Source of the DNA: Candidatus Omnitrophota bacterium
Lineage (GTDB): Bacteria > Hinthialibacterota > Hinthialibacteria > Hinthialibacterales > JAKPRU01
DNA: 64,000 bases
Assembly (NCBI GenBank): GCA_029570205.1
Contig: JAKQSI010000118.1
Coordinates: forward strand, 114,421-178,420
Direction: 5' to 3'
This document shows positions 1-64,000 of this stretch, piece by piece. The translations under genes were made by a program, and so were the position numbers. The notes under the pieces are model-generated. The model was not told the DNA's origin and ran no database searches. It saw only the letters and a program-made list of their open reading frames with translations. Position 1 is the first letter of the stretch. Every line of letters begins with the position of its first letter.

Positions 1-66
1 CTGGAGCCGGTGCTGCGCAAAGCCGGGATTCTTCCTCCTCTGCAACAAACCGAACAACAGACGTAG
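1..66 (+). CDS. Possible 3' end of an unidentified gene (partial)
   Basis: Frame 1 runs open from the window edge to a TAG at 64-66, giving 21 residues that end in QQTEQQT. The fragment is too short to assign, and the other two forward frames are also open this far. It is listed only because the convergent gene begins close behind and leaves no other explanation for these bases. Nothing is seen in 67-130. Confidence 0.25.
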   Translation: MEPVLRKAGILPPLQQTEQQT

Positions 67-130
67 GTAGACCCGGTGTGTCGGAGCAGACAAACCCGGA
101 TGAGCATGAATAGCCGCGAACAGGCGACGA

Positions 131-1423
131 TCAGCGGGAGTGCGGTTCGCGTAAAAACCACCTCCATTGCACCGTCGCGATCATCGGGATCCACACACAG
201 ACCTCCGCAACAATCTTGAACCGGGTGTCGGGAAAGGTCAGCGCGACAATCGGCCAGAGCGCGAGATACGGCAGATAAAACAGCCACAGGCGAACGTCGA
301 TTTTCTTTTGGAACAAAACAATAATCGACCGGACAAACAGCGGAAGATAAAGGAATTTGTAGATTATGTAGGTCAGGCCGGTAAGCAAACCGATCCGGCT
401 TTCAATAACAATACGGTTTGCCTCACCCTCGAGATACGCCTGCGATGTGTAATTCGGAATGGTCTCGAAATTGAACCCGTGCCGGACCGTTTTAACAAGA
501 ATGCGGTAGAGAAACGCGGGGATGTTCGAGCGGATCGACTCATAGGCTTTCCCTCTGAAATAGGCGTCCGATTGTGCCTCCGAGAGACCCTGCGCATTGT
601 CTTCGCTCATTTCTTTCTTTATTCTTTCCGTTTCCAGAAACGCATCGATGTCGTAATGGGGATGCCCGTGTAGATAGAACGGGTGATTTCCGAGGTAGAG
701 ATTTGTGCCCGCATTTGTAGCAAGAGTAAACGAGCCGACCATTCGGTAGTTATGGAGCATAAACAGCAGGGTAAATACAATCCATAACGCAAGAAGAACG
801 CCGAAAGCGCGGCGAAACGATTTCTCCAGAAGAAAACATGCGGCAAATAATAGGAAAATGGTGAAGAATTCGGTCACACGCACAAGCGCCGGCACAACGG
901 CTGTTAAAAACAGCAGGACCAAAAACAGAACACGGACCCGCCGATTCTGAGAAGCATTTCGCAATAAGCCGAAAAGAAACAGGAAAAACAGGCCGGTGAA
1001 AAGAAACTCGGCGGCAGTATCCCGGCTGAGGAGTGAGGTAGAGACAAAACAGGGATTAAGAATCATCAGCAGAACTGCCGCTGATGCCCAACGCGCGCTC
1101 CCAAGCAGCCGCCGGGCAAGCGCATAGAAAAGAACAATACCCATGTTCAACAGGACGGCATTAAAAGTAAAGGGATTGATTTCTCTCCAGCCGAGAGATT
1201 GCGCTAAGGCAAGCAATAATGGAATACCCGGCGGGTAGAAAGCGGTCTGTGGAAGTTGATGATTCTCGACAATAAAGTTAGCAAGTTGAAGCGACTCTTC
1301 CAGCGGCGAATGAAGATTTCGTACCGCAAAATGGCGGATATCCATGAAAATAATTGCGTTCAGCAGGCAGAGCAGCAACGCGCAGGCAATAAAATCCGAA
1401 CGGTCGATTCGGGGGGGATTCAT
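131..1423 (-). CDS. Polytopic membrane protein, GT-C (GT39-like) glycosyltransferase family
   Basis: A 430-residue protein with roughly ten hydrophobic segments. The N-terminal helix is followed by a soluble loop with an EE pair and a YPPG motif, the layout of lipid-linked-sugar glycosyltransferases of the dolichyl-phosphate-mannose type. Substrate and product cannot be read from the sequence; transfer of a sugar from a polyprenyl-phosphate carrier on the outer face of the inner membrane is the family role. The ATG at 1423 is preferred over one three codons upstream because AAGGA lies eight bases before it, whereas the upstream ATG abuts the same purine run. Two other large membrane proteins in this window (35-36 kb and 59.7-62.2 kb) have a similar architecture. 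Confidence 0.6.
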   Translation of the reverse strand: MNPPRIDRSDFIACALLLCLLNAIIFMDIRHFAVRNLHSPLEESLQLANFIVENHQLPQTAFYPPGIPLLLALAQSLGWREINPFTFNAVLLNMGIVLFYALARRLLGSARWASAAVLLMILNPCFVSTSLLSRDTAAEFLFTGLFFLFLFGLLRNASQNRRVRVLFLVLLFLTAVVPALVRVTEFFTIFLLFAACFLLEKSFRRAFGVLLALWIVFTLLFMLHNYRMVGSFTLATNAGTNLYLGNHPFYLHGHPHYDIDAFLETERIKKEMSEDNAQGLSEAQSDAYFRGKAYESIRSNIPAFLYRILVKTVRHGFNFETIPNYTSQAYLEGEANRIVIESRIGLLTGLTYIIYKFLYLPLFVRSIIVLFQKKIDVRLWLFYLPYLALWPIVALTFPDTRFKIVAEVCVWIPMIATVQWRWFLREPHSR

Positions 1424-1778
1424 GAGGGGCATCCTTGATGGATACTGTGCGAATAGGGCGAACGGGGGAAATGGGTCGGACGAGGATTGTGGGAGAAGGA
1501 AAACCGGATGGCACAGGCTTCCAGCCTGTGATGGTGCGGCATCGGAACATCGGGATTTTCCTTGTTATACTCTGCTGCGAGGTTTCTTTTACGTCGGTCG
1601 CACGCAAGTCGAAATGCATCGGTCATGGTTGCCGGCCCCAAGGTAAATTACATGGTCTGTAACGCTGTCAGGATACTCCGGTCGGCTCGAGGGGTCAATC
1701 GCACATTCTCCTGCGTAGTCTGTATTCAGAGCGCTGCAATGTTAGACTCTGCAAAAGCGAAGATTTAAGGCGTAAACC
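1424..1778. other. Intergenic region with dispersed hairpin
   Basis: This 355-base gap separates the divergent membrane protein and CCA-enzyme genes. It holds the CACAGGCT/AGCCTGTG hairpin at 1512-1530 and a GGGA/GACGAGGA-rich stretch at 1445-1495 that resembles 3194-3235 and 32415-32430. A TATACT at 1565-1570 could be a -10 element for rightward transcription, but no good -35 is visible. No gene is seen. Confidence 0.5.
1512..1530. repeat. Dispersed hairpin CACAGGCT-TCC-AGCCTGTG, copy 1
   Basis: Perfect 8-bp stem with a 3-base loop, preceded by GGATGG. A copy with the same flanking GG-TGG is at 18390-18408, and a decayed copy is at about 59641-59660. Confidence 0.8.
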
Positions 1779-3188
1779 ATGTCGATTCGATTTGATCTGT
1801 CGCAATTGTGCCCGTTTGTGAAGGAAATCCGGAACCTCCTGGCGCCGGAACCGGTGTACCTGGTGGGCGGGATGGTCCGCGACAGTATCCTGGAGGGCTA
1901 TCGTCGAGGCGAGGATATCCCGGATCTGATTCATGGCGAGGACTGGGACCTGGCCACCCGATGCCGCCCGCGAACCGTGCTGGCGACACTGCGGTCTGCC
2001 GGGATTACCACCATTCCGGTCGGAATTGAGCACGGCACAGTGATGGCCGTGCGCGAACGACTGAATGTCGAGATCACCACATTCCGTTCGGATGGAGTCT
2101 ATGAGGATGGAAGGCATTGTCAGGTCACGTTTGCCGATTCCATTGAAGAGGACCTGGAACGTCGCGATTTCACCATCAACGCGCTCGCGGTGGATTTGTC
2201 CTCCGGGGAGATTGTGGACCTGTTCAATGGCCTGGAAGATCTGCGGAAAAATGTCATCCGAGCGGTCGGCGATCCTGACCGGCGATTCGCCGAGGATTAC
2301 CTGCGGATGCTTCGCGCAACACGCCTCGCCGCGAAAACAGAAGCCACTGTGGAGGCAAACACACTGGAGGCTATCCGCCGTCACGCCCCAAAAATTCAGA
2401 ACATTTCGGCAGAACGGATTCGTGACGAACTCCTGAAATTGATGACCTACCCGCGACCATCCTACGGGCTTCTTCTGATGAAAGAAACCGGCCTGATGCA
2501 CGAGATTCTCCCGGAGTTGGAGGCTTGTTTCGGTGTGGAACAAAATCAGTTCCATTCCGATGATGTGGGAATGCACTCTCTCAAAACAGCGGATGCTATT
2601 CACCCCCGATACCCCTTATTACGACTGATTGCCTTGTTTCATGACTTGGGGAAACCGGAGCGCAAACGGTGGATGAAAGACCAGGAGGATTATGTCTTTT
2701 ACGGCCACCAGTTTTCAAGTGCAGACAAAGCGGCGGCAATTCTGAACCGATTGCGATCCCCCACCCGCGACATCGATCTGGCGCGACAAATGATCGAGAA
2801 CCACATGGTTCCCTTGGGACCGCATGCTTCGGCGGGTTCAATTCGTCGCCTGATGCGCCGCGTGGGCCGGGAGAATATCCGCTCGTTCCTGCGAATTCGC
2901 ATCGCCGACCGGAAAGCCAACACACTCAAAGGCCCCGGACTGGAACCGGGCCTGTATCAGGTCATCCGAACCATCCGACGGATCGAGCGGGATATGGATG
3001 CGCTCAAGATCACGGACCTCGCCATCGGCGGAAAAGACCTCATTGAGATGGGCTTGAGTCCCGGTCCGATCTTTTCCGACATATTGCATACCCTATTGGA
3101 GAGAGTTCTCGATGATCCGTCCCTCAACACACGCGAGTTCCTGTTGCCCTTGGCCGAGGAACTGGCGAGAGCGGAAGGGAAGAAATAG
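1779..3188 (+). CDS. cca: CCA tRNA nucleotidyltransferase / poly(A) polymerase family with HD domain
   Basis: A 469-residue class II nucleotidyltransferase that adds or repairs the 3' CCA of tRNA (some relatives are poly(A) polymerases). Visible motifs are LVGGMVRD near residue 30, the metal-binding DWD in GEDWDLAT near residue 56, and RRDFTINALA near residue 132. A tRNA-binding helical region follows, and then an HD phosphohydrolase domain with LFHDLGKP near residue 290. The HD domain is usual in bacterial CCA enzymes with phosphatase or phosphodiesterase activity. AGG sits nine bases before the ATG. The gene is transcribed alone, facing away from the membrane protein. Confidence 0.93.
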   Translation: MSIRFDLSQLCPFVKEIRNLLAPEPVYLVGGMVRDSILEGYRRGEDIPDLIHGEDWDLATRCRPRTVLATLRSAGITTIPVGIEHGTVMAVRERLNVEITTFRSDGVYEDGRHCQVTFADSIEEDLERRDFTINALAVDLSSGEIVDLFNGLEDLRKNVIRAVGDPDRRFAEDYLRMLRATRLAAKTEATVEANTLEAIRRHAPKIQNISAERIRDELLKLMTYPRPSYGLLLMKETGLMHEILPELEACFGVEQNQFHSDDVGMHSLKTADAIHPRYPLLRLIALFHDLGKPERKRWMKDQEDYVFYGHQFSSADKAAAILNRLRSPTRDIDLARQMIENHMVPLGPHASAGSIRRLMRRVGRENIRSFLRIRIADRKANTLKGPGLEPGLYQVIRTIRRIERDMDALKITDLAIGGKDLIEMGLSPGPIFSDILHTLLERVLDDPSLNTREFLLPLAEELARAEGKK

Positions 3189-3470
3189 CCGCAATGGGAC
3201 GAGTCGGACCGATGAGGATTATCGGAGGAAGGAAACGCCGTGGCGTATCCGGCCCGTCCCCCCAACCGTCCCAGTATTTGGACCGGAAACATAGGAACAG
3301 TGGATTAGGCGAATACGAACCGGGCAGAAATCCGCCTCGAATACCTCCGCGTTCCATGGAGACTCATTGTCCGCCAAAATCCGCGCCGGTATTCACAAGA
3401 GGGCGCCACAGGTTTCCATGTTATATTGCACAAATACATCTCATCCAAATCCTTGTAAGGAGAAACAGAT

Positions 3471-5144
3471 ATGAAGGTTGTTGTCGTTGGTGCAGTCGCG
3501 GCGGGTCCGAAAACCGCATCCAAAATCATCCGTTTGCGCCCGGATACGGAGGTAACGGTTCTGGATAAAGGTCAATTCATCTCCTTCGCCGGTTGCGGAT
3601 TGCCTTATTATCTCTCCGATGTGGTCACGGACCGGAAAGAACTTTTTTCGACGCCCATCGGAGTGCCGCGTGATCCGGCTTTCTTCGACAAGGTCAAGGG
3701 TGTCAGGGTTTTGACACGTACCGAGGCGCTCCGAATTGATCGGAAATCCAGGCAAGTTGAGGCGAAGAATCTTCAAACCGGCGAGTCTCTCTCTCTGCCT
3801 TATGACAAGCTGGTTCTGGCAACCGGCGCGAAACCCATTATTCCGCCCATCCCCGGTATCGACCATAAAAAAGTTTTCACCCTGCACAGCATCGAGGACT
3901 GCGAGGCGATTCGCTCCGTGTTGGCCAATGGCAGTAAGAAAGCCGTGATTATCGGTGGCGGGCTGATCGGTGTGGAGACGGCGGAGGCCCTCGTCCAAAA
4001 AAACTCCTCCGTCACAATTGTGGAAATGCTCCCGCAGATTCTGCCCGTGTTGGATTGGGAAATGGCCAAACTGGTTGAACTCCACATCCGATCGCAGGGC
4101 GTCGATGTGCGAACCGAAACCAGAGCATTGGAAATCGCAGGAACAGGGGATGAAATCCGTTGCGTGAGAACAAACAATGGTGAAATCCCAGCGGAATTCG
4201 TGATTCTGTGTGTGGGAGTCCGCCCGAATGTATCTCTGGCAAAAGAGGCCGGGCTTGAAATCGGGGGGACCGGAGCGATTCGGGTAAACAGACGAATGCA
4301 GACTTCCGACTTGGACATTTACGCCGTCGGCGACTGTGCGGAGTCCAGGAACCTGGTTACCGGTCAGCCCTGCTATGTTCCGCTCGGATCGACTGCCAAC
4401 AAACAGGGACGAGTGGCCGCACTGAATATCGCCGGGCTGGAGGATATGTTTCCGGGTGTGTTGGGCAGCACAGTCTGCCGGGCATTCGATTTCACTGTTG
4501 CGCGGACTGGCCTGAGTGAAACACAGGCGCGAGACGCCGGGTATGATGTTGTGACATGCCTTGTTCCCGGCCCCGACCGGGCGCATTACATGCCCACCGC
4601 GAAACTTCTTATGCTGAAACTGGTCGTGGACCGCGCTACCGGACGATTGCTCGGCGCACAGGCCACCGGGCCGGGAGAGGCCGCCAAGCGCATTGATGTG
4701 GCCGCCACCGCCATTACCGCCGGAATGACTGTCGATCAGGTCTCCAAACTGGACCTGAGTTACGCCCCGCCGTACGCTCCGGCGATGGATAATCTAATTA
4801 CGGCGTCCGATGTGATTCGCAACAAGATTTCCGGCACAATGGTCGGCATCACGCCCATGGAATTGAGAAACAAACCGGCATATTCTTATTTCTTCCTGGA
4901 CGTTCGCAGTCCGGGGGAGGTCGCGAAGGTCGCGCTGCCGGGGGCCGTCAATATCCCGCTCGGAATGTTGCGTGACAGGGTAAATGAAATCCCCCGCGAC
5001 AAGGAAATTGTTGCGTTCTGCCAGGCCTCCACGCGAGCCTATGAGGCAGCCCTGATTCTGAGAGCGAACGGATTCGATAGAGTGAAGGTCCTCGACGGTG
5101 GCGTGGCAATGTGGCCCTACGAGAAAATTGGCGGAAAACGATAA
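3471..5144 (+). CDS. CoA-disulfide reductase-type FAD oxidoreductase fused to a rhodanese domain
   Basis: A 557-residue flavoprotein of the CoADR-Rhd class, which reduces CoA disulfide, persulfide or polysulfide with NAD(P)H and uses the rhodanese domain to bind sulfane sulfur. The FAD site is at the N terminus, with AGCGLPYYL near residue 42 carrying the active Cys. A second Rossmann motif (IIGGGLIGVETAE) lies near residue 163, and AVGDCAE near residue 283. The C-terminal 90 residues are a rhodanese domain with its catalytic Cys in FCQAST. AAGGAG precedes the ATG. It leads a probable three-gene operon with the Mrp ATPase 38 bases downstream and a radical SAM gene, which points to sulfur or Fe-S handling rather than detoxification alone. 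Confidence 0.87.
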   Translation: MKVVVVGAVAAGPKTASKIIRLRPDTEVTVLDKGQFISFAGCGLPYYLSDVVTDRKELFSTPIGVPRDPAFFDKVKGVRVLTRTEALRIDRKSRQVEAKNLQTGESLSLPYDKLVLATGAKPIIPPIPGIDHKKVFTLHSIEDCEAIRSVLANGSKKAVIIGGGLIGVETAEALVQKNSSVTIVEMLPQILPVLDWEMAKLVELHIRSQGVDVRTETRALEIAGTGDEIRCVRTNNGEIPAEFVILCVGVRPNVSLAKEAGLEIGGTGAIRVNRRMQTSDLDIYAVGDCAESRNLVTGQPCYVPLGSTANKQGRVAALNIAGLEDMFPGVLGSTVCRAFDFTVARTGLSETQARDAGYDVVTCLVPGPDRAHYMPTAKLLMLKLVVDRATGRLLGAQATGPGEAAKRIDVAATAITAGMTVDQVSKLDLSYAPPYAPAMDNLITASDVIRNKISGTMVGITPMELRNKPAYSYFFLDVRSPGEVAKVALPGAVNIPLGMLRDRVNEIPRDKEIVAFCQASTRAYEAALILRANGFDRVKVLDGGVAMWPYEKIGGKR

Positions 5145-5182
5145 GCCATACCCATAATTCGGCTTACAAGGAGAAATGATTC

Positions 5183-6121
5183 ATGAGTCAAGAAGAAATC
5201 CGGGAAACCGGCTCGGAATGCCCATCGAATTGCGCAGCGGAACATGAACCACACACGCATTCTTTCCCTCATGAGGAATCCCCCGAAATGCAGCGGGTAG
5301 CCCAACGGATGCGGCGGGTGAAACATCGGATTCTGGTCCTGTCGGGGAAAGGCGGTGTCGGCAAAAGCACGGTTGCAGTGAATCTTGCTGTCGGGTTGGC
5401 TCGGTCCAAAAAACAAGTCGGCCTGATGGATATTGATATTCACGGTCCCAGCGTTCCGAAATTACTTCATTTGGAACGTCGCGCGCTCAATGTGCAAGGC
5501 GATACCATTATCCCGGTCACTGTCGGAGACCGGATCAAGGTCATGTCTATCGGCTTCTTTTTGCCGAGCGAGGATGTGGCGGTAATCTGGCGCGGCCCGC
5601 GCAAGTACGGGCTGATTCAACAGTTCCTTGCCGATGTGGAATGGGGGGACCTGGATGTCCTTGTTGTGGACTCGCCTCCGGGAACCGGCGATGAACCGTT
5701 GGGAGTCGCCCAAATGATCGGAAAAGTGGACGGGGCCGTAATTGTCACCACGCCCCAGCAGGTCGCCGTGTTGGATGTCCGAAAATGTGTCACATTCTGC
5801 GAACAGTTAGGCGTTCCGATTCTCGGCATTGTGGAGAATATGAGCGGATTTGTCTGCCCCAAGTGCGGAGAGCGCTTCGATATTTTCAAGAGTCGCGGCG
5901 GTGAAAATCTGGCAAAAGAAGTCGGCGTCCCCCTGCTGGGAACGATTCCCATCGAGCCGGAAATCGTCGCGGCCTGCGACAACGGCGAACCGTACCTGGA
6001 AAAGTTTTCGTACACCGATGCCGGGCGGGCATTTGACCGCATTGCTCAATCCGTTCTGAAAGCGCTGGCAAACGGCCATCGGGACATGGATGATATCCAC
6101 AAGAAGGAAGGTCGGCTATGA
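5183..6121 (+). CDS. Mrp/NBP35-family Fe-S cluster carrier ATPase
   Basis: A 312-residue P-loop ATPase that carries or transfers Fe-S clusters. The deviant Walker A is SGKGGVGKST near residue 54, the switch region reads DSPPGTGDEPL near residue 157, and the CxxC cluster ligand is CPKCGE near residue 219. The first 45 residues form an extension with two Cys (ECPSNC) followed by a His-rich stretch (HEPHTHSFPHEE), so it has both N- and C-terminal metal-binding sites, as in Mrp proteins of anaerobes. Its stop codon overlaps the ATG of the radical SAM gene (ATGA), which predicts translational coupling. AAGGAG lies nine bases before the start. Confidence 0.9.
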   Translation: MSQEEIRETGSECPSNCAAEHEPHTHSFPHEESPEMQRVAQRMRRVKHRILVLSGKGGVGKSTVAVNLAVGLARSKKQVGLMDIDIHGPSVPKLLHLERRALNVQGDTIIPVTVGDRIKVMSIGFFLPSEDVAVIWRGPRKYGLIQQFLADVEWGDLDVLVVDSPPGTGDEPLGVAQMIGKVDGAVIVTTPQQVAVLDVRKCVTFCEQLGVPILGIVENMSGFVCPKCGERFDIFKSRGGENLAKEVGVPLLGTIPIEPEIVAACDNGEPYLEKFSYTDAGRAFDRIAQSVLKALANGHRDMDDIHKKEGRL

Positions 6122-7068
6122 GTCAATATGTGTTCGGTCCGGTGCCGTCGCGCCGTCTGGGGCGGTCTCTCGGTATTGATTTACTGCCGCTGAAAACGTG
6201 CAGCTTCAACTGTGTCTACTGTCAGGTAGGCCGGACGACCTGTCTGGCCATTGAGCGGAAGGAATGGGTTCCAACAGCTCCGGTCTTGGAACAGGTTAAA
6301 CAGAGAATCGCCGGGCCGGTCAGTCCCGATGTGATTACCTTCTCCGGTTCCGGCGAACCGACTCTCCATTCGGGAATCGGCGAAATCATCCGTGGGATCA
6401 AGTCATTTACCCAAATCCCCGTGGTAGTTCTCACGAACGGATCTCTCCTGTGGATGCCGGAAGTTCGTCGGGATCTGCTGGAGGCCGATATCGTGGTTCC
6501 TTCGCTGGACGCCGGTTCGGAAAGTCTCTTTCAATATGTCAATCGTCCACATCCGGATATCTCCCTGGAAAAACTTATCGAGGGAACGATCCGATTCCGA
6601 GAGGAATACAAGGGGCAAATCTGGCTGGAGGTTTTCCTGATGTGGGGCGTCACGGCGATGGATCGCGAAGTGGAGAAAATGGCCGCCATTGCCGAACGAA
6701 TTCGCCCGGATCGCATTCAACTGAATACCGTCGCCCGTCCCCCCGCTGAGGAGTACGCGTACTCCGTACCCGAAGAACGAATGCGCTATTTTGCCACAAT
6801 GTTCGAGCCGAAAGCGGAGGTGATCGGCGGGCACTCGTCTACGTTGGAAATGACCGGACTTGTGGGTAGCAGCGAGGAGATCCTGGCTCTCGTGCGACGT
6901 CGCCCGTGTACATTGGACGACATCGCCGATGGGCTGGCAATGAATCGGAATGTTGTCATTAAGTACGTGGATCGGTTGATCTCTGAGGGACATCTGCGCC
7001 ACAAGGTGCAGGACTCACTGGTTTACTATTGGGCCACCGAAGAATCCCCATCGAAAAATGAGACATGA
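6118..7068 (+). CDS. Radical SAM protein, COG0731 (wyosine-synthase-like) family, with C-terminal winged helix
   Basis: A 316-residue protein with the cluster motif CSFNCVYC (Cx3Cx2C) near residue 28, preceded by the family signature GPVPSRRLG at the extreme N terminus, and the SAM-binding SGSGEPTL near residue 79. The last 70 residues look like a winged helix (DDIADGLAMNRNVVIKYVDRL). Substrate is unknown. Relatives of TYW1 modify tRNA, but short bacterial members like this are uncharacterised. It overlaps the Mrp gene by four bases, so the Fe-S carrier may load this enzyme's cluster. Confidence 0.82.
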   Translation: MSQYVFGPVPSRRLGRSLGIDLLPLKTCSFNCVYCQVGRTTCLAIERKEWVPTAPVLEQVKQRIAGPVSPDVITFSGSGEPTLHSGIGEIIRGIKSFTQIPVVVLTNGSLLWMPEVRRDLLEADIVVPSLDAGSESLFQYVNRPHPDISLEKLIEGTIRFREEYKGQIWLEVFLMWGVTAMDREVEKMAAIAERIRPDRIQLNTVARPPAEEYAYSVPEERMRYFATMFEPKAEVIGGHSSTLEMTGLVGSSEEILALVRRRPCTLDDIADGLAMNRNVVIKYVDRLISEGHLRHKVQDSLVYYWATEESPSKNET

Positions 7069-7111
7069 ACATCCCCAAGCCTCTACGCAATCCATGTGAG
7101 AGAATGTAAGT

Positions 7112-8140
7112 ATGACGGAAATTACTCAACCGCATGACCACTTTTTTCGATTGACATTCTCCGACCCGGAAATCGTCGAGGACATCCTTTTCAACAACCT
7201 CCCCCAAATTGCCTGTCACCTGGTCCCGGGCAGCCTGGACAACACCGGGGAATCCTTCGTGAGTCCCCAATTGCGCGAGTACATATCCGATATGCTTTAT
7301 CGTGCTCAGCTCAAAAGGGGAAAAGGGGCCTACCTCTACTTATTGTTCGAGCATAAGAGCCATCCCGAACCCGAGGTGGCGTTCGATCTGCTGCGCTACA
7401 TGGTGCGGATTTGGGAACGGTTTCGCGATCAAGGATCCCCCGAAGGTTTCCCGCATATCATTCCGATCGTATTCTATCATGGAAAAGAGTTCTGGAACGG
7501 CAATACAAATTTCGCCGGTCTTTTTGAGCAGATCGAGGAACTGCAAGCATACGTACCGACCTTTGAATATTGTCTTTATGATCTGTCGCGGTATAGTGAA
7601 AAGGAGATTCGAGGGCAGGTATTCTCGCGGGTCGCTTTGCTGTCGATGAAATATATTTACAGCGCCGATTTGGGGGAGGAGTTTGTGCGGATTTGCGAAT
7701 CGTTATCCAGTGCCCGGGCAAACCCGCGTTTTCTTGATTTCCTGCGGAGCCTGCTGGAATATATCGGGGCCGCATCGGACCGGGTCAGCGAGGAGCAGAT
7801 ACAAGCGGGTGTGAAGAAGATTCTACCGGATTCAGGAGATGAAATCGTGCAGACGTTATTTGACAGACTCCGTGAACAAGGTTTGGAACAAGGTTTGGAA
7901 CAAGGTCTGGAACGAGGTCTGGAACAGGGTCTCATGCGAGGCCGCGAGGAAGGACGCGAGGAAGGGCGTCGAACCGGATTACAGGAAGCTATTGAGCTGG
8001 CTTTGGAATTGAAATTCGGAGATGAGGGATTATTGTTGGCTCCCAAGATTCAAGAGATTTCCTCTGTTGAGAAGCTCGAGCAGATCAAGAACGCGATCCG
8101 AAAATCAGAGAAACTGATCGAAATAGCCTTGTTGCTTTGA
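7112..8140 (+). CDS. Rpn/YhgA-family recombination-promoting nuclease (transposase_31)
   Basis: A 342-residue member of the Rpn family, which carries a PD-(D/E)xK-type nuclease core and can promote RecA-independent recombination. The N terminus has the family start HDHFFR-like (PHDHFFRLTF) and the catalytic E-x-K in LLFEHKSHPEPE near residue 72. The C-terminal tail contains four-residue repeats of the QGLE type followed by a charged helix; in this family the tail is thought to mediate oligomerisation. The tail is encoded by 12-base tandem repeats that could expand or contract without loss of frame. No strong ribosome binding site is visible. It may be a co-transcribed passenger of the preceding operon. 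Confidence 0.85.
   Translation: MTEITQPHDHFFRLTFSDPEIVEDILFNNLPQIACHLVPGSLDNTGESFVSPQLREYISDMLYRAQLKRGKGAYLYLLFEHKSHPEPEVAFDLLRYMVRIWERFRDQGSPEGFPHIIPIVFYHGKEFWNGNTNFAGLFEQIEELQAYVPTFEYCLYDLSRYSEKEIRGQVFSRVALLSMKYIYSADLGEEFVRICESLSSARANPRFLDFLRSLLEYIGAASDRVSEEQIQAGVKKILPDSGDEIVQTLFDRLREQGLEQGLEQGLERGLEQGLMRGREEGREEGRRTGLQEAIELALELKFGDEGLLLAPKIQEISSVEKLEQIKNAIRKSEKLIEIALLL
7874..7933 (+). repeat. Five 12-bp tandem repeats inside the Rpn gene
   Basis: The unit GAACAAGGTTTG occurs five times in a row with 0-3 substitutions per copy; the first two are identical. Each unit encodes EQGL/ERGL, and changes in copy number keep the frame. Confidence 0.9.
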
Positions 8141-8209
8141 TGTCTCTTGGCGCTTTGTTGCATCCCGTTATCCGACAAGACGTCAAGTATGATAGGGAGA
8201 GGTATTCAC

Positions 8210-10030
8210 TCAATCCAGCTGAAACGTGCTTCGCCAGTCCTCGGTTTCTTTCCAGGCCGGCTGGTCTTCCTTCTTCAGAATGAAACCGCCGATCACCAGG
8301 TCATCGATATGTGTCCGCATGAAACATCGGTACGCATCTTCCGGTGTGCAGACGATCGGCTCCCCGCGCACATTGAAACTGGTGTTGACAATCACCGCGC
8401 AGCCGGTTTTTCTTTCAAACGCCGCAATCGTGTCGTAGTAAAGCGGGTGATCCTCCCGCGCGATGGTCTGAATCCGCGCAGAATAGTCCACATGAGTCAC
8501 TGCCGGTATGTCCGACCGAACAACATAAAGTTTATCCAGGCCAAACAAAGCCTCCTGTTCGGTTGACATAGGGATTCGCCTGTGAGATCGGACCGGCGCG
8601 ACCAGCAGCATATAGGGCGACTCCCGGTCCAGTTCAAAATAATCCGACACACGTTCCCGCAAAACCGCCGGCGCAAACGGTCGAAACGATTCCCGGAACT
8701 TGATTTTCAGGTTCATGGTTTCCTGCATTCGGGGCGACCGTGCATCTCCCAGAATACTTCGGGAGCCTAACGCCCGTGGCCCGAATTCCATCCTTCCCTG
8801 GAACCATCCCACCACTCGTTCCTGCATCAGCAAATCCGCCACCCGTTCGGGAATCTGCTCCATCGGAACGGGGATCACGGTCGCTCCCATTGCCTTCAGC
8901 CGACGCTCGATTTCCTCATTGGAGTATTCCGGCCCCAGCAGGGAGGCTTTCATTCGATCTCTGCCGTCCGGCGTTGCAAACCGGTCGTTCTTGAGGTAAC
9001 GATGATACACCGCCAGCGCCGCCCCCAGTGCGCCACCCGCATCCCCTGCCGCGGGCTGGATCCACAAATCCCTGAATGGGCCATCACGCAAAATCCGCCC
9101 GTTGCCGACACAATTCAGCGCCACACCGCCTGCCAGGCAAAGGTTCTGCTCACCCGTGAGACGGTGAACGTATCGACTCATTCGAAGCATCACTTCTTCC
9201 GTTATATCCTGCACAGAGCGGGCTAAATCCATTTCCCGTTGGGTCAGCGGCGATTCCGGCTTTCGCGGCGGTCCGCCGAACAAGCGATCAAATGCGCCGT
9301 TGGTCATGGTCAAGCCACAATGGTAGTTGAAAAAGTCCAGGTTGACTTTGAACGACCCGTCTTCTTTGACATCCAGAAGGTTGTCAAGAATCGTCTGCAC
9401 ATAAGTTGGCCTGCCGTATGGGGCCAGACCCATTACCTTGTATTCTCCGGAATTTACTCTGAAACCCGTATAATAGGTAAATGCGGAATACAGCATCCCC
9501 AGCGAATGCGGAAACTTCGTTTCCGCCAGGATGTCTATATCGTTTCCGTGTCCATGTCCGCAGGTGGTGGTGGCCCATTCACCCACACCGTCAATGGTCA
9601 GAATGGCTGCACTGTCGAACGGCGACGGGTAGAACGCACTGGCCGCGTGGCTTTCATGATGATCCCCGAACAACACCTTCCCGTCGTAATCGAGCTCCTT
9701 CTTGATGGTATCCACCATCCAGAGCTTCTCTTTCAACCAAAGCGGCATGGCGGCCAGGAAAGACTGAATCCCCTTGGGAACCGATCCCAGGTAGGTTTCC
9801 AGTAGACGGTCGAATTTCAGAATGGGCTTATCGTAAAACACGACGTAATCCACATCGCCGACAGAAATCCCGGCGGTTTCCAGGCAAGCTCGCGCCGCGT
9901 TGCCCGGGAACGATTGATCATGCTTCTTGCGGGTGAACCGCTCTTCCTGCGCGGCGGCGACAATCTCACCATCCCCCACCAATGCCGCCGCACTGTCATG
10001 ATAGAATGCTGATATACCAAGAATCCACAT
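8210..10030 (-). CDS. Carbamoyltransferase, NodU/CmcH/TobZ family
   Basis: A 606-residue enzyme that transfers a carbamoyl group from carbamoyl phosphate through a carbamoyl-adenylate to a hydroxyl of a sugar or secondary metabolite. The N-terminal Kae1-like half shows ISAFYHDSAAAL and the metal-binding DHHESHAASAFYPSPF near residue 123, followed by TIDGVGEW. The C-terminal half has the ATP/product region GRMEFGPRALGSRSIL and VNTSFNVRGEPI. The length is normal. A GT2 gene lies 51 bases upstream on the same strand, so a carbamoylated surface glycan or lipid is a reasonable guess for the product. Confidence 0.92.
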   Translation of the reverse strand: MWILGISAFYHDSAAALVGDGEIVAAAQEERFTRKKHDQSFPGNAARACLETAGISVGDVDYVVFYDKPILKFDRLLETYLGSVPKGIQSFLAAMPLWLKEKLWMVDTIKKELDYDGKVLFGDHHESHAASAFYPSPFDSAAILTIDGVGEWATTTCGHGHGNDIDILAETKFPHSLGMLYSAFTYYTGFRVNSGEYKVMGLAPYGRPTYVQTILDNLLDVKEDGSFKVNLDFFNYHCGLTMTNGAFDRLFGGPPRKPESPLTQREMDLARSVQDITEEVMLRMSRYVHRLTGEQNLCLAGGVALNCVGNGRILRDGPFRDLWIQPAAGDAGGALGAALAVYHRYLKNDRFATPDGRDRMKASLLGPEYSNEEIERRLKAMGATVIPVPMEQIPERVADLLMQERVVGWFQGRMEFGPRALGSRSILGDARSPRMQETMNLKIKFRESFRPFAPAVLRERVSDYFELDRESPYMLLVAPVRSHRRIPMSTEQEALFGLDKLYVVRSDIPAVTHVDYSARIQTIAREDHPLYYDTIAAFERKTGCAVIVNTSFNVRGEPIVCTPEDAYRCFMRTHIDDLVIGGFILKKEDQPAWKETEDWRSTFQLD

Positions 10031-10080
10031 ACCCTTTGACCGTCCCTATGCAGAGATAGGATGGGCGGAATTACCGCCGC

Positions 10081-10890
10081 TCACTGTCTTTTCATCTTAC
10101 CTTTGGGGGACCAATGCCCGAAGTGAATCCGCCACCACATGCGAAATACCGTGTTCAGAGTCCGGGGGACATGGCTGGGACGCAGCGAACTCTCCCCGGC
10201 CTGGCGCGGGTAATGCTTGACCCCCTTTTCGAAAATTCGAAAATTCCACCGTCGCGCGCGGGCCACCAGTTCGGTATCGATGAAGAAATCGTTGGTTTCC
10301 AGGTCGATACTCTCCAGGACCTCCCGGCGCATCAACTTGAACGAGCAATCCACGTCGCGCACACGCACCCGAAACAGCAGGCGCACCAGGCGGTTGTATC
10401 CCCATGACAGAAACAGCCGCAAAAGCGGATCATACCGATAGACCCGAAAACCCACCACAAGATCGTTCTCGATAATGTGCGGCAGGAAATAGCGCAGATC
10501 TCCGATACTGAACTGCCGGTCCGAATCCGTGTAAAACACCAGGGGATATCGCGCCGCATCGAATCCCCTTCGCAGCGCAGCCCCGTATCCCAGGTTGGTT
10601 TCATGCGACAGGCACCGGATGAGTTCGGGATGTTTCTGTGCCATCTCGTCGGCTCTTTTGCCCGTGTCGTCGCGGCTGCCATCGTTCACCACGATGATCT
10701 CATACAAGACAGCGGATTTTTCCTGGGCGTTGTCTTGGGCGAGGTTGGCAGGCTCCAGTGCCCGGCACACCTGCTGCAAATGCGGTCGGAGTTTCTCCAG
10801 CTCGGCCAATGCCTCTTCCAGAAGGGGGACAATGTTGTCCTCTTCGTTGTATGCGGGAAGAACCACCGTTAGCCCCATGGATTCCGACAT
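10081..10890 (-). CDS. Glycosyltransferase family 2 (polyprenyl-phosphate sugar transferase-like)
   Basis: A 269-residue GT2 enzyme of the dolichol-phosphate-mannose-synthase type, with VVLPAYNEEDN at the start, VNDGSRDDT, and YTDSDRQF (DxD-like metal site), then FRVYRYDPLLR. There are no clear C-terminal transmembrane helices, only a short hydrophobic patch. The ATG at 10890 has GGAG ten bases upstream; the longer frame starts with TTG and is less likely. It is upstream of the carbamoyltransferase in the same direction. Family knowledge suggests it makes a lipid-linked sugar donor for GT-C enzymes such as those elsewhere in this window. Confidence 0.85.
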   Translation of the reverse strand: MSESMGLTVVLPAYNEEDNIVPLLEEALAELEKLRPHLQQVCRALEPANLAQDNAQEKSAVLYEIIVVNDGSRDDTGKRADEMAQKHPELIRCLSHETNLGYGAALRRGFDAARYPLVFYTDSDRQFSIGDLRYFLPHIIENDLVVGFRVYRYDPLLRLFLSWGYNRLVRLLFRVRVRDVDCSFKLMRREVLESIDLETNDFFIDTELVARARRWNFRIFEKGVKHYPRQAGESSLRPSHVPRTLNTVFRMWWRIHFGHWSPKGKMKRQ

Positions 10891-10984
10891 ATCGGGATCG
10901 CTCCGATTAAATAGTTGTCGCTCCAATAAAACGCCATTCTAATGTACGATGATGAAATTGTCTCGACAAACGCCAACTTAAAGC

Positions 10985-11018
10985 GGGCAGGACGGGCCTC
11001 CGCGCCTGTCAATGGCCC
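10985..11018. repeat. Dispersed repeat GGACGGGCCTCCGCGCCTGTCAAT, copy 1
   Basis: About 30 bases matching 38867-38900 with few differences (both read GGAC-GGCCTCCG-GCCTGTCAATG). The copy overlaps the end of the substrate-binding protein gene, so that protein's last residues lie inside the repeat. Confidence 0.7.
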
Positions 11019-12790
11019 AATTCTAACCACACCTCTTTCAGCGGCCTTCGGTCCATGGCGTTCAGCTCCAATCCTCGGACGTACGGCTGAACTAGACGGG
11101 TTGTGTGCTGATAATTGATCAGCAGCCAGGGGCAAACCTCCATAACAATTTCCTCGGCCTGACGGTACAGGTCAAATCGCTTTTCGGTATCCAGCGTCCG
11201 CAACGCTTCCCGGAACAGCGCATCGAATCGCGGATCGGAAAACCGTGTAGCATTCGGCCCGGCCGGGCTGAAATTTCGCGAGTCGAACAAGGCCAGAAAG
11301 TTCTCCGGGTCCACATAATCGGCATTCCATCCCAATCGAAAAAACGCGACATCACCTCGCTCCACCGTATCCAGATGCTGTGACCATTCCACAACCTTCA
11401 ACCGGATCTTGAATCCGACATCTTCCAGTTGTTGCTGGATCACCTCGGCGAGCAGCTCGTTGAGACGACCGGCGGAGTTCAGTTGCAGAGTGATTTCCGG
11501 CAGGTTTTTTCCACCCGGATATCCCGCCTCGGCGAGAAGGCTTCGCGCCTTCTCCGGATCGTAGGTAAATCCCCACACCCGTTCCCCGTATCCCGGCATC
11601 GAGGTCGGTATCGGGCCTTTCGCCGGTGTCCCCTCGCCCCGAAGAATGTGATGGATGATCCCTTCCCGGTCGATGGCGTAGTTCATTGCATAGCGCAGCC
11701 TGACATCCGTGCCGAGCGGCGGTTTCCCCATCAGGAATCCGAAATAGTTGATTGCCAGGAGTTGTTTCTGCCGAATTTGAAATTTCTGAAAGTTCGGTCG
11801 CGGCTTGTTCTCTTTATCGAAAACGCCGTCCCACATATCCGGAGGAATCGGTTGAACATATTCCAGGTTTCCAAGCACGAATTCCTGGAACTCCGGGATG
11901 CTTTCTCCGATGAAACGGCTGATGACCTTGTCCAAATAGGGCAGGGAATTGCCGTGAGAGTCCTTGCCCCAATAGTGCGGATTCCGCTCCAGCACAATCC
12001 GCCGGTCCGGAATCCATTCCACAAACTCAAACGGCCCCGTGCCCACCGGATTCTGGAAAAAATCCTCTCCGTAATACTCCACGGCCTCCTGCGGCACAAC
12101 AAATCCGTAGGAGATGGTCAGAAGGCTCAGGAACGGAGCGAACGGCTCATTCAGGACAATCCGAAAGGTATGAGGATCCACAACTTGGAATCCCTCCACC
12201 CGGTCGGAGGCTCCGTCGTGGAACTCTTTGATCCCTCTCACTTTACCGTTCCAGATCCAATATCCCGTCGAAAGCGTTTTCGGGTCCGCAATCCGTGTAA
12301 ACGAATACCGAACATCCTCTGCGGTCAGTTCGCGACCTTTTCCATTCGGGAAGGCCGGCGAATCGTGAAACAGAACTCCGTCTCTGAGATGAAACGTATA
12401 GACCTTGCCGTCCTCGGATATTTCCCAGCACGTCGCCAGACAGGGTTGAAGTCCGAGCGCGGGGTTGAATTCTACAAGCCCCTCGTAAATATTCTCGGAA
12501 ATATGCCAGGATGCGCTATCTCCGATTCGGGCCGGGTCGAGACTTCTGGGAAACTCTGTCAAATTGAAACGAAATGTTCCTCCCTGCACGATTCCACCCG
12601 CTATTTCTCGATATTCCTTCCCCGTGTCCTGCTCCCCTTTTCCGCAGCTGAGACACAACAAGATCAGTGTTACAGCACACACAACAGCGTAGCCCCGGTT
12701 TGGAAGAACGTCATACCGGTCAATGCCGAACCGCCGTCCCTTTTTGAGACGAAGTCGCATTATGAGACATATCTTTTTGAACATAAACAT
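11009..12790 (-). CDS. ABC transporter substrate-binding lipoprotein, peptide/nickel type (SBP_bac_5)
   Basis: A 593-residue extracytoplasmic solute receptor of the DppA/OppA class. A basic N-terminal stretch and hydrophobic helix end in the lipobox LLCLSCG, so the mature protein is lipid-anchored. Family signatures include GGTFRFNL, LDPARIGDSASW, the ENIYEGLVEFN region and a C-terminal WLLINYQHTTR-like segment. No permease or ATPase gene is adjacent, so the transporter is split or the receptor is shared. The start is uncertain: 12790 follows a TTG/ATG cluster without a clear ribosome binding site, and the ATG at 12760 is also possible. The ligand is not readable; oligopeptides are most common for the family. 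Confidence 0.88.
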   Translation of the reverse strand: MFMFKKICLIMRLRLKKGRRFGIDRYDVLPNRGYAVVCAVTLILLCLSCGKGEQDTGKEYREIAGGIVQGGTFRFNLTEFPRSLDPARIGDSASWHISENIYEGLVEFNPALGLQPCLATCWEISEDGKVYTFHLRDGVLFHDSPAFPNGKGRELTAEDVRYSFTRIADPKTLSTGYWIWNGKVRGIKEFHDGASDRVEGFQVVDPHTFRIVLNEPFAPFLSLLTISYGFVVPQEAVEYYGEDFFQNPVGTGPFEFVEWIPDRRIVLERNPHYWGKDSHGNSLPYLDKVISRFIGESIPEFQEFVLGNLEYVQPIPPDMWDGVFDKENKPRPNFQKFQIRQKQLLAINYFGFLMGKPPLGTDVRLRYAMNYAIDREGIIHHILRGEGTPAKGPIPTSMPGYGERVWGFTYDPEKARSLLAEAGYPGGKNLPEITLQLNSAGRLNELLAEVIQQQLEDVGFKIRLKVVEWSQHLDTVERGDVAFFRLGWNADYVDPENFLALFDSRNFSPAGPNATRFSDPRFDALFREALRTLDTEKRFDLYRQAEEIVMEVCPWLLINYQHTTRLVQPYVRGLELNAMDRRPLKEVWLELGH

Positions 12791-12948
12791 CAACTATGAT
12801 TCAAATTGAGATTACCCGGTCCCCCATCACCGTAGTATTCAGAAACTCATAGAAGCAAATCGTCAATAATTTCAGGACGTTACGAGCGTAAAAAACAATT
12901 CTCGTTGCATTCCCGAAATTGGTATGCAGGTTGCGTTGGGTTCGAATC

Positions 12949-12979
12949 GTCGAGACAGGCCCGTAAGGGCGGTTTCGAC
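12949..12979. other. Long hairpin with GTAA tetraloop
   Basis: GTCGAGAC pairs with GTTTCGAC (8 bp with one G-U), then GCCC pairs with GGGC around a GTAA loop, with a small asymmetric internal loop. It lies 27 bases before a terminator-like hairpin on the plus strand. Confidence 0.6.
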
Positions 12980-13005
12980 AGAAATAGCTCACCCTCCTTC
13001 GTTGT

Positions 13006-13037
13006 GGCAAGGTATTAGCCTTGCCTTTCTTTTTTTT
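13006..13037 (+). terminator. Terminator-like hairpin, rightward
   Basis: GGCAAGG-TATTAG-CCTTGCC is a perfect 7-bp stem followed immediately by a T-rich run (TTTCTTTTTTTT). On the minus strand the hairpin is preceded, not followed, by the A/T tract, so it should work rightward only. Confidence 0.6.
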
Positions 13038-13190
13038 ATTCCCGGATGCTGGTGGACACGATAATGCCATAACTGACACGTACATCTTTTAACCCCTTTG
13101 TATTCACGCTGGCCTGTCAGTGTGACCTCGCAGGGGGTGTACCGGCATCTTGCCCGGTGATAAGGTGATAAAATATCAACCCAATGTTGC

Positions 13191-14792
13191 TTACCCGCTA
13201 TCCTCCACCTGAGTGCCCTCTTCCGAAAGCGGAACCGCCACGGTGAATGTACTGCCCTTTCCGAGTTCGCTTTCCACGTCGATCCTGCCGCCGATCTGTT
13301 CAATAACCTGGTTTACAATGGACAATCCGAGTCCGGTTCCATCCGGTCTGCCCGTATAAAACGGATCGAAGATTTTTTCTCGTTCTTCTGCGGTCATTCC
13401 ACGACCATGGTCGGTGATCCGTAAAACCGCTTCCCTCTCCTTCCCCATCTCCAGCACAACGGCGATCCCGGCCTCTTTGGGGGTTTCTGCCATGCTTTGG
13501 ACCGCATTCAACAATAGATTGACCAGAAGGGCCACGAATTGACCGGAATCTGCGAAAATCGGCACGGCATCACGGGGCATCGAAAGGTTCAGGTCGATGT
13601 CTCTGGTTTGATACCGAACCAGGGAGACCGCCTCCTGAACGGCGGAGCGAAGATCGAAACACCGCGCTTCTTCTTTCGCGGAGGCCAGCGACTTTAATCG
13701 GGCCAACAAATCCTGACACCGACCTGATTCACGTTGGATGATCTCGATTTCTTCAAGACGAGGATCGCTCTGTTCATATTGCCCGATCAGGTAGGAGGCG
13801 CAGGATTTGATGATGGCAATCGGATTTCCCAGCTCGTGCGCCATCCCCGCCGCTAATTGTCCCACGGAGGCTAGACGGTTGGAGCGGCTGAGACGCTTTT
13901 CCCGCAATGCCGATGCCTTTCGTGTTTCAAGAACCAGGACCTGCATATCGTTTCTGTCCGGCACAGGGAAGGCGGAAACGCCGACGAATATCTTCGTCCC
14001 GTCTGTCCGCTCGGCGGGGCATTCTGCCTCGTAGGGTCCTTCGTCCGCCAATCGGGATTCCTGCAAGCTCTGAACGATATTTTTCGGCAGCCGACTCTCG
14101 GACAGGGATTTCCCCGGAACGAATCCCAACAGAGACTCGCCGGGTCCGGTCGCGGCGACAACCATTCCGTTCTTCAGCAGGACCAGCCCGATCGGGATCG
14201 CATCGGTCATGCTTTTCAGACTGTCCAGTTCCTGCGCGTTCCGTTCAAGCCGATATGACCACTCCCGGCGTTCCTCGGAGAAAAACCGAAGCATTACCCA
14301 TCCCTCCAGGAATACGCCCCACAGAATCAGCGCGTTCGCTACTGGTGAGACCGCCACAGAACGGATGGCATTCCAGACAGTCAGCACAATCATCACCGCC
14401 AGTACGATCCCCAGGATCGTGTCCAAGACCGGAACCGGAATCCCATGGCGATAAGACAGCGCCAGCATAATGGCCCATGGGATAAAAAACGTTGCCCAGA
14501 GATCGTTCCCCTCACCGGCCCCATATCCCAACGCCAGAAGGAACAGCACATCTACCGCGTATGTAATCCAAAGCAGAATCGCTCCGGAGGCTGTACGGAA
14601 CCAATCGGAGGCCCCCCGAATCGTCGCCCACAGGACCGGCAAAAGGGCGAGCAGCCCGTACCCCATTATCAGCCATACCAATCGCACCGATGGCGCATGA
14701 GAGGGATATGGCGATACCACCGCCGAATACCCCAACGCGACAACCAACAAAATCGCGCGATACATGACAACGGGACGGATTTCTTTTTGCAT
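13191..14792 (-). CDS. Membrane sensor histidine kinase (PAS, HisKA, HATPase)
   Basis: A 533-residue kinase. About six transmembrane helices fill residues 10-170; a PAS-like domain covers roughly 185-290. The dimerisation helix carries the phospho-acceptor in MAHELGNPIAIIK, and the ATPase domain shows the N box (LVNLLLNAVQSM), G1 (DHGRGM), F (FDPFYTG) and G2 (GTGLGLSIV). It belongs with NtrB-like membrane kinases that partner with NtrC-type regulators, and an orphan NtrC gene lies at 18450. The annotated ATG directly follows GAGGA; the next in-frame ATG at 14765 has no better site. The signal it senses cannot be read. Confidence 0.9.
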   Translation of the reverse strand: MQKEIRPVVMYRAILLVVALGYSAVVSPYPSHAPSVRLVWLIMGYGLLALLPVLWATIRGASDWFRTASGAILLWITYAVDVLFLLALGYGAGEGNDLWATFFIPWAIMLALSYRHGIPVPVLDTILGIVLAVMIVLTVWNAIRSVAVSPVANALILWGVFLEGWVMLRFFSEERREWSYRLERNAQELDSLKSMTDAIPIGLVLLKNGMVVAATGPGESLLGFVPGKSLSESRLPKNIVQSLQESRLADEGPYEAECPAERTDGTKIFVGVSAFPVPDRNDMQVLVLETRKASALREKRLSRSNRLASVGQLAAGMAHELGNPIAIIKSCASYLIGQYEQSDPRLEEIEIIQRESGRCQDLLARLKSLASAKEEARCFDLRSAVQEAVSLVRYQTRDIDLNLSMPRDAVPIFADSGQFVALLVNLLLNAVQSMAETPKEAGIAVVLEMGKEREAVLRITDHGRGMTAEEREKIFDPFYTGRPDGTGLGLSIVNQVIEQIGGRIDVESELGKGSTFTVAVPLSEEGTQVEDSG

Positions 14793-14991
14793 TCCTCAGT
14801 AAGCGCCCTTTTTCTCTTTTGGATGCACTTGCGACGGTCTTAAAACCTGTAGAGATCATAACCATCTCCACCAAAGATAGGTGGAGACACAAACCATGCT
14901 CAATTTTCTGAACTTATCATCTCCGCCTTAATACCGGAAATTAAGATTCTTTTTCTTCAGCCATGCTCCTTTCCCATCTCCCCAATATATC

Positions 14992-15672
14992 TCAAGAACT
15001 CAGAGCAAACAGCACAATGTTGATTCCCATCTGGAGAGCCGCTTCGTGTTTTTCCGGCGGGTCTTCCGGATGGACTCCCTGGCTCTCCATGCCGTCTCCG
15101 ATATCACACTGATAGGTGTAGAAAACCACCAGGCGTCCGTCCAGGTAAATCCCGAGTCCTTGGGCCGGCAAACCATCGTGCAGATGGATTTTCGGCGGAC
15201 CGGCATCGAACGAATAAAAGTAATGGTAAATCGGATGATCGTGAGGCAGCTCGACAAGCGGATGATCGGGAAACAGCTGTTGCATTTCCGACCGGAAAGA
15301 TGAATCCATTCCGTAATTGTCATCCGCCCAGAGAAAGCCGCCGCGATGCAGGTAATCCCGCAGACGCTCTCGCTCTGCTTCTGTGAACCGCACTGTTCCG
15401 TGGCCGTTCATGTATAGGATCGGGTAGCCCGCGAGCGCCGGGTCCGATGGGGCCACAACAGATTCCTGCTTCGGAAACGTCATCTCCAGGCGTTCCCGCA
15501 GTGCGGCAAGGAGATTCGGAAGCGAGCTGGCATTGCTGTACCAGTCTCCCCCACCACCGTACTTCAGTCGCGCAATCGAGAGTCCCGACCCTGCATCCTG
15601 AGCCGAGGCATCCGTGTGCATCGATAAGAAGCAAAGAATACTGATTGGAAACCAAACCATCCTGCAACTCAT
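14992..15672 (-). CDS. Secreted DUF4159 protein
   Basis: A 226-residue protein with a Sec signal peptide (hydrophobic stretch ending near ASAQ). The body fits DUF4159: RLKYGGGGDWYSN just after the signal, ILYMNGHG near residue 92, LRDYLHRGGFLWADDN near 107, and the C-terminal YTYQCDIGDGME. The fold resembles a glutamine-amidotransferase-like sandwich. Members are often found with MoxR ATPase/DUF58 clusters in planctomycete-like bacteria, but none of those genes is here. The function is unknown. It is transcribed in the same direction as the kinase, 200 bases upstream of it. Confidence 0.78.
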   Translation of the reverse strand: MSCRMVWFPISILCFLSMHTDASAQDAGSGLSIARLKYGGGGDWYSNASSLPNLLAALRERLEMTFPKQESVVAPSDPALAGYPILYMNGHGTVRFTEAERERLRDYLHRGGFLWADDNYGMDSSFRSEMQQLFPDHPLVELPHDHPIYHYFYSFDAGPPKIHLHDGLPAQGLGIYLDGRLVVFYTYQCDIGDGMESQGVHPEDPPEKHEAALQMGINIVLFALSS

Positions 15673-15908
15673 TCATCTCTCCAGTTTGTTCGGATTCAAG
15701 ACATACCTTTCGGTTCTTCGGAGTTCCTTGGATTTCACCTTGGCGTGAAACCTTTAAACGGGTATCCTTTTTATTGTATATCAGCGACCTTGAATCGTCA
15801 TGTATCAGGGGAATTTCGGGAATGGCACGGACGAGTGTCTTTTGTGGTTTGAATTGGTGCAGTGCCTGGATCAACGTATAGGCCATTATCTGTTTCGGAG
15901 AAATCATC

Positions 15909-17072
15909 GTGACGGAGAAAGCCGACAACGGAAGAGTTCATGTCCTTATTGTGGACGATGACAATCTGGCGAGAGCCTTGGTGGTGGAAGTCATAGAAAG
16001 CATGGGCTTGTCCTGCGCTCAGGCTGGGAGCGGCGAAGAGGCCATCCGATGGTTCGCTGAGAAACGGGCGGATCTTGTTCTGCTGGATATTGTGATGCCC
16101 GGCATGGATGGCTTGGAGACCTTGCGCGTCCTGAAAGAAATGGATCCCGAAGTAATGGTGATCATGACCACGGGGCAGCGCGAATTCAATTCCGTAGTGG
16201 AGGCCATGCGGCTGGGGGCCTTCGATTATGTGAGCAAGCCGTACCAGATACCCATCCTTGAAAACAGCGTCCGGCGCGCACTCGACCGACATGAGATGAT
16301 TATGGAGCGCGACAGGCTGGTTGAGGAACTTCAAGCGGCGAAAAGCCTGCTGCAAGGGGAGGTCGTTCGACGATCCGGTATGGCGGCCGTCGGGACTCTT
16401 GCCGCCGGTGTCGCCCACGAATTCAACAACCTGATCGGTGCGATGGTAGGCTATGCGGAACTCGCCGTTCGGTCCGGGGAATCGCGGTTGCAGGAACAGG
16501 CCATACAGGTGGTTCTCAAATCCTGCGCTCGCGCCAAGCACATTATCGGCAACCTGCTGGTTTATGCCAGGCGTCTACAGGCCGAACCTCAAACCTGTCG
16601 GCTATCCGAACTTATGGAGAACACGCTGGCCTTGCTGGAACGGGATTTTCGTAAAAAGGAAATCGAGATTTGCCGGGAATACTTGGGAGATGACAGCGCG
16701 TTTTGTGACCCCGGGCAGATCGCGCAGGTTCTGTTCACTGTTATCGACAATGCGCGGGAAGCCATGCACAGCGGCGGAAAACTTATCGTGACCATCGACT
16801 CTACCGGTCCCGATCACCGGATTGTGATTGCCGATCAAGGCACAGGCATTCCCCCGGAATTCCTCGCACGGATTTTTGAACCGTTCGCCTATCGGGACAC
16901 CATAATTGCCGGTCATCGAATCGGTCTCGGATTGTGCGTGGCCTCTATGATTCTCCAGGAACACAAGGGACACATTGAAATTGAAAGCCAATTGAATCAG
17001 GGAACAACTGTCCACATTTCCCTGCCCAAAAAGACCCCTTCCCAAGTACTTTTTAAAAAGACTGCCGGGTAA
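15909..17072 (+). CDS. Hybrid receiver-histidine kinase (receiver domain first)
   Basis: A 387-residue soluble protein. Residues 10-125 are a receiver with the acidic pair VDDDN, the phospho-acceptor Asp in LLDIVMPGMDG near residue 60, and the conserved Lys in VSKPY. A coiled linker leads to a kinase with the acceptor His in VAHEFNNLIGAMVGY, N box VIDNAREAM, G1 DQGTGIP and G2 GLGLCVASMIL. The receiver-kinase order suggests it is phosphorylated by an upstream kinase and then signals on. The start is a GTG with GGAGA eight bases before it; no ATG gives a full receiver. It is divergent from the DUF4159 gene. Confidence 0.88.
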   Translation: MTEKADNGRVHVLIVDDDNLARALVVEVIESMGLSCAQAGSGEEAIRWFAEKRADLVLLDIVMPGMDGLETLRVLKEMDPEVMVIMTTGQREFNSVVEAMRLGAFDYVSKPYQIPILENSVRRALDRHEMIMERDRLVEELQAAKSLLQGEVVRRSGMAAVGTLAAGVAHEFNNLIGAMVGYAELAVRSGESRLQEQAIQVVLKSCARAKHIIGNLLVYARRLQAEPQTCRLSELMENTLALLERDFRKKEIEICREYLGDDSAFCDPGQIAQVLFTVIDNAREAMHSGGKLIVTIDSTGPDHRIVIADQGTGIPPEFLARIFEPFAYRDTIIAGHRIGLGLCVASMILQEHKGHIEIESQLNQGTTVHISLPKKTPSQVLFKKTAG

Positions 17073-17099
17073 TCTCCTGTCGAGAAGATTTCTCCCTTC

Positions 17100-17200
17100 G
17101 GTCGAAATGACGGGAAAGGCTGTCTCAAATAATGCGAGGCGCTGTCCTGGGATGACGGAACGATTGTCATTCCGAACGAATGTGAGGAATCTCAGGGATC
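17100..17200. repeat. Dispersed CGTCATTCC-type palindromic elements
   Basis: The sequence between the convergent hybrid kinase and hypE holds ATGACGGG, ATGACGGA and GTCATTCCGAACGAATG followed by GAGGAATCTC. These are pieces of the same element family as 25534-25650, 42432-42493 and 59597-59623. The element may serve as a bidirectional stop, but no T tract is present. Confidence 0.65.
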
Positions 17201-18214
17201 TCAGCAGATCCTGGGCAGCTGCTCCTCGGCGGGATTCATCAGGAATCGACCGCTTCCGTATGGATTCTTTAACACGATTCGTTCCACCTGTGCCGCTGTA
17301 ACTGTCCCGATCTCGGCAGCATCTCGCCCCAACGGGGATTGCTTGATTTCTTCGAGAATCGCCTGAGAGGCCGCTCTGTTCGTGACCAGCAAAACTCTTC
17401 CCTCGGAGGCCAGGTAAAACGGTTCGATCCCAAGCACTTCCGAGAAAGCGGAAACTTCCTTGCGAATCGGCAATCGGCTTTCGTGGATTTCCGCACCCAG
17501 CACGGTTCCATCAAAAGCCTCATGCAACACCGCCGCAAGCCCGCCACGGGTGGGATCGCGCATAAACCGGATGCTGTCGGCGAAGCGTTCCAGCCGCTCG
17601 ATCAACGGCCACAGACAAGCACAATCGCTGACAAGCGCACCTTCCAGCCCGAATGACTCTCTCGCCGCCAGGATCGCGGCTCCATGTTCGCCGATCGTGC
17701 CGGAAACAAGAATCCGGTCTCCCTCCACAATGCGCTGCGGATGAAGATTCCAGGCTCGAGATTGCACACCGATACCCGTTGTTGTCAAAAACATCCGGTC
17801 TGCCTCTCCTTTGCGGACTACCTTCGTATCGCCGGTGACCACATGGACTCCGTTCTGCTCCGCCTCCAACGCGATGGAACGCAGAGTTCTCTCGAGAACC
17901 TCCAGCGGAAGTCCTTCCTCCAGGATCATTCCGAGCGCAACGGCAACCGGACAGGCTCCCACAACCGCCAGGTCGTTCAGCGTTCCGCATACCGCCAGCT
18001 TGCCGATATCGCCTCCGGGAAACTCAATCGGTTGAATGACAAAACCATCCGTTGTGATGGCGATTTTTTGCCCGTAACCAAGGGGGATATCCATCAGGGC
18101 AGCATCTAGTCCGTGTCCCGCCGAGGGGCCGAGAATCGGGAAAATGACATCCCGGAGTAACTCGCTTGTGGCCCGACCGCCGCTGCCGTGGGAAAGACGG
18201 ATACTGGACATCAT
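17201..18214 (-). CDS. hypE: Hydrogenase maturation protein HypE (carbamoyl dehydratase)
   Basis: A 337-residue AIR-synthase-fold enzyme that dehydrates a carbamoyl group, passed from HypF to its C-terminal Cys, to the cyano ligand of NiFe hydrogenase. The diagnostic features are intact: HGSGGRAT near the start, ITTDGFVIQP, GTLNDLAVVGA, TGDTKVV, FMRDPTRGGLAA and the C-terminal PRIC. GAGGAA lies five bases before the ATG pair. No hypABCDF or hydrogenase structural gene is in the window, so this is a displaced hyp gene lying among regulators. Confidence 0.93.
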   Translation of the reverse strand: MMSSIRLSHGSGGRATSELLRDVIFPILGPSAGHGLDAALMDIPLGYGQKIAITTDGFVIQPIEFPGGDIGKLAVCGTLNDLAVVGACPVAVALGMILEEGLPLEVLERTLRSIALEAEQNGVHVVTGDTKVVRKGEADRMFLTTTGIGVQSRAWNLHPQRIVEGDRILVSGTIGEHGAAILAARESFGLEGALVSDCACLWPLIERLERFADSIRFMRDPTRGGLAAVLHEAFDGTVLGAEIHESRLPIRKEVSAFSEVLGIEPFYLASEGRVLLVTNRAASQAILEEIKQSPLGRDAAEIGTVTAAQVERIVLKNPYGSGRFLMNPAEEQLPRIC

Positions 18215-18389
18215 CTGGGTTTCCTCGATGCTCGATGATCCTTATTCTTTCCCTAAACGGCCGCGTAATAAAACGGTCCCCCATGTCCGGCTTTGCTGTG
18301 CTTTGCCGGGATTTCAGGATAAGCTGGTATGGCGGCGAGATGGAAGGCCCTCTCCTCATTTGGGGTTTTCTGAAGGGCCGGCCGGGTGG

Positions 18390-18408
18390 CACAGGCTTCC
18401 AGCCTGTG
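18390..18408. repeat. Dispersed hairpin CACAGGCT-TCC-AGCCTGTG, copy 2
   Basis: Identical stem and loop to 1512-1530, again preceded by GGGTGG. It sits 42 bases before the NtrC-type start, between divergent genes. Confidence 0.8.
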
Positions 18409-18449
18409 AGATGTGCCTTAACCCTTTTGTGGACCGACAGAAAAACAGG

Positions 18450-19877
18450 ATGAACCCAACGACCCGTTTAAAAATCCTTGTGGTGGAAGATGACCGCCGG
18501 TATGCCGAGCGACTCCGGAAAAACCTGGAGCTCGAGGGATTTGCCGTCCATCTTGCCCCCGGCGCGGAGGAGGCCCTGGGTTGCCTGAGACGTGAGTCGT
18601 TCGACCTGATTCTTTCGGATGTGAGAATGCCGGGTATCAGCGGGCTGGAGTTCCTTAAGACGGTCAAACATGTCTCCGAAGGGATCGACCCCGATACACC
18701 CTTTGTTCTTCTGACCTCCGTAGACAGCGTGCAGGTTGCGGTGGAGTGTCTGAAAGAGGGCGCAGCGGATTACATCACCAAGGATGCCGAGCGGGACGAG
18801 ATCGTCCTGCGTATTCGCAAAGTCCTTGATGGTGCGCGACTTCGCCGTGAGAATGTGCATCTGCGACAGGAGTTGGTCAGCCGAAGCGAGTTCGGCGAAA
18901 TCGTCGCCGTTTCGCCTCAGATGTCCGCCATTCTGAAGGAACTGCGCGAACTCGCTGCCGCAGAGGCAAATGCCCTGATCACCGGCGAAACCGGCGTCGG
19001 CAAGGAGTTGGTTGCCCGGTTCCTTCACCAGCAGAGTCCGCGATCCGACAAACCTTTTGTCGATGTGAACTGCGCCGCGCTTCCGTCCGATAATATGTTC
19101 CAATCCGAGGTGTTCGGCCATGAACGAGGCGCGTTCACCGGCGCAACCTCCCGCAAACAGGGGCGACTGGAACTCGCAAACGGCGGTGTTTTGTTCCTGG
19201 ATGAGGTCGGTGACATGCCGCTCGATAGCCAGGGCAAGATCCTTCGTGCGCTCGATACCCAGAGTTTCGAACACCTTGGCGGAGAAAAGAAAATCTCCGT
19301 GGACCTTCTTGTTATCGCGGCAACCAACAAGGAACTCCAGACCGAGGTCAAGGAAGGCCGATTCCGAAAGGATCTCTTCTATCGCCTGGATGTCATGCAC
19401 GTGCATATCCCGCCGTTGCGCGAACGCCCGATGGATATCGCTCCCCTTGCCGAGTATTATCTGGACCAGTACGCCGAGCGGTATCGTCGGCCCAAACCCG
19501 CTCTTTCGGAGGAGGCCGTGGATGTGCTCCTTCATTATGAGTGGGCAGGGAACGTGCGGGAACTGAAAAACCTTATGGAACGTCTGGTTATCCGTGGCGT
19601 TCCCGACGGAGAAATCAAACCGGGCGATCTTCGCAGGGAGGGTCTGATACTGTCCAAGTCCGGAAATGTCTCTCAGGAAACCGTTCCGCCGGTCCGAATT
19701 CCTTCCGAGGGAATCTCCCTGGATGAACTCGAACGCATGGCAATTCTCCAGGCGCTCGAACAATGTGACTGGGTGCAGCGTGATGCAGCCAACTTGCTGG
19801 GTATCTCCGCAGACAGAATGAACGCCCGCGTGAAAAAATATGGCCTTTCACACCCGTCATGGAGAACAAACCGTTGA
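18450..19877 (+). CDS. Sigma-54-dependent response regulator, NtrC family
   Basis: A 475-residue activator of sigma-54 RNA polymerase. The receiver domain (residues 5-120) has VVEDDRR and the phospho-acceptor Asp in ILSDVRMPGISG. The AAA+ domain has Walker A GETGVGKE, the sigma-54 contact loop GAFTGA, Walker B LFLDEVGDMP and the arginine finger region FRKDLFYRLDV. The last 50 residues are a Fis-type helix-turn-helix (AANLLGISADRMNARVKKYGL). The ATG at 18450 begins exactly at a receiver domain; the frame is open 300 bases further upstream but that part translates repeat sequence. No sigma-54 -24/-12 site was found in the window. Confidence 0.92.
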   Translation: MNPTTRLKILVVEDDRRYAERLRKNLELEGFAVHLAPGAEEALGCLRRESFDLILSDVRMPGISGLEFLKTVKHVSEGIDPDTPFVLLTSVDSVQVAVECLKEGAADYITKDAERDEIVLRIRKVLDGARLRRENVHLRQELVSRSEFGEIVAVSPQMSAILKELRELAAAEANALITGETGVGKELVARFLHQQSPRSDKPFVDVNCAALPSDNMFQSEVFGHERGAFTGATSRKQGRLELANGGVLFLDEVGDMPLDSQGKILRALDTQSFEHLGGEKKISVDLLVIAATNKELQTEVKEGRFRKDLFYRLDVMHVHIPPLRERPMDIAPLAEYYLDQYAERYRRPKPALSEEAVDVLLHYEWAGNVRELKNLMERLVIRGVPDGEIKPGDLRREGLILSKSGNVSQETVPPVRIPSEGISLDELERMAILQALEQCDWVQRDAANLLGISADRMNARVKKYGLSHPSWRTNR

Positions 19878-19983
19878 CCAGGGAAGGGAACAGGAGGTTT
19901 CTCAGAGTTTGTATGGGAGGTATTGGTGTAACCTGCATCGTCCATAATTTATGGTCGCGTTCTCATTTTTTTACGCAGGGCAT

Positions 19984-20010
19984 TAAAGTTCTTGTAAAAG
20001 CTGCCGATAT
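19984..20010 (+). promoter_or_regulatory. Sigma-28 (FliA) promoter for flgM
   Basis: TAAAGTTC at 19984-19991, an 11-base spacer, and GCCGATAT at 20003-20010 match the enterobacterial sigma-28 consensus TAAAGTTT-N11-GCCGATAA in 14 of 16 positions with the exact spacer. It lies 125 bases before the flgM ATG, implying a long leader. Confidence 0.8.
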
Positions 20011-20135
20011 CAGATAACGAATAAGTGGTGTTTTCAGGGCCGAGGGTCGGGGTTGATTCTGGTATCGACCGGGATTAGCCTCAGAGATAGGGATTGGGCA
20101 GGGTCGAATGACTTGGCCCGACCGGAGAGAAAAAG

Positions 20136-20444
20136 ATGGTTGACATTCGCAGCATAGGTAATTTGCCCCCACAGACACGTGTCACCGAGCGTACGGGCGC
20201 ATCTTCTGTGGCGAGTTCGAGGAAGGCGACCGTAACCGAATCTGCTCCCAGCAGCGATAGCGTTCAGATTTCGCAGGGAGCCAAAGAAGCCCAGATAGTC
20301 CCCCGCCTGGTTTCCGATGCCAAGAGCGTCCCGGACATTCGACCGGAGGTGGTTCAGAAGGCACGGGAAACCCTGGAGCGTGGCGGCTATGATGGTGTCG
20401 AGGTTTCGCGGGAAGCCGCGCGGAACATTCTGGGACTTCTGTAG
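20136..20444 (+). CDS. flgM: Anti-sigma-28 factor FlgM
   Basis: A 102-residue protein. The N-terminal half is low-complexity and probably disordered. The C-terminal half has the FlgM pattern: DSVQISQGAKE, a helix, then IRPEVVQKARETLERGGYDG and a final VSREAARNILGLL. FlgM binds and silences FliA until hook completion lets it be exported. The call rests on weak sequence similarity supported by the excellent sigma-28 promoter 125 bases upstream, which is how flgM is often autocontrolled. GGAG is eight bases before the ATG. A rho-independent terminator follows, so this is a single-gene unit with no flagellar neighbour. Confidence 0.75.
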   Translation: MVDIRSIGNLPPQTRVTERTGASSVASSRKATVTESAPSSDSVQISQGAKEAQIVPRLVSDAKSVPDIRPEVVQKARETLERGGYDGVEVSREAARNILGLL

Positions 20445-20509
20445 CGAATCTGTGAGGCACTGCGCCTGAGCGCAAGGGAAGGACGTTGTTTTGAGTGTCC
20501 GTCCCTCGG

Positions 20510-20542
20510 AGAACCCTCCACAAGGCGGGGTTCTTTTATTTT
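20510..20542 (+). terminator. Rho-independent terminator of flgM
   Basis: AGAACCC-N11-GGGTTCT followed by TTTATTTT. On the opposite strand no T tract follows, so it serves the rightward flgM transcript. Confidence 0.8.
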
Positions 20543-20577
20543 AATCCCACAAATCCCACAAACACCTCATCCGACTT

Positions 20578-20916
20578 TCAGGGAGATTTCCAACCGTTCC
20601 CCGGCGAGTTCGTTTCAAAGAAATCCCCTACGTCTCCTCCCCCAAACCAGCCTGCGTACAAATCGTTAAACCCGATTGGGTGTCCGCCGATATCGACATA
20701 CTCCACACCGATCCATGGAATAAACAGGGTCTGTTTCATCTCCTGCAGCTCGCGCCGTACGTCGCCCGATGGCGGCATGGTCTCCAGCGCCCTCAATGGG
20801 ATACAACACATAACCACACCGTCTCGATCCTGTCCAAGAACCTTTCCCAGAAACCGCTTGCCGCTCAAGAGGTGGATCTCAACAACTTGCCCGGAGAGTG
20901 CGTTGTCTGAATTCAT
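20578..20916 (-). CDS. Small SH3/LSm-like protein of unknown function
   Basis: A 112-residue protein not recognised as any named family. The first 55 residues look like a beta-barrel of the LSm/SH3 kind: VVEIHLLSGKRFLGKVLG, then DGVVMCCIPLRA, with a later strand PWIGVEYVDIGG. The rest is Gly-rich and probably flexible. Similar short barrels bind RNA or act in envelope and gliding proteins; no choice is possible here. The ATG at 20916 is preferred because the barrel begins there and AAGGA lies upstream; the longer frame adds 35 residues without pattern. It converges on flgM. Confidence 0.5.
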   Translation of the reverse strand: MNSDNALSGQVVEIHLLSGKRFLGKVLGQDRDGVVMCCIPLRALETMPPSGDVRRELQEMKQTLFIPWIGVEYVDIGGHPIGFNDLYAGWFGGGDVGDFFETNSPGNGWKSP

Positions 20917-21214
20917 TTGAATTGCCCTATCCTTCAACGAACTGATGTATGATGCCTGTACAGGACGCCGTCGTGCGTTGTGTTTCTCGAACCGTACATT
21001 GTCAGACAAACGATGTCGCATCGAACGGCCATCACTTTCATTCTTTCACTCCTTCCCACTGATCCCAACAGACATCCGGCACAGAGATTGAACAGTACCG
21101 GGAGCCGTATTGTGAATCCATTTCACATTCTTTTGAATGAAGGGGAGACCGGATTGTCGATAAATATGGCTGGTACGCAAGGAGAAGCCAATGCGTGCAT
21201 AATTGGATTCAGGC
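20917..21214. other. Intergenic, no gene seen
   Basis: About 300 bases between the divergent small barrel gene and the DUF134 gene. No conserved frame, hairpin or known repeat stands out until the promoter at 21215. Confidence 0.5.
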
Positions 21215-21248
21215 TTGACAATTCTTGTTTATGAACATATACTCATAA
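21215..21248 (+). promoter_or_regulatory. Strong sigma-70 promoter with palindromic operator over the -10
   Basis: TTGACA at 21215-21220, a 17-base spacer and TATACT at 21238-21243. The dyad TTATGAACATATACTCATAA (21229-21248; arms TTATGA/TCATAA around ATAT) covers the -10 element. Occupancy by a dimeric repressor would block polymerase. The next gene encodes a DUF134 DNA-binding protein, so autorepression is the simplest reading. Confidence 0.7.
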
Positions 21249-21276
21249 TGAAGTAGTTACGAGACAGGTTGTTTTC

Positions 21277-21822
21277 ATGGCTCGACCAAAGAATTGCCGC
21301 ATGATTTCTCAACAGCCCGATGTGGTCTATTTTAAACCACGCGGAATTCCCTTGCGAGAGCTGGACGAAGAGACTCTTCCCCTGGACGGTCTGGAAGCCC
21401 TGCGTCTTTGCGATTTGCAAGGGCTGTATCACGAAGAAGCCGCCGAACACATGGGCATATCCCGAGCTACTTTCGGAAGAATTATCGAGGAAGCGCGCCG
21501 CATTGTTGCCGACGCGCTTGTGAATGGAAAAGCGTTACGAATCCAAGGAGGTAAAATCCAGATGACCGAGAAACGCAAATTTCAATGTGCCGATTGTTCC
21601 CACGAGTGGGAACTTCCGTTTGGAACGCAACGACCAAGCGCCTGTCCGCAGTGCGGCAGCGCCAATTTTCACCGGCTAAACCCGGGTCCAGGACGTGGCG
21701 CATGTGCGAGAAGAGGCCGCTATGGTCGCGGAGGCCCCAATCAAAACGGCCCACAAGGAAGAGGACGAATGCAGGCCGGTAAACCGGAACCCGACATCTC
21801 CCTGGAAAGGAAGAATCAATGA
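21277..21822 (+). CDS. DUF134-family DNA-binding protein with zinc ribbon
   Basis: A 181-residue protein in two parts. Residues 1-90 match DUF134: RPKNCRMI at the N terminus, GLEALRLCDLQGLYHEEAAEHMGISRATFGRIIEEAR (a sigma-70-region-4-like helix-turn-helix) and IQGG. Residues 100-130 are a zinc ribbon with CADC and CPQC. The tail is rich in Gly and Arg. DUF134 proteins usually sit next to NifX-family genes, as here: its stop overlaps the next start by four bases. It probably controls this small operon through the palindrome at 21229-21248. Confidence 0.82.
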   Translation: MARPKNCRMISQQPDVVYFKPRGIPLRELDEETLPLDGLEALRLCDLQGLYHEEAAEHMGISRATFGRIIEEARRIVADALVNGKALRIQGGKIQMTEKRKFQCADCSHEWELPFGTQRPSACPQCGSANFHRLNPGPGRGACARRGRYGRGGPNQNGPQGRGRMQAGKPEPDISLERKNQ

Positions 21823-22214
21823 CGCGATTTGCTGTTGCATCAGAGGATGGAATCACAATAGCCGGCCATACCGGTCGCTGCCGGTATTTTGTGGTGTTCG
21901 ACGTGGAGGACGATACGGCGAAACTGGTTGAGGTTCGAACCAATCGATTCACGGCGCACGCCTTGGGCCAATGCGATCCGGGTAATGAACCGGCTCACAA
22001 CCGCGAACAGCACAGCCACGACAGCTTGTTGGATGCATTGAATGATTGTCAGGCATTGCTTTGCCGCGGAATGGGGCAGCGATTGGTCGAGGATCTGCTT
22101 ACCCGCAATATTACTCCCGTTTTCTGCGAGGAATCTGTTGTGACTGAGGCGGCGCATCGATACGCACGAGGGGAATTACTCCCCGGGCGGGTCAATCGGT
22201 GTTCACATTCCTGA
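21819..22214 (+). CDS. Dinitrogenase iron-molybdenum cofactor (NifX/NafY) family protein
   Basis: A 131-residue single-domain protein of the NifB/NifX/NafY cofactor-binding superfamily, with the pattern MTRFAVASEDGITIAGHTGRCRYFVVFD, then LLDALNDCQALLCRGMGQRL and VTEAAHRYARGEL. These small proteins bind Fe-S or Fe-Mo clusters and occur in many bacteria that do not fix nitrogen. No nif gene is nearby, so a nitrogenase role is not implied. The Mrp carrier at 5.2 kb is the type of protein that could supply its cluster. Confidence 0.82.
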   Translation: MTRFAVASEDGITIAGHTGRCRYFVVFDVEDDTAKLVEVRTNRFTAHALGQCDPGNEPAHNREQHSHDSLLDALNDCQALLCRGMGQRLVEDLLTRNITPVFCEESVVTEAAHRYARGELLPGRVNRCSHS

Positions 22215-22292
22215 TTCTGGCGGTTCATCTATCTGATCTTGGCGAGCGCCGAAACCTCTCGGCCGGTGATTTGATAGAGTGTTAAAATCCCT

Positions 22293-22330
22293 CCTCCAAA
22301 GATCGGGGGAGGTGAGGTGGGCGTTGAATG
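22293..22330. repeat. Dispersed CTCCTCC-AAAGATC-GGGGGAGG hairpin
   Basis: A copy of the hairpin seen in fuller form at 38918-39011 and 42694-42786; related shorter copies are at 14865-14884 and 26838-26860. A nearby GGGTTGACCGGATT at about 22351 also matches the longer copies, suggesting an element with a diverged middle. Confidence 0.65.
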
Positions 22331-22441
22331 GTAAGAACGGTAAGGTGCGGGTTGACCGGATTATATGGAACGACCACACATGCCGGAACTCCTCACGCGC
22401 ATTACACTATCCCTTCCACTACACTCACTGAGGTCCTGTGA

Positions 22442-24157
22442 ATGAAACGGCTGCAGCTCCATGTCGGAATTAAAACCGACCCGATTGAATACCGATATTC
22501 ATACGAATGGCTGTTCCGCCTTCTGGCCGAGGAGGGAATACACTATGCGCAGTTGGGGACATTTCATGAAATCTATTCCCTGCCGGATGAGTACTTCCTG
22601 AACCTCAAAAAACAGGCGGACGATTTCGACGTTGTCATTTATAGTGTCTTTTGCGCACACCGCGAAATGGGCGGATTCTTCCGCGAGGAACCCGGCTGGG
22701 ATGATCTCGCTCGCCGGGATTTCAGACGATTGATTGAGGTTGGCGCTGTGCTGGGTGCGGCCTCCGTCGGCTCCAATGCCGGCTCTGTGCTGCGAGACCG
22801 TATGGGGACTAAGCCGGTGGGCATTCGGCGATATGTCTCCGAAATGAAACAATTTATGCACTATGCGAAACGCTGCGGGGTTCCCTGGCTGACCGTCGAG
22901 CCGATGTCCTGTCTTGCCGAACCGCCGACGCTCCCCGAAGAAATCCAGGATATGGCGGAGGAACTCATTCCGTATCACCGGGAACTCCCCGATGAAACCT
23001 CCATGTTCGGCTATTGCTCCGATGTCAGCCATGGATACGCCGACCGCAACCGGCGGGTTCGAGCCGATCATGTCAAACTTTTAACAGCCTCATTTCCTTA
23101 TCTTTACGAGATTCATCTGAAGAATACGGATGAATGCTATGACCGGACTTTTGGATTCTCAGAAGAAGAAAGGAAACGGGGCATTATACAAATCGATGAG
23201 ATGCGAGACCTGATCCTCGCTCATGCGGACGAGATTCCAGTGGACACGATTATCGGCTACTTCGAGATATCCGGGCCAAAGCTGGGGCGGGACTACTCCG
23301 ATTCCCTCCTGGAGGCCAATCTGCGGGAGTCTCTGCGTTATTTGAGAGATACATTCGTTACACCCAGTGCATCAGTCCTCACGCTCAGCCCCTCTCCAAG
23401 TGTGGAGAGGGGAGCCGCAGAGATTGTCTTGCCCCCTCTTCCTCCAGGAGAGGGTGAGGGAAAAGCATCCCAGATCGAAATCGCCCCGTCCATGATGTGC
23501 GCCGATCTTTGCCATTTTGAGGAAAGCGTCCGGCGACTGGAGCGTGAGGGTATTCACAGCCTTCATTTCGACATGATGGATGCCCATTTTGTCCCCAACA
23601 TGCCTGTCGGTCTCGACCTTCTCAGGCAGATTCGCACCAGGACCGACTGCCTTTTCGATGTTCACCTGATGGTGGAAAACAATGACTTCTTTATCGAGCA
23701 GCTCGCGCATATCGGCGTGTCTCGAATCTCAGTCCATGCCGAGTCCGCTGTCCACCTGGACCGGACTCTGGCCCTGATTCGAGAAAAAGGAATGAAGGCC
23801 GGTGTCGCGCTGAATCCGGCCACACCGCCGACTGTTCTTTCATATATCCTGAACCGTCTCGATTTCGTACTGGTCCTGACGGTGAATCCGGGATTTTCCG
23901 CGCAGATCATGGTCCCGTTCGGCATCCACAAAATCGCCGACTGCCGCGCATTCCTTGACGGACATAATTTAAGAATCCCGATCCAGGTGGATGGAAATGT
24001 GAGTTTCGAGAAGATCCCGCAGATGGTGGCCGCCGGAGCGGATATCCTTGTAGGCGGAACCAGCAGCGTCTTCTCGAAGACCGGCTCCATTCGGGAGAAC
24101 ATCCGCCGTATGCGCGATGCCGTTACAGAGGGGCTACAGCAGCGTTCCCGTGCTTGA
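22442..24157 (+). CDS. Fusion of a TIM-barrel sugar isomerase/epimerase with ribulose-phosphate 3-epimerase
   Basis: A 571-residue two-enzyme protein. Residues 1-305 are a xylose-isomerase-like TIM barrel (sugar phosphate isomerase/epimerase family) with GSNAGSVL and WLTVEPMSC and a late EIHLKNTDECYD. Residues 342-565 are a ribulose-5-phosphate or allulose-6-phosphate 3-epimerase: APSMMCADL, LHFDMMDAHFVPN, DVHLMV, TVNPGFSAQ and QVDGNVS keep the metal ligands and catalytic Asp residues, though SAQ replaces the usual GGQ. The linker, residues about 312-340, is translated palindromic repeat DNA rather than normal protein sequence. GAGG is eight bases before the ATG. No frame break was seen. Confidence 0.82.
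   Translation: MKRLQLHVGIKTDPIEYRYSYEWLFRLLAEEGIHYAQLGTFHEIYSLPDEYFLNLKKQADDFDVVIYSVFCAHREMGGFFREEPGWDDLARRDFRRLIEVGAVLGAASVGSNAGSVLRDRMGTKPVGIRRYVSEMKQFMHYAKRCGVPWLTVEPMSCLAEPPTLPEEIQDMAEELIPYHRELPDETSMFGYCSDVSHGYADRNRRVRADHVKLLTASFPYLYEIHLKNTDECYDRTFGFSEEERKRGIIQIDEMRDLILAHADEIPVDTIIGYFEISGPKLGRDYSDSLLEANLRESLRYLRDTFVTPSASVLTLSPSPSVERGAAEIVLPPLPPGEGEGKASQIEIAPSMMCADLCHFEESVRRLEREGIHSLHFDMMDAHFVPNMPVGLDLLRQIRTRTDCLFDVHLMVENNDFFIEQLAHIGVSRISVHAESAVHLDRTLALIREKGMKAGVALNPATPPTVLSYILNRLDFVLVLTVNPGFSAQIMVPFGIHKIADCRAFLDGHNLRIPIQVDGNVSFEKIPQMVAAGADILVGGTSSVFSKTGSIRENIRRMRDAVTEGLQQRSRA
23377..23460. repeat. Palindromic repeat forming an in-frame protein linker
   Basis: Two hairpins: CCCCTCTCCA/TGGAGAGGGG at 23389-23412 (10 bp perfect), and CCCTCT/AGAGGG with inner CCT/AGG at 23434-23454. 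The outer ends CCTCACGC and GGTGAGGG are roughly inverted. The same family is intergenic at 24172-24211, 32375-32414 and 59551-59588. The 84-base length keeps the frame. Confidence 0.75.
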
Positions 24158-24171
24158 ATGTCCGGTTTCTG

Positions 24172-24211
24172 CTCCCTTTCCCTCCGGGAGAGGGTTGGGG
24201 TGAGGGCTAGG
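24172..24211. repeat. CCCTCTCC-GGAGAGGG palindromic repeat
   Basis: The reverse complement matches 32375-32414 closely (GCCCCTCACCC...CCCTCTCCCGGAGGGA...). It lies between the fusion gene and the convergent tyrS gene, 16 bases before the tyrS stop. Confidence 0.75.
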
Positions 24212-24227
24212 CAGTATCAAAGTCTCC

Positions 24228-25505
24228 TCACTCAAACCTCACCAGGTGATAATCCTTCCCTGTCCTGAGAACCAGGTATGGCCCATAAAGCAAATCTTCC
24301 GTTCGCACAATCCGCTCGATATCGGCCTCGCGTTTATTGTTGATATACACTCCACCCTGTGTAATCTTGCGCCGCGCATCGGATTTGCTTGATGCGCCCT
24401 GTGCCTGAAGAACAAAATCCACCAGATTGACCCCTTCCCGCAGCGCAGACATGGGGAATGATACAGATGGGGCAAATCCGAAAATATCGTCGAAATCCTC
24501 TTTCGTTGCCCCTTCCAGGTTGCCCCCGTACAGAAACTCCGCGCATTTCCGGCATTTTTCAGCGATTCCTTTGCCGTGCAGAATGGCGGTTGCCTCCCAC
24601 GCGAGACGTTTTTGAGGGATCCGCGCTTCAGGCCGTTTTTCCCGTTCGGCGTCCAAGCTCAGGATTTCCTCTTCCGGCAGGAATGTATACAGCCGCAGCA
24701 AACGCGCCGCATCCACATCCGCCATGCGCACCCAGTATTGATAATAGTCGTATGGCGCAGTCTTTTCTCCATCCAGCCACACCGTACCGAGGTGCGCTTC
24801 GCTTTTGCCGATCTTCTTGCCGTCATGGGTCAGGATCAGATTGAACGTGATTCCATGGACCGTCTTCGACAGCAAACGGCGGGTCAGGTCGATTCCCGCC
24901 GTGATATTCCCCCATTGGTCGCTGCCGCCGATCTGGAGGACACAGTTGTATTCCCGGCAGAGATGATAGAAATCATAAGCCTGCAACAGCATGTAGCTGA
25001 ATTCCGTGTAGGAGATTCCAGTCTCCCGCTCTTCGAGCCTTCGTTTGATCGACTCCCTGGCAATCATCGCGTTCACGGAAAAATGTTTGCCGACATCGCG
25101 CAGAAACTCGATATAGCCGAATGTCCCCAGCCAATCCATATTGTTGACCACCAGCCCCGAATGTTCACCCTCAAACGAGACGAAACGCTCCATTTGTGCG
25201 CGGATTTTCTCCGTGTTAGAGGCCAGTGTATCCGCCGTGAGCATCTGCCGTTCGGCATCCTTGCCGCTGGGATCGCCGATCATTCCGGTCGCCCCGCCCA
25301 CGAGAAAAATGGGCCGGTGCCCCGCGCGCTGAAAATGCGCCAGCGCCATCATCGGGATCAGGTTGCCCACGTGAAGGCTCTCGCCGCTCGGATCGAATCC
25401 GCAATACAGCGTAATCCGTTCCTTTTCCACGAGATCGTAGATCTCCGGATCCGTGACCTGCTCGATGAATCCCCGACGTTCCAGTTCTTTCACAACGTTG
25501 CTCAT
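24228..25505 (-). CDS. tyrS: Tyrosyl-tRNA synthetase
   Basis: A 425-residue class I synthetase that charges tRNA-Tyr. It has FDPSGESLHVGN (the HIGH motif appears as HVGN), GGATGMIGDPSGK, the tyrosine-binding YxxLQAYDF region, GGSDQWGN and the KMSKS equivalent KIGKS. The C-terminal 60 residues are an S4-type RNA-binding domain (QGASSKSDARRKITQGGV). The ATG at 25505 has AGGAGA five bases upstream; the longer frame adds 12 residues without support. Confidence 0.96.
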   Translation of the reverse strand: MSNVVKELERRGFIEQVTDPEIYDLVEKERITLYCGFDPSGESLHVGNLIPMMALAHFQRAGHRPIFLVGGATGMIGDPSGKDAERQMLTADTLASNTEKIRAQMERFVSFEGEHSGLVVNNMDWLGTFGYIEFLRDVGKHFSVNAMIARESIKRRLEERETGISYTEFSYMLLQAYDFYHLCREYNCVLQIGGSDQWGNITAGIDLTRRLLSKTVHGITFNLILTHDGKKIGKSEAHLGTVWLDGEKTAPYDYYQYWVRMADVDAARLLRLYTFLPEEEILSLDAEREKRPEARIPQKRLAWEATAILHGKGIAEKCRKCAEFLYGGNLEGATKEDFDDIFGFAPSVSFPMSALREGVNLVDFVLQAQGASSKSDARRKITQGGVYINNKREADIERIVRTEDLLYGPYLVLRTGKDYHLVRFE

Positions 25506-25533
25506 GGCGTTCTCCTGAGAAAGTTCCCTCACA

Positions 25534-25650
25534 ACCGTCATTCCGAGGAGCGAAGCGACGTGGGAATCCCGTGGTTTGAACGCGTCAGCCTGAGATCGCC
25601 ACGTTTCGGCTCCTTCGCAGACTCAGGAGCCGAAACTCGCGATGACGGGA
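25534..25650. repeat. Element with CCGTCAT/ATGACGG terminal inverted repeats
   Basis: It begins ACCGTCATTCCGAGGAGCGA and ends CTCGCGATGACGGG, so the termini are inverted copies. An inner hairpin pairs CGGCTCCT with AGGAGCCG. It resembles 17100-17200 and 42432-42493. Confidence 0.7.
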
Positions 25651-25669
25651 TGGGCGCCGCCGCCGCGAG

Positions 25670-25725
25670 ACCATGCTTTCTTCTTCCAATCACCGGCCCC
25701 GCCGGAGCGTGGCTCGCAAGGAAGT
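25670..25725 (-). repeat. Dispersed repeat, inverse copy of 42566-42617
   Basis: The reverse complement of this stretch shares CGCTCCGGCGGGGCCGGTGA and its flanks with 42566-42617, about 40 matching bases including GAAGAAAGC. Confidence 0.75.
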
Positions 25726-25895
25726 GAATTTTGAATCTACAGAGATCGCCCCCATCAGACAAGGCAACTGATTGGGGATTGCGGATTGAAGAAGACACGG
25801 GGGGTGTTCATGGCAGTCTGTAGGCTTTATGACAGAATGCATGTTCCCTACACTGTATCCGGCACGTTATATGCAAGTGCAAAGGATGGTATGCC

Positions 25896-26780
25896 ATGCG
25901 CTTTTGGAAACGCAAATCCCGCGAGGAAGAATCCGCCGACGAGGGGGAAATCCTGGAGGGGGAAGAATCTCTCGATGAGGAGGGTGTTGAGGAACTGTCT
26001 CCCGAAGAAGAGGCGGAGGCGGCCGAGGAGGCCGAGCCGGAAGAACCCCTGCCGGAATTGGAGACCTCCTGGCGTGAGATTGCTGTGCTGATTCCGTGCT
26101 TCAATACGGGGAAAGCCGTCTACGATGTGATTATGGAAGCCGCGGAATACGCAGGAACCATTCTTTGCGTCAATGACGGCTCGACAGATGACACGGTGGA
26201 TTGGATCCGCAAAACCTGTGCGGAATTGATCGGCTGGCCCCGCAATCGGGGCAAGGGGTCCGCGCTCACCGCCGGATTTCGAGCGATGTGGGAGAAACCC
26301 GGCTGGAAAGTCCTTATCACCATGGATGGGGATGGGCAGCATGTGCCGGGGGATATCCCCTATCTTGTCGAGGTGTATGAACAAACCGGAGCGGATATTG
26401 TGGTCGGCGCGCGGGATTTTACCCTGCCGGGTATTCCCTTTCTGCGTCGCTGGTCCAATCAGCGCAGTTCCAGGTGGATCGGCAAGAAGACAAATCTTCC
26501 TTTGACTGACTTCCAATCCGGGTATCGGCTGTTTTCCCGCCGGGCCGTGCAAATGCTCGCACCCCGCATGACCGGCGGACTGTTTGAACTGGAAACCAGC
26601 ATGTTGATTCTCGCCGACCGCCTTGGCTTGCAAATCACCGAATGTCCAATTACCACCATCTACGACCGGGATTCCTCAAAGAAATCCTCCTGGCGTGCCA
26701 TTCGGGACAGCCGACGGATCTATCGCGCCGTAAAAAAAACCCTCAAGGAGTGCGAATACCTCCTTCCGGAATCGGAATGA
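25896..26780 (+). CDS. Glycosyltransferase family 2 with acidic N-terminal extension
   Basis: A 294-residue GT2 enzyme. The catalytic domain starts near residue 58 (EIAVLIPCFNTGKAV) and has VNDGSTDDT, the nucleotide-sugar DxD equivalent TMDGDGQH, and the acceptor region TDFQSGYRLFSRR. The first 56 residues are highly acidic, with runs such as EEEAEAAEEAEPEE, and look disordered; this is not a GT2 feature. No transmembrane helix is present. It resembles DPM1-like enzymes that make polyprenyl-phosphate sugars. No strong Shine-Dalgarno lies before the ATG at 25896 (GGATGGT only). Confidence 0.82.
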   Translation: MRFWKRKSREEESADEGEILEGEESLDEEGVEELSPEEEAEAAEEAEPEEPLPELETSWREIAVLIPCFNTGKAVYDVIMEAAEYAGTILCVNDGSTDDTVDWIRKTCAELIGWPRNRGKGSALTAGFRAMWEKPGWKVLITMDGDGQHVPGDIPYLVEVYEQTGADIVVGARDFTLPGIPFLRRWSNQRSSRWIGKKTNLPLTDFQSGYRLFSRRAVQMLAPRMTGGLFELETSMLILADRLGLQITECPITTIYDRDSSKKSSWRAIRDSRRIYRAVKKTLKECEYLLPESE

Positions 26781-26904
26781 CATCACGCGCCTGTCGAAAG
26801 TAACTGTCTTAGATCGCGCGGATAAAACTGAAACCTCTCCTCCAAAAATTGGGGGAGACACAGAGGGGGTTGAAGACAAATCGCATCGAACAGAGGGCTA
26901 CCCG

Positions 26905-27372
26905 GTGAAACGAATCCTGATCTCAATTCCGGTACTCTTGACGATCATTCTCTCGTTTTATGTACTCTTTCATTTCGTGTTTATCGGCGATGAAACACGG
27001 ATTCAGAGACAAATCGAAAAGGGACGAATTGCAGTTGAAAAAGAGAATCTCTTCGGACTTGCCGGACTCATATCCGACAAATACAGGGGTAGTGTGGGGG
27101 CAGAGAAGTCCGAACTTCTGGGATATGTACACCAGTTGTTCCAGATGTCGGACAACATCAAGATTAAGATTCATTCCATAGAGATTCATGTAGACAATGC
27201 GGAGGCAGAGGTAGTTGTGCAGTTCAGTATGACCGGGACGTTGGACGGTAACGATTTTTCGGGGGTCTGGTCCGGCGATACGGAACAAATCGGATTACGC
27301 TTTCTCAAAGAAAATGGCGCATGGCGGGTGGTCGAAGTAACGGAACCGGCACGGATGCGATCCCGTCCTTAA
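26905..27372 (+). CDS. Membrane-anchored small protein, possibly NTF2-like
   Basis: A 155-residue protein with an N-terminal hydrophobic helix (residues 5-27) and a periplasmic domain. The pattern of a helical first half (RIQRQIEKGRIAVEKENLFGLAGLIS) and a final beta-sheet ending in ENGAWRVVEVTEP fits the SnoaL/NTF2 cone fold, which is common in bacterial lipoproteins and anchored proteins. No function can be assigned. It starts with GTG, with GAGGG seven bases upstream. A CTCCTCC-type hairpin lies just before it at 26838-26860. Confidence 0.6.
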   Translation: MKRILISIPVLLTIILSFYVLFHFVFIGDETRIQRQIEKGRIAVEKENLFGLAGLISDKYRGSVGAEKSELLGYVHQLFQMSDNIKIKIHSIEIHVDNAEAEVVVQFSMTGTLDGNDFSGVWSGDTEQIGLRFLKENGAWRVVEVTEPARMRSRP

Positions 27373-27534
27373 TGTTCGCTCTGCCTGCCAAAGGCCGGAA
27401 CAAGCAAAAAGGCCCCATGACATTGCGGTTCGCATCCGGTTGTCGTACTCTCTCCTCTGGACTGTTAGACAGGCTCTGGGGGTGAGCAACGACCTGTCCG
27501 GCTGTTGGAATGCCGAACCGGCGGAGGACCCTTG

Positions 27535-28860
27535 ATGGAAGGAAACGAGTCCCGAGCGGCCCAGCTCAGCTATAAAGACCTGCAACAGATTTTGCAGGTC
27601 TCCAAACTTCTCTGTTCCGATCTTGATCTCGAAACGGTATTGCGGAAATTGCTGGCTGTGGCGGAAGATGTCATGATGGCGGAGGCGTGCAGTATCTGGC
27701 TGGTGGAGTCGGGAACGAATGACTTGGTCTGCGAAATCGCCACCGGACAGGTCGGCCGGCAAATCCGCCAGGTTTATCGCTCAAAAAGAGGACAGGGCAT
27801 TATTGGATGCGTTGCCGAATCCGGGACACCGCTGTTGATACCGGATGCATACCGGGACCCGCGATTCAATCCCACCTTTGACAGGGAAACCGGATTTCGG
27901 ACCCGCTGCGTACTTACGGTTCCGCTGGTGGCACGCGGCAAATTGATCGGTGTGGCGCAAGTACTCAATAAGCGTGACTCCTCCGGCAAAGAGGCCGTGT
28001 TCGATGAGACCGATCTGCTGAAATTCGATGCCCTCGCGGATCACGCTGCGATTGCCCTTGAAAACGCCCACCTGCACCGTGAAATCCTGGAACAGAAACT
28101 CCTCGAAAAGGATGTCGACTCCGCCAGGGCCATCCAGGATTCCTTTCTTCCGCATACCTTCCCGAACCCCCGGGGATTTGTATTCGCTGCGCGAAGCGTG
28201 CCGACTATGGGAATCGGAGGGGATTTGTATGATGTCTTTGAACTGGAAAACAACAAGGTCGGGGTTGCCATTGCGGATGTCTCCGGCCATGGGGTCTCGG
28301 CGGCCTTGTATATGGCCCGCACCCTGTCCGAACTCAAGCATATCGCGCACCGCTATGACCGGCCTTCGGAATCCATCAAGAAGCTGAATGCGGTTCTCTC
28401 CGAGCAATTTGTCGGCGGGCGCTTTGTGACCCTGTTGTATTGGGTTCTTGACGTGCAGACCGCCAGGTTGACCTACGCAGGGGCCGGGCATCCTCCGGCG
28501 CTCTGGTACAAAGCCGACGGGACCATGCAATACCTGCAAACCTCTAAGGGTATGCCGATGGGCATTTTCGATAACGCCGAGTATTCCGATGAAACCATCC
28601 AGCTCCATCCGGGCGACCGCCTGTTGATGTATACAGATGGAGTGATCGAAGCGTTCAACAGCAAAGGCGAACCGTTGGGGCTGGAAGGCCTCAAGCGTAT
28701 CGTGTCCAGGCACTCCGGCGGCCCCGAAGACCTGATTCGCCGGGTCTATGATGGAGTTTATGCCCATGCATCGGGCGATGAACGTCTGGATGATATTGCG
28801 ATGGTCGCCCTGGAAATGACTGCATTGCCCCCCGAAGAATCCCAGGCTCGTCCCCAGTAG
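27535..28860 (+). CDS. GAF-domain PP2C (RsbU/SpoIIE-type) serine phosphatase
   Basis: A 441-residue cytosolic protein. Residues 20-175 are a GAF domain (LAVAEDVMMAEACSIWLV... LTVPLVARGKLIGVAQVLNK). Residues 195-430 are a SpoIIE-type PP2C phosphatase with the metal sites IGGDLYDVF and IADVSGHGVSAALYMA, and TDGVIEA later. Enzymes of this design dephosphorylate anti-sigma antagonists in partner-switching pathways. No antagonist, anti-sigma or sigma gene is adjacent. The ATG at 27535 has GGAGG eight bases upstream and is preferred over one 30 bases earlier. Confidence 0.9.
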   Translation: MEGNESRAAQLSYKDLQQILQVSKLLCSDLDLETVLRKLLAVAEDVMMAEACSIWLVESGTNDLVCEIATGQVGRQIRQVYRSKRGQGIIGCVAESGTPLLIPDAYRDPRFNPTFDRETGFRTRCVLTVPLVARGKLIGVAQVLNKRDSSGKEAVFDETDLLKFDALADHAAIALENAHLHREILEQKLLEKDVDSARAIQDSFLPHTFPNPRGFVFAARSVPTMGIGGDLYDVFELENNKVGVAIADVSGHGVSAALYMARTLSELKHIAHRYDRPSESIKKLNAVLSEQFVGGRFVTLLYWVLDVQTARLTYAGAGHPPALWYKADGTMQYLQTSKGMPMGIFDNAEYSDETIQLHPGDRLLMYTDGVIEAFNSKGEPLGLEGLKRIVSRHSGGPEDLIRRVYDGVYAHASGDERLDDIAMVALEMTALPPEESQARPQ

Positions 28861-28896
28861 GTCAGGCGTCCCTGCCTGGCAAGATCTCTCTGCCTG

Positions 28897-29544
28897 TCAC
28901 AGATCGCACAACCGCTTAATCTCCTCCAACAGCGCATCTTCCGCATCCGCCTGCGGAACCCGTTTCACAATTTTACCCCGCCGAAACAACAGGCCCACTC
29001 CCTTGCCGAACGCAATTCCCACATCCGCCGCACGCGCTTCCCCCGGCCCGTTTACCTCGCATCCCATAATCGCGACATCCAACGGTTCGGTGATTGTCTC
29101 CAACCTTGCGCCCAACCGCCCGGCCATAGGTAGAAGATCCGTATGACATCGCGCGCAGGTCGGGCAGGAAATCAGCCGGACTCCTCTCGCTCTCAATTCC
29201 AGCGCCCGAAGAAGATCGGCAATCGACCGCAAGACACCGGTCGCATCCTCATCACCCGGCAGGCGTACACACAATTCCGAACCCTGCCAATCAACGAGCA
29301 TTGACGCCATCGCGAGCAGGGCCTGCGGCAGGAGTTTTCTCACCAGTTCTCCCTCTATCACAATCCGATCGCATGGCAACGGAAAATCCGAGAGTGGGCG
29401 CATGAGGTCACTCTCTTCCCGTATCCGGAAGCCTTCTCCCTCCAAATTTTCGATTTCGCAGACTTCATCCGCCAGGCCGAACGGAAGATTCTCGGCTGCG
29501 CTTAGATCTTGCTGCGGAACGGCGACTTTCAGTTTCACGTCCAT
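28897..29544 (-). CDS. IspG (GcpE) C-terminal 4Fe-4S domain without the TIM barrel
   Basis: A 215-residue protein matching only the C-terminal part of HMBPP synthase (isoprenoid MEP pathway). The cluster motif is complete: SCPTCARC, then IMGCEVNGPGEA with the cluster-ligand Glu, then DVGIAFGKGVGLLFRRGKIVKRVP. The preceding 120 residues (LVRKLLPQALLAMASML... IADLLRALELRARGVRL) resemble the insert domain of the three-domain IspG of plants and Chlamydia. The substrate-binding TIM barrel is absent: the upstream sequence is a methyltransferase gene. The frame is clean, so this is a stand-alone Fe-S protein or a truncated gene kept open. The ATG at 29544 has GGAG ten bases upstream; 29652 is an alternative. 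Confidence 0.8.
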   Translation of the reverse strand: MDVKLKVAVPQQDLSAAENLPFGLADEVCEIENLEGEGFRIREESDLMRPLSDFPLPCDRIVIEGELVRKLLPQALLAMASMLVDWQGSELCVRLPGDEDATGVLRSIADLLRALELRARGVRLISCPTCARCHTDLLPMAGRLGARLETITEPLDVAIMGCEVNGPGEARAADVGIAFGKGVGLLFRRGKIVKRVPQADAEDALLEEIKRLCDL

Positions 29545-29636
29545 GTTCCGGCATCTCCGCGAGGATGATACATCTCTTACCGACACGCAACAGGCACACC
29601 GGTGTTCTTGTTCCTCTATGGCCGAATAGCCCCGGA

Positions 29637-30344
29637 TCACGGTTTCCGACATAAAAGCATGATATTCCGACCCCATCCGGGAAACCATTTGACGGCGTTT
29701 CGCAGAAAGCAATCGACCGGAATTAGTTTTCGGCTCCGGTTCTCCGGCGGCAAAAGCAGATACACACCCTGCATGTTCTCTACCTCAAATCCGACTTGTT
29801 CGACTAATTGTCGGATCCCGTTCCGTTCATATTCCCTGTAATGCGTCGGATCCTCAGGAACATTTCGGCCGATCAGACGCGAGATCCGATTCGATAAACG
29901 ATTGATATTGGGCACGGTTAGAAACAGATACCCGCCCGGTCGAATCATCCGGTAAGCCACATGCAGCGCTCCGACATCATCCGCTACATGTTCGATTACC
30001 TCGCTGATGATCGCGCCGTCGAAAGAACCGATTCGGTAATGATCCGGAACATCAAAAAGACTCATGACCTGAAACTGTCGGTTGGCTCGGCCCGAATTGA
30101 TGGCCCTCGCGATTTCCATGTAGTCTTCATTGATATCCACGGAAATGCAGGAGATTTCTTCCGGAAGCATTCTTTCGATTATGCCCCTTCCCGAACCGAG
30201 AACGATCAGAGACAACGGGTATCGCCTGAGCACCTCCAGGGAAACCTGCTTATACCTGGAGTACCACGCAGGCTCGAACCGGTAGCGTCTGCTGAGTTCT
30301 CTATACTCCTGCCTGGTGAGTTGCAAAACGTCCTTTTTCGACAT
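29637..30344 (-). CDS. Class I SAM-dependent methyltransferase
   Basis: A 235-residue Rossmann methyltransferase with the SAM site LIVLGSGRGIIERML (motif I, near residue 47), acidic DINEDYME, and FDGAIISEVIEHV followed by RPGGYLFLTVPN (the UbiE/COQ5-like pattern). The acceptor is unknown; the ending WGRNIMLLCRKP is typical of methyltransferases acting on glycans or lipids. It sits upstream of the IspG-like gene in the same direction with 92 bases between them, and downstream of the secreted barrel protein gene. Confidence 0.82.
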   Translation of the reverse strand: MSKKDVLQLTRQEYRELSRRYRFEPAWYSRYKQVSLEVLRRYPLSLIVLGSGRGIIERMLPEEISCISVDINEDYMEIARAINSGRANRQFQVMSLFDVPDHYRIGSFDGAIISEVIEHVADDVGALHVAYRMIRPGGYLFLTVPNINRLSNRISRLIGRNVPEDPTHYREYERNGIRQLVEQVGFEVENMQGVYLLLPPENRSRKLIPVDCFLRNAVKWFPGWGRNIMLLCRKP

Positions 30345-30403
30345 GGAAGAGACCTTTTCCGTGTCATCAGCATATCGGGAAATCGCTTACCGTCGAATCC
30401 GGC

Positions 30404-32293
30404 TCAAAGGATCTCGAGAATGATGGAATGCTCCCGGTGATCCTTGTCGAATGGGATTCGAATTTCAATGCGTCCTTCTTCCGGTTCCGCACGGCCATCC
30501 TTGCGGTAAGGATTGTGGGGAAGAGCAGGCCAGTGCAACGAGGCCGTCTGAGGCAGTTTCAGTCGATATCCCGCATACGTCAACATGCCTCCAAGTTCAT
30601 TTGCCGACAGGTCAATCGCGGTATCCGCAAGGGGAACCGTCTTTCCTGAACCGGTCTGCAATTCCTCTCCTGCTTTGAGTGAGCGTTCCCGGGAAAGGTT
30701 TGCCATGTTGGCCTCAATCAAAACAATCTGCGATTTTTCCGAGGGACGAGGCAGAAGAGTTAGGTGCGCAGCGACCGGCAGGTCACTGTTCTGTGTCGAT
30801 TCCAAGCGGATTTCCAGGACCTTTGGGTCCTTGATATCCAGTCGGATCGAGCATTGTTCGGGTCCATACGTGAGATCCAATCCCAGGGCGTCCCTGTGGA
30901 TCAGCACGGCCTTGCCGGGTACGTGATATAGTTCCCCTTTCGGAAGAAAATCCGGTTCTGTGTCTCCGGGGGTGTGTTTGAGCAGCGATGGGTCGCCGAC
31001 GGTGAAGTTGCTCCAGGCGGGTTGTAGTTTCGTATTCCCGCCTCCGAGGATCAGGCCGACCTTGTCATGGAAGATGCTCACGAGGTTCTGGCGGTCCTGT
31101 ATCCAGCGCGAGGTGGGAACGGGAGCGGTGTAAGCCGACAGGCACACAAACCAGGGTCCCCGGCGCAGGGTGAGGGCTTTCTCCACGCCCCCCTCGGTCA
31201 ATATGTATTTATCCGTAGACTCCTGCTCTGCAATAGGCCCCTCTTCTCCGTACAGCAACAGTGAGGCAATCAGATCGGCGGAGAGATCCTCCATCCCGCT
31301 CTGCAATAATTGCTGTTCATAGCCCTGTGCATCCTGAGATTTGTCGCGGATCGCAGCAATGTCCTCCGCCGACAGCTGCGTCAAGCCGTACTTGATCCAT
31401 TGACGTTTGAGATAGGTGCGCCCCATGGCGGTGAAAGTGAATCCGACATTTCCCTGCTCTACCCCGGCATGATACGGATTCCGCTCGTCGATGGTCTCTA
31501 CACATTCTCCCGTGGGATAGGAAAAATACCAATGGAATTTCGCTCCTTTCTCCAGCGCCGGAAGCACCCGTTTGTCGTCCGACATTGCATAATAAGTCCC
31601 CAGGGCATCGAGATAGACGAAATTGTAATTCACTACCGGCCCGCTGCCCTCGGACCAGTATCCGCCCTCGGCCTGTTCCTCCACGACACGCATCATGAAC
31701 TCGGCGGCCTGTTTGCACCATTCCGGGCGGTTGAGGACCTTTCCGGCGGTGAACAGCCCCATGGCATGGTGTGTGGGAATGTTGCGGACCTTCTGCAGTT
31801 GCGATTCACTGATTCCGGTGAATCCGAGGGTCAGCGCCTTGACCCATCGTTCCCGTCGGTCCTGCGGCATATCTTCGCGGATCATGCCGAAGGATCGAAT
31901 CCAGCGGGAGTAGATCCACGGCATATAGATCATTCCCCAAGTGCTTCCGTCTTTCTTGCGGAACTCCCACCTGCCTTTTTCGTCCATGTCCTCAATCAGC
32001 GCATCCCCCGCTTTCATGATGACCTCCAGCAGCTGTTTGTCTTTGAAATACGGGTTGTTTTCGGAGGGGATGGCGTAAGCGGCCGCGACCGCGAGCATCC
32101 GGTTCTGGTCCGTCGAAAGCCAGATTCCCTCGCCGAATCGCCCCGTTTCAGGATCGTATTGTTTGAGAATGTCCGGGACCTGCCTCGCCAGCGTGCCGAT
32201 GAGGAATTCCTTGAACTTGAAATCCGGGGATGCTGCGCCAGCCACGGTGGAAAAGATTAGCGATATTGCAAGCATGAAGATCCGAAGAAACAT
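30404..32293 (-). CDS. Secreted alpha-barrel protein, heparinase/alginate-lyase-like
   Basis: A 629-residue protein with a Sec signal peptide (hydrophobic stretch ending at VAGAAS). Residues 30-340 have the repeated helical pattern of an (alpha/alpha)6 barrel with aromatic-rich stretches (MIYMPWIYSRWIRSFG, IPTHHAMGLFTAGKVL, EGGYWSEGSGP), and the rest is beta-rich, as in heparinase II/III and PL8/PL21-type lyases. The tandem His in PTHHA and a Tyr/Asn-rich loop (VVNYNFVYLDALGTYY) could form the active site, but no family motif is certain. Polysaccharide breakdown in the periplasm is an inference. The ATG at 32293 begins the signal peptide; GGAA lies before it. It stands alone. Confidence 0.55.
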   Translation of the reverse strand: MFLRIFMLAISLIFSTVAGAASPDFKFKEFLIGTLARQVPDILKQYDPETGRFGEGIWLSTDQNRMLAVAAAYAIPSENNPYFKDKQLLEVIMKAGDALIEDMDEKGRWEFRKKDGSTWGMIYMPWIYSRWIRSFGMIREDMPQDRRERWVKALTLGFTGISESQLQKVRNIPTHHAMGLFTAGKVLNRPEWCKQAAEFMMRVVEEQAEGGYWSEGSGPVVNYNFVYLDALGTYYAMSDDKRVLPALEKGAKFHWYFSYPTGECVETIDERNPYHAGVEQGNVGFTFTAMGRTYLKRQWIKYGLTQLSAEDIAAIRDKSQDAQGYEQQLLQSGMEDLSADLIASLLLYGEEGPIAEQESTDKYILTEGGVEKALTLRRGPWFVCLSAYTAPVPTSRWIQDRQNLVSIFHDKVGLILGGGNTKLQPAWSNFTVGDPSLLKHTPGDTEPDFLPKGELYHVPGKAVLIHRDALGLDLTYGPEQCSIRLDIKDPKVLEIRLESTQNSDLPVAAHLTLLPRPSEKSQIVLIEANMANLSRERSLKAGEELQTGSGKTVPLADTAIDLSANELGGMLTYAGYRLKLPQTASLHWPALPHNPYRKDGRAEPEEGRIEIRIPFDKDHREHSIILEIL

Positions 32294-32374
32294 GGTTGAT
32301 TCCTTTCTGTTGCGTCGCATGGAGGTCATACTATTGCAGGATGAGGAGAATGTCTTGGCTGACTGACTGGAAAG

Positions 32375-32414
32375 CCCCTCACCCAGTCCCTCTCCCGGAG
32401 GGAGAGGGAGAAAA
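32375..32414. repeat. CCCTCTCCCGGAGGGAGAGGG palindromic repeat
   Basis: Stem CCCTCTCC/GGAGAGGG around CGGAG, preceded by CCCCTCACCCAGT. It matches the reverse complement of 24172-24211. It ends 63 bases before the phosphatidylserine-decarboxylase-like start. Confidence 0.8.
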
Positions 32415-32477
32415 GGACCAATGGGACCGATGGGAAATTTGCCGATTCAGGATGGAAAATTGTCGGAGATTCCGGCG

Positions 32478-33188
32478 ATGAACAGCCGACGGGGGTCGTG
32501 GGTGGAGCGTGTGTGTGATATCGCGGGGATCAACCGCTTTTTTCTGCGTCCGGGCAGGCCGCCTGTCATACGGGTCGATCCCGATGTGCTGGTCAGCCCG
32601 GCGCATTCAAGGGTGGCGTGGGTCGGCCCTGTTGAGGGGGATAACCTCATTCCTGCGAAGCCGGTCCTGGGGCAACAGCGACTTTGGACATTGAGCCAGG
32701 TTCTGTGGGATGAGTCGCTGGCGGAGAGTCTTCAGCGGAGCCTGGTCTTCAATCTTTATCTGTCTCCCTTGAATCTCCACTATGTCGTTGCGCCGATGGA
32801 TGCACGAATCGAGTCGGTGAGGTTTTGCGCCGGGAGATGTTGGCCGATTGTTTTCTGGAAGCTGGGCGAAGTGGAGAACGAGCGGGCGGTGGTGTTGATG
32901 CGTCTGAATGACGGGCGTCGATTGGCATTGGTTCTGGTCGGTTCGTTTCTGGTCAGCGGCATTTTGTTTCTGCCGAAAGTGGGAGAAGAGATTAAGAAGG
33001 GCGAACCGGTCGGGGGATTCAAAATAGGATCGACGGTGTTTGTGGTTGTGGAGAGTGAAAGAGATACGGACCTGCCGCTTGTACAGTCGGGGAGCCTTCT
33101 CTGGCCGGGAGAGCCGTTGGCCCGTCTCGGCGATCAGGTCTCACTTGCCTTCAGCAGGGGTGCTCCGGTGGACATGGAGATGAAATAA
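32478..33188 (+). CDS. Phosphatidylserine decarboxylase-like protein lacking the catalytic Asp
   Basis: A 236-residue protein with the overall pattern of phosphatidylserine decarboxylase, a pyruvoyl enzyme that cleaves itself at a Gly-Ser bond. Matches are VSPAHSRV (residues 39-46; the family has SPxDGxV), YLSPLNLHYVVAP (94-106; the catalytic His101 is kept), and GFKIGSTV (180-187; the self-cleavage GS and its Ser185 are kept). The Asp of the self-cleaving triad is replaced by His43, so cleavage and pyruvoyl formation are doubtful. The protein lacks the usual N-terminal helix. GGAG nine bases before 32478 decides this start; 32421 has none at proper spacing. It overlaps the convergent gene by 55 bases. 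Confidence 0.7.
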   Translation: MNSRRGSWVERVCDIAGINRFFLRPGRPPVIRVDPDVLVSPAHSRVAWVGPVEGDNLIPAKPVLGQQRLWTLSQVLWDESLAESLQRSLVFNLYLSPLNLHYVVAPMDARIESVRFCAGRCWPIVFWKLGEVENERAVVLMRLNDGRRLALVLVGSFLVSGILFLPKVGEEIKKGEPVGGFKIGSTVFVVVESERDTDLPLVQSGSLLWPGEPLARLGDQVSLAFSRGAPVDMEMK

Positions 33189-34792
33189 TCGTAGGCGGCC
33201 ATACGTTGCTGGTCGATTGCCATTTCGGAATTCCACATCAGATCTGTCTCTGCGAAATCGACCACGGAAATCAGTGTTTTGTCCAGGCCGCTTGGCGGGA
33301 AGAAGCGCAACTCGGCCAGCACCATTTCGTCTTCGTAAGTCAGTCCCTTTCCGATCGGCAGGATCAGGATGTACCGCCCGAGCTTGTCCACGGGACCTTC
33401 GTTATCACTGAAAACCTCCCGCAGCATTTCAGCGCGACGAGAGACCGGCATCTCCCCGACCACTTTTTGAACCGCCGAGCGAAGCCCCTCGGCATTCTTC
33501 CTGCGCAAATCATGTCCCAAGGGTTTGCCCGCCTCTTCGGTTTCCTCGCGACCGTAGTCCGGGACATGCACAAGGGGCAGGGCGAAATCGCCCAAGTCGT
33601 GGTTGTACTGCTCTGCCACCCGGCTTTCCACAATCGGTCGGTTCCCGATCAGAACAACCCGCTGAGGAAAAAATGTATGATCCTGGAAAATGTTCTTGAG
33701 ATCGTCCATCGAGATATTCTTGAGATCCAGGTTTTCCAGGATACGCCGAAACGCCTCTCCCGAATCCAGAAAACTCCTTTGAAAGCCCAGGAGCATTTTA
33801 CGACTGAACGATTCGCTGCGAACGAGGTTCATCTGAAAGATGGTCTCGCTCCATCTCTCCCCGGCAGGGGAAAGATCGTGAAGCCTGCGACGATTGTTCG
33901 TGATCTCCAGGTATTCGGCGATCACCTCCAGGATTCGTGCCTGTGCGCGTTCAATAACCCCCGGCTGAACATCGACCATGTGCCGGGCCTCCGGTTTCAT
34001 AATGTTGCTGTTCTTCACCGATTTCTCGAATGCCTGAAGCCAGGAATAGAAGAAATCGGCGTCCAGCGCGCGCCGTTCCTGTGGAGCCAGGCACTCGTAG
34101 CGCAAAAGGCTTTCGATGTCATCCACCGGGTCGCGCTGTTTCACCAGGCTTGCCATGCGAACCAGGAACAGCCGCGCGATCCGTTCCGCCCCGGCTTCCA
34201 CCTCCTCGCGGTGATTCCGAACGATTTTCTCAATCCACACTCGTCCCCGACCAATCCAGGTCTTGAGATTATTCGCGCGACGGAGTGTCAACTTATGGAT
34301 GTCCATCTTTTCGGCGGGGGTTTTTCGCAGTTCTTCATCCGCCTCGAAAAATGGACGATTCAACTCGTTGACAAACACGCGCTCCGCATAGACTTCAGGC
34401 AAATAAATACCGTGCTTCCGAAAGATCTTCATTACATGGGAGACAACATTCTCTCCGGGCGGCAAGGGCTTATTGATGAAATAATCGCGGGCCGAGGAAC
34501 GAATAGGAGGAAGGCTTTGCTCATCGGGGAACAGATCGCGCGCAATTCCCTCGATGCGCGGATCCTGGATGAACGCGCTGACCTTGCCGGACTGCCCGTT
34601 CCCAATGCTCCGAAGCAGCGCAGGGGCAAGACCGATCAACAGCAAAAGAAATCCGATGATCCCGGCGGCGGCCAGAAAACCGGCCGCTCCCGCGAATGCC
34701 TGCGGTGTCAGGACCGAGACGAACAGAGTACCCCACAGAAAAAAAGCGCGAGATCTCAATGCAGGTTCCCCGGCTCGAAAAGATTTTCTCAC
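33134..34792 (-). CDS. Uncharacterised membrane-anchored 552-aa protein
   Basis: Not recognised. The first 62 residues contain a signal-like stretch and a long Ala/Gly/Leu-rich transmembrane segment (GAAGFLAAAGIIGFLLLLIG). The remaining 490 residues are soluble and rich in charged and aromatic residues, with segments such as RYECLAPQERRALDADFFYSWLQAFEKS and DKLGRYILILPIGKGLTYEDEM. No metal-binding or nucleotide motif was found. It begins with GTG. The last 55 bases overlap the end of the phosphatidylserine-decarboxylase-like gene on the other strand. Codon use is like that of neighbours, so the gene is probably real. Confidence 0.5.
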   Translation of the reverse strand: MRKSFRAGEPALRSRAFFLWGTLFVSVLTPQAFAGAAGFLAAAGIIGFLLLLIGLAPALLRSIGNGQSGKVSAFIQDPRIEGIARDLFPDEQSLPPIRSSARDYFINKPLPPGENVVSHVMKIFRKHGIYLPEVYAERVFVNELNRPFFEADEELRKTPAEKMDIHKLTLRRANNLKTWIGRGRVWIEKIVRNHREEVEAGAERIARLFLVRMASLVKQRDPVDDIESLLRYECLAPQERRALDADFFYSWLQAFEKSVKNSNIMKPEARHMVDVQPGVIERAQARILEVIAEYLEITNNRRRLHDLSPAGERWSETIFQMNLVRSESFSRKMLLGFQRSFLDSGEAFRRILENLDLKNISMDDLKNIFQDHTFFPQRVVLIGNRPIVESRVAEQYNHDLGDFALPLVHVPDYGREETEEAGKPLGHDLRRKNAEGLRSAVQKVVGEMPVSRRAEMLREVFSDNEGPVDKLGRYILILPIGKGLTYEDEMVLAELRFFPPSGLDKTLISVVDFAETDLMWNSEMAIDQQRMAAYDYFISMSTGAPLLKASET

Positions 34793-35015
34793 CCATACAT
34801 CTCATCCTGATAACAAACATATCCTAACAAATCCCCAAACGGACAGGGAAGATCAGGATGAAAGGTGACCGGTGAAGGACAAATTGAACAAAGAAATAAA
34901 AGACTCTTTGAGAATCTGAGGAAAATCCTCATGCCGGCCCTCTCACGGAGAGTGGGGAATCGCTCTGTGCAGCAGACAGGATGGATAAAGAGAGTAGTTT
35001 TGGAAAGACCTTGCT
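34793..35015. other. Intergenic, no gene supported
   Basis: A 223-base gap between two leftward genes. A 62-codon rightward frame at 34865-35053 lacks any pattern and overlaps a real gene; it is not called. An inverted stretch GAGGAAAATCCTC at 34918-34930 is a short palindrome only. Confidence 0.45.
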
Positions 35016-36398
35016 TCAGGTATCGATATCTCCGGCCAGTGGTCCCAAAGTAAGTACCCAGGGCATATATATAATCCCCCAATAGCCGCCGGAGGCAATC
35101 GATGGCCCCACCAGGAAATACCCCAGAAACGGAATCCCGATCAGAACCGACACACAGACCACGGCGCGATTCGCGCGATATTTCCATGCCGCCCAGCCAC
35201 ACCCCACAAACAGGAGCGGAATCCAATAAGCTGCATAAGGCAACAGTCCTGTTCCGTATAAGGCGGCATATCGAATGGAATCCGGGGACGGCGCATGAAA
35301 CCAGATCGAAGTGCCTTCCCCGATTCCCTGGCCCGTGTACGGTATGGCGTTCTTGACATGCAGCAGGTACACCGCAACCAACAGCAGCCAGCCCCCCACC
35401 ACGGCCGCGCGGTTTCTACGATCTGCCGCAAGCCAAATCGGGATGGAAAAAACGGCCGCGGCGAGAAGAAAATGCTCTCGAATCGCGGCGCTGAACACAG
35501 CCAATGCAAACGCCGGAAGATCCAGCCCCCGCACAAGAAAAAACCACGCGCCCGCCGCGGCAAACCAGGCCCAGTACTCGTGGAACGTGTAATACCAGGT
35601 CACCGCCCCGGTCAGCAGATACGAACCGAGAAGCAGACTCGCCGCCAGGCCGCATAGCCAGGACCTGTCTGTTTCTTCGATTCTCGAGATGGCATCGAAC
35701 ATCGCCGCCATCGCGCAACAGGAACACAACACAAAAAGAACCTGCATCCATCCGCCATCCGGCAGAAAGGAAAACAGGCCATACAGGGTCGGCAGACGGT
35801 AATTCATCACTACACGAGGAACCTCAAACGGTCCGCGTGCATCCACTCGCGTAGATTCCACACAGGCCCCATACCAGTCCATCCCCTGTTTCATCAGGTA
35901 AAACGACTTGAGGTAACGGATGCCGTCAAAATTGTAACTGAAATCGGCCGGTTCCGTGCGGCTGAGTTGGCGGACGGTTTTTCCCAACCCGATTCCGGAT
36001 ATACAGAACACAATGATCGCCAGCGCCGCTAAAAGCCGGGGAATCCATCGCGGATGACAGGAGGAAAGAATGTAACAGCCTCCGATCACCACCCCGGAAG
36101 AGATAAGCGCTGAGATAAGCCCCGTGATCGAAAAAGGGACCTTGATGAGAACGGGCAGCAGCTGTTCGGGAATGACGATCCATCGGGAAGTGGAACAGAA
36201 AGCCCAGACTGATATGGCGACGGAGATGGAGAAAAGCCACCAGATTGCCGATTGTGGACTGCGAATTGTGGATTTGAGAGAGAAAATAACCCCCGCCAAA
36301 AACGCTGCCGCGAGCCAGGATGCCTGTGTGGAAAAATGGGGCCACAATCCGGCCAACACCAGCAGAATCAAGACAAGATCGGAGAGGATCGCTTTCAC
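35016..36398 (-). CDS. Polytopic membrane protein, GT-C-like
   Basis: A 460-residue protein with about eleven transmembrane helices and a large loop (residues 145-205: SYNFDGIRYLKSFYLMKQG, then VPRVVMNYRLPTLYG). The DG in the loop and the layout resemble membrane glycosyltransferases of the GT-C fold, but no family is certain. Residues 42-51 (KSTIRSPQSA) are encoded by a piece of a dispersed repeat at about 36240-36276. Its ATG overlaps the stop of the B12 radical SAM gene by four bases, so the two are co-translated and may act on one lipid or glycan product. Confidence 0.55.
   Translation of the reverse strand: MKAILSDLVLILLVLAGLWPHFSTQASWLAAAFLAGVIFSLKSTIRSPQSAIWWLFSISVAISVWAFCSTSRWIVIPEQLLPVLIKVPFSITGLISALISSGVVIGGCYILSSCHPRWIPRLLAALAIIVFCISGIGLGKTVRQLSRTEPADFSYNFDGIRYLKSFYLMKQGMDWYGACVESTRVDARGPFEVPRVVMNYRLPTLYGLFSFLPDGGWMQVLFVLCSCCAMAAMFDAISRIEETDRSWLCGLAASLLLGSYLLTGAVTWYYTFHEYWAWFAAAGAWFFLVRGLDLPAFALAVFSAAIREHFLLAAAVFSIPIWLAADRRNRAAVVGGWLLLVAVYLLHVKNAIPYTGQGIGEGTSIWFHAPSPDSIRYAALYGTGLLPYAAYWIPLLFVGCGWAAWKYRANRAVVCVSVLIGIPFLGYFLVGPSIASGGYWGIIYMPWVLTLGPLAGDIDT
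36238..36276. repeat. Dispersed GATTG(C/T)GGA-type repeat inside a coding region
   Basis: GATTGCCGATTGTGGACTGC with its flanks resembles GATTGGGGATTGCGGATTGA at 25770-25790. It is an AT/GC-alternating junk-type repeat, here read in frame as part of the membrane protein. Confidence 0.45.
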
Positions 36399-37837
36399 GT
36401 CGGATGTTTCAGCCCACCGGATTTTTTCATTCGAAGAAGCCGAAAACCGGCTTTTGCCTTCCGCAAAAACTCATCCCAGCTGCGGACCGCAATAACTCGA
36501 CGGACAAGATACCCGGGCCGCATGTAGAAACGTCGATATCCCTGTTGCATGAGGGCAATCAATTCCTCGCGAGTTAATAGCTCATCCCAGACACGCGGCA
36601 CAAAATCCGGTCTGGGATCGCAAGCAAAATCCCGCCAGAAATCTCGCTCATACAAACCCGTTTCAAGCCCCAGCCGGTACAACTCGGTCGCCGGGAACGG
36701 CGTGGTGATCGCAATATGCGCATAGTCCGGGTTCAACTTGCGGGCGAATCGGAACGTGTCCTCGATCTGGTCAACGGTTTCTGTGGGATTGCCGATCATA
36801 AAATAGGCCAGCGTCGCAATGCCGCGCTCGCGGGTCATACGAAATACCCGCTCGGTGTGTTTCAGGTCGATCCCCTTCCGCAGGATTTTCAAGATATCGG
36901 GATTGCCGGATTCAACACCATAGTGGATACGGATACACCCCGCCTCCGCAAGCGCATCAAGAACTTTTTCATCCATCGTGTTGACATGCGCCCGAATATC
37001 CCAGTGGATTTTTAACCTTTTCTCTTGAATGGACCGACAAACCTCTAAAACACGGTCTTTCCGTATGGAGAACGTATCGTCATAGACGAAGATTTCCTTG
37101 ATACCGCTATTCGCGCACAGCTCCATTTCCCGGACAACACTTTCGGCGCTTCGGTATCGAAATGTTTTGCCGAGATGGGGCCGGTCGCAGAAGATGCAGC
37201 GCATGGGGCATCCCCGACTGGTCATCATTGTGGTGATCGGGGTTGCCTTTGCCAGAACCGAGTAATACCGTTCCTGTGGAACCAGATGACGCGCGGGCAA
37301 CGGCAATCGGTCCAGATCGGACAGGAGCGGCGGTAGCGGATTCAGACGGATCTCACCGTTCTGTTTGTAGCCCAAGCCTGGGATGAGACGGAGATCCCCA
37401 CCCGAATCCAGCGTTTCAAGAAATTGCGAAAAAGTTTCCTCGGCCTCACCCCGCAAGATGTAATCGACCTGCGGGATGGAAAGGGTCTCTTCGGGATAAA
37501 TATAGACATGCGGCCCGCCCAATAAAACAGGGATCGAGGGGTTTGCCTCCTTCACCGCCTTCGCAGTGAGAACGGCATCGATCAGGGTAAATGTCATCGC
37601 CTGGATACCGACCAGATCGGGCTTGCGCTCGCGAATGGTATCCGCTAGGCATTCGTGTTCGATGCGTTCCGCAAGGCAATCAAGAATCTCCACACTGTGC
37701 GAGGTGTTTGTCTCGGCAAATGCGGCAACATAGAGCAATCCAAGTGGCGGATACAAACCCGTTTCCTCGTCCACCACGGCGGGCACATTGGTGGTGATGA
37801 TATGCGAGTCGGGAGGTTGAACGAGCAGAATCTTCAC
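36395..37837 (-). CDS. B12-binding domain radical SAM protein
   Basis: A 480-residue enzyme of the B12-radical SAM class. Residues 1-135 are a cobalamin-binding Rossmann domain (LLVQPPDSH at the start; DLVGIQAMTFT; LLGGPHV) that lacks the strict DxHxxG ligand motif, as in many members. The 4Fe-4S motif is SRGCPMRCIFCDRP near residue 212, and YGVESGNPDILK is in the second half of the barrel. Such enzymes methylate or rearrange carbon centres in hopanoid, bacteriochlorophyll and antibiotic pathways. The substrate here is unknown; coupling to the membrane protein just downstream suggests a lipid-linked one. Confidence 0.88.
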   Translation of the reverse strand: MKILLVQPPDSHIITTNVPAVVDEETGLYPPLGLLYVAAFAETNTSHSVEILDCLAERIEHECLADTIRERKPDLVGIQAMTFTLIDAVLTAKAVKEANPSIPVLLGGPHVYIYPEETLSIPQVDYILRGEAEETFSQFLETLDSGGDLRLIPGLGYKQNGEIRLNPLPPLLSDLDRLPLPARHLVPQERYYSVLAKATPITTMMTSRGCPMRCIFCDRPHLGKTFRYRSAESVVREMELCANSGIKEIFVYDDTFSIRKDRVLEVCRSIQEKRLKIHWDIRAHVNTMDEKVLDALAEAGCIRIHYGVESGNPDILKILRKGIDLKHTERVFRMTRERGIATLAYFMIGNPTETVDQIEDTFRFARKLNPDYAHIAITTPFPATELYRLGLETGLYERDFWRDFACDPRPDFVPRVWDELLTREELIALMQQGYRRFYMRPGYLVRRVIAVRSWDEFLRKAKAGFRLLRMKKSGGLKHPT

Positions 37838-37964
37838 GAGAACTCACCATTCCAATCCGGCAAACGCTTGGATTACCGTAAGCGCCCCGATCATTCTGTG
37901 CAAGTCACGCAGAGAAGTCCATGTCGCATCCCGCGCTGCTTCCGACAAATGTGTTTTTTCTCTG

Positions 37965-37993
37965 TTCCCGACCCAATGAATCTGTTGTATAAT
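37965..37993 (+). promoter_or_regulatory. Possible sigma-70 promoter for the TPR gene
   Basis: TATAAT at 37988-37993 is a perfect -10 element, 42 bases before the ATG. Seventeen bases upstream the -35 is poor (TTCCCG). Confidence 0.45.
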
Positions 37994-38035
37994 CGGAGTG
38001 TTGAGACACCAATTCCAATACCTCGGAGGGACGTG

Positions 38036-38839
38036 ATGGGGTCAAAATCTGTCGCGTTCAAAGTCACTCTCAGCCTTCTTCTTGCGGGATTGCTTTTCCC
38101 TGTTGCCGGAAATGCGCAGGAGAAAGCATCCGGCACAGTGCAGGAAGCCACGCCGCCGAATGATGAGGAACTTCTCGGAAAAGCCTTCGCCCTGATACAA
38201 AAAGCGGCTTTCAAAGAGGCCAGGCCTATCCTTCAAGGCATTGTTGACAGGCAGAAGCAGAAACCCGCCCTTCCTTATGTGAAGGACGATACCCTCCATA
38301 TATACACACACAACCAGAGTGAAATCATCGCGTTCGGCGCCATAGGCCGACTTCCCGAAGAAAAACAAAAAGAATTGAAAGAAAAAGTGTGGCCGTGGGC
38401 GATTGAACTGGAAAAGGCTCATCCCTGGAAGAATATCTCGTTTGAGAATCCGATCCTTCCCACCGCCTATTTTGCCCTGGCACACATCTGTACCGAGGAA
38501 GGCGATCTCAAGAAGGCAATGGAATACCTGAAGAGTTCCGTTGCGGCCTGGCCGGACTACACACCGGCCCATGCGGAAATGGTCTACCTCCTCATACGCG
38601 AACGCAATTTCGACGAAGCAAAAAAGGTTGCGCAGGAGGCCATTGACAAACATTCCTACTTTTCTCCCGAGGGCCGGTCGCGCCTGTTCCGTCATTTAGG
38701 ATATATCGCCATTGAAGAAGGGCAACCGGATGAAGCGGAAGGGTTATTCAACGAATCCCTGAAACTGGAACCGGATAATCCCAGCGCGAAACAGGAATTG
38801 GAGTATATCAAGCAGCAGCGTGACAAGAAGCAACAGTAA
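38036..38839 (+). CDS. Secreted TPR-repeat protein
   Basis: A 267-residue protein with a Sec signal peptide (hydrophobic residues 8-24, cut near GNAQE). Residues 45-125 are a helical domain. At least three tetratricopeptide repeats follow from residue 140 (AYFALAHICTEEGDLKKAMEYL; AEMVYLLIRERNFDEAKKVA; HLGYIAIEEGQPDEAEGLF), then a Lys/Gln-rich tail. TPRs bind partner proteins; the partner is unknown. GGAGG lies seven bases before the ATG, and the frame upstream of 38036 translates non-coding sequence. It is divergent from the B12 radical SAM gene. Confidence 0.78.
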   Translation: MGSKSVAFKVTLSLLLAGLLFPVAGNAQEKASGTVQEATPPNDEELLGKAFALIQKAAFKEARPILQGIVDRQKQKPALPYVKDDTLHIYTHNQSEIIAFGAIGRLPEEKQKELKEKVWPWAIELEKAHPWKNISFENPILPTAYFALAHICTEEGDLKKAMEYLKSSVAAWPDYTPAHAEMVYLLIRERNFDEAKKVAQEAIDKHSYFSPEGRSRLFRHLGYIAIEEGQPDEAEGLFNESLKLEPDNPSAKQELEYIKQQRDKKQQ

Positions 38840-38866
38840 AGAACCAGGCAGACACGCCTGCCCCAC

Positions 38867-38900
38867 CGGTAGGACAGGCCTCCGTGCCTGTCAATGACCC
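38867..38900. repeat. Dispersed repeat GGACAGGCCTCCGTGCCTGTCAAT, copy 2
   Basis: This is the same element as 10985-11018; the ACAGGC/GCCTGT arms form a stem. Confidence 0.75.
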
Positions 38901-38917
38901 CAAACTTGTGAGAGAGC

Positions 38918-39011
38918 TCCCTCCCCCGAAGATCGGGGGACGTCAGGTGGGGGTTGACCGGATCTCGCAAAACTTCTCGGCGTGACGGTTGTGACCGAGC
39001 TTTCTCAGGAG
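38918..39011. repeat. Long dispersed element, copy A
   Basis: About 94 bases beginning with the hairpin TCCCCCGA-AGA-TCGGGGGA and continuing GTCAGGTGGGGGTTGACCGG, ending CTTTCTCAGGAG. It is near-identical to 42694-42786, with about 12 differences by eye. Confidence 0.85.
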
Positions 39012-39180
39012 GGATGGTGGCGATGTCATCCTGATGCAACCTCACCGCAACCCTCTTCCGTCTGAACCATGATTCGCTTGATTACTTGTTTGCCCTGATT
39101 TCTTTTTCTTCATCGTGGACATGCTTGAATCCTGCGAATCACGGTTCAGACTTCTCTATCTTATCCATGCTGAATGCCTG

Positions 39181-40233
39181 TTAAAATTTCCCGTCGCGGA
39201 CCTCGAAATGCGTCGGCTTGTCCAGCGTCGGACCGCCGATCAGCGCCCAGTAAGCCACCCACTCGATGACTCTTCCGATGGGAACTGTGGGATACCCGAA
39301 CAAGGTCATTGATTGCGCGGAGTTGCTGATCAGCGCGGTTTCCGACTCGGAGCCGGTGAACACCGGCTCCCGTCCCAGCAGATGCCCCAATCGGCGGGCC
39401 ATCCAGCGGATTGAAATAATCTCCGGGCCGGTGACATTGAGAATCCTCGGAGGCGTATCGCACAAGGCAAACGACTGCAAAACCCGCGCGTTGGCGTCTC
39501 CCTGCCAAATGATGTTCACGTTGCCCATAGTCAGGTCGATTGGGATTCCGGCATGGACCTTCTGAGCAATGTCCAGAATAATGCCGTAGCGAAGTTCCAC
39601 CGCGTAGTTCAACCGGAAAATAAGCGCCTTCGTGCCGAACCGGTCGGAAAAATACTGGAACATCCGTTCCCGCCCGATACACGACTGCGCGTAATCACCG
39701 ATGGGGCCGGTGGGATGATCCTCGCTCGGCCCACCCTGCAGAACCGATGTGAACGGGTACACATTGCCGGATGAAAAAACTACAATTCGGGAATTGCGAA
39801 ACCGCTGCGCTACAAGCGCCGGAAGGTACGTATTTACCGCCCAAGTCAGATGTTCCGCGCCCGTAGACCCGAACTTTCGCCCTGCCATGAAAACAAGATT
39901 AGGCACATCGGGCAGGCTTTCCAGCGCCGCTCGGTCCAGGCAATCGCACGCGATGGTTTCCACTCCGGCCTGCTCGATTTTCTCGCGATGCACATTGGAG
40001 GGAAACAGGTCTACGCCGATAATTTTCTTATTCAATCCGGCGTCTTTCACAGTGCGCGCGGCGAGACGGGCCAGCGTCGGCCCCATCTTCCCGCCGACAC
40101 CCAGAATCATCAGATTGCCCTCCAACTCTGACATCGCCCGAACCACATCGGGAGTCGGACCGCTCAGGCGGTTTTCCAGATCGATTTCACTCTTAATCAC
40201 AGGTCCCGAAAAACGGGAAAGGTCGATATCCAT
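39181..40233 (-). CDS. NAD-dependent epimerase/dehydratase
   Basis: A 350-residue extended SDR protein. The NAD site is LMILGVGGKMGPTLARLA, further from the N terminus than usual (near residue 40) because of a 38-residue leader. VFMAGRKFG and VFSSGNVYPF follow. The catalytic pair is not the classic YxxxK: the aligned stretch reads YAQSCIGRE, so the Lys is replaced. A role in sugar oxidation or epimerisation is likely given the rhamnose genes 170 bases upstream on the same strand. AAGGA/GGAGG precede the ATG at 40233. Confidence 0.75.
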   Translation of the reverse strand: MDIDLSRFSGPVIKSEIDLENRLSGPTPDVVRAMSELEGNLMILGVGGKMGPTLARLAARTVKDAGLNKKIIGVDLFPSNVHREKIEQAGVETIACDCLDRAALESLPDVPNLVFMAGRKFGSTGAEHLTWAVNTYLPALVAQRFRNSRIVVFSSGNVYPFTSVLQGGPSEDHPTGPIGDYAQSCIGRERMFQYFSDRFGTKALIFRLNYAVELRYGIILDIAQKVHAGIPIDLTMGNVNIIWQGDANARVLQSFALCDTPPRILNVTGPEIISIRWMARRLGHLLGREPVFTGSESETALISNSAQSMTLFGYPTVPIGRVIEWVAYWALIGGPTLDKPTHFEVRDGKF

Positions 40234-40260
40234 ATTCCTTGTATCCTCCCTGCTCTTCAA

Positions 40261-40399
40261 CGATCCGAAACGGCTGTCGCCTTTCTTCCCCCCACCCGGC
40301 CCCTTTTCCTAACTATCTGAGCGCCGAAATACAGGTTGACTTTTTTCGCTATTTTTAGTCTTTAGTTCTTTATTTTTGTTCTCTAATTTCTAATTCCCC
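40261..40399. other. AT-rich spacer inside the sugar operon
   Basis: A 139-base gap with T-rich stretches (TTTTTCGCTATTTTTAG and TTTATTTTTGTTCTC, read on the plus strand). No gene is seen. Confidence 0.5.
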
Positions 40400-41626
40400 T
40401 CACGTTCCCAGCCCGCCGCTGACCTTTATGTGCGCCCGCTTCTGCGCCAGGCGTTCATTGTGGCCGCTTCGGCGATAGGTTTCCAGCGGATTTGTCGGCA
40501 CGCCCATCTCTTCCCGGACGACCTCCAGCAGAGGCCGGACATCGGTCCGATACGCCTGCACAAGAACCTCTTCCGCGCCCACAATATCCCCGGCATCCCG
40601 CATCTCCGCCAGAGTTTCACGGTCCACAATCAACGCGCGGGCATAAATCTCCTGAATCATTACCACTGTCTGGATCATCGCCTCGATTTTCGGTTTGACC
40701 ACGTGCGACTGATCCACCATATAGGCAATATCGGTTGTCACGGCGGGGTCCTGTTCCGCATCCACCAGCTCATTGTAAATTAAAAAGAATTCATAGGGGT
40801 TGACCGAGCCGACAGTCAGGTCATCATCCGCGTATTTCCGGTTATTAAAGTGGAATCCCCCCAGCCGTCCCTCGTCGATCAGGAACGCCACGATGTGTTC
40901 GATATTCACACCGGGTGCGTGATGTCCCAGGTCCACGAGTACCTGTGCGCGATCCCCCAACTTTCTGCATACTGTGCAGGCCATCCCCCAATCCGCAAGA
41001 TCCGTGTGATAAAAACCCGGCTCGAACAGCTTGTATTCCACCAGCATTCGTTCATGCGGGTCGAGCGCGCGGTAGATTCGATCCAGGCTTTCCTGCATCC
41101 ACTGTTTACGCCGACGGAAATGCGCGTATCCGGGATAGTTCGTTCCGTCGGCATACCAGCACGAAAGAATGGTCGAATCGACCTCCCTCATAATCTCGAT
41201 GCACTCCAGATGCCGTTCAATCGCCTGGATCCGTACGGCCGGGTCGTGATGACTAATACTGCCCAGCTTGTATTGTTCCTCCTGGAAAACATTCGGGTTG
41301 ACCGCCCCGATGCGGATGCCGTTCTCCGCCGCCATGTCTTTGAGGTCCTGGTAGTTGTCGCATCTGTCCCAGGGAATATGAATGGCTACCGTGGGTGCGA
41401 TGCCGGTGTATTTGTGCACCGTCCCTGCGTCCTGTACTTTGTGTTCGAGGGTTTTGGCGGCCCAGGGTTGCGGAAACACGCCGAATCGTGTCCCGGAATC
41501 GGCATAGCCCCAGGAGGGGGTTTCGATTTTCTGGGCTTTCAGGCTTGCCTTCACCGTCTCCAGGTCGATCCCTCGTTCGTCAAGCGTATCGCAGAGAATC
41601 TTGTAGGCATCGCAACCGTTGCTCAT
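40400..41626 (-). CDS. rhaI: L-rhamnose isomerase, Pseudomonas (RhaI) type
   Basis: A 408-residue TIM-barrel ketol isomerase converting L-rhamnose to L-rhamnulose. Metal ligands are visible in VEYKLFEPGFYHTDLADW, VLVDLGHHAPGVN and GGFHFNNRKYADDDL, a set that separates RhaI from xylose isomerase. The length is usual for the P. stutzeri type; it may also act on D-allose or D-psicose. Its ATG overlaps the stop of the class II aldolase gene by four bases, so the two are translationally coupled. No rhamnulokinase gene is present between them. Confidence 0.9.
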   Translation of the reverse strand: MSNGCDAYKILCDTLDERGIDLETVKASLKAQKIETPSWGYADSGTRFGVFPQPWAAKTLEHKVQDAGTVHKYTGIAPTVAIHIPWDRCDNYQDLKDMAAENGIRIGAVNPNVFQEEQYKLGSISHHDPAVRIQAIERHLECIEIMREVDSTILSCWYADGTNYPGYAHFRRRKQWMQESLDRIYRALDPHERMLVEYKLFEPGFYHTDLADWGMACTVCRKLGDRAQVLVDLGHHAPGVNIEHIVAFLIDEGRLGGFHFNNRKYADDDLTVGSVNPYEFFLIYNELVDAEQDPAVTTDIAYMVDQSHVVKPKIEAMIQTVVMIQEIYARALIVDRETLAEMRDAGDIVGAEEVLVQAYRTDVRPLLEVVREEMGVPTNPLETYRRSGHNERLAQKRAHIKVSGGLGT

Positions 41627-42348
41627 CGCGGTTCCTTTCCGAATTCAGGCGCGGGGCCGGTGGCTGCCGGCCCTACATTGGCCTGTGGATTGCAGGCGTA
41701 CAACACTCCCGTCAGGTTGAATCGCTCACGAAGATCTTTCAACTCGTTGACTCGTCCCGGGCTGAGGATATTGACATTTCCCAACAGAATGGCTGTCAGA
41801 AGAATCTTTGCGAAATGCTCTACCGTTTCCAGGCGGTAGTAAGCCTCCATGACATTTTTTCCCACCGAGAGAATGCCGTGGTTGGCCATGAGAATCACAT
41901 TCGCCTTTTCGATATAGGTCTCCATAGCGGTGGGGAGTTCCTCGGAACCCGGGCGGCCGTAGGGAGCAAGAGGAACGCCGCCGAGGGCCAACAGGACCTC
42001 CGGCAAGACACATTGGTCCAGGGAAAGCCCGGCAACCGCAAAACCGGTTGCGGTCGGCGGGTGCGCGTGGACCACCGCATGGACATCCGGCCGTTTCCGG
42101 TACACCGCCAGGTGCATCTTTGCTTCGGATGACACTTTCCATTCGCCGCGAATCTGGCGGCCCTGGCTGTCTATCGTGGCGATCATCGCCGGGTCCATGA
42201 ATCCTTTGCTCACGCCGGTGGGAGTACAGAGGATTTCATCATCGCTGATTCGCGCGGAAATGTTGCCGTCATTCGATGCGACGAATCCGCGTATCCAAAT
42301 TCGCCTCCCTGCTTCCAGAATGTCTTGTTTGGCCTGAAATGCGTTCAT
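41623..42348 (-). CDS. Class II aldolase (rhamnulose-1-/fuculose-1-phosphate type)
   Basis: A 241-residue zinc aldolase that splits a ketose-1-phosphate to dihydroxyacetone phosphate and lactaldehyde. Phosphate-binding SNDGNISAR and TPTGVSKG, the catalytic Glu in SSEAKMH, and Zn ligands HAHPP and MANHG are all intact. With RhaI it forms the L-rhamnose path lacking only the kinase. The C-terminal tail (GPAATGPAPEFG) is encoded by a GGGCCGG/CCGGCCC hairpin at 41654-41673, a sign that repeat DNA has replaced the original end. The ATG at 42348 fits the family N terminus (NAFQAKQDILEAGRR). Confidence 0.88.
   Translation of the reverse strand: MNAFQAKQDILEAGRRIWIRGFVASNDGNISARISDDEILCTPTGVSKGFMDPAMIATIDSQGRQIRGEWKVSSEAKMHLAVYRKRPDVHAVVHAHPPTATGFAVAGLSLDQCVLPEVLLALGGVPLAPYGRPGSEELPTAMETYIEKANVILMANHGILSVGKNVMEAYYRLETVEHFAKILLTAILLGNVNILSPGRVNELKDLRERFNLTGVLYACNPQANVGPAATGPAPEFGKEPR
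41654..41673. repeat. GGGCCGG-TGGCTG-CCGGCCC hairpin in the aldolase 3' end
   Basis: Perfect 7-bp stem with a 6-base loop, within the last 20 codons of the aldolase and just upstream of the RhaI start. Confidence 0.7.
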
Positions 42349-42431
42349 ATTCGTTTCCCTGTGAATTGCGTTCAATATCGCCTGTACAGGTTTCGGAGGA
42401 CGCAGGGGGTAATTCATGAATTGCCCCCTGC

Positions 42432-42493
42432 CGTCATTCCGGCGAAAGTCGGAATCCAGGCGTGCAGTTCTCGCCCCCGAAATCCAAATGACG
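42432..42493. repeat. Element with CCGTCATT/AATGACGG terminal inverted repeats
   Basis: It begins CCGTCATTCCGGCGAAAGTC and ends CCAAATGACGG, with exact 8-base inverted termini. The left half matches 59597-59623. Confidence 0.75.
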
Positions 42494-42565
42494 GTACCAG
42501 CATTGATTGACCTCCGTCAACCGATGCGGTGGACTCTCCATTCAATTATGCTATGCTTCCGGCAA

Positions 42566-42617
42566 ATCACTTACGAGCCTCGCTCCGGCGGGGCCGGTGA
42601 TTGGGGTGAAGAAAGCG
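42566..42617 (+). repeat. Dispersed repeat, inverse copy of 25670-25725
   Basis: It shares CGCTCCGGCGGGGCCGGTGA and flanks through GAAGAAAGC with the other copy in inverse orientation. Confidence 0.75.
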
Positions 42618-42693
42618 TCACCGCACGCAATGCGAACGAAGGAGTGAAGATACGCGCAACCCCCTCTATGTTTCTCCAAGTTTTGGGGGACAG

Positions 42694-42786
42694 TTCCTCC
42701 CCGAAGATCGGGGGAGGTCAGGTGGGGGTTGACCGGATTTCGCAAAACTCCTCGGCGTGACGGTTCTGCCCCAGCTTTCTAAGGAG
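42694..42786. repeat. Long dispersed element, copy B, ending in a ribosome binding site
   Basis: Matches 38918-39011. The last bases, CTTTCTAAGGAG, supply AAGGAG seven bases before the sialidase ATG at 42794. Confidence 0.85.
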
Positions 42787-42793
42787 TGTAATC

Positions 42794-43819
42794 ATGCTTA
42801 TCGGAGTTCTCATCTTCTTGATCTCTTTCATGGAGGCAGGCGTAATGAATGCTCAATGTCAATCGGATTCTCCGGCGATTGTCCAATCCGGATTCATTTA
42901 CGACGAAGCCCCGTTTCCGTCTTGCCACGCTTCCACCCTGGTGGAGGTCTCGCAGGGCAAGATTCTGGCGGCCTGGTTTGGCGGCACGGAGGAAGGGAAC
43001 CCGGATGTCGGCATCTGGCTGTCCAAGTATGACGGATATGCCTGGGAACCGGTGCGACAAGTTGCGAAAGCGGATGGGGTCCCGTGCTGGAATCCGGTTC
43101 TGTTTCAGGCCAAAAACGGGGAAACCCTGTTGTTCTACAAGGCCGGTCCAAGCCCGACCGGTTGGTCCGGCCTTCTGATTCGATCCAGGGATGATGGCGA
43201 GACCTGGTCCGAGCCGGAACTGCTTCCCGGCGGAATCCTGGGACCGATTAAGAACAAGCCGATTCAACTGGAGGATGGAACCCTGGTCTGCGGCTCCTCC
43301 GTAGAGAGCTGGAAACTATGGACCTGCTGGGTGGAACTGACACGCGATCTCGGCAAGACCTGGAGCAAGCATGGGCCGATCCAGGTCCCCGGCCGGCCGT
43401 TCGGCATTATCCAGCCCACCGTGTTCTTAACGAAAGATCAAAATATCCGCATGTTGTGCCGCGCGCGACAAACCATTGGGAAAATCTGCCTCGCCGAATC
43501 CAAAGACAGCGGCAGGACCTGGTCCGATGCGCGACCCATCGACCTGCCGAATCCCAATTCCGGCATTGACGCTGTCCGAATGACGGATGGCAGAATCGCC
43601 TTGGTGTATAACCATACCGGTACCGGCAGGACCCCTCTCAACCTGGGCATCTCCAATGATGACGGTGAGACCTGGAAAATGGCGCTGACTCTGGAAAATC
43701 AACCCGGCGAGTATTCCTACCCGGCTGTCATTCAAACCGGCGATGGCCTGTTACATACGACTTACACCTGGAAAAGGGAAAAGATCAAACACGTGGTCAT
43801 CGGCCTCAAAGAGAAATGA
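42794..43819 (+). CDS. Secreted sialidase-fold (BNR repeat) glycoside hydrolase-like protein
   Basis: A 341-residue six-bladed beta-propeller of the exo-alpha-sialidase superfamily. Four Asp boxes are visible: SRDDGETW, TRDLGKTW, SKDSGRTW and SNDDGETW. The N terminus is hydrophobic and gives a signal peptide. Family members include true sialidases and many propellers of other specificity; the Arg triad cannot be confirmed by eye. The neighbouring L-rhamnose path suggests degradation of host or plant glycans. Its ribosome binding site is the end of a dispersed repeat (42694-42786). Confidence 0.85.
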   Translation: MLIGVLIFLISFMEAGVMNAQCQSDSPAIVQSGFIYDEAPFPSCHASTLVEVSQGKILAAWFGGTEEGNPDVGIWLSKYDGYAWEPVRQVAKADGVPCWNPVLFQAKNGETLLFYKAGPSPTGWSGLLIRSRDDGETWSEPELLPGGILGPIKNKPIQLEDGTLVCGSSVESWKLWTCWVELTRDLGKTWSKHGPIQVPGRPFGIIQPTVFLTKDQNIRMLCRARQTIGKICLAESKDSGRTWSDARPIDLPNPNSGIDAVRMTDGRIALVYNHTGTGRTPLNLGISNDDGETWKMALTLENQPGEYSYPAVIQTGDGLLHTTYTWKREKIKHVVIGLKEK

Positions 43820-43864
43820 GGGATGTGACTCCGTGCGTCAAACGGTGATATAACTACTGCATAG

Positions 43865-44053
43865 GAAGACCGAGCCAGGCGAAAGAAATGGAAGGTACTT
43901 CCCGACGCCACATTTCGCGCCGAGGACGACGGGACCGGGTTTGTGTTCAGCGCGGATAACGAGGCGGCGCATCCGGTCAATCAAACCGCAGTCGAGATGA
44001 TGAAAGAACTCTCGAAAAAAATTGAGAATCCTGGTAATCCTGTAATCAGGTAA
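43865..44053 (+). pseudogene. PqqD-like gene remnant
   Basis: An open frame of 62 codons preceded by TAG (43862) and without any start codon in its first part. The translation VLPDATFRAEDDGTGFVFS...HPVNQTAVEMMKEL has the layout of PqqD-like peptide-binding proteins (hydrophobic strand, DGxGxxF, then LNxTAxxIxxLL). The usual C-terminal helices are missing: the frame ends instead in a dispersed repeat (44026-44050) read as ENPGNPVIR. An ATG at 43888 is in another frame, so one base indel near the start could have killed the gene. Family call moderate. Confidence 0.45.
44026..44050. repeat. GAATCCTGGTAATCCTGTAA-type short repeat
   Basis: Two imperfect units of AATCCTG(G/T)T in tandem at the end of the PqqD-like remnant. 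The pattern is common as scattered repeats in related genomes; no other copy was found in this window. Confidence 0.5.
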
Positions 44054-44090
44054 ATCATGGTTCAGACAAACAGGCAAGCATGAGGAAGAA

Positions 44091-44192
44091 ATGAGAATTT
44101 GGCGAGGCTTCACTCTGATTGATCTCCTTGTTGCCATTATCTCTTTCTTTGACAGTTGTGCAGTTAAAACCGGACCCGCTGGAAATCATTAA
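44091..44192 (+). pseudogene. Truncated type IV prepilin-like gene
   Basis: A 33-codon frame with a good ribosome binding site (GAGGAAGA, ending one base before the ATG). It starts MRIWRGFTLIDLLVAIISFF, the prepilin peptidase cleavage and methylation pattern (GFTLIELLV...), and then departs into unrelated sequence and stops inside the end of dusB. It looks like the first exon-like piece of a pilin or planctomycete-type DUF1559 protein cut off by rearrangement. Mature pilins are at least 100 residues, so this is non-functional or a fortuitous small protein. Confidence 0.55.
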
Positions 44193-45240
44193 CCTCCTGG
44201 ATGCTTTTCCGATCTTCGATACCGTGGCTTTCGGGTGACACGGACTCGGTTTCCGCGTGGATCGGCGTCAAATCCGGCGGAAAATCCTTCGCCCAATCTT
44301 GCAGCGCAATAATTACTTCATCCATTTTCTCCAAGTAATTGACTACGCGACGCATTTCTTTGACAGTGGGATAACCTTTGAGATACCAGCCGACATGCTT
44401 TCGCATTTCGTGAATCCCCTTCGGCTCCCCCTTTTCTTCCACTACCAGACGGATATGCCGAACGAGAACCTCGATTCGCTCGGCCAACCCCACTGGGGGA
44501 AGCGATTCCTGACCGGCAAGATAGTGCCGGATTTCACGAAAAATCCACGGATTTCCATAGCTGCCGCGGCCCACCATAACACCGTCACAGCCCGTTTCGG
44601 CGATCATTCGCGCGGCAGACGGGCCATCCTTCACATTGCCGTTCCCGACTACCGGCACATTCACGGCGGATTTCAGTTCTCCGATCCAGGGCCAGAAGGC
44701 TTCCCCCGAAAAGCCCATTGCGCGGGTTCGTGCATGGAGGATCATGCCGTCCACGCCTTCCTCCTGCGCAATGCGGGCCACTTCCAGAAAGGTCAGTTCC
44801 TCCGCGTTCCATCCTGCCCGCATCTTGACCGAGAAGGGCAGGGAAGTGGCGCCTCGAACTTTTCGAATGATTTCGGCGAGAAGCGCAAGGTTGCGAGTGA
44901 GCGCGATGCCGGAACCGTGGTTGACCACGTTTTTTGCGGGACATCCCAGGTTCAGGTCGATCCCATCGGGACCGATATCGGTAATGAGTTTCGCGGCCTC
45001 CTCCATCTGAAGCGGATTCTTGCCGAAAATCTGGATCACCAGGGGATGCTCATTGCGGCAGATATCGAGCATCGCAAGGGTTTTCCGGTTCCTCATGGCG
45101 ATGCCGGTTGCGCTGATCAATTCCGAGAAAGCAAGCGGGCATCCCGTCTCGCGCGCGATGGTCCGGGTGGCGCGGTCGGTGACTCCGGCAATCGGGGCCA
45201 GTATGACGGTAGAGTAGAATGCCCGGGGATCTCTTGTCAT
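44164..45240 (-). CDS. dusB: tRNA-dihydrouridine synthase DusB
   Basis: A 358-residue FMN enzyme that reduces uridines in the tRNA D-loop. It has LAPIAGVTDRATR at the N terminus, the Dus signature LNLGCPAKNVVNHGSGIAL with the catalytic Cys near residue 100, and KMRAGW, HARTR, GNGNV and GRGSYGNPW for FMN binding. The length is typical of DusB. Its start overlaps the tsaD stop by four bases, making it the last gene of a leftward cluster with tsaD and ctpA. Confidence 0.93.
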   Translation of the reverse strand: MTRDPRAFYSTVILAPIAGVTDRATRTIARETGCPLAFSELISATGIAMRNRKTLAMLDICRNEHPLVIQIFGKNPLQMEEAAKLITDIGPDGIDLNLGCPAKNVVNHGSGIALTRNLALLAEIIRKVRGATSLPFSVKMRAGWNAEELTFLEVARIAQEEGVDGMILHARTRAMGFSGEAFWPWIGELKSAVNVPVVGNGNVKDGPSAARMIAETGCDGVMVGRGSYGNPWIFREIRHYLAGQESLPPVGLAERIEVLVRHIRLVVEEKGEPKGIHEMRKHVGWYLKGYPTVKEMRRVVNYLEKMDEVIIALQDWAKDFPPDLTPIHAETESVSPESHGIEDRKSIQEVNDFQRVRF

Positions 45241-46229
45241 GGCATTGCGTCCATGTCCCAGTTTGAACGATATCCCTTCTCCAGCAGAATTGTCCCCAGC
45301 CCGGCCACCATTACTCCGTTATCCGTGCAGAGAGATACGGGCGGTGTCACGAGGCGCATTCCATTCGATGCGGCGGCCTTTGCCATGGTCTCGCGGATTG
45401 TTCGGTTTGCGGCGACTCCGCCGGTCAGCGTGATGGTTTTCACTCGATGCTGCTGCGCGGCCATCAGAGTCTTTTCGACCAGGCTGTCCGCCACGGCCGC
45501 CTGGAAAGAAAAACAGATCCGGTCGATCTCGCTATCCCGCCCGTAAGGAACCGATTCGATATAGCGTGCCACGGCCGTCTTCAGGCCGCTGAATGAGAAG
45601 GCCATCGTCGGACCCGTAAGCGGACGGGGGAAGGGGATGGTTTCTCCTCCAGCCCAGCGTTGCGCGCGTTTTTCGATTACCGGACCACCGGGATAGCCCA
45701 GATTCAGCAAGTTGGCGACTTTATCGAACCCCTCTCCCGCTGCATCGTCACGGGTGGAAGCCAAACGGACCATTTTCTCCCACGACCGAACCAGGTAGAC
45801 CGCCGTATGGCCGCCGGAAACGATCAGGGCGACATGCGGAAAATCCGGCGGCTCGTCCTCCGATGCAAAAACAGCGCTATAGATATGTGCATGGAGATGA
45901 TTGACGCCCACGAGCGGAAGGCCGCAGCCGTATGCAAAAGACTTTGCCACGGCAATCCCCACGAGCAGGCATCCCACCAGGCCGGGACCCTGTGTTACCG
46001 CCACACCGTGGAGATCCCGCGCGTCGAGGTCCGCATCCTTGAGGGTCTGTCGCAGAAGCGGCAGGAGAACGTTGGCGTGAGCGCGGGAGGCAACCTCCGG
46101 AACGACTCCGCCATACGGGCCATGAAGATCCACCTGAGACGACAAATGGGCGGACCCTATGTTCCGCCCATTTGAGACAATCGCAACTCCGGTGTCATCG
46201 CAGGAGGTATCAATTCCCAGGACGTGCAA
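45237..46229 (-). CDS. tsaD: tRNA threonylcarbamoyladenosine synthase subunit TsaD
   Basis: A 330-residue Kae1/YgjD-family enzyme that transfers threonylcarbamoyl to A37 of ANN-decoding tRNAs. It starts LGIDTSCDDTGVAI and has the metal-binding HLHAHIYSA, the ATP-binding LIVSGGHTAVYLV, and the C-terminal GGVAANRTI with CTDNGVMVA. It is full length. Its first 20 bases overlap the end of the ctpA gene, and its end overlaps dusB, so all three are co-transcribed. It joins two tRNA-modification genes to envelope genes. Confidence 0.95.
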   Translation of the reverse strand: MHVLGIDTSCDDTGVAIVSNGRNIGSAHLSSQVDLHGPYGGVVPEVASRAHANVLLPLLRQTLKDADLDARDLHGVAVTQGPGLVGCLLVGIAVAKSFAYGCGLPLVGVNHLHAHIYSAVFASEDEPPDFPHVALIVSGGHTAVYLVRSWEKMVRLASTRDDAAGEGFDKVANLLNLGYPGGPVIEKRAQRWAGGETIPFPRPLTGPTMAFSFSGLKTAVARYIESVPYGRDSEIDRICFSFQAAVADSLVEKTLMAAQQHRVKTITLTGGVAANRTIRETMAKAAASNGMRLVTPPVSLCTDNGVMVAGLGTILLEKGYRSNWDMDAMP

Positions 46230-47709
46230 GTCCGACCTCCCCGGCCTGATTGTCGATGAGGATCAACGCCGTCTTGAGGGATTGATAGGCTGCCAGGAGC
46301 TCCGTATCGTAAACCTCTTCTTTGGGTTCCTCCTGCTGGCTGTCCTGTGCGCCTTCTTTGAAGATATCACCTGGAGTGAGTTCCTTCTCCTGTTCCTCCG
46401 AACTCGACGGAGTCTCCGTCGGACCTTTCGGCTCGGCGTTCGGTTCCTGGGGCGTACCGGTGGCCGATTGGAGGATTCCGGCGGATTTCATCACATTGGG
46501 CGGCAACACTCCGTATTTGCGGTTCAAACGAATCGAATAATGCTCATCCGGTGTGACATTCGCCAGGATATCGGGAATCAACCCTTCCAGGTCCGAGATG
46601 GATCGGCCCTTGGGCGTGTAATACTTGGCGGTGGTCAGTTTGAGCATGGCTCCCCGGCCGCCTTTTGTAGACAGCGGAATCAGCGTCTGCACCGAGCCTT
46701 TGCCGAACGTGCGCGGGTCCGGTTTCCCATCCCGCATGGAACCCGCCGAGCCGACAATGACGGCGCGTTTATAGTCTTGCATGCAACCCGCCACAATTTC
46801 CGATGCGCTTGCGGAGAACTCATTCACCAGGACGGCGAGAAGGATATGTCCCACCGGGTCCCGTTTTGCGGTATACTCCTTGACCTGATCCCCGCGTCCC
46901 CGATACGTCACAATGACTTTCCCGCGTTCGATAAACAGATCGCACGCATCCACCGCGACATCCAGCAACCCGCCGTAGTTGTCTCTCAGGTCGAGGACCA
47001 GCGCCCGCATCCCTTTCCCTTCGAGCTCCCGGATATATTTCTCCAGTTCACGCGCCGCATCCTTGCTGAAGTCCTGAAGGCGCATATAGCCGACTTCGTT
47101 GTCCAGCATTTTCGGATTGATGATCGCGGAGGGATTGATGACATCGCGCTCCACTTCAAACGTGAGCAACTGCGTTTCCGACCGACGCGCAATCCGCAGT
47201 TTCACCTTGGTCCCTTTGGGACCTTTGAGCTTCTTGACCGCTTCCTGGAGCGAAATTCCCTTGGTTCCCTGGCCGTCGATCTCGATAATCCGGTCGCCTT
47301 CGAGAATGCCGGCCCGCTCCGCGGGCGTCCCATGCAGGGTCTGCACAACAGTCAGCCAGCCGTCGGTCAGGTTGATCTGGATTCCGAGTCCCTCAAATTC
47401 GCCCTGCGTTTGATCGTTGAATTCCTTGGCTTCTTCTTGTGTGAAGAAGACACTATAGCGGTCGAGTCCCTCGACCATGCCCTGGATCGCCTTCTCGATG
47501 AGAATATCCGGCTTGGTTTTTTCCTCATCGATATAGCTTTCCTCAATCGTCGCCATGACTTCAAGGAACAAATCACTTTGTTCCATCTTCGTCTCGATGT
47601 TCTCCACGGCCATGACAGTGGAGTGGACGCCCAACCCCATGACACCGAGAATAACCAGCGACACCATCCACAAGAGAACCATGTGGCCACGACGTACCAT
47701 TCGAGACAT
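46210..47709 (-). CDS. ctpA: C-terminal processing peptidase, S41 family (CtpA)
   Basis: A 499-residue periplasmic serine protease with an N-terminal membrane anchor. After a helical segment the PDZ domain covers about residues 95-180 (GLGIQIN... GTPAERAGILEGDRI). The protease core has the catalytic Ser in NEFSASASEI and the Lys in TFGKGSVQ. About eleven residues are inserted just before TFGKGSVQ (GSAGSMRDGKPDPR). The C-terminal 90 residues are acidic and Glu/Pro-rich. The ATG at 47709 begins a short basic stretch before the anchor. CtpA enzymes often trim cell-wall hydrolases, consistent with the EnvC-like gene upstream. Confidence 0.92.
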   Translation of the reverse strand: MSRMVRRGHMVLLWMVSLVILGVMGLGVHSTVMAVENIETKMEQSDLFLEVMATIEESYIDEEKTKPDILIEKAIQGMVEGLDRYSVFFTQEEAKEFNDQTQGEFEGLGIQINLTDGWLTVVQTLHGTPAERAGILEGDRIIEIDGQGTKGISLQEAVKKLKGPKGTKVKLRIARRSETQLLTFEVERDVINPSAIINPKMLDNEVGYMRLQDFSKDAARELEKYIRELEGKGMRALVLDLRDNYGGLLDVAVDACDLFIERGKVIVTYRGRGDQVKEYTAKRDPVGHILLAVLVNEFSASASEIVAGCMQDYKRAVIVGSAGSMRDGKPDPRTFGKGSVQTLIPLSTKGGRGAMLKLTTAKYYTPKGRSISDLEGLIPDILANVTPDEHYSIRLNRKYGVLPPNVMKSAGILQSATGTPQEPNAEPKGPTETPSSSEEQEKELTPGDIFKEGAQDSQQEEPKEEVYDTELLAAYQSLKTALILIDNQAGEVGLARPGN

Positions 47710-47756
47710 GAACTCGAATCCTCCTGATTTCGATTGTCGTAAAGAGCGTGGGATGT

Positions 47757-48968
47757 TCAGCGGGCAAGCCAATCGCCCGGATCCAACGCCTGATCGCCTT
47801 TACGGATTTCAAAATGATAAACCGGACCTTCGTCCCGGTTTTTCTGTCCGACAACTCCAATGGAAGCGCCTGCGGCCACTTCCGACCCGGCTTTCAGGGA
47901 CCCCGCTTCGACATTCCCATAAACCGTTAAATATCCGTCGCCGTGGTCCAACGCTACCAACGCACCGTATCCCTCCAGCTGGCCGACATAAAGCGCCCGG
48001 CCATCCGCAACCGCTTTAACGACGGTTCCCTCTTTTGTAGACACATCCACCCCTTTGCTCATCAGTTTGACGTTGAGGGTAGGATGGGTAAAGGGTCCGT
48101 AACCGCGTACCACCTTCCCCTGTGCGGGCCACGGCAGTTTTCCTTTCAATTTTACAAACGGCGTTCCAGGCTGAAACGGAGCCTGAGAGGTTTCCGGCCG
48201 GGTGATCTTCGTCTTTCCAGGTTCCGGTTGAGCAGGTTTCGGTTTGAGGGCAGCGCGGCGCAGGCGGGCCAGTTGCTCGTCCAGGGCGTTCAGCTGGGCC
48301 TGCATTTTTTTCAGTTCCGCCGCCAATTTCTGTTCGGTTTCCAGGTTGGATTTTGCCCGATTTTCGGCAGTTTCGAGTCGTTTCTGTGTTTGTTGTTTCA
48401 GGGCTTCTTCATTCACCATATATCGTTCACGGATGCGTTTCTGATAGCCCTGTTCCTCCTCCAGTTTTCCGCTGAGTGTTTCACGGCGGGGACGTTCCGA
48501 GAGTTCCTGTTGAAATAATTCCGTCACAAGGGCGACTGCGCTTTCATAAACAATCGCCGAATCGGTGTCCTTTGTTTGTGCGGCAACCTGGCAGGCCGAG
48601 TCGATCATGGATTCCCGTTTTCCGGCGCGGTCCAGCAACTCCAGCAGTTCCGTTTCTGCCGCTTGGGCGCCCTGTTCCGATCTCTCCAGGTTGGCGAGGT
48701 AATTCCGAAATTGCTTGTCGAACTGTTCCAGTTTCTGGTTATGCAGTGTGGCGGTTCGTTCCAGCTCTTTGCGACGTGCCCGGAGTTGATCCATTTCTTT
48801 CTGACGTTTTTGAATCGTCTCGCGCAGCTGCGCGGCCTGCCGCGCCGGTTCCGGTGCGCCTGAAATCAAGTACGGGCCGAACAGGAAAAACATCAGGAAA
48901 ACCGGAATGAAGGCCGATGCCCCGGATGCAACGTGCCTCCGTTTATGGAACAACAATCCCCCCCGCAT
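47757..48968 (-). CDS. EnvC-like murein hydrolase activator (degenerate LytM/M23)
   Basis: A 403-residue secreted protein: signal segment, two long coiled coils (residues 40-250, rich in Gln/Glu/Lys/Arg), and a C-terminal LytM domain (about 270-400). The LytM core lacks the first zinc His: the usual HxGxD region reads MSKGVDV. YGN replaces YGH, and YHFEIR replaces HLHFE, so it is unlikely to cut peptidoglycan itself. This matches EnvC, which activates amidases under FtsEX control. The start overlaps the FtsX-like stop as TGATG. A Pro/Lys linker (KPKPAQPEPGKTK) joins coil and LytM domain. Confidence 0.85.
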   Translation of the reverse strand: MRGGLLFHKRRHVASGASAFIPVFLMFFLFGPYLISGAPEPARQAAQLRETIQKRQKEMDQLRARRKELERTATLHNQKLEQFDKQFRNYLANLERSEQGAQAAETELLELLDRAGKRESMIDSACQVAAQTKDTDSAIVYESAVALVTELFQQELSERPRRETLSGKLEEEQGYQKRIRERYMVNEEALKQQTQKRLETAENRAKSNLETEQKLAAELKKMQAQLNALDEQLARLRRAALKPKPAQPEPGKTKITRPETSQAPFQPGTPFVKLKGKLPWPAQGKVVRGYGPFTHPTLNVKLMSKGVDVSTKEGTVVKAVADGRALYVGQLEGYGALVALDHGDGYLTVYGNVEAGSLKAGSEVAAGASIGVVGQKNRDEGPVYHFEIRKGDQALDPGDWLAR

Positions 48969-49801
48969 CAGTGGGGCAATCCTTTCTTGAATCTCCGTGG
49001 GCCGTCCGGGTGTTTCTCTTCGATGGAAGGCTCTTGGGATGCCGTCCCCTTCGGGAGCAGCAGGTTGGGTATGATGATGCCGATGAGGCAGGCCAGGATC
49101 AGGGGGGAACCCAACTTTCCCTCCAGGTCCCCGGGAACCATCAAGCGAGTAATAAAAAGGGCGAGCATCCCACCCCAGATCCCCCCGGTTAATGTAACAA
49201 TCAAGCGGACATTTTGCGGAGAGACCCCCGGAGGCCAGGTTCCCCGATTTGTCATCAGGAACAAAACCAACGCCAGTAGTACTCCTCCACCTCCCAACCC
49301 CGCCACACGTGCCATCCGGCCTTCACTCTCCGCCTGGTTCCGGAGTGCGCGCAGCGCCTGCCATTCCTGTTCGGGTGTATTGACCTCGACTACTCCACTG
49401 ATGGAACGAATCCGATCCGATATCTCTGGCACGTTGGGGAGCTGCGCAACGCCGGTAACCGGAGAAACCGAGCATTTTGCGGGCACACGGGAGTTCCACA
49501 ACGACTCCCATTCCGCTGCCGCCTCGGCGGGGCCGGTCCATGCAGGGATGAATCGGCTCCAGGTGGCGGACCGCACTTCCGCAATCCCCGCAATTTCCTG
49601 TGTTATGTGGTCGTAGTCCTCCGAAGGGAGACCTTTCTGAATCTGGACCGATATCGTCAGCTGTTCGCTTCTCCGGGCGATTTCATCCATCCTCAATCCC
49701 TCTATTCCTGCACCGATTTTCCAGACCGTTCCCAACAGCACAGCCAGGGTGGTACACAGAAATCCTGCGATCAATGATTTCGATAAAGATTGGTCTGACA
49801 T
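48968..49801 (-). CDS. FtsX-like membrane protein without FtsE
   Basis: A 277-residue protein with four transmembrane helices (about residues 10-30, 170-190, 205-230 and 240-255) and a large extracytoplasmic domain between helices 1 and 2, the topology of FtsX. The domain starts LTISVQIQKGLPSEDYD and ends SGVVEVNTPEQEW, close to the FtsX ECL1 outline, but overall similarity is weak. Its TGATG overlap with the EnvC-like gene supports the assignment. FtsE, the ATPase partner normally directly upstream, is missing: the upstream gene is a GT9 glycosyltransferase. The ATG at 49801 follows GAGGAG closely; a TTG 24 bases earlier is the alternative. Confidence 0.6.
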   Translation of the reverse strand: MSDQSLSKSLIAGFLCTTLAVLLGTVWKIGAGIEGLRMDEIARRSEQLTISVQIQKGLPSEDYDHITQEIAGIAEVRSATWSRFIPAWTGPAEAAAEWESLWNSRVPAKCSVSPVTGVAQLPNVPEISDRIRSISGVVEVNTPEQEWQALRALRNQAESEGRMARVAGLGGGGVLLALVLFLMTNRGTWPPGVSPQNVRLIVTLTGGIWGGMLALFITRLMVPGDLEGKLGSPLILACLIGIIIPNLLLPKGTASQEPSIEEKHPDGPRRFKKGLPH

Positions 49802-49846
49802 GTACTCCTCTTGTTCGGTCAACAAACGGATTATGAAGCCGCTCGG

Positions 49847-50923
49847 TTATGATAGTAATTCGAGCGAGGCGCGCACAACATCCCTGGTTTTTACCAGAGT
49901 CATGCAACAGTGCTTGTCCGGGGCCGGACAGTTTTTTTCCCAACACCCCAGGCAGGAAACGTTTGCCTGAACCACTCGATGCTCCCTGCCATAAGGACCG
50001 TTTCGGTCCGCATCGGACGGCCCGAAAAAGGAAACACTGGGGATGCCTGATGCCACCGCAATATGCAGCGGTCCGGTATCGTTTGTGATTACCAGCCTGC
50101 TTCGGCGGATCAGTTCGATCATCTCCAGAATATCTGTCTCTGGCGCAGGAACAACCCTGCCGGACATGGCCGAGGCGAGTACCGTATCCCGTAGCGATTC
50201 CTCACCCGGACCCCACAGCACCACAACGGGCCACTTCGTTTTCTCCGCGAGAATACCGGCTGCCTCGCCGAACCGTTCCGGCGCCCAGCACTTCGTGGGC
50301 CACCCCGCACCCGGCGAGACAATGATTGGAGGTATTCCTCCGGCAAACGATCCCAGCCATTCTCCCATTCGTTCCGCCGCTTTCCAGTCAACCGGCATTT
50401 CAAATCGGACTTCGGGATTCTCAATTCCCAGCGGTTTGATGAGGCAAAGGTTGCGGTCGATAATGTGACGCTTGTCCTCTTCGGGGAGAACCAATGTGTT
50501 ATTCAACCGGCGGCTGATTTCCGCGCCTTCTTTCCCGTTATACCCGATTCGAATTGGAATCCTCGCGAGGAAACTCCATGCCGCGCTCTTGGTCAGTCCG
50601 TGCACATCAATTGCCACCTGATACCGCCTGGAGCGAATCCGTTTCAGCAGACCTTCCAGCAACCGAAAGCGTTCCACGACAGAGTGTGCCTGCCGAATCT
50701 GTCTGCGCGGCATGACAACGACTTCATCCAGGCTTTTCAGGCCATACAGCATGGGGACAAGATAGTCCTCCACAAGCCACCCGATATGTGCCGTTGGGAA
50801 TGCTTGTCGCAGCGCTGTCAGCATGGGGATGGTGTGGATAATATCCCCGATATGCGACATGCGGATGATAAGGATACGTTCCGGCGGCCGGCTCAGATCG
50901 TATTTCAGCCGGTGGGAGGACAT
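49847..50923 (-). CDS. Glycosyltransferase family 9 (heptosyltransferase-like)
   Basis: A 358-residue GT-B enzyme of the ADP-heptose:LPS heptosyltransferase type. The N-terminal ILIIRMSHIGDIIHTIPML and the C-terminal TNDTGPLHIAVASGIPSV and FFGPSD are the family marks. Four Cys near the end (CLGCWEKNCPAPDKHCC) also occur in many GT9 proteins of this group. It probably adds a heptose or related sugar to lipid A core. GGAGG is ten bases before the ATG at 50923. It is followed by the FtsX-like gene on the same strand. Confidence 0.88.
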   Translation of the reverse strand: MSSHRLKYDLSRPPERILIIRMSHIGDIIHTIPMLTALRQAFPTAHIGWLVEDYLVPMLYGLKSLDEVVVMPRRQIRQAHSVVERFRLLEGLLKRIRSRRYQVAIDVHGLTKSAAWSFLARIPIRIGYNGKEGAEISRRLNNTLVLPEEDKRHIIDRNLCLIKPLGIENPEVRFEMPVDWKAAERMGEWLGSFAGGIPPIIVSPGAGWPTKCWAPERFGEAAGILAEKTKWPVVVLWGPGEESLRDTVLASAMSGRVVPAPETDILEMIELIRRSRLVITNDTGPLHIAVASGIPSVSFFGPSDADRNGPYGREHRVVQANVSCLGCWEKNCPAPDKHCCMTLVKTRDVVRASLELLS

Positions 50924-50968
50924 TAAAAGGAGACCTCCCCCTCTGTATCTCCCCCAGGGACGGTGAGA

Positions 50969-51013
50969 GGAAACACTGTAGGGGCAAGGCATGCCTCGCC
51001 CCTACAGTGTTTC
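50969..51013. repeat. Near-perfect 45-base palindrome
   Basis: GGAAACACTGTAGGGGC pairs with GCCCCTACAGTGTTTCC as a 17-bp perfect stem. Inside, AGGC-AT-GCCT pairs again after one A/C mismatch. It lies between the sugar transferase stop (51036) and GT9 start (50923); no T tract follows, so it is more likely a mobile palindrome than a terminator. Confidence 0.8.
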
Positions 51014-51035
51014 CAAGGATCCGGAAACCGTCTCA

Positions 51036-52418
51036 TCAAATCCTCCCCTTTCCCGTAATGACCACCCACAAGGTCTGAAGAATGATATAAAGATCGAAAA
51101 AGAGAGATTGATGGTCGATATAATACAGATCGTGATTCAACCGCACGGACATATCCTCCGTGCCTCGACAGCGGATCTGCTGATACCCGGTGATCCCCGG
51201 CTTGATCCGCAATCGCGCGCGTGTCGCTTCATCGTACCGATCCACCATCCAGAGTTCTTCGGGACGCGGTCCGACAACACTCATCTCACCGCGCAGGACA
51301 TTCCAGAACTGCGGCAATTCATCCAGGCTGAACCGGCGCAACCATCGTCCCAGGGGCGTCACACGCGGGTCATGTTCCAGCTTAAACACCGGCTGAGACA
51401 GGCTTTCCACGTCTACAATCTGGTCTAATTGCTGTTCGGCCTCTTTGACCATGGAGCGAAACTTGTAGATGGTAAATGGCCTTCCGTTTAAACCGGCGCG
51501 CTCCTGTCGAAAGATGATGGGGCCTCGACCCGACAGGCGAATCCCCAGCGCGATCAGGGCCATTACGGGAGAGAACAAAACCAAAACAATTATGGAGATA
51601 ACAATGTCCATGGTGCGCTTCAACGCCTGAGAAAGGCGGTCCCAGGGCGTGCGCTCCAGGGTATACCATTCCCCGTCATCCAGGACGCGCCAGCGTGGGT
51701 GTGGGCGTATCTCCCGATACAGGCGATGTGTAAAATGCAGCCGAACGGGCTCCTGCCGGCATTGCTCGATAAACTCCGCCGCTTCCTGTCCCTCCTTCGG
51801 TCCCAGATCCAGAAACAGGTCGTTGATATTGTATTTCTCGAAGAGGGGATACAGCGCTCGTCCCGGTTTCCCTGGGTTATTCTTGATCTCTTTCAGCGGT
51901 ATTGCGCAGCAAAGTGCGTATCCATATTCCGGGTGGTTCTTGAGAAACTCCTCAATCCGTCGATCCGACTGCTCAGAGAAAATAAGCAGGGCATTGGCCA
52001 GGTCGTAACCCTTTCGGCGGTAGTACGCGGCTCCCTTCAGAACAGCCCACCGGCACACGGAAGAGATGAGGACCAGAGAAACCCCGTTCATCAGCATGAC
52101 CATTCGGGAAAACGAGAAGAACCGATACCAGAACACCAGCGAAAGGAAAATCAGCGACGCCAACGTCACCGCCCGCAGCGTAAGATCCATCTGTCCCGCC
52201 AAACTTGGAGGGCGACGAGTCTCATACCCGCCAAAGAACCACAGGCTGCTTAGATACAGCAGAGAAAGAACAACTTGGGCAATCAGATAGTGTTCACACG
52301 GGGTTCCGTAATGGGTGCTGAAAAACCCGGACCAGAATCGGATGATGTAGGAGCCGATAAAACAAACCGCCAGCAGAACAGCGTCCAGGTACAGCAGGAT
52401 ACGTTCGGTACGGATCAT
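51036..52418 (-). CDS. Polyprenyl-phosphate sugar-1-phosphate transferase (exopolysaccharide initiating enzyme)
   Basis: A 460-residue WbaP/WcaJ-type enzyme. Four N-terminal helices (residues 8-115), a CoA-binding-like domain (about 140-235), then one helix and the catalytic domain with KRTMDI, FRQERAGLNGRPFTIYKFRSM, SLDELPQFWNVLRGEMSVVGPRPE and the C-terminal KPGITGYQQI. It starts a polysaccharide repeat unit by moving a hexose-1-phosphate to undecaprenyl phosphate. Its ATG overlaps the GT2 stop by four bases. Confidence 0.93.
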   Translation of the reverse strand: MIRTERILLYLDAVLLAVCFIGSYIIRFWSGFFSTHYGTPCEHYLIAQVVLSLLYLSSLWFFGGYETRRPPSLAGQMDLTLRAVTLASLIFLSLVFWYRFFSFSRMVMLMNGVSLVLISSVCRWAVLKGAAYYRRKGYDLANALLIFSEQSDRRIEEFLKNHPEYGYALCCAIPLKEIKNNPGKPGRALYPLFEKYNINDLFLDLGPKEGQEAAEFIEQCRQEPVRLHFTHRLYREIRPHPRWRVLDDGEWYTLERTPWDRLSQALKRTMDIVISIIVLVLFSPVMALIALGIRLSGRGPIIFRQERAGLNGRPFTIYKFRSMVKEAEQQLDQIVDVESLSQPVFKLEHDPRVTPLGRWLRRFSLDELPQFWNVLRGEMSVVGPRPEELWMVDRYDEATRARLRIKPGITGYQQIRCRGTEDMSVRLNHDLYYIDHQSLFFDLYIILQTLWVVITGKGRI

Positions 52419-53458
52419 GATTCCTCAGTGGATCGATCGGGGGCGGCGCCCCTTCTTCCTATTCGAAAACGAATTGTGCCTGAGATCAGTCCCGCGCCCA
52501 AGGCCAACGATCTTGCCGCCAGAAGGATCGGAACCCGCGCGGTGAGGTCCGGCGCACGGTCCCGGCACAGACGCAATGTGCCCGACATACAGGCAAGATC
52601 AGCCGCCGCGAACAGGATACAGAACAGCCAGGATGGCGACCAGAATACCGTCGCCGCCAGGAATCCCCAAAAGCCATAACTCAAAGGAATTTGCGCGATG
52701 AGCGTCGGGGGAGTGTGTGTATCGCCTTGGATACGACCCGGGTGACGCACCAGCAGATACGACTTGTAATAGGCAATGCGGAACTTCTTGCGAATGTACT
52801 CGGACAGGGTCTCCGCATGTCGATGAACCACTCGCGCATCGGGAACAAAAACCATCCGGTATCCCCGTTCCGCCATCCGAAACGAGAACTCCTGGTCCTC
52901 CACGGAGGCCGTCGGAAATCCCTCATCGAATCCCCCCAAGTCCAGGAAAATATCGCGTCGGAATCCCGCCGAATAGGTGTCGATAAAATCGATGGAATCG
53001 AATTGCTCCATACGGATGTACTTCTCTTCGTATTCCACCTGAACAAGACGTGCCACCCAGCTTGTCTGCCGCGTTTCGTAAGTTCCTTTGACACCCTGAA
53101 CGGCCGCATCCTCAAACGGGGCGAGCATCTTTTCCACCCAGTCCGGGCGCGGTTCGCAGTCGGCATCGGTGAACAGAAGAATCGGGCCGTTTGCCTCTTT
53201 TGCTCCCCGGTTACGCGCAGCGGCGGGCCCGGCATGATCCTGCGCCAGAATGCGAACAATCCTCTGCGGACCGGCGTGGTCTGCAATCCAATTCTCGACG
53301 ATTGCCACGGCGCTGTCGTTCGATCCGTCATCCACCACAATGGTTTCCAGGCAGCGCTCCGTTTCCTGATGGAGAACGGCATCCAGGCATCGAAGGACCG
53401 ATTCCACATCCCGATAGACAGGAATAACAACGGTTGCGGATGGTAGATTGGATTCCAC
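52415..53458 (-). CDS. Glycosyltransferase family 2 with C-terminal membrane helices
   Basis: A 347-residue GT2 enzyme: TVVIPVYRDVES near the start, VVDDGSNDS, the DxD-like TDADCEP, then GFDEGFPTASVEDQEFSFRM (the ED motif for base catalysis). After residue 250 three hydrophobic segments suggest membrane association. It likely elongates the glycan begun by the sugar transferase with which it is coupled (ATGA overlap). An internal GPAAARNRGAK motif is typical of mycofactocin-type and rhamnosyl GT2 enzymes; the sugar is unknown. Confidence 0.9.
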   Translation of the reverse strand: MESNLPSATVVIPVYRDVESVLRCLDAVLHQETERCLETIVVDDGSNDSAVAIVENWIADHAGPQRIVRILAQDHAGPAAARNRGAKEANGPILLFTDADCEPRPDWVEKMLAPFEDAAVQGVKGTYETRQTSWVARLVQVEYEEKYIRMEQFDSIDFIDTYSAGFRRDIFLDLGGFDEGFPTASVEDQEFSFRMAERGYRMVFVPDARVVHRHAETLSEYIRKKFRIAYYKSYLLVRHPGRIQGDTHTPPTLIAQIPLSYGFWGFLAATVFWSPSWLFCILFAAADLACMSGTLRLCRDRAPDLTARVPILLAARSLALGAGLISGTIRFRIGRRGAAPDRSTEES

Positions 53459-53532
53459 GCCTGTTGTCCCTCCGACTCTGCAACAGAGCAGTGTAACAGC
53501 TCCGGCACGAAAAACGCCATGCGAATCAAAAA

Positions 53533-54678
53533 CTAAATAGGCTCGATCTTCAACGGGAGACGGACACGGAATGTGGTTCCTTCCTCTCGGTTGGAAGTGA
53601 AAGATACTCGTCCCTGTAGATATCGTTCGGTGAGCAGTCTGACACTATACGTGCCAAGCCCGCGATTCCTGCTTTTTGTCGAGAAGGAACGATGAAAAAC
53701 CTGCAATTGGACGTCCCGTTCCATATATCCGGGATTATGAACCGTGAATTGAACCGCCCCATCTTCCTGTTCGCAACCGACTGTCACGGTCTCGCCCTTT
53801 TGACAGGCCTCCAACCCGTTTTTGATAAGGTTGCCGAGAACACGGCTCAGTAATTGTGGATCGGAAACAAATCGTACGTCTTGGGAGGATGGATCGACAC
53901 GAATCGACCGATTGGCAGCCACAAAATGCCTTGCGTAGAGTTGCACAACATCCGCCAAGAGGGACAAAGCGTCAATCGCGAAAGGACTTACCGACAGATC
54001 GCCGCTTTCCGCAGTCGCCAATTCGCTTTGTGCCTTGATCTCTTCCAGAATCCGATTGGTGATTTCGGTCAGTTTGCGCCGGTATTCCGGCCATTCATCG
54101 GGTTGGAGATCGTCCAGAATCTGCAAGTATCCCAGGAGTCCACCCGCCGTATTGAGGATGTCGTGAAAGAATATCTGTTCAAGCGCCGCCCGGCGCTTTT
54201 CATGGCTGATATCGGTCACGGTGAAGAAGGAGAACCTTTCCCCATCCATCTCAAACGGTGTGGCACAAACTCTCAGGTCCATGGCCTCACCCTGTTCTTT
54301 GCGAAGGATGCGACATTCCTGCACATCGCGTCTTCCGTGAATACTTGACAGGATCGCGCGGACCGCCCCACACGTCGTGCAGAACTCCGTTGTGCCGCAT
54401 TCACTCTCGCTCTCGAACATGTGAACGCATTGGAATGCCTCTCCCGGGCGAAGGCCACACAGCGACTCCCGTTCCTTTATACCCAAAAAATCCAGCAGAG
54501 ATCGGTTGCTGTAAACGATCTGACGTTGCTTGTTCAAAATCAGAACGATATCGGGGATCGCGTCCAGAAGGAGACATAAAAGGGAGAATCCGGAAAATTG
54601 CCGAAACTGTCGTTCTACATTCTCCGGTGAGACCGTTTCTGCCGGTGCAAAGTGAGTGGGCGATTTCTCGGAGTTCAT
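53533..54678 (-). CDS. PAS-domain sensor histidine kinase with Cys-rich PAS insert
   Basis: A 381-residue soluble kinase. The PAS domain (about 45-165) starts LLDAIPDIVLILNKQRQIVYSN and carries four Cys close together (CVHMFESESECG and CTTCGAV), a pattern that could bind a metal or Fe-S cluster. The kinase part has the acceptor His in FFHDILNTAGGLLGY, the N box LGNLIKNGLEAC, and G-box residues GLGTYSVRLL. The first 44 residues are a leader. The DHp motif HDILN differs from the usual HEIRN and groups it with NarX-like PAS kinases of anaerobes. No regulator gene is adjacent. Confidence 0.85.
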   Translation of the reverse strand: MNSEKSPTHFAPAETVSPENVERQFRQFSGFSLLCLLLDAIPDIVLILNKQRQIVYSNRSLLDFLGIKERESLCGLRPGEAFQCVHMFESESECGTTEFCTTCGAVRAILSSIHGRRDVQECRILRKEQGEAMDLRVCATPFEMDGERFSFFTVTDISHEKRRAALEQIFFHDILNTAGGLLGYLQILDDLQPDEWPEYRRKLTEITNRILEEIKAQSELATAESGDLSVSPFAIDALSLLADVVQLYARHFVAANRSIRVDPSSQDVRFVSDPQLLSRVLGNLIKNGLEACQKGETVTVGCEQEDGAVQFTVHNPGYMERDVQLQVFHRSFSTKSRNRGLGTYSVRLLTERYLQGRVSFTSNREEGTTFRVRLPLKIEPI

Positions 54679-54821
54679 CGTTGACGGTCCTTTGTATATT
54701 GCTCTGGGCATTCTTCCGTCGGATCATACGGTTTGCCTGTTTTCTGTCAAGCAGATTCGAGAAGGGCGGTGAGCCGATGGCTCTCACCGCCCTGTGTCTG
54801 CAAAGGATTGATCGGCGTCTG

Positions 54822-56063
54822 TTAGACCCGGTTTTGATCCGCCACATCACGGAAAATGTCTGCTGCCAGTTCGCAGTCATCTTCCGTGTATCGTTCGCAG
54901 AAAGTGGACCAGCGAATCCAGGTTTCCAGAAAGGCATGGGCGGTCGGGCAGGTGCGTTCATCGTACCGGTATTCGCGCGATGCGGGAGGCATGGAATACG
55001 GATAGATTTTCTGCCGCGCATTCTTCTGAAGGAATGTCAATGCTTCCGGCATGAGATAGTATTTTCCTATTCCTGCTCCGGGAATCCCGGCTTCTGCCAG
55101 CTGTTCGGCAAATTCCTCTGTGCTGCATCGGAACGCTTTCGGGTCCAGGTTGACCCCGACCATCCAGCAGGAATACACATTTTGATAATCCGGTATGGGC
55201 AACGGAGTGATACCGGGGATTTCTCCCAATTTCTGGGACAAGAGTCGGATCATCTGATCGCGTCGGGCGACCTGGTCTTTGATGAGTTCCAGTTGTGCCA
55301 GTGAGACTGCCGCAGTACACAGCGGCATCCGGTAGGCGAATCCGAGTTCCGTGTGCAGACGACCGAAATGCGGCTTCATCTGCGCGCCGCGACTCTGCCC
55401 GATAAACCGACAACGTTCGGCCAGATCGTCATCGTTGGTGACAACGCATCCCCCGACATCGGACCCCATGGTCTTCTCTGAATCGAATGAAAATCCGGCG
55501 GCTTGGCTCAAGGTTCCCGCATAGCGACCCTTGTATTCGCTGAAAACCGCTTGGCAGGCATCTTCATACACAATCAAACCGTGCTTTTCGGCCAGAGCAT
55601 TGATCGGGTCCATGTCGCAAATCAGGCCGGTCTTATGAACGGCAAGAATGGCCCGGGTCCGGTCCGTGATACACGGTTCGATGCTCTCCGCGCTTATGTT
55701 GACCGTGCCCGGAGCGGTGTCTGCAAAGACCGGGATATAGTTCTGATCGATCAGCCCCATGACTGTGCCGTAATCGGTAACCGGGCTGACGATGATTTCA
55801 TCGCCCGGCTCGAAGGGGAATGCCGCTGCCAAAACATGCAGGGCCGGTGTGCAGCCCGGTGTGGCAATGCAATGCTTCATCCCGATTTCTTCGGCAAACG
55901 CCTGCTCAAACCGTTCGGTCATGTTGCATGTCAAGCCGCTGTCCACCACCTCTTGCAGATATTTCATACAGTTCGGCCCCATGGTACGGGGAAATGCTGT
56001 CGGTAAAACCCCCACATCGTTTTTGTGCGCTTCCGCGCCATATTTCGCTCGTGTAATAGCCAT
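54822..56063 (-). CDS. DegT/DnrJ/EryC1/StrS-family aminotransferase
   Basis: A 413-residue PLP enzyme that normally adds an amino group to a nucleotide-activated keto-sugar. It has GCTPALHVLAAAFPFEPGDEI, the substrate loop YEDACQAV, the PLP Lys in FSFDSEKTMGSDVGGCVV, and the C-terminal stretch of the family. AAGGAG is eight bases before the ATG at 56063, which decides against a longer frame starting at 56159. It is the third gene of a leftward operon after nitrilase and deacetylase, with 13 bases after the deacetylase stop. Confidence 0.9.
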   Translation of the reverse strand: MAITRAKYGAEAHKNDVGVLPTAFPRTMGPNCMKYLQEVVDSGLTCNMTERFEQAFAEEIGMKHCIATPGCTPALHVLAAAFPFEPGDEIIVSPVTDYGTVMGLIDQNYIPVFADTAPGTVNISAESIEPCITDRTRAILAVHKTGLICDMDPINALAEKHGLIVYEDACQAVFSEYKGRYAGTLSQAAGFSFDSEKTMGSDVGGCVVTNDDDLAERCRFIGQSRGAQMKPHFGRLHTELGFAYRMPLCTAAVSLAQLELIKDQVARRDQMIRLLSQKLGEIPGITPLPIPDYQNVYSCWMVGVNLDPKAFRCSTEEFAEQLAEAGIPGAGIGKYYLMPEALTFLQKNARQKIYPYSMPPASREYRYDERTCPTAHAFLETWIRWSTFCERYTEDDCELAADIFRDVADQNRV

Positions 56064-56076
56064 GTTCTCTGCTCCT

Positions 56077-56808
56077 TTATTTATTGAGAAGAAACTCAAC
56101 AACTTCGTTCGGTTCCGCCAGCCAGACATCATCGCCGCCGATGCGGCAAACCGTCTCAAACCGCTCCTCCAATTGCTCCACAGTGCAGTCCTTCGCCGGG
56201 TGAATCGGTTTGCCGGGCATGGGGCAGTGGCAGTAGTCGATAATCCAGCCGTTCATGTCGATGGCTTGGTGGATGCGTTTATAGGGATCGAAGACGGAGA
56301 AAAACGGTTCGGGATATTCGGCGTGAAGAGGGCAGCGGCCCAGGCACATCAAATCCGTCTCCTGCGTGTTGACCTTGTCGTAGATTGTCAGGATCGCCCG
56401 ATATCCGGCTTTTCGGGCAACTTTGAGAGAGGCCGGGTAATTCTGGTTGCTACCCGGCACGCAGAAGATGGTGACCGGCATTTCCAGTTTCTCTTCAAGG
56501 ACTTTGCGGCTCTCCACAACCTCATATTCCGCGTTCTCATCGGTGATGTTCGGATGGGTCATGCTGTGACAGGAGACTCCCCATCCCTCTTTTGCAAGAT
56601 CGTGAATCTGTTCTTTCGTAAGGATCATCATGCCGTGGTAACTGCTTCCCGGAACATTTCGGGGAACCCCGATCTGCGGCGCGACCAGGGCCACATGCCC
56701 GGGAATCCCATATCGTCGATGCACCGGAACCGCATGGTCCAACAGCGCCGCGCAGCCTTCATCGTATGTGATCGAATACACCCATTTTTTTCCGTCTTTC
56801 CACATCAT
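56077..56808 (-). CDS. Polysaccharide deacetylase (NodB homology) with variant motifs
   Basis: A 243-residue CE4-like protein. Motif 1 reads SITYDEG instead of TFDDG, motif 2 SHSMTHP keeps the His pair, and motif 3 reads CVPGSNQN where RxPxG is expected. The metal-binding Asp and two His remain, so a deacetylase is likely but with altered substrate handling. The protein has no signal peptide, so it would act on a soluble cytosolic substrate rather than peptidoglycan. Its start overlaps the nitrilase stop by four bases. Confidence 0.75.
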   Translation of the reverse strand: MMWKDGKKWVYSITYDEGCAALLDHAVPVHRRYGIPGHVALVAPQIGVPRNVPGSSYHGMMILTKEQIHDLAKEGWGVSCHSMTHPNITDENAEYEVVESRKVLEEKLEMPVTIFCVPGSNQNYPASLKVARKAGYRAILTIYDKVNTQETDLMCLGRCPLHAEYPEPFFSVFDPYKRIHQAIDMNGWIIDYCHCPMPGKPIHPAKDCTVEQLEERFETVCRIGGDDVWLAEPNEVVEFLLNK

Positions 56809-57632
56809 GTCGTTCCTTCTTCAGACTTGGGTTTCACCAGATCCCCATAAAAATCGGGGCGGCGGATTTTGTCGTAAATCTCACGCATATCGCGATAACC
56901 ATCCCCCCAGAACGGCATCCGCCATTCGGGATCAAACTCGGCGATGCCGATACCGGGCCGATGGGCGGTCGAAACGATGATTCTCCCATCGGGTGCGATC
57001 ACCTTGGCATACCCCATGCTTTTTCCGGCGAGGTACGGCAACTCCAGGTATCGCGACAGGGCCAAATACATTTGACTGTCGATGGCCCGAGCCTTTTCGA
57101 TGCTCTCCAGCATGTCTCCCGTGTAGTCCAAATACATGGTGGGGACCAGGACAATATGCGCCCCTTTCAGGCCGTAAATTCGAAACATTTCCGGCACATG
57201 AATATCCATGCAGATCGCCATACCGAACTTCACATCCTCAAACTCGAAGAGCGGAAACGGGTCGCCGGAAACGGGAGTGGTGACAATGTATTCCTCGCTG
57301 GGAGCAGGGTGTTTCTTGCGGTAGATCCCCTGGAGATCGCCGGATCGGTCGAGGAAAAAGCCGGTATTGGCAACTCCCTCATCCACTTTGACCGAAAGGC
57401 TCCCCACTACGGCGATATTCTTTTGCGCTGCCGCTTTCCGAAACGCCTGGAACAGCGGGTGGTCCTCCATCCGATGTTCTCCGGGGGGACGACTGGCCAC
57501 AATATCCGGCTCCTCCGGCAGAAGAATCATATCGGCGCCCCGGTCTCCCGCTTCGTAAATGCTGTCCAGGCAGGTTTTCTCGGGATTTGTGCGATCCGCA
57601 GCGGTCACCGCAAGTCTGAAAATTCGCGACAC
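56805..57632 (-). CDS. Carbon-nitrogen hydrolase (nitrilase superfamily)
   Basis: A 275-residue enzyme. The catalytic triad is Glu in LLPEEPD, Lys in YRKKHPAPSEE and Cys in AICMDIHVPE, all at normal spacing. Most family members are amidases, not nitrile hydrolases. The GTG at 57632 has AAGGAG eight bases upstream and begins exactly before the first beta strand (SRIFRLAVTAADR), so a longer frame starting at 57719 is rejected. It leads the operon with the deacetylase and the aminotransferase, and together they may process an acylated amino sugar or amino acid. Confidence 0.88.
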   Translation of the reverse strand: MSRIFRLAVTAADRTNPEKTCLDSIYEAGDRGADMILLPEEPDIVASRPPGEHRMEDHPLFQAFRKAAAQKNIAVVGSLSVKVDEGVANTGFFLDRSGDLQGIYRKKHPAPSEEYIVTTPVSGDPFPLFEFEDVKFGMAICMDIHVPEMFRIYGLKGAHIVLVPTMYLDYTGDMLESIEKARAIDSQMYLALSRYLELPYLAGKSMGYAKVIAPDGRIIVSTAHRPGIGIAEFDPEWRMPFWGDGYRDMREIYDKIRRPDFYGDLVKPKSEEGTT

Positions 57633-57890
57633 AGGAGAATCTCCTTCTTTTTTCTTGTCGCTCGAACATACCGACCGGCCGATTCCTTGTCTATTCAAGA
57701 CTTTAGAATGGGGGTACAATCCGATTCGGTCCCGGTTGATTGTATTAACTGTACTATATCAGAAATCCTCTTTCTTTTGAACGCTTCTCTTAACCTAGTA
57801 TATGTACATTTATATCAGAAAAAGGGAAAAAGCGGGAATAGGTCAATGGGACGGGCAGGACAGATGGAAGGGAAATAAAAGGACTGGGAA

Positions 57891-59528
57891 ATGTTTCAGG
57901 TCAACATAAGTTCCGTGGGAAGAGCGAATCTCAGAGGATTTTCCATGATAATTCTCTGTGTTTACTTAATTTATACTCAAATCGGCTGGGCGGATTCCGC
58001 CGATGCGGGCAAGGTCATTGCGCAATACGGGGATAACCGAAAAGTCACAATGGAGGATATCGCATTGTGGGCGGAGTTGCGTTGTGTTCCCGAACCTTCT
58101 GCCGAATCCGAATGGATCGGCTTCGCGGCGAAACAGATTGTGCTTGGAGAGGCGGCAATCGGGCGGCTGGCCCGGGAATATCCCCAGGAGGCGGAGCAAG
58201 TAGGTATCATTAAGCCTTATGTGCAACGTCATTATGCCGTCCAATTGCTGAGAAAGGCTTGGCTGCGGGAGTTTCAGCCCAGCGAGGAGGAAGTCCGCAA
58301 AGCCTATGAAGAATATCTTTCGACATTTTCCCGGGAACCGAAATTGACGTTCGACCACATTTTCCTCGATACGCATCGGATTACGGATGCGAACGAACTC
58401 AAAAAGGTGGAGAACCGAGCGAATGAGATTCTGCGGCGCCTTCGCGCAGGGGAGTCGTTTGCGGACCTCGCGAAACAGTATTCGGATGCGGAAAGCGCGG
58501 CGCAGGGTGGACGATCCGGCCCGATCCCCCTGGGGAAAATCTCAAAACGGATCGAGGAGTACATTCTCTGTCTCAAGGACGGAGAAATCAGCGATGTGTT
58601 TGCGGGGAAATACGGATTTCAGATTTTTCGGCGCGTTTCGCTTGCCCCGAACCCTGTTCCGACCTTCGAGGAAAAACGGGAGACCCTTGCTCGAGCGTGT
58701 TCACGCAGCAAGGCTTGGCAAAGGGAAAAAACACTTATAGAGCAAGCGGCCGGTTCGGAACCCACCTTTGACCGGGATTTCCTCAATGCTCTTCGAGAGA
58801 CCCTTCCCTGGGGATCGGAAACAATGGGATTGGATACGGAACCGGATGACCATCTTATCCGGTTCCTGCAACGCGAATGGATACTAAGGACGGAAGCGGA
58901 TCAATCGGGATTCTCCAATAGCCCGGAAGTTCTCAAAAGAACCGCTCTCTGGGCGGGGAGCGAATGCCTGAGACGTTATCTACAAGAGACTCTTCCTCCG
59001 GTCGAGGTGACGGAGGACGAGATCGCCGACTTTATTCGCAGCCACCCCGACCGCCTGATGTCGCCCGAGCAGGTTCACCTGGCGATCATCAAGGTGTTCG
59101 ACCGCATTGGGGAGGCATCCTCACCGGCGGAAATTCGCCTCGCACGGGAGGCGACTCAGGATCGACTCAATGAAGCCCTTAAACGCATTCAGGCGGGAGA
59201 GGAGTTTGCCGATGTCGCCCGCGATATCTCCGAAGACCCATCTGCCGAAAATGGCGGCGATATCGGAACCACGCCTGTTGACCGGCTCGGACATACGATA
59301 GCCAAGGTGCAGCTCGGTCTCAAAGACGGAGAAACCAGCCGCGTTGTGCGTGGGCCGGATTATGGATTGATTCTGCATCAAATCGCTACAATTCCCGCTC
59401 AACGCCTTCCCGAAAACGAGGCACAAACGGCGGCGAAAAACCAATTTATCGGGCAGAAACGAAGGGAGTCCACGCGCACCATACAGGATAAGATGCTGAA
59501 CGATATGAAATTTCAATTGGTGAACTGA
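57891..59528 (+). CDS. Periplasmic peptidylprolyl isomerase with two parvulin domains
   Basis: A 545-residue SurA/PrsA-like chaperone. The signal peptide is residues 17-35 (FSMIILCVYLIYTQIGWA). A helical N-terminal chaperone domain follows. The first parvulin domain is near 155-250 (FDHIFLDTHR...YSDAESAAQGGRSGPIPLG...LKDGEISDVFAGKYGFQIF), and the second is near 395-500 (VHLAIIKVFDRIG...ISEDPSAENGGDIG...GLKDGETSRVV). It assists folding of outer membrane proteins in the periplasm. Two starts have good ribosome binding sites (57891 and 57945); both give a signal peptide. Confidence 0.88.
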   Translation: MFQVNISSVGRANLRGFSMIILCVYLIYTQIGWADSADAGKVIAQYGDNRKVTMEDIALWAELRCVPEPSAESEWIGFAAKQIVLGEAAIGRLAREYPQEAEQVGIIKPYVQRHYAVQLLRKAWLREFQPSEEEVRKAYEEYLSTFSREPKLTFDHIFLDTHRITDANELKKVENRANEILRRLRAGESFADLAKQYSDAESAAQGGRSGPIPLGKISKRIEEYILCLKDGEISDVFAGKYGFQIFRRVSLAPNPVPTFEEKRETLARACSRSKAWQREKTLIEQAAGSEPTFDRDFLNALRETLPWGSETMGLDTEPDDHLIRFLQREWILRTEADQSGFSNSPEVLKRTALWAGSECLRRYLQETLPPVEVTEDEIADFIRSHPDRLMSPEQVHLAIIKVFDRIGEASSPAEIRLAREATQDRLNEALKRIQAGEEFADVARDISEDPSAENGGDIGTTPVDRLGHTIAKVQLGLKDGETSRVVRGPDYGLILHQIATIPAQRLPENEAQTAAKNQFIGQKRRESTRTIQDKMLNDMKFQLVN

Positions 59529-59550
59529 GCCTCCCTTCGATCTTTTGACC

Positions 59551-59660
59551 GCCCCTCATCCCAACCCCCCTTCCGGTGCGAGAGGGAGTATTCTTCCGTC
59601 ATTCCGGCGGAAGCCGGAATCCTGGGAGAAAGAGCGGGTGGCGCACGCTTCCAGCCTGTG
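59551..59660. repeat. Three dispersed elements in the gap
   Basis: 59551-59588 is a decayed CCCCTCATCCC...GAGAGGGAG element; 59597-59623 is the GTCATTCCGGCGGAAGCCGG element with its hairpin; and 59641-59660 is a decayed CACAGGCT-type hairpin. They lie between the convergent isomerase and membrane protein genes. Confidence 0.7.
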
Positions 59661-59703
59661 GTATCAGACACAATCCCCCCAATAACAGTTTATTTACAAA
59701 ACA

Positions 59704-62205
59704 CTAACGAATCGCCGCGGCATACGAATCCCCGATCCTCTGCATGGCCACACTTTTCAGCGAAGAAAGGCCCTCTAACGAAAAAATAACCATGGAAATC
59801 GCCGGATATTTCTCAAATATCTCTCGGATCTCCTGCGTTCCTGTAATTTTCTTTACCGGGATAACCGTTCGCTCGAAATGCTCACCGATCAATAATTGCT
59901 CCGCCATGATTCCGCCCTCAATGGCAACCGGCATATCCTTCGGATAGTGACGCATGTACTCCATAATCTCTTTATCCCGTGGAAACATCAAAATCGCCCG
60001 GTCATAAAATGTAATCAAATCGGGATCATAATGCAAACGAAGTTGATTTGTGTAATAGACGATGGGGGATAACGAACCGATTACGGAAGTCGCCACAACA
60101 AACCATGTGAGTACGGATGATCGGCTGAAATATCGCTCTATTGCAAGCGCAGAAAGCGGAAAGAATAGAACAAGTACAGGAAGGTAAAAACGCAGAAAAG
60201 TCAACGGCTGCCAGAGAAGAATTCCGGTCTGCAGGACAAGACCGATCGATCCCGCCGTCAGAATCGCAACGATGCCCGGATTCCGCAAATTGCGCACGGC
60301 CATCCCGAATCCGAGAAACATGAGAATCAATGTGCCGAGAGAGAATCCGATCGGGCTTGCGCCCAGGCGATACAGCCGTTGGTTTCCCTCCCAGGCCCAA
60401 AATCCGGCGGTTCCATAGACGTCGCAGAATGGAATGCGGCTCAAAAATCGAAACAGCGGCTTGCGCAAATCGGGAAACGCGCTCTCTCCGGCATGAGCAG
60501 AAAAAGCCGACGGGAGGACAAGGGAATCCGTCAATTCCCCGCCGAGGCGCAAGACATTTACGGGGACATAATCCAGGCGGAATGAGGTATAAGAAGACGG
60601 ATATTTCGCGGAAGGTCCTGCCGCACGGAAATGAATATCTATGTAAGAGTATCCTCCCAGCAGAACGGCTGACGCAGCGGTCACGACAACGTAGTTCAGA
60701 TAGTCGGACCGATTCGCTTTCTTGAGATACAAAAACATTATTCCGGCTATAAAAATACCCGCCGCAGGAAACAGTCCGGTGTATTTGGTTCCGACAGCCA
60801 GGCCGAGCGCCATTCCACAGCCCAGGATTCCGGCAGGAGCAGTTTCGGTAATTCTAAGAAGAAAAGCGAGAGCAGTAATGACGTACGCCGCGGTCCAGGT
60901 ATCGTTCTTGAGCCAGGCCGCGTGGAGAAGAATATCGGGAACACTGACCCAGAGAAACGCTGTCGCGAGGCAGGCTATACGATTTTCGGTCACGGCGCGG
61001 CACACTGCATACACGGCAAGCCCTGATAAAAACAGGGAAATCCACTGAAACAAAAAAAGTAACGGAATGTTTTTCGTGAATAACACGGCCCAGAGAAAAT
61101 GGAGTTCCGTTACCATGGGAAAATCGGTCTGGCGGATATCCCGGGTCGGATAGGGCGCCATGGAACCCTGTTGCAGGTAAAAATACACTCGGGGTAGATG
61201 ATAGGAAATTCCATCATAACCGATGAAATACAATGGAAGAAAGATATTCAGTATTAAAACAAACAGGAACGCAAGCAGAAATCCGCCGATCATCCAGCGA
61301 AGCCAGGTCGGCAATCTGTGGAATGAGGGGAAGCCCTCGACAGGGGGGAGATGAAGCGGCGGTTGCTTTCGATTCCAGATGGACAGGCAGATTGTAAGAA
61401 GAAGCAGGTGCAGGATAATCCACGCCGACTTCGAATTGAGAAGGCGGAGAATCGAGAGGAGATATCCGCTGAGAACAATCACGGCTGAAAACAGCAGCGA
61501 AATCAAAAGCGTTCGATGGGCGCGAGTCGGGAAACGGAGGAAGGAGGCCACGCAAAAAGACAGGACCAGCACACATAAAAAATCGAATACCCAGAGAAGG
61601 TAATTGAACGTAACCGATAGGATTGTTGTACTTGAGGATGCCGCATGAGACCGTCCGTCGATTTCTGGGAATTCAATTTCAAGGGAGTGGAGATCCGCAA
61701 TAAGAGGGAGTTCGCTGTCTTGATTCACAATTTGCACAGCAGGGCGGAAGGCGGTGGAACGGGAAGGGAACAAGAGGGAGATTTCGCCGTTCTGATTGAC
61801 AAAACTCGTGGGATCATCGGCCTCGACGGAGAGGAGTGGAACAGCAGGGTCTTCGGGCAATGCAGCCGGCGTAACGACTGCATCTGCGTGGCTGGTGCGG
61901 ATGGAACAGCGGATTCTTGCGCGGGTCGGCGGCCGAGTCACCGCTCCCCTTATTAAGATACCTTCGCCGGGACCGGCGGAGATCTGCATGGTAAATGTGC
62001 CGGAATCCGCGTCGGCGGGCGCAGGCACGTATGTGACAGCCGCCATTGGGCCGTTGCCGAATCCCGGCGGGAACAGATCGATCCGGCCCGCCTGCTGTGC
62101 CTCCGGCGAAAGATCGACCCGAATCAGCCGGTTCTCGGCGAACGCGCCGATTACAAGGCCGATAAGGCAAAACGAAAGAACAATGGTTCGGAAAATAAGT
62201 CGCAT
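59704..62205 (-). CDS. Large GT-C-like membrane protein (GT39 type)
   Basis: An 833-residue protein. It has a signal-like first helix, then a beta-rich extracytoplasmic domain of about 170 residues (25-200), then at least twelve transmembrane helices. The GT-C loop reads IGYDGISYHLPRVYFYLQQG, an Asp in the position of the catalytic acid of protein O-mannosyltransferase relatives. The soluble C-terminal end contains VAIEGGIMAEQLLIGEHFERTV. An N-terminal beta domain before the GT-C core is unusual. It probably transfers a sugar from a lipid carrier to a surface glycan. The ATG at 62205 is preferred over an upstream TTG. Confidence 0.65.
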   Translation of the reverse strand: MRLIFRTIVLSFCLIGLVIGAFAENRLIRVDLSPEAQQAGRIDLFPPGFGNGPMAAVTYVPAPADADSGTFTMQISAGPGEGILIRGAVTRPPTRARIRCSIRTSHADAVVTPAALPEDPAVPLLSVEADDPTSFVNQNGEISLLFPSRSTAFRPAVQIVNQDSELPLIADLHSLEIEFPEIDGRSHAASSSTTILSVTFNYLLWVFDFLCVLVLSFCVASFLRFPTRAHRTLLISLLFSAVIVLSGYLLSILRLLNSKSAWIILHLLLLTICLSIWNRKQPPLHLPPVEGFPSFHRLPTWLRWMIGGFLLAFLFVLILNIFLPLYFIGYDGISYHLPRVYFYLQQGSMAPYPTRDIRQTDFPMVTELHFLWAVLFTKNIPLLFLFQWISLFLSGLAVYAVCRAVTENRIACLATAFLWVSVPDILLHAAWLKNDTWTAAYVITALAFLLRITETAPAGILGCGMALGLAVGTKYTGLFPAAGIFIAGIMFLYLKKANRSDYLNYVVVTAASAVLLGGYSYIDIHFRAAGPSAKYPSSYTSFRLDYVPVNVLRLGGELTDSLVLPSAFSAHAGESAFPDLRKPLFRFLSRIPFCDVYGTAGFWAWEGNQRLYRLGASPIGFSLGTLILMFLGFGMAVRNLRNPGIVAILTAGSIGLVLQTGILLWQPLTFLRFYLPVLVLFFPLSALAIERYFSRSSVLTWFVVATSVIGSLSPIVYYTNQLRLHYDPDLITFYDRAILMFPRDKEIMEYMRHYPKDMPVAIEGGIMAEQLLIGEHFERTVIPVKKITGTQEIREIFEKYPAISMVIFSLEGLSSLKSVAMQRIGDSYAAAIR

Positions 62206-62499
62206 TATGAAATGCCCCAAACGGTCTGCACTTATCGGTGGAAGATAACATGTACCCCACGGCGTAGACTAGGCAGAAGTTCCTTTAACAAAAAACGCGT
62301 AACCAACCGTTTCCCCGTGCAGCAACACGCGAAACCCTTCCACCAGTTCCGGTGGCCAGTCCGTGAGGTTGGCGCAGCTCCCGCTCCACCGGGTACAGCC
62401 GTCTCGCATACGCCCGGTGGGATATGCGCCAACGCGGGCAATAAGCCGTCTCGAAGATTCTACAAGACCGGAACAATGGACCCCGGATATCAAAATAAT

Positions 62500-62535
62500 A
62501 ACCTGCCGATTCAAAAGACCGAAAGGCAGGTTTTT
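62500..62535. terminator. Terminator-like hairpin
   Basis: AACCTGCC-N17-GGCAGGTT followed by TTT on the plus strand; on the minus strand it is followed by ATTATTTT. The minus-strand use would end transcription from the tRNA side. Confidence 0.5.
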
Positions 62536-62651
62536 GGGGTGAAAAATCACGAACCGAACCGAGCAGAATACGTTCTCTCCCGGTTACTTCCTGGTTACTT
62601 CAGGGATTCCTGACCCAAACTGTTATGTTCATAAGTCCAGTGTTTTCAACC

Positions 62652-62693
62652 CGCGCCGAGAGGGAATCGAACCCCCAACCTTCTGATCCGTAG
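62652..62693 (-). tRNA. 3' half of a tRNA-Arg(ACG) gene (attachment-site scar)
   Basis: Read on the minus strand: anticodon loop CTACGGA, 3' anticodon stem TCAGA, variable loop AGGTT, T arm GGGGG-TTCGATT-CCCTC, 3' acceptor TCGGCGC and discriminator G. The bases before the anticodon loop (AGAGA) do not pair with TCAGA, and no D arm or 5' acceptor (GCGCCGA) is present, so only the half from the anticodon loop onward survives. No CCA is encoded. Such 3' halves are left by tyrosine-recombinase integration into tRNA genes. Confidence 0.7.
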
Positions 62694-62854
62694 TCTCTTC
62701 GGAGTGTTTTGTAAGTTTCCGCAAATCAAGCAATTACAAAGGCTTATTACCTTGTCCCCACGTTGACAACCCCCTCAAAATACCCTCATACTAAATTGCA
62801 ATCATAGGATAACTAATGTATACTATCCTCCAGATCTCGATCGAGGAGGAAAGT

Positions 62855-63924
62855 ATGCGACCACAGCGACCGATCAGTACCGAGCAGACGGAGAGATTGA
62901 GGGTTCTGTTGAGGGAAGCGAAAACGAAGGCGGATTTTCAGCGGGTGCAGTGTGTGTGGCTTCGTGCGACCTTGGGATTGTCGTCGTCGGAGGCGGCCCG
63001 GGCGATTGGCTGGAGTCCGGGAAGGGTGAGGATTGTGCAGAGCCGGTATTGGAAGGAAGGGGAATCGGCTTTGATCGGGATTGGACGAGGCGGGAGAAGG
63101 CGCGAGAACCTGAGCGTGGAGCAGGAAGATGCACTTCTGGGGCAGTTTCTGGAGAAAGCCGGCCAAGGAGGGATCTTGGTTGTTGCGGAGGTGAAGAAGG
63201 CGTACGAGGAAGCGGTGGGGCATCGGGTACCCAAGTCGACCGTTTACCGAATGCTGGCTCGGCACGGGTGGCGAAAGGTTGCTCCGCGACGGCGTCATCC
63301 GCAGTCCGATTTGGAGAAGCAGGAGGCCTTCAAAAAAAACTCTCCGGGATTGTTCGCCGCGAAATCCGCCGACAGGCGCGGCAAGGCAGACCGGTCCGGT
63401 TGATGTTTCAAGACGAAGGGCGTTTCGGGCGGATCAACGATCCGCGCTGCTGCTGGGCTCCTTCGGGGATTCGACCGAATGTTCCGGCTCAAATCGTGCG
63501 GGAATACACGTACGCGTTTGCCGCCATCAGTCCCCACGACGGAGTCATGGACTCCCTGGTTCTGCCGGAAGTCAATGCGGAACTCATGTCCATCTTTCTG
63601 GCGGAGGTTTCTGCCCGCCCTCCAAAGGAGTTCATTCTGATGTTCGCGGATCAGGCCGGATGGCCTCGTGCCAAGGACCTGCGCATTCCCGAAAACCTGC
63701 GATTGGCCTGGCTTCCGCCATACAGCCCGGAATGCAACCCCGTCGAGCGCCTATGGGACGAGATTCGAGAGAAATCATTCCACAACCGAGTATTCGAACG
63801 TCTGGACGCGGTGGAAGACACCTTGGTCGTCGCCTTGGCCACTCTGGAACATGATCCCCCACGGAATGTGTCAAGTCCAATGAGACAGCTCCGTTTGGAA
63901 ATTAGTGAGTGTTTCTTGTGTTGA
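62855..63924 (+). mobile_element. IS630-family transposase, two frames joined by a -1 frameshift
   Basis: Frame A (62855-63403) encodes the N-terminal helix-turn-helix region (LSSSEAARAIGWSPGRVRIVQ, then a second HTH RVPKSTVYRMLARHGW). Frame B, -1 relative to it, continues from about 63331 to 63924 with the DDE/D catalytic residues: FQDEGRFG, FADQAGW and YSPECNPVERLWDEI. They meet at eight A (63332-63339), where AAA-AAA-AAC allows a -1 slip. The joined product is about 356 residues, normal for IS630. GGAGGA lies five bases before the ATG. An inactivating one-base deletion is the alternative. Terminal inverted repeats were not found, and the window ends 76 bases after the stop. Confidence 0.88.
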
Positions 63925-64000
63925 ACTTCTTTGGTCTGGCGGGTTGATCCAGACCGCTTTCGGGAGTGCAGCGACTACCGGGGTTCCTCGGACGAATCGT

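Follow-up and report, generated by a model that had tools for sequence, protein, structure and literature searches.

An inverted pair of BoxC/TM-type repeats in the linker of a sugar-epimerase fusion that probably predates it

The window, the stretch of 64,000 nucleotides analysed here, carries on its forward strand a gene (22442..24157) that forms a single open frame of 571 codons and encodes a protein of 571 residues, in which a xylose-isomerase-like TIM barrel is followed by a linker and by an epimerase of the ribulose-phosphate 3-epimerase (RPE) family. Most of the linker consists of a genome-wide repeat, present in two inverted copies. The sequence comparisons presented below make it very probable that this is an old, presumably bifunctional enzyme and that the repeat pair was absorbed later, as tolerated filler, into a linker that already existed, and was not the cause of the fusion.

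The N domain (aa 1-305; 22442..23356, forward strand) was matched in a profile search by PF01261 (AP_endonuc_2 / xylose-isomerase-like TIM barrel) with 42.8 bits, compared with a gathering cut-off of 31.1 (E 7e-11). The C domain (aa 347-571; 23480..24154, forward strand) corresponds to a complete RPE, since PF00834 covers aa 346-558 with E 6e-60. The equivalog profile TIGR01163 scores 215 bits on this half (E 7e-64), just over its curated cut-off of 212.6, and the AlsE profile NF007266 falls under its own cut-off. The preliminary description had placed an isomerase/epimerase barrel and a complete RPE in one frame, and the 571-codon frame and the PF01261 and TIGR01163 scores bear this out. The C domain contains the RPE active-site pattern Ser, His-x-Asp, His, Asp (S350, H375, D377, H408, D517). 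Neither these residues nor E153, D194, H225 and E275 of the N domain vary across 38 fused proteins. The invariant residues in both domains are those expected at the active sites of the two families. The C domain thus resembles the RPE family (TIGR01163, PF00834) in being whole and in retaining its active-site residues; unlike an ordinary RPE, it is the C-terminal half of a fusion and belongs to a subfamily of its own, separate from that of a second RPE gene in the same genome.

A search by sequence for solved relatives of the N domain returned none that was convincing. When the model of this domain was compared with known structures, the closest folds were 4k3z, 3qxb and D-tagatose/D-psicose 3-epimerases, with TM-scores of 0.71-0.82 depending on the target; 4k3z, from Brucella, was deposited as a D-erythrulose 4-phosphate dehydrogenase. 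The N domain shares with these xylose-isomerase-like barrels the fold and the Glu-Asp-His-Glu metal-site pattern, but is only 14-19% identical to them. The AlphaFold2 model consists of two confident barrels separated by residues with pLDDT below 50 (aa 310-342), and the linker that lies between the profile matches (codons 306-346, 41 residues; 23357..23479, forward strand) is accordingly predicted to be a disordered, flexible tether. Pairwise dN/dS values among the three species of the genus (G000, the genome of the window, and G001 and G002) are 0.04-0.14 in each domain, which indicates that both are under purifying selection.

The repeat occupies 23377-23460, where it was found to consist of two inverted units about 20 nt apart rather than of one palindrome. 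It belongs to the BoxC/PIT/TM type (see below) and reads in frame as LTLSPSPSVERG...LPPLPPGEGEG. Unit 1 (23389..23412, reverse strand) has the stem CCCCTCTCC-loop-GGAGAGGGG, with the palindrome CCTCTCCAAGTGTGGAGAGG at 23391-23410, and its third block (23377-23384) is degenerate. Unit 2 (23434..23460, forward strand) reads CCCTCTTCC-loop-GGAGAGGGTGAGGG; according to the alignment its second loop has been lost and its third block merged into the stem. The pyrimidine-purine stem, CCCTCTCC/GGAGAGGG with a short loop, is therefore perfect in unit 1 and has one change in unit 2, and the third purine block, GGGTGAGGG, which follows a second loop of 3-4 nt, is degenerate in both. This block is intact in the orthologue of G001, whose linker retains one full repeat unit, and in unit 2 of G002. 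The core palindrome pattern occurs twice in the window, where 0.07 occurrences are expected, and a slightly longer form occurs 38 times on the forward and 36 times on the reverse strand of the whole genome, compared with 1 for the reversed control. The linker palindrome is not due to chance.

The three-block pattern as a whole is intact at 20 sites in the genome of G000, at 19 in G002 and at 201 in G001; the reversed control gives 0. Palindrome counts are uneven across this small phylum, with 238 in G001, 112 in G007 and 0 in G004, G006, G008 and G010; in G011 the reversed-pattern control is also high, at 32. The preliminary description named three relatives of the repeat within the window. 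Two of these are clear copies, at 32375-32414 and at 24170..24206 on the forward strand (given earlier as 24172-24211); the third, at 59551-59588, is strongly degenerate. The copy at 24170 lies a few bases past the stop of the fusion gene and is present only in G000, G001 and G002 having none at the corresponding place. This copy may serve as a 3' hairpin of the fusion gene.

Judged by its sequence, the linker repeat is the BoxC / PIT / TM intrastrand-triplex motif (Holder et al. 2015, PMC4666352), known from more than 260 genomes besides that of E. coli, for which the three-block consensus CCCTCTCCC-loop-GGGAGAGGG-loop-GGGTGAGGG was defined as BoxC / PIT / TM(ECO) (PMC4666352). Across the genomes of the genus the repeat shares with that motif the consensus, the inverted pairs, the multiple copies and the variability between close relatives. 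Triplex formation is an in vitro property of BoxC/PIT/TM, to which the repeat of the window is assigned by its sequence. In E. coli MG1655 the copies are reported to be always intergenic, at times as inverted pairs (PMC4666352), whereas here a pair lies in frame within a conserved enzyme and single copies lie in two further genes, described below.

As had been proposed, this is repeat DNA that has become coding, and it stands in frame in the linkers of all three species of the genus; the search of close relatives found it at the same site in G001 and G002. Their orthologues are full length and in a single frame, with 94 and 90% identity. Every linker alignment gap among the three species is a multiple of 3, so that the frame is kept through the linker in three separately assembled genomes. 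The earlier statement that the 84 bases of 23377-23460 preserve the frame holds in this sense. The length, however, varies: counted from the alignment, the orthologous spans are 90 nt in G002 and 78 nt in G001, and 84 nt is therefore no fixed insert size. The linkers as a whole are 41 residues long in the window and 50 and 56 in the other two species. These observations bear on the possibility that the fused gene is an assembly artefact, a chimera of two contigs joined through the repeat. Repeats are where assemblers fail, and all three genomes are multi-contig assemblies; yet the three show the same order, shared flanks and species-specific linkers that each keep the frame, and the same fusion is found in many other assemblies that have no repeat. 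We consider an artefact of this kind to have a negligible probability.

The repeat might instead have been kept by selection, if the triplex or hairpin pair slowed the ribosome or polymerase between the two domains and thereby aided the folding of each barrel or set the ratio of the domains. The linker strand folds better than shuffled sequence (z -2.6), and the pair is retained in all three species, though the downstream copy at 24170 is confined to G000. Nevertheless, part of the motif is gone from unit 2 of the window, such a repeat is missing from the linkers of most fused relatives, and no promoter, terminator or in vivo effect was reported for the E. coli motif (PMC4666352). A selected role for the pair is in our judgment quite improbable, and we prefer to regard it as filler.

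The preliminary description proposed that insertion of the repeat had removed the stop of the first gene and so created a bifunctional enzyme. The repeat is indeed placed exactly at the junction, and adjacent unfused genes are known, in two Phycisphaeraceae loci (L120 and L123, the contig of the latter ending inside RPE). To be set against this are the relatives outside the genus. In three genomes of another order in the same class (G010, G012 and G013) the protein is fused in one frame at about 58-60% identity, with linkers of 40, 29 and 29 residues that contain no repeat. A wide scan, in which each species was represented by a single genome, located the N domain at 80 loci, and at 47 of these it is fused to an RPE of the same subfamily. 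According to the phylum names given in the sequence records, in which the two loci of the genus appear as Omnitrophota, the fused loci belong to Planctomycetota, Verrucomicrobiota, Lentisphaerota, Hydrogenedentota, Armatimonadota, Sumerlaeota and Hinthialibacterota. Their linkers are 21-90 residues long (median 27) and rich in Pro, Ala, Ser, Thr, Glu and Gly. The repeat pair is restricted to the two loci of the window's genus, and the 45 fused loci outside it have none. The preliminary description had named many unrelated genomes sharing the fusion, with a conserved linker free of the repeat, as evidence against its proposal; such genomes are many and their linkers are free of the repeat, but these linkers are variable. 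Among the unfused loci, one (L153) has the two genes on the same strand about 2 kb apart, and others, in Spirochaetota, Verrucomicrobiota, Bacteroidota and elsewhere, have them in the same neighbourhood on opposite strands. Viral contigs searched for relatives of the gene contained none, and a search for this exact fusion found nothing relevant in the literature library used. The wide spread of fusions that lack the repeat led us to reject it as the cause of the fusion.

The trees also bear on the idea that the insertion joined adjacent genes within the genus itself. The N-domain tree places all 48 fused rows in a single clade of 61 rows (100/100), whose other members are 10 unfused rows and 3 truncated ones; the window's genus lies within this clade, in an unresolved fan that also contains unfused rows. 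The tree of the RPE domain nests the genus within a clade of 50 rows (98/92), of which 48 are fused, 1 is adjacent and 1 is solo. The solo RPE, from G052 (L243, G052:C16), is the sister of the genus, and being unfused it counts in favour of a local origin. Its upstream region, checked for an N-domain gene or a decayed remnant of one, contained neither, and dehydrogenases lie downstream. This locus is best read as a loss of the N domain, and it is the one observation that leaves a small chance of loss followed by independent re-fusion in the genus. Since the genus RPE lies inside the fused clade, a fusion made by the repeat would need just such a loss and re-fusion, in the same order and orientation, and we regard it as very unlikely. 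The distribution and the trees together indicate that the fusion of the N domain with RPE is old, is shared by many phyla and predates the genus.

We also looked at the surroundings of other copies of the repeat. A two-sided hexamer test was applied to 103 repeat sites, drawn from G000 and from a sample of those in G001; coding sequence lay on both sides of 3 of the 103, but of 393 of the 725 control positions taken from those loci (P 3e-27). In this genus BoxC/TM strongly avoids genes. The three coding sites are the fusion linker and two O-antigen-ligase-like (Wzy_C) genes, in both of which the repeat sits past the membrane domain, so that all three fall in loops or linkers between domains. 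In the first, a Wzy_C/TPR gene (L069:529-3288, G000:C9), a 30-aa in-frame insert is made up of TM and a second palindrome, GGGCGACGCATGCGTCGCCC. The insert is absent from the orthologue in G002 (920 aa in G000 and 890 aa in G002, with 95-96% identity on either side), and in the G001 orthologue this loop is filled by another sequence. The second (L070:1489-3375, reverse strand, G000:C9) carries TM in frame in G000, G001 and G002 alike, the G001 gene differing in length by 11 residues. Five of the six reading frames of the motif are open, which makes its absorption into coding sequence easy. It seems about an even chance that stop-poor BoxC/TM repeats, hitherto regarded as intergenic, recurrently enter genes in frame as inter-domain linker filler, and that through gain and loss of units in steps that keep the frame several genes of the genus come to differ in linker length from one species to another.

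The absorption of a palindromic repeat into coding sequence is a known kind of event, seen with Rickettsia palindromic elements and intragenic MITEs (PMC10969869), here involving BoxC/TM. Rickettsia palindromic elements, in the account of Ogata et al. (2000, 2002) cited in PMC10969869, lie in frame in protein-coding genes, to which they add a tolerated peptide. The likeness is one of arrangement and is put forward as an analogy, and the Wzy_C/TPR gene shows the same pattern of an in-frame insert with an empty site in a close relative. The present units differ in being about 33 bp long, compared with about 150 bp, and their coding copies are rare (3/103) and lie between domains. The present repeat also resembles intragenic ERIC and other MITE-type elements (PMC10969869) in being small and mobile-looking and in fusing in frame with host ORFs; the motif here is without demonstrated terminal repeats, target duplication or transposase.

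In most relatives the two genes, fused or separate, lie beside two genes that we take to be MDR-type dehydrogenases, often with what is presumably a DeoR-type regulator, names that come from sequence motifs rather than from a profile search. Loci L103-L182 display this widespread cluster, made up of the xylose-isomerase-like barrel, the RPE-family epimerase, the two dehydrogenases and often the regulator. The dehydrogenases adjoin the fusion in G010, G012 and G013. In the window's genus the fusion stands alone: the regions flanking the orthologues of G001 and G002 contain no dehydrogenase partners, and the rest of the genus's three genomes gives weak matches only. The likeliest setting would be a pathway in which a sugar or polyol must pass through two steps of epimerisation or isomerisation, and the RPE half could act on a ketose phosphate other than ribulose 5-phosphate. 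Channelling of a ketose-phosphate between the joined activities, as suggested in the preliminary description, would be hypothetical, and the model shows a disordered tether between the barrels.

As a whole, these results favor a history in which a xylose-isomerase-like sugar epimerase/isomerase was flexibly tethered to an RPE-family ketose-phosphate 3-epimerase long before the genus arose, usually within a catabolic cluster that held the two dehydrogenases and often the regulator, and in which the fusion reached several phyla by spread or by inheritance. Two inverted repeats of the BoxC/PIT/TM triplex type would have landed as a pair in the inter-domain linker in the ancestor of the genus. No fused repeat-free relative is known within the genus, and we infer insertion into the linker from outgroups at about 58-60% identity. 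It would have been harmless wherever the frame held, because the motif is nearly stop-free and any flexible sequence can be accommodated in the linker. The repeat would then have drifted, gaining and losing pieces in three-base steps, and it now accounts for 26-30 or more linker residues. The neutrality of the linker, the mode of insertion and the substrates of the enzyme are what we infer from these comparisons. A tempting story, in which a repeat makes a new enzyme, is thus corrected to an ordinary one, in which a repeat enters an existing linker. BoxC/TM inside reading frames, with an empty site for comparison, is unreported for E. coli MG1655 in the main paper on the motif (PMC4666352). 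The widespread fusion itself marks a candidate sugar or polyol pathway that would be worth assaying.
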